DNA from: Bdellovibrio sp.
GTDB taxonomy: Bacteria > Myxococcota > SpSt-1050
Reading direction: 5' to 3'
NCBI GenBank assembly: GCA_020725805.1
Contig: DYEF01000089.1
Coordinates: 1 to 7,327 of the forward strand
Length of the DNA: 7,327 nt
Below are positions 1-7,327 of this stretch, in pieces; position 1 is the first letter of the stretch; every line of letters starts with the position of its first letter. Under the pieces are notes generated by a model. That model ran no database searches. It was not told the DNA's origin and saw only the letters and a list, made by a program, of their open reading frames with translations. Made by a program: the position numbers and the translations under genes.

Positions 1-1308
1 AACTGTGAGCCGTGCGGAGGAGGCGGAGGAGTATATACAGCGGGTTCGGGACTTGTGCTGAACAATTTTCAGTTTTCGCTGGACCCTGCGTATCTTACGG
101 GGAGTGTATATGATACGAGGTTTGTAAATACAGACGAGGCAGATTCTGTCGGGGGCAAGATGATAAAGACAGGCTCAATAGAGGCGTATCATCTGTCTTC
201 GGAGATATGCGGAGGAGTGAGCGATTCTGTATTGTATTTTGACGGGACTGACTGGAGGTGTCGGCAGTATGCGAGCGGGACCGGGACAGTTACGACAGTA
301 AACACGGGAGCGGGACTACAAGGCGGACCGATAACGACGAGCGGGACGATATCGCTGAAGCCTGAGTATCAGAGCGGGAGCGTGTACGATGCGAGGTTTG
401 TGAATACAGACGAGGCAGATTCTGTAAGTACGGCGATGATAAAGGACAGGTCTGTTACATTTAGTAAGATATCTAACAACGGGTGCAGTACGAATCAGTA
501 TATAAAGTGGGACGGTAGCAACTGGAGCTGCGGCACGATCAGCAGCGGAGGCGGAACGGTTACACAGATAAACACGGCGGCGCCGCTCATGGGGGGACCG
601 ATAACGACGAGCGGGACGATATCGATACAGCAGGCCACGGCTACAACAAACGGATATCTCTCATCGGCCGATTACAAGAGATTCGATGGCAAGCAGGATG
701 CCATAGGATATACACCGGTGAATAAGGCGGGTGATAGTATGACCGGCACACTGAATCTGCCGTCGGATGGTCTGACGGTCGGCGGGAATCAGCTTGCTGC
801 GTCAGGGAACAGTATAGGTATTGGTACTGTGAGCCCGAAATCGAAACTCCATGTAGTGGGGGATCTGGTGCTGGGAAATGATGCAAATGGACAAAAGTTC
901 ATATTTCATTCAAGGACTGCAAATGGCGGCGATTTTCTTCAGATTACCGGTGATAATACTTCCGGTGCATGGGAGTGGAGTAAAGGGATAACTTTTGTCA
1001 GAAATACTGGTTATGTAGGAATCAATACAAATGCACCGACCGGTGTTCTGGAGATAAAATATGGTGGTGCCTCGGTAGCCTTTAAGCCGGTCGTTGGTAA
1101 TTACGGGAATGATATCTATGGTGCCTGGGCTATAGGAAGTACCACTGATACCTGTGACGGAAATGTTTCAGCAGAATACGCCTGCGGGATTAATGAGAGC
1201 AAGACCTGTATTGATGTATTGTTTACTTCTCCGTTTTATATGAACAGGACGGTTACCTGCAGGAAAGAGACAAGACTGCAGCCGGTCTATACCGATCAGC
1301 TGGAATAA
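1..1308 (+). CDS. Modular tail-fibre-like repeat protein, 5'-partial
   Basis: The reading frame is open from base 1 to the TAA at 1306-1308, so the gene starts outside the window. The GTG at 55 has no ribosome site and lies inside a repeat, so it is unlikely to be the start. The protein is built of repeats: two copies of a VYDxRFVNTDEADSV block (about 106-149 and 382-425), two copies of TVTxxNTxxxLxGGPITTSGTIS (about 286-354 and 556-624), and two cysteine-bracketed blocks ending FDGTDWRC and WDGSNWSC. Then come a QDAIGYTPVNKAGDSMTG block and a GIGTVSPKSKLHV block, both typical of phage tail fibres and tail-fibre-like bacterial surface proteins. The C-terminal 60 or so residues contain four cysteines and match no domain I recognise. 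No S74 self-cleaving chaperone domain is visible. The repeat-rich part uses GCG/ACG/GGG codons, while the distal part after about 850 is less G+C-rich, like the neighbouring genes. An extracellular or adhesive role is inferred; the exact function is unknown. Confidence 0.8.
   Translation, partial: NCEPCGGGGGVYTAGSGLVLNNFQFSLDPAYLTGSVYDTRFVNTDEADSVGGKMIKTGSIEAYHLSSEICGGVSDSVLYFDGTDWRCRQYASGTGTVTTVNTGAGLQGGPITTSGTISLKPEYQSGSVYDARFVNTDEADSVSTAMIKDRSVTFSKISNNGCSTNQYIKWDGSNWSCGTISSGGGTVTQINTAAPLMGGPITTSGTISIQQATATTNGYLSSADYKRFDGKQDAIGYTPVNKAGDSMTGTLNLPSDGLTVGGNQLAASGNSIGIGTVSPKSKLHVVGDLVLGNDANGQKFIFHSRTANGGDFLQITGDNTSGAWEWSKGITFVRNTGYVGINTNAPTGVLEIKYGGASVAFKPVVGNYGNDIYGAWAIGSTTDTCDGNVSAEYACGINESKTCIDVLFTSPFYMNRTVTCRKETRLQPVYTDQLE
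97..149 (+). repeat. Tail-fibre module A, copy 1
   Basis: This 53-base segment recurs at 373-425 with 7 mismatches by eye. It encodes the GSVYDTRFVNTDEADSV block of the tail-fibre-like protein. The repeat period to copy 2 is 276 bases, a multiple of three, so the copies are in frame and could expand or contract without breaking the gene. Confidence 0.8.
322..354 (+). repeat. Tail-fibre module B core, copy 1
   Basis: This 33-base segment encodes GGPITTSGTIS and matches 592-624 with a single mismatch. Weaker similarity continues upstream, where TVTTVNTGAGLQ corresponds to TVTQINTAAPLM. The second copy lies inside the long inverted-repeat arm. Confidence 0.8.
373..425 (+). repeat. Tail-fibre module A, copy 2
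   Basis: Direct, in-frame repeat of 97-149, encoding GSVYDARFVNTDEADSV. Most mismatches are silent or conservative, which suggests the copies are kept as functional protein modules. Confidence 0.8.
544..713 (+). repeat. Long inverted repeat, left arm
   Basis: The reverse complement of 7158-7327 aligns here base for base (the paired coordinates sum to 7871) with three mismatches, at 648, 676 and 689. The arm lies inside the tail-fibre-like gene and encodes the GGGTVTQINTAAPL to QDAIGYT section. Similarity at DNA level drops sharply after 713, although the proteins stay related. The right arm runs into the window edge, so the repeat could be longer. Confidence 0.93.
592..624 (+). repeat. Tail-fibre module B core, copy 2
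   Basis: Direct repeat of 322-354, offset by 270 bases, with one mismatch. A third copy lies on the opposite strand within 7158-7327, so the sequence is multi-copy in this neighbourhood and a natural substrate for recombination. Confidence 0.8.
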
Positions 1309-1359
1309 TAAAAATCTCTAACTCTTTACTTTTATCCTTATTTTTGTTAGTTGGTAATT

Positions 1360-2142
1360 ATGCCTTTGACCGTACGACTGAAAGTGATTTTTATTGTTTT
1401 TTTATACTTATCGCTCTTTGTTCTCTCGGTGCTGCTTTCGGTATACCTGAATCCGGTCTTGATCGCAATACCGGTAATACTTCTTGTTCTTGGCATTTAT
1501 CTGGTATTTATCTTTTATCCCAAATTTGACCCCACTGGTTTTACATTATACAGATTAAAAAAAGGCAAAAATAATATTGCATTTACTTTTGATGACGGAC
1601 CTGACCCTTTTGTTACCCCCGTTGTTCTGGATATTCTGAAAGAATACTCCGTTAAGGCCACATTCTTCTGTCTTGGTTTTAAAGCCGAGAAATATCCTGA
1701 TATTATCAGAAGGATAAGGGAAGAGGGACATATACTGGCAAATCACGGATATTCGCATACAAAACTGCACAATAAAAGTTATGGTTTTATTCTTTCCGAG
1801 ATAGAAAGATCCGAAAAGGTTCTTGAACCGCTTTCTCTTCTGAACGGGAAGAGATTATTCAGATCACCGCACGGTTTTAAGAACTTTACACTTATGAAAA
1901 TCCTGAAGAGAAATAATTACATTCTTGCGGGATGGACGCGCGGAATATGGGATTCTGACGGGTCTGAACCGGAAATACTTCTGAGACGGGCACTTCACTA
2001 TCTCGAAGATGGTGTAATCTTCCTCTTTCACGACGGGAGAGATATTGAGGGCAGAGGAATGAATATTGCCGAATTTCTCAGGAAATTTATTCCGCTCGTC
2101 AGAGAAAAGGGGTATAACATTACAGATAATCTGTCCGGCTGA
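1360..2142 (+). CDS. Membrane-anchored NodB-type polysaccharide deacetylase
   Basis: A 260-residue protein of the NodB (carbohydrate esterase 4) family, metal-dependent enzymes that remove N- or O-acetyl groups from chitin-like, peptidoglycan or surface polysaccharides. Two hydrophobic stretches at about residues 8-29 and 32-53 should form membrane helices. The catalytic domain follows, from about residue 70. The family motifs are present in order: TFDDGP (76-81; D78 the likely base, D79 a metal ligand), HTKLH (133-137, two metal-binding histidines), RSPHG (168-172), a tryptophan/aspartate segment GIWDSD (195-200), and LFHDG (222-226). The set is complete, so the enzyme is probably active. 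I chose the ATG at 1360; an in-frame TTG at 1351 is possible. Neither has a clear Shine-Dalgarno site. The substrate cannot be read from the sequence. The next gene, a phosphodiesterase-like protein, starts about 100 bases downstream and may share an envelope role. Confidence 0.87.
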   Translation: MPLTVRLKVIFIVFLYLSLFVLSVLLSVYLNPVLIAIPVILLVLGIYLVFIFYPKFDPTGFTLYRLKKGKNNIAFTFDDGPDPFVTPVVLDILKEYSVKATFFCLGFKAEKYPDIIRRIREEGHILANHGYSHTKLHNKSYGFILSEIERSEKVLEPLSLLNGKRLFRSPHGFKNFTLMKILKRNNYILAGWTRGIWDSDGSEPEILLRRALHYLEDGVIFLFHDGRDIEGRGMNIAEFLRKFIPLVREKGYNITDNLSG

Positions 2143-2174
2143 ATTCTGTTTTTGATTTTTTGAAAAATTTTTCT

Positions 2175-2202
2175 TTGAATCTCTCCTTATTGATAATATA
2201 AG
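2175..2202 (+). promoter_or_regulatory. Candidate sigma70-type promoter for the phosphodiesterase gene
   Basis: TTGAAT (2175-2180) and TATAAG (2197-2202) are separated by 16 bases, a fair match to -35 and -10 boxes. It lies in the 99-base AT-rich gap after the deacetylase stop. It was judged by eye only, and AT-rich DNA produces such matches by chance. Confidence 0.35.
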
Positions 2203-2241
2203 GTAAAAATGGCTTATATGATTCCGGTTCGGTAAGAGTAA

Positions 2242-3918
2242 GTGATGAGCGGATTAATATATAAAATTCTTCACCCGAAGGAAAGTTTTTACAGATATCT
2301 GAGTACATTCTCTGAGACAAGGGAAAATAAAAAAGAGAAGAGATTCATCATTCTTCATATAGACGGACTTTCATACTTTGCGCTGAGGCGGGCATTGTCA
2401 TTCAGGTTTATGCCGTTTCTTTCAAAACTACTTAATTCACAGACTCATAAGATTGCACGTTTTGACTGCGGGCTCCCTGCTACTACTCCGGCCTTTATGT
2501 CCGGAATTATGTACGGAGATAACAGCAATATTCCCGGTTTCAGATGGTATGACAAAGGAAAAAAAGAGTTCTTTATAATGAAGAGTCTGAATGATACCCT
2601 GAAAATAGAACAGGAGTTGTCAAAAAACAAAGGGATACTTACCGGCGGGACTTCTTACTGTACGCTCTTTACAGGGGGTGCAGCCGAATCGGTATTTGCT
2701 GTATCAAAACTCTATGAACTGAACAGATATATAAAGATTAATCTCATTACCGCCTTTTTGCTGATATTCTTCAATCTGACGGTCGTCGTAAGAATGATGT
2801 TGTCGATGATATCCGAACTCTTTCTGGAACTGAAGGAATATATTCTCCAGATAATAAATAAGGAAATCAAGAGGAGTGAAATTCCGTTTATTCCGATAAG
2901 GCTTATAACAAATGTACTTTTAAGGGAGATATCCACAATTCTGGCAGAGGTAGATATATACCGTGGTGTTGATTCAATCTACATTGATTATGTAGGATAT
3001 GATGAACTTGCACATCACAGAGGACCTTTTTCAGTCAGCAGTCTTATTACTCTCTTCTCAATCGACAGAGACATAAAGAAGCTTTTTAAGGCCATAAAAA
3101 AAAGCGGCAATAAATACGACGTCTATATCCTTTCCGACCACGGACAGGTCCCCACAATTCCTTTCGATAAGGTAAACAACCGGTCTTTTGAGGATTATCT
3201 TATGAAGGAGATGCTGGAGACAAGAATTGTTCATACAAAAGGCAATATTGAATATCTCAGGGAACAGAGGCTGCTTTCATTTGTCAATTATCTTCAATCT
3301 ATCAGACAGTCGATGCCGAAGGGGTTTGGATATATTGCCGATGTGCTGACTGACCGTATTAAAAAGAGGGTAAAGGAGACACTTCCGGGCTTGGATGTAA
3401 GCGACCTCAACCAGATATTTCTTCTCCCTACCTCGGATATTGCCCACCTGTATTTCAATAAGTATGAGGACAGGCTGCTGGGAGAAGATATCGACCGTTA
3501 TTATCCGAAGTTAAAAAAGATTATTCTGTCACACGGGAATATCGCCGCTATTTCATATCTTTCCGATGAAGGAGTTGTTGTGGAGACACCCGAAGGAAAG
3601 TCCGTCATAAGTAATGGTAATATGACAATAAAAAAGGGGAGCGTGCATTCATTCTTTTCTCTGATGTATAAAGGTATAGAGGCTGATATTGAGAGGCTGA
3701 CCAGAATGAAAAACAGCGGAGATATTATAATATTTGCCGGCAGGTTCAGGGGGAGGGTACTCAATTTTCAGCAGGAACTTGGAGGTCACGGAGGACCATA
3801 TCCCGAAGAGCAGAGTGCATTCATAATCTTCCCGAAGGATAAGAAATTTAATTTCTACCGGATCAGGAGTTCAACTCAGCTATACACCTTTTTTAGGAAA
3901 GAATATCTGGACAACTGA
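2242..3918 (+). CDS. Alkaline-phosphatase-superfamily phosphodiesterase-like protein
   Basis: A 558-residue protein with the two-metal core of the alkaline phosphatase / nucleotide pyrophosphatase-phosphodiesterase superfamily. Likely residues, numbered from the GTG at 2242: D41 in HIDGLSY (metal), T81/T82 in LPATTPAFMSG (nucleophile), D254 and H258 in YDELAHHRGP (metal), D299-H300 in LSDHGQ (metal), and H516 in GGHGGP (metal). All expected ligands are present, so hydrolysis or transfer of a phosphate ester is likely; the substrate is unknown. Between the nucleophile and D254 sits an insert with a strongly hydrophobic stretch at about residues 165-190, which could be a membrane helix or re-entrant anchor. 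No N-terminal signal peptide is evident. The start is GTG 2242 or ATG 2245, with only a weak ribosome site (GAG at 2236-2238). The gene ends 54 bases before the first tRNA. Phosphoglycerol transferase, phosphonoacetate hydrolase-like or nucleotide pyrophosphatase functions are all possible. Confidence 0.82.
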   Translation: MMSGLIYKILHPKESFYRYLSTFSETRENKKEKRFIILHIDGLSYFALRRALSFRFMPFLSKLLNSQTHKIARFDCGLPATTPAFMSGIMYGDNSNIPGFRWYDKGKKEFFIMKSLNDTLKIEQELSKNKGILTGGTSYCTLFTGGAAESVFAVSKLYELNRYIKINLITAFLLIFFNLTVVVRMMLSMISELFLELKEYILQIINKEIKRSEIPFIPIRLITNVLLREISTILAEVDIYRGVDSIYIDYVGYDELAHHRGPFSVSSLITLFSIDRDIKKLFKAIKKSGNKYDVYILSDHGQVPTIPFDKVNNRSFEDYLMKEMLETRIVHTKGNIEYLREQRLLSFVNYLQSIRQSMPKGFGYIADVLTDRIKKRVKETLPGLDVSDLNQIFLLPTSDIAHLYFNKYEDRLLGEDIDRYYPKLKKIILSHGNIAAISYLSDEGVVVETPEGKSVISNGNMTIKKGSVHSFFSLMYKGIEADIERLTRMKNSGDIIIFAGRFRGRVLNFQQELGGHGGPYPEEQSAFIIFPKDKKFNFYRIRSSTQLYTFFRKEYLDN

Positions 3919-3927
3919 AAATTTCTG

Positions 3928-3957
3928 TTGCAATTTCGGCACTTTTGGTGTTATAAA
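3928..3957 (+). promoter_or_regulatory. Candidate promoter for the tRNA-Ser / SRP RNA transcript
   Basis: TTGCAA (3928-3933) and TATAAA (3952-3957) with an 18-base spacer lie just upstream of the first tRNA, predicting transcription from about 3964. It is well placed to drive both tRNAs and the SRP RNA as one precursor. Found by eye, not tested against a model. Confidence 0.45.
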
Positions 3958-3972
3958 TCTTGCTCTCTGTTG

Positions 3973-4061
3973 GGAGAGATGTCCGAGAGGTCGAAGGAGC
4001 TCCGCTCGAAACGGAGTGTCCCCTTTGGGGACCGGGGGTTCGAATCCCTCTCTCTCCGCCA
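3973..4061 (+). tRNA. tRNA-Ser (anticodon CGA)
   Basis: A complete serine tRNA, 89 nt including an encoded CCA. The acceptor stem GGAGAGA (3973-3979) pairs with TCTCTCC (4051-4057), followed by G and CCA. The anticodon stem CTCCG/CGGAG encloses loop CTCGAAA, with CGA at 4007-4009, which reads UCG. The long class II variable arm is a perfect 6-bp hairpin, GTCCCC-TTT-GGGGAC (4018-4032). The T arm is GGGGG-TTCGAAT-CCCTC. It is first in a tandem pair, and its first 18 bases are identical to those of the next tRNA. Confidence 0.97.
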
Positions 4062-4075
4062 GAGAATTGGACTAC

Positions 4076-4169
4076 GGAGAGATGTCCGAGAGGTTTAAGG
4101 AGCACGATTGGAAATCGTGTGTGTGGACTAAAATTCACACCGTGGGTTCAAATCCCACTCTCTCCGCCA
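4076..4169 (+). tRNA. tRNA-Ser (anticodon GGA)
   Basis: A complete serine tRNA, 94 nt including CCA, starting 14 bases after the first. The acceptor stem GGAGAGA (4076-4082) pairs with TCTCTCC (4159-4165). The anticodon stem CACGA/TCGTG encloses TTGGAAA, with GGA at 4110-4112, which reads UCC and UCU. The variable arm is a long hairpin, GTGTGGA/TTCACAC. The T arm is GTGGG-TTCAAAT-CCCAC. The acceptor stem and D-arm match the CGA isoacceptor, as expected for recognition by one seryl-tRNA synthetase. The SRP RNA follows after 8 bases. Confidence 0.97.
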
Positions 4170-4177
4170 TTTTTTAT

Positions 4178-4272
4178 GGCCGGGCCCTGCGCGACGTGAG
4201 GATTACAAACCCCGTCAGGTCCGGAAGGAAGCAGCGGTAGTAATATCTCCGGGTGCCGCAGTAAGCCTGGCC
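4178..4272 (+). ncRNA. ffs: Signal recognition particle RNA, small 4.5S type
   Basis: The RNA core of the signal recognition particle, which binds Ffh and directs nascent membrane and secreted proteins to the FtsY receptor. The conserved Ffh-binding domain is plain at 4214-4235, with GTCAGGTCC, the GGAA tetraloop (4223-4226) and GGAAGCAGC. The ends pair: GGCCGGGC with GCCTGGCC (8 bp, one G-U), an internal loop, then CTGCG with CGCAG. The result is a single long hairpin of about 95 nt, so it lacks the Alu domain of the larger Bacillus and archaeal forms. A T5 run at 4273-4277 directly follows the closing helix. Ends are placed by the pairing and could be off by a few bases. Its place between serine tRNAs and dnaX is a widespread arrangement. 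Confidence 0.93.
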
Positions 4273-4277
4273 TTTTT
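4261..4277 (+). terminator. Likely intrinsic terminator: SRP RNA closing helix plus T5
   Basis: The 3' strand of the SRP terminal helix ends in GGCC at 4269-4272 and is followed immediately by TTTTT. The long SRP hairpin itself would serve as the terminator stem. This would separate the RNA transcript from dnaX, although read-through is possible. Confidence 0.5.
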
Positions 4278-4308
4278 CATCTCTTTTAATGTCTTATTTC
4301 TGGTTATT

Positions 4309-5925
4309 ATGACTTATCTGGTTTTTGCAAGAAAATACAGACCTATGACCTTTGACGAGGTGGTGGGGCAGCAGCATATCGTAAAGACACTGAAAAATTC
4401 TATCCTTAATAACAGGCTTCACCACGCATTTATATTTGCGGGTCCCCGTGGTGTAGGGAAGACCACGACAGCCCGAATCCTTGCAAAATGTCTCAACTGT
4501 GAGACCGGAATAACGGTTACTCCCTGTAATAAATGTTCCGTCTGTAGTGAAATTACCAGCGGCTCATCTATGGATGTTCAGGAGATAGATGCTGCGAGTC
4601 ATACAGGTGTTGACAATGTGAGAGATATCATTGATAAGGTTGCCTATACTCCCATAAAGGCAAGGTATAAGGTCTATATAATAGACGAGGCTCATATGCT
4701 TTCGAAGGCAGCATTCAATGCACTCCTGAAGACCCTCGAGGAGCCTCCTCCGCATGTCAAATTTATTTTTGCAACTACCGAGCCCAACAAGATTATCCCG
4801 ACTATTACTTCCAGATGCCAGAGATTTGATTTCAAGAGAGTCGAGAATGCAGATATAGTTGCTCATCTCGAAGAACTGCTGAAAAAAGAGAATTTCAGGT
4901 ATTCACGTTCTGCTCTCTCCGTAATAGCAAGAGAGGCGCACGGCTCTGTAAGAGATTCTCTGTCGATTCTTGAACATATTGTCTCTTTCTCAACAGGTGA
5001 TGTAAATGAAGAGGCAATAACGAGGGCACTCGGACTTATCAGCAGAGGGACGATTATTAAACTGTTCAGGCATATACTCAACAAGGAAAAGTCAGAGGCA
5101 GTAGAGATTATCGATGAATCGTATATGGCAGGTTTTGACCTCCAGCTGCTCTTCAATGAACTCCTTGCGCTGACGAGAAATGTTCTGCTCCTGAAGATAG
5201 GGCAGGGGAAGATAATTTATAACGACCTTACGGATGAAGAGGTTGAGGAATTAAAGCCGTTACTCAGTCAGTTTACTACGCAGGGACTTCATATGCTCTT
5301 TGATATATTCTTCAATGCCTCAGAGGAGATAATTAAAAGTGAGCATCCTCTCTTTACAGCCGAGATTGCTGTTCTGAAGGCCATTACCGTATCTTCACTG
5401 AGACCGATTGAGGAGATAATTCAGAAGTTTGAGAATCTTGAGAGAAGGATTGGCTCAAAAGGTGTATCTGCTCCGGACAAATCAGGCTCAGGTTTGCAGA
5501 CAAGGCAGCCGGAGAAGGTGAATCTGGACCAGCCGGAGATATGGCTTAAAATAATTGAAGAGACAAAGAAGAGAGGGAAGATCCCTCTCGCAAGTATTCT
5601 TGAGGACGGGGTATTCATTTCATTTGATGACAACAGGATGAAAATCGGTTTCAAGGGGGCTGTTCAGCTTGCATCGGCGAGGGAGAAGAAGAATACAGAT
5701 TTCATCAAACAGATTCTGAAGGATATTTACGGCCGTGAGATCGAACTGATAATACAGGACCTTACTATTGCGGAAAAGACGGCATCTTCTGTCAGTGAGG
5801 AGATTTCAAAAAAAAAATCTGAATCAGCCCGGAGAGAGGCAGAAGAGATGATTCAGCACCCCGTTGTGCAGACAGCAATAAAGATATTCAATGCAAAGAT
5901 TACAGACGATAAGGACAGGAAATAA
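4309..5925 (+). CDS. dnaX: DNA polymerase III clamp-loader subunit tau/gamma
   Basis: A 538-residue AAA+ ATPase that with delta and delta-prime loads the sliding clamp and, as tau, couples polymerase cores to the helicase. The N-terminus MTYLVFARKYRP is the classic family start, fixing the ATG at 4309. Walker A is GPRGVGKT (45-52). The zinc module has C64, C73, C76 and C79, the same positions as in E. coli. Walker B is DEAH (126-129), the SRC arginine-finger motif is at 168-170, and sensor 2 is GSVRDSLSILE (212-222). The collar domain runs to about residue 370, followed by a linker and a C-terminal domain from about 405 to 490. The last 20 or so residues (HPVVQTAIKIF) resemble the conserved DnaX C-terminal tail of many bacteria. 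An A10 run at codons 500-503 may be a programmed slippage site. No Shine-Dalgarno sequence precedes the ATG. The stop TAA overlaps the recR start. Confidence 0.97.
   Translation: MTYLVFARKYRPMTFDEVVGQQHIVKTLKNSILNNRLHHAFIFAGPRGVGKTTTARILAKCLNCETGITVTPCNKCSVCSEITSGSSMDVQEIDAASHTGVDNVRDIIDKVAYTPIKARYKVYIIDEAHMLSKAAFNALLKTLEEPPPHVKFIFATTEPNKIIPTITSRCQRFDFKRVENADIVAHLEELLKKENFRYSRSALSVIAREAHGSVRDSLSILEHIVSFSTGDVNEEAITRALGLISRGTIIKLFRHILNKEKSEAVEIIDESYMAGFDLQLLFNELLALTRNVLLLKIGQGKIIYNDLTDEEVEELKPLLSQFTTQGLHMLFDIFFNASEEIIKSEHPLFTAEIAVLKAITVSSLRPIEEIIQKFENLERRIGSKGVSAPDKSGSGLQTRQPEKVNLDQPEIWLKIIEETKKRGKIPLASILEDGVFISFDDNRMKIGFKGAVQLASAREKKNTDFIKQILKDIYGREIELIIQDLTIAEKTASSVSEEISKKKSESARREAEEMIQHPVVQTAIKIFNAKITDDKDRK
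5797..5856 (+). promoter_or_regulatory. Candidate programmed frameshift / slippage element in dnaX
   Basis: Three elements lie in order: SD-like GAGGAG (5797-5802), ten consecutive A (5808-5817) covering S500-K503, and an exact 8-bp inverted repeat CTGAATCA (5819-5826) / TGATTCAG (5849-5856) with a 22-base loop. A -1 shift reads AAA-ATC-TGA and stops at 5820-5822, giving a 504-residue product. Losing one base of frame the other way also stops within about a dozen codons. The heptamer at 5808-5814 leaves a 4-base spacer to the stem. In E. coli, dnaX gamma is made by a -1 ribosomal frameshift with the same three parts; in Thermus, by transcriptional slippage on an A run. Function here is inferred. 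Confidence 0.55.
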
Positions 5926-6521
5926 TGCTGTTTGATGAGACTGTTGAAGGTGCGCTGACTGTAATAAGAAGACTCCCGTTTATAACAGGCAGAACGGCCA
6001 AGAAGATTCTTTTCTTTCTCCTGAAAAACCGGAAGACATATACTCAGGAACTCATAAAAGTCCTTGAGAAGCTTACCTTTATCGGTGAATGCAGTATGTG
6101 CAATATGCCGTCAAGTACAGATGTCTGCAATATATGTTCCTCTCCCAAAAGAAGTGACAGGGAACTTATTGTAGTCGAAGATTTTTCTGACCTTTTTACA
6201 ATCGAGCAGATGGGAGAATACAACGGCAAATACTTTCTTCTGAACAGAAGGCTTGATATAAAAAACGGAGTCGGTCCTGAAAACCTTGGTATAGAAAAAC
6301 TCATAGAAGTTGTTCAGGCAAGAAGGGTTCAGGATATCATATTTGCCTTTGACCAGAGTCCCGAGATGGAGGCTACAAAGACACTCATTGCCGAAAGATT
6401 GAGACCTCTTGATGTCAGTTTATACTCAATTGCAGTCGGACTTCCTTTCGGCTCGGAAGTTGAATTTACAGACAAGAGAACCATAAAATATGCCTTGCTC
6501 AATAAGATAAAAATAGATTAA
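5925..6521 (+). CDS. recR: Recombination mediator RecR, divergent
   Basis: RecR works with RecO (and RecF) to load RecA on SSB-coated single-stranded DNA at gaps. The length of 198 residues is normal for the family. In order: an N-terminal helix-hairpin-helix region (LPFITGRTAKK, 17-27), a C4 zinc finger (C56, C59, C68, C71), a Toprim domain (about 80-175) beginning LIVVED, with NGVGPENLGI (114-123) and EMEAT (147-151), and the Walker-like C-terminal segment IAVGLPFGSEVEF. Several usually conserved residues differ: the hairpin glycines of LPGVGPKSA are replaced (FIT), the GHLSP-type motif reads RRLDI, and EGEAT reads EMEAT. The ATG shares its A with the dnaX stop (TAATG), so translation is probably coupled. 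AGGA (5917-5920) inside dnaX gives a ribosome site 4 bases from the start. The usual ybaB gene between dnaX and recR is missing. Confidence 0.93.
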   Translation: MLFDETVEGALTVIRRLPFITGRTAKKILFFLLKNRKTYTQELIKVLEKLTFIGECSMCNMPSSTDVCNICSSPKRSDRELIVVEDFSDLFTIEQMGEYNGKYFLLNRRLDIKNGVGPENLGIEKLIEVVQARRVQDIIFAFDQSPEMEATKTLIAERLRPLDVSLYSIAVGLPFGSEVEFTDKRTIKYALLNKIKID

Positions 6522-6566
6522 TCCGGAGTCTGCTCAAGAATTTTTTAAATATTAATTAAACGGGTA

Positions 6567-7327
6567 TTATCTGTCGACCAGAAATCCCCTTGCTGTGCAG
6601 GAGGCAGTTCTTGTATAGCAGGAGCATTCATAATCACAATCGTAGTATGTGCACTGTGTCGCGACGGATAATTGCCCGAGGCAGCTTGAAGGTCTCGAGC
6701 AGGTATTCTGATAATTCGGACATTCGTATACTGTGATACCCTGAGTTGCCTTTATCCTTCCTGCAACGGTGAGCATCTGGTCGGGAGCAGTGGTCCCGAT
6801 TCCCACTTTTCCGTCAGCGTTGAATACGACCTTTGTACCTGCTGAACCTCTGTGAAATCTGAGTTGTCCGGAACCTTTTGTCCCGACGACGTCGATATTC
6901 CATGAGTTTGTTGTCTCTCCGACAGTTGTCGTGTTTGTGTCATTCAATACCAGTTGGCCTCCCTCACTTGCATCTCCTTTTATTGTAACATTCGTTACAA
7001 ATGCCGCTACACCGTTGACATCAAGTTTTGCACCCGGGAGATTGTTCCTATTCCTACATTTCCGCCCGATACTACGAACTGACCTCCTCCTACATTGAGA
7101 CCGTCTGACGGAAGATTCAGTGCACCGGTCATTGTGTCTCCTGCACGGTTAACAGGCGTATATCCTATGGCATCCTGCTTGGCATCGAATCTCTGGTAAT
7201 CGGCCGATGAGAGATATCCGTTCGTTGTAGCCGTGGCCTGCTGTATCGATATCGTCCCGCTCGTCGTTATCGGTCCCCCCATGAGCGGCGCCGCCGTGTT
7301 TATCTGTGTAACCGTTCCGCCTCCGCT
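6567..7327 (-). pseudogene. Second tail-fibre-like gene, 5'-partial and frameshifted
   Basis: Read on the minus strand, the gene enters from beyond base 7327 and ends with TAA at 6567-6569. The first part (7327 to about 7046) encodes GGPITTSGTIS, a QDAIGYTPVNRAGDTMTG block and the beginning of a GNVGIGT block, all closely related to the protein at 1-1308. In that frame it stops at TAG (7007-7009). In the next frame the expected text continues: PGAKLDVNG, then a second GKVGIGTTAPDQMLTVAG block, and a tail with eight cysteines in its last 50 or so residues, ending GFLVDR. The two parts are joined if one base is restored near 7034-7046, so this is one gene with a one-base loss, either real or a sequencing error. 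An ATG at 6947 could start a short remnant, but its N-terminus falls mid-domain. A cell-surface or fibre role is inferred from the modules. Confidence 0.75.
7158..7327 (-). repeat. Long inverted repeat, right arm
   Basis: Reverse complement of 544-713 with three mismatches in 170 bases. It lies in the second tail-fibre-like gene, in the matching codon phase, so exchange between arms would preserve both reading frames. It reaches the last base of the window, so its outer limit is unknown. Confidence 0.93.

Follow-up and report, generated by a model that had tools for sequence, protein, structure and literature searches.

A putative transcriptional slippage site in front of the polymerase-binding tail of DnaX in a Bdellovibrio sp. 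genome and in other bacterial lineages

Background

The dnaX gene of Thermus thermophilus is subject to transcriptional slippage on a run of nine A residues according to Larsen (2000), as cited in PMC1088944 and PMC4320859, and its shifted frames both run into UGA, at distances of 2 and 16 codons from the run (PMC4320859). In a second group of dnaX genes, tau is made from two open reading frames by recoding at 7-10 A residues (GeneTack cluster, PMC3711429; the main text does not name Aquifex), and in Caulobacter gamma arises by proteolysis of tau (PMC5009743, PMC4456610).

The dnaX gene analyzed here is located in the window, the complete stretch of 7,327 nucleotides from contig DYEF01000089.1 of a Bdellovibrio sp. 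assembly (GCA_020725805.1). It resembles the Thermus gene in its late poly-A run, the single full-length tau reading frame, the UGA codons occurring soon in both shifted frames and the short gamma-like product, which is here predicted from sequence, but the run comprises ten instead of nine A residues. With E. coli dnaX it shares a -1 stop codon located one codon past the slippery site, an upstream element similar to a Shine-Dalgarno sequence and a possible downstream stem; unlike E. coli dnaX with its A_AAA_AAG site (slippery codons AAA AAG), it has a run longer than a heptamer and a stem that is not conserved, and its short form retains domain V, whereas E. coli gamma is devoid of domains IV and V. 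As in the two-ORF genes, a poly-A run joins or splits tau and gamma, but tau is the zero-frame product in the genus of the window. The reversed polarity of the two-ORF genes is shared by the Aquificaceae, in which the -1 frame contains only a short tail and not a large open reading frame. Like the Caulobacter pathway, the locus would represent another independent route to a DnaX protein unable to bind the polymerase, with homopolymer slippage proposed here in place of processing at the protein level. The window dnaX can be regarded as a variant of known dnaX recoding, and a precedent for the reversed polarity exists in principle (PMC3711429). The tail-only cut and the Aquificaceae case were not found in the open-access papers searched, and priority is uncertain.

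Results and discussion

The dnaX locus and its A10 run

The features of the locus are compiled in Table 1. The overlap of the dnaX stop with the recR start is common to the window genome (G000) and a congener (G001); the ybaB gene, which separates dnaX from recR in E. coli, is absent at this position (5923-5927). The block of tRNA, SRP RNA, dnaX and recR genes is flanked by two open reading frames for fibre-like repeat proteins that face each other (1-1308 on the forward and 7327-7007 on the reverse strand), parts of which constitute the arms (544-827 and 7044-7327, 85% alike) of a 284-nt inverted repeat.

Table 1. Features of the dnaX region, with positions given in window coordinates.
Feature	Position	Strand	Evidence or remark
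tRNA-Ser genes (two)	3973-4061, 4076-4169
Small SRP RNA	4178-4275
dnaX, DNA polymerase III subunit gamma/tau, 538 aa	4309..5925	+	TIGR02397, 458 bits; Pfam DnaX domains
Predicted folded domain V (residues ~408-484), in both products	5530..5760	+	AlphaFold2 pLDDT above 90; weak structure hits
GAGGAG, Shine-Dalgarno-like (Glu497-Glu498), putative role	5797..5802	+	Same codons in congener locus L086
Slippery A10 (codon 500, third base; Lys501-503)	5808..5817	+	Exactly A10 in both species
Tail present only in full-length DnaX	5818..5922	+	Alpha-binding peptide of E. coli tau matched in alignment by residues 517-538 (5857-5922)
8-bp stem with 22-nt loop, probably not functional	5819..5856	+	Imperfect in congener
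UGA ending the 504-aa product (one A added, or -1 shift)	5820..5822	+	Matching place in congener (501 aa)
UGA ending the 513/514-aa product (one A lost, or two added)	5849..5851	+	Matching place in congener (510/511 aa)
recR	5925..6521	+	Start overlaps dnaX stop (TAATG); TIGR00615, 150.7 bits, slightly under cut-off

In the zero frame the run reads TCA AAA AAA AAA TCT and includes two in-frame A_AAA_AAA heptamers (5808-5814 and 5811-5817). With one A inserted, or after a -1 shift, the reading continues as ...KKKI and then meets UGA; the loss of one A yields 513 residues, the addition of two 514 and the loss of two 503, and any slip that is not a multiple of three terminates before residue 515. 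The GAGGAG element, the A10 run, the 8-bp stem and the -1 UGA, all named in the first-pass annotation, were found to be exact, base for base. An assembly error was rejected as the source of the run, since the conserved tail is in frame with the A count found in both assemblies. As an outright loss of tau should be lethal, phase variation of the run in the DNA itself is unlikely.

Conservation of the run in a congeneric species

The relatives included in the comparison, ranging from genus to class level, were the congener G001 and G002; dnaX was not found in G002, and a pattern scan of viral contigs gave no match. The DnaX protein of the congener is 82% identical to that of the window. The run consists of exactly ten A residues in both species, although the preceding codon changed from TCA to ACA, and the UGA stops of both shifted frames occupy matching places, as in the Thermus arrangement. 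Persistence of the run despite free synonymous choice, one of the predictions made from the window alone, was thus borne out in the one congener compared. AAG is about as common as AAA for lysine in these genes; the AAG-recoded version of the run is AAGAAGAAG.

In 48 pairs of open reading frames from sampled stretches, 42% of the conserved residues were specified by an identical codon, and conserved lysines encoded by AAA were still encoded by AAA in 247 of 379 cases (65%), so that three retained AAA codons alone are not striking. Within the pre-stated span of codons 496-516, 13 of 16 codons were identical, compared with 45% elsewhere in dnaX (p ~0.009, amino-acid-stratified shuffles). A gene-wide scan of synonymous conservation ranked this cassette first for segments of 12 and of 15 codons, but as a maximum over the gene the value was not significant.

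Long A runs are depleted from the genes of both genomes

Runs of at least ten A or T residues occur at five sites in the whole window genome (3.29 Mb) and at seven sites in that of the congener (3.0 Mb). Two A runs of at least ten are coding in the window genome, in dnaX and in the final codons of a TPR-repeat gene, and three in the congener, comprising the orthologues of both genes and a run located nine codons before the end of a 573-aa open reading frame; the remaining sites are intergenic, and several of them are promoter-like or terminator-like. Synonymous shuffles of sampled genes predicted ~1.9 coding A runs of at least ten per 284 kb, or roughly 20 genome-wide, for the window genome and 3.8 per 159 kb, or roughly 60 genome-wide, for the congener, these expectations being slightly high as the samples, taken from a background set and from stretches around sites of interest, contain the A10 genes themselves. 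Accordingly, such runs are depleted about 10- to 20-fold (2 versus ~20 and 3 versus ~60). Purging of this strength is a sign that such runs slip, following the criterion of Baranov (2005; PMC1088944). The combination expected of Thermus-type slippage, a conserved A run of at least nine in dnaX against a background of genes purged of such runs, is present here, and the dnaX run is the only coding A run of at least ten in either genome whose slippage would remove a conserved part of a protein.

Isolated A9 or T9 sites number 19 in the window genome and 27 in the congener. None of the coding A9 sites of the window genome with A on the sense strand has an orthologous run in the congener; runs at orthologous places were seen for a single coding pair of T9 sites and a single intergenic pair.

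Several other homopolymers were recorded. The A10 of the TPR-repeat gene (L116:2126-2135 on G000:C72; L124:2025-2034 on G001:C74) forms the last codons GAA AAA AAA AAC TAA, and slips would lengthen the protein by a few residues. An orthologous 439-aa protein with an apparently FHA-like N-terminal region has a T9 run conserved in both species (L179:1499-1507 and L205:1553-1561); this sense-T run encodes Phe-Phe in a predicted membrane segment and is a candidate slippage site. The window genome additionally contains, in three copies (L115:118-128, L117:2178-2190 and L118:305-318), an element composed of TTGACATC, 11-14 A residues and TGGTATATTTT, which resembles a sigma70 promoter with a homopolymer spacer and is located upstream of short open reading frames whose beginnings resemble those of secreted proteins. 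These three elements are candidates for phase-variable promoters.

The predicted short product lacks the putative polymerase-binding tail

When aligned to E. coli tau, the C-terminal sequence HPVVQTAIKIFNAKITDDKDRK falls on the final 22 residues (622-643), NNIQTLRRFFDAELDEESIRPI. In E. coli cryo-EM structures, the last 22-23 residues of tau (622-643) bind the polymerase tail, as stated in PMC4703070 with reference to Jergic 2007. Among 23 aligned C-terminal regions, P518 is one of only two columns with at least 90% identity, which supports the earlier proposal that the loss of 34 residues affects a conserved tail. An AlphaFold2 model was computed for residues 380-538, in which residues 485-538 were mostly of lower confidence; a fold search placed the tau domain V structures 5fku, 5fkv and 2aya in the top five, with weak E-values of 0.014-0.026.

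The short form does not follow the classic gamma layout, which ends after domain III and lacks domains IV and V, since it keeps domain V. By homology, it would nevertheless lack the segment that binds the alpha subunit of Pol III and would thereby correspond functionally to gamma. The contrast that the first-pass annotation drew with a classic tau/gamma pair is overstated, since the segment removed matches the end of E. coli tau by which alpha is bound. A DnaX protein ending before this segment should therefore resemble gamma although less is cut off: clamp-loader function and domain V should be retained, and polymerase binding should be lost. Judged from the sequence, the functional distinction between tau and gamma appears to be achieved here by a minimal cut.

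A runs in front of the DnaX tail recur in other lineages

In a set of 43 dnaX genes, consisting of those of the window, the congener and distant species, the last 45 codons contain six A runs of at least nine, compared with 1.8 expected, several of the six being interrelated and three belonging to the Aquificaceae; the rest of the gene contains one such run, compared with 2.5 expected. The A8 runs of distant Thermodesulfovibrionales dnaX genes are located inside domain V and were rejected as not homologous in position.

Exactly nine A residues are present just before the tail in 21 Aquificaceae genomes (L221-L223, L227-L237, L246, L251, L253, L263, L267, L268 and L270); a further locus, L239, also carries A9 but has gapped downstream sequence. 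In all 21, the zero frame ends ~7-13 codons past the run without the tail, mostly with ...SLF, ...KLF or ...TLF, and the -1 frame encodes the conserved tau tail, for example ESVLKVMELFNAKVVKYERK; a -1 tail peptide to be expected in Aquifex or Hydrogenobacter would be AVLKVKELFNAK. The loci span G+C contents of 38 to 59%, and the A9 is the sole A run of at least eight in each of the 17 genes checked. Past the zero-frame stop, diversity at codon positions 1, 2 and 3 of the -1 frame is 0.27, 0.16 and 0.55, respectively, which is the pattern of a translated frame. In other family members, a run of this kind is absent and the zero frame itself encodes the tail. The protein-coding pattern of the -1 frame is evidence at the coding level that the Aquificaceae do make use of poly-A slippage ahead of the DnaX tail, apparently with reversed polarity. 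A plain reading of these genes in the style of an annotation would miss the tail. A review (PMC3290774) states that A. aeolicus dnaX yields only the full-length product in E. coli; if this is the zero-frame product, it would be the tail-less form.

In a third lineage, locus L045 and its relative L283 (86% identical) carry A9 directly before the tail, where one extra A results in an immediate UAA; in L282 and L283 of the same family (isolate SI072_bin15) the run is located 19 codons before the dnaX stop and ahead of the motif INDIVELFEG. Taken together, these cases incline us slightly towards the view that slippage between domain V and the alpha-binding tail is a recurrent, convergent switch producing a minimal gamma, in which tau would be the default in the genus of the window and in the L045 family, and gamma in the Aquificaceae including Aquifex, where tau would be made only via slippage.

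Proposed mechanism and alternative explanations

From the run, its rarity and conservation, the stops in both shifted frames and the homology of the tail, we infer that the A10 is a programmed transcriptional slippage site generating tau-like and gamma-like DnaX, and we assign a probability of about two in three to this reading, in which the occurrence and rate of slippage and the failure to bind alpha are the deduced parts. The A9 runs at the corresponding spot in the Aquificaceae and in L045 and L283 lend it independent support. RNA polymerase would add or drop A residues at the run and thereby produce a mixed mRNA pool. Transcripts with 10 (or 10±3n) A residues would direct synthesis of the 538-aa tau, and the others would reach a UGA within 2 to 11 codons, giving DnaX proteins of ~503-514 residues that retain the ATPase, the collar and the folded domain V and are devoid of the C-terminal peptide binding Pol III alpha. 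The tau-like subunits would tether the polymerase, and the gamma-like subunits would load clamps without it.

Against selected slippage stand the comparison with a single congener, the 65% retention of AAA, the lack of gene-wide significance of the codon conservation and the conserved A10 located three codons from the end of the TPR-repeat gene, which shows that such runs can be tolerated near a 3' end. An inherited A10 in dnaX might likewise slip slightly and yield a waste product without selected function, which would also agree with the position of the third coding run of the congener, nine codons from an end, and with the probability of 0.65 per codon that AAA is kept. A slip in dnaX, however, removes a conserved tail that includes P518, so that unselected slippage should have been purged as it was elsewhere, and the reappearance of runs at this point of the protein in further lineages would be left unexplained. 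Mere tolerance is therefore considered unlikely.

The same 504-aa product could be generated by -1 programmed ribosomal frameshifting of the E. coli type on A_AAA_AAA, stimulated by GAGGAG and the hairpin. The two in-frame heptamers, the GAGGAG located 5-8 nt upstream and the 8-bp stem downstream are suited to this mode of recoding. The GAGGAG is retained in the congener, as the first-pass annotation had anticipated, but this is weakly informative, since the element encodes Glu-Glu and GAG remains GAG in about half of the cases anyway. The stem, which that annotation had likewise expected to be conserved, was not kept. Its arms, CTGAATCA (5819-5826) and TGATTCAG (5849-5856), pair perfectly in the window, where a stem of this length arises in 1.4% of random synonymous codings, a marginal value, and folding gives a z-score of -1.35 if the flanks are included, a value of -2.3 being reached only on trimming to the stem. 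In the congener, a change of GAA to GAG gives a G-U pair and a change of CAG to CAA abolishes the closing pair, leaving seven pairs that are no better than random; the minimum free energy is -4.5 versus -10.8 in the window. The stem furthermore begins 1 nt past the A run (1-4 nt past a heptamer), closer than classic spacers, and was rejected as a stimulator because of its lack of conservation. Retention of the run without the hairpin suggests that the run itself is the selected element, which points to transcriptional slippage. Ribosomal frameshifting would also leave the stop codon of the other shifted frame without a role. Transcriptional slippage of the Thermus type is hence favoured, and ribosomal frameshifting is held to be improbable.

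That early termination serves to uncouple the overlapping translation of recR and to tune the RecR level, as the TAATG overlap in both species might suggest, is very improbable, as a run anywhere in the gene would suffice, and neither its placement just before the tail nor its recurrence as a toggle of the DnaX tail in the Aquificaceae and L045 would be explained.

Conclusions

Reviews term the role of gamma in bacteria unclear. If the proposed slippage is true, the selected property would be the loss of polymerase tethering and not the loss of domains IV and V. In the Aquificaceae, the polymerase-binding tail would then exist only by way of slippage, so that the zero-frame DnaX of these bacteria would lack it, and replisomes may have been reconstituted with a tail-less Aquificaceae DnaX where the gene was simply taken at face value.
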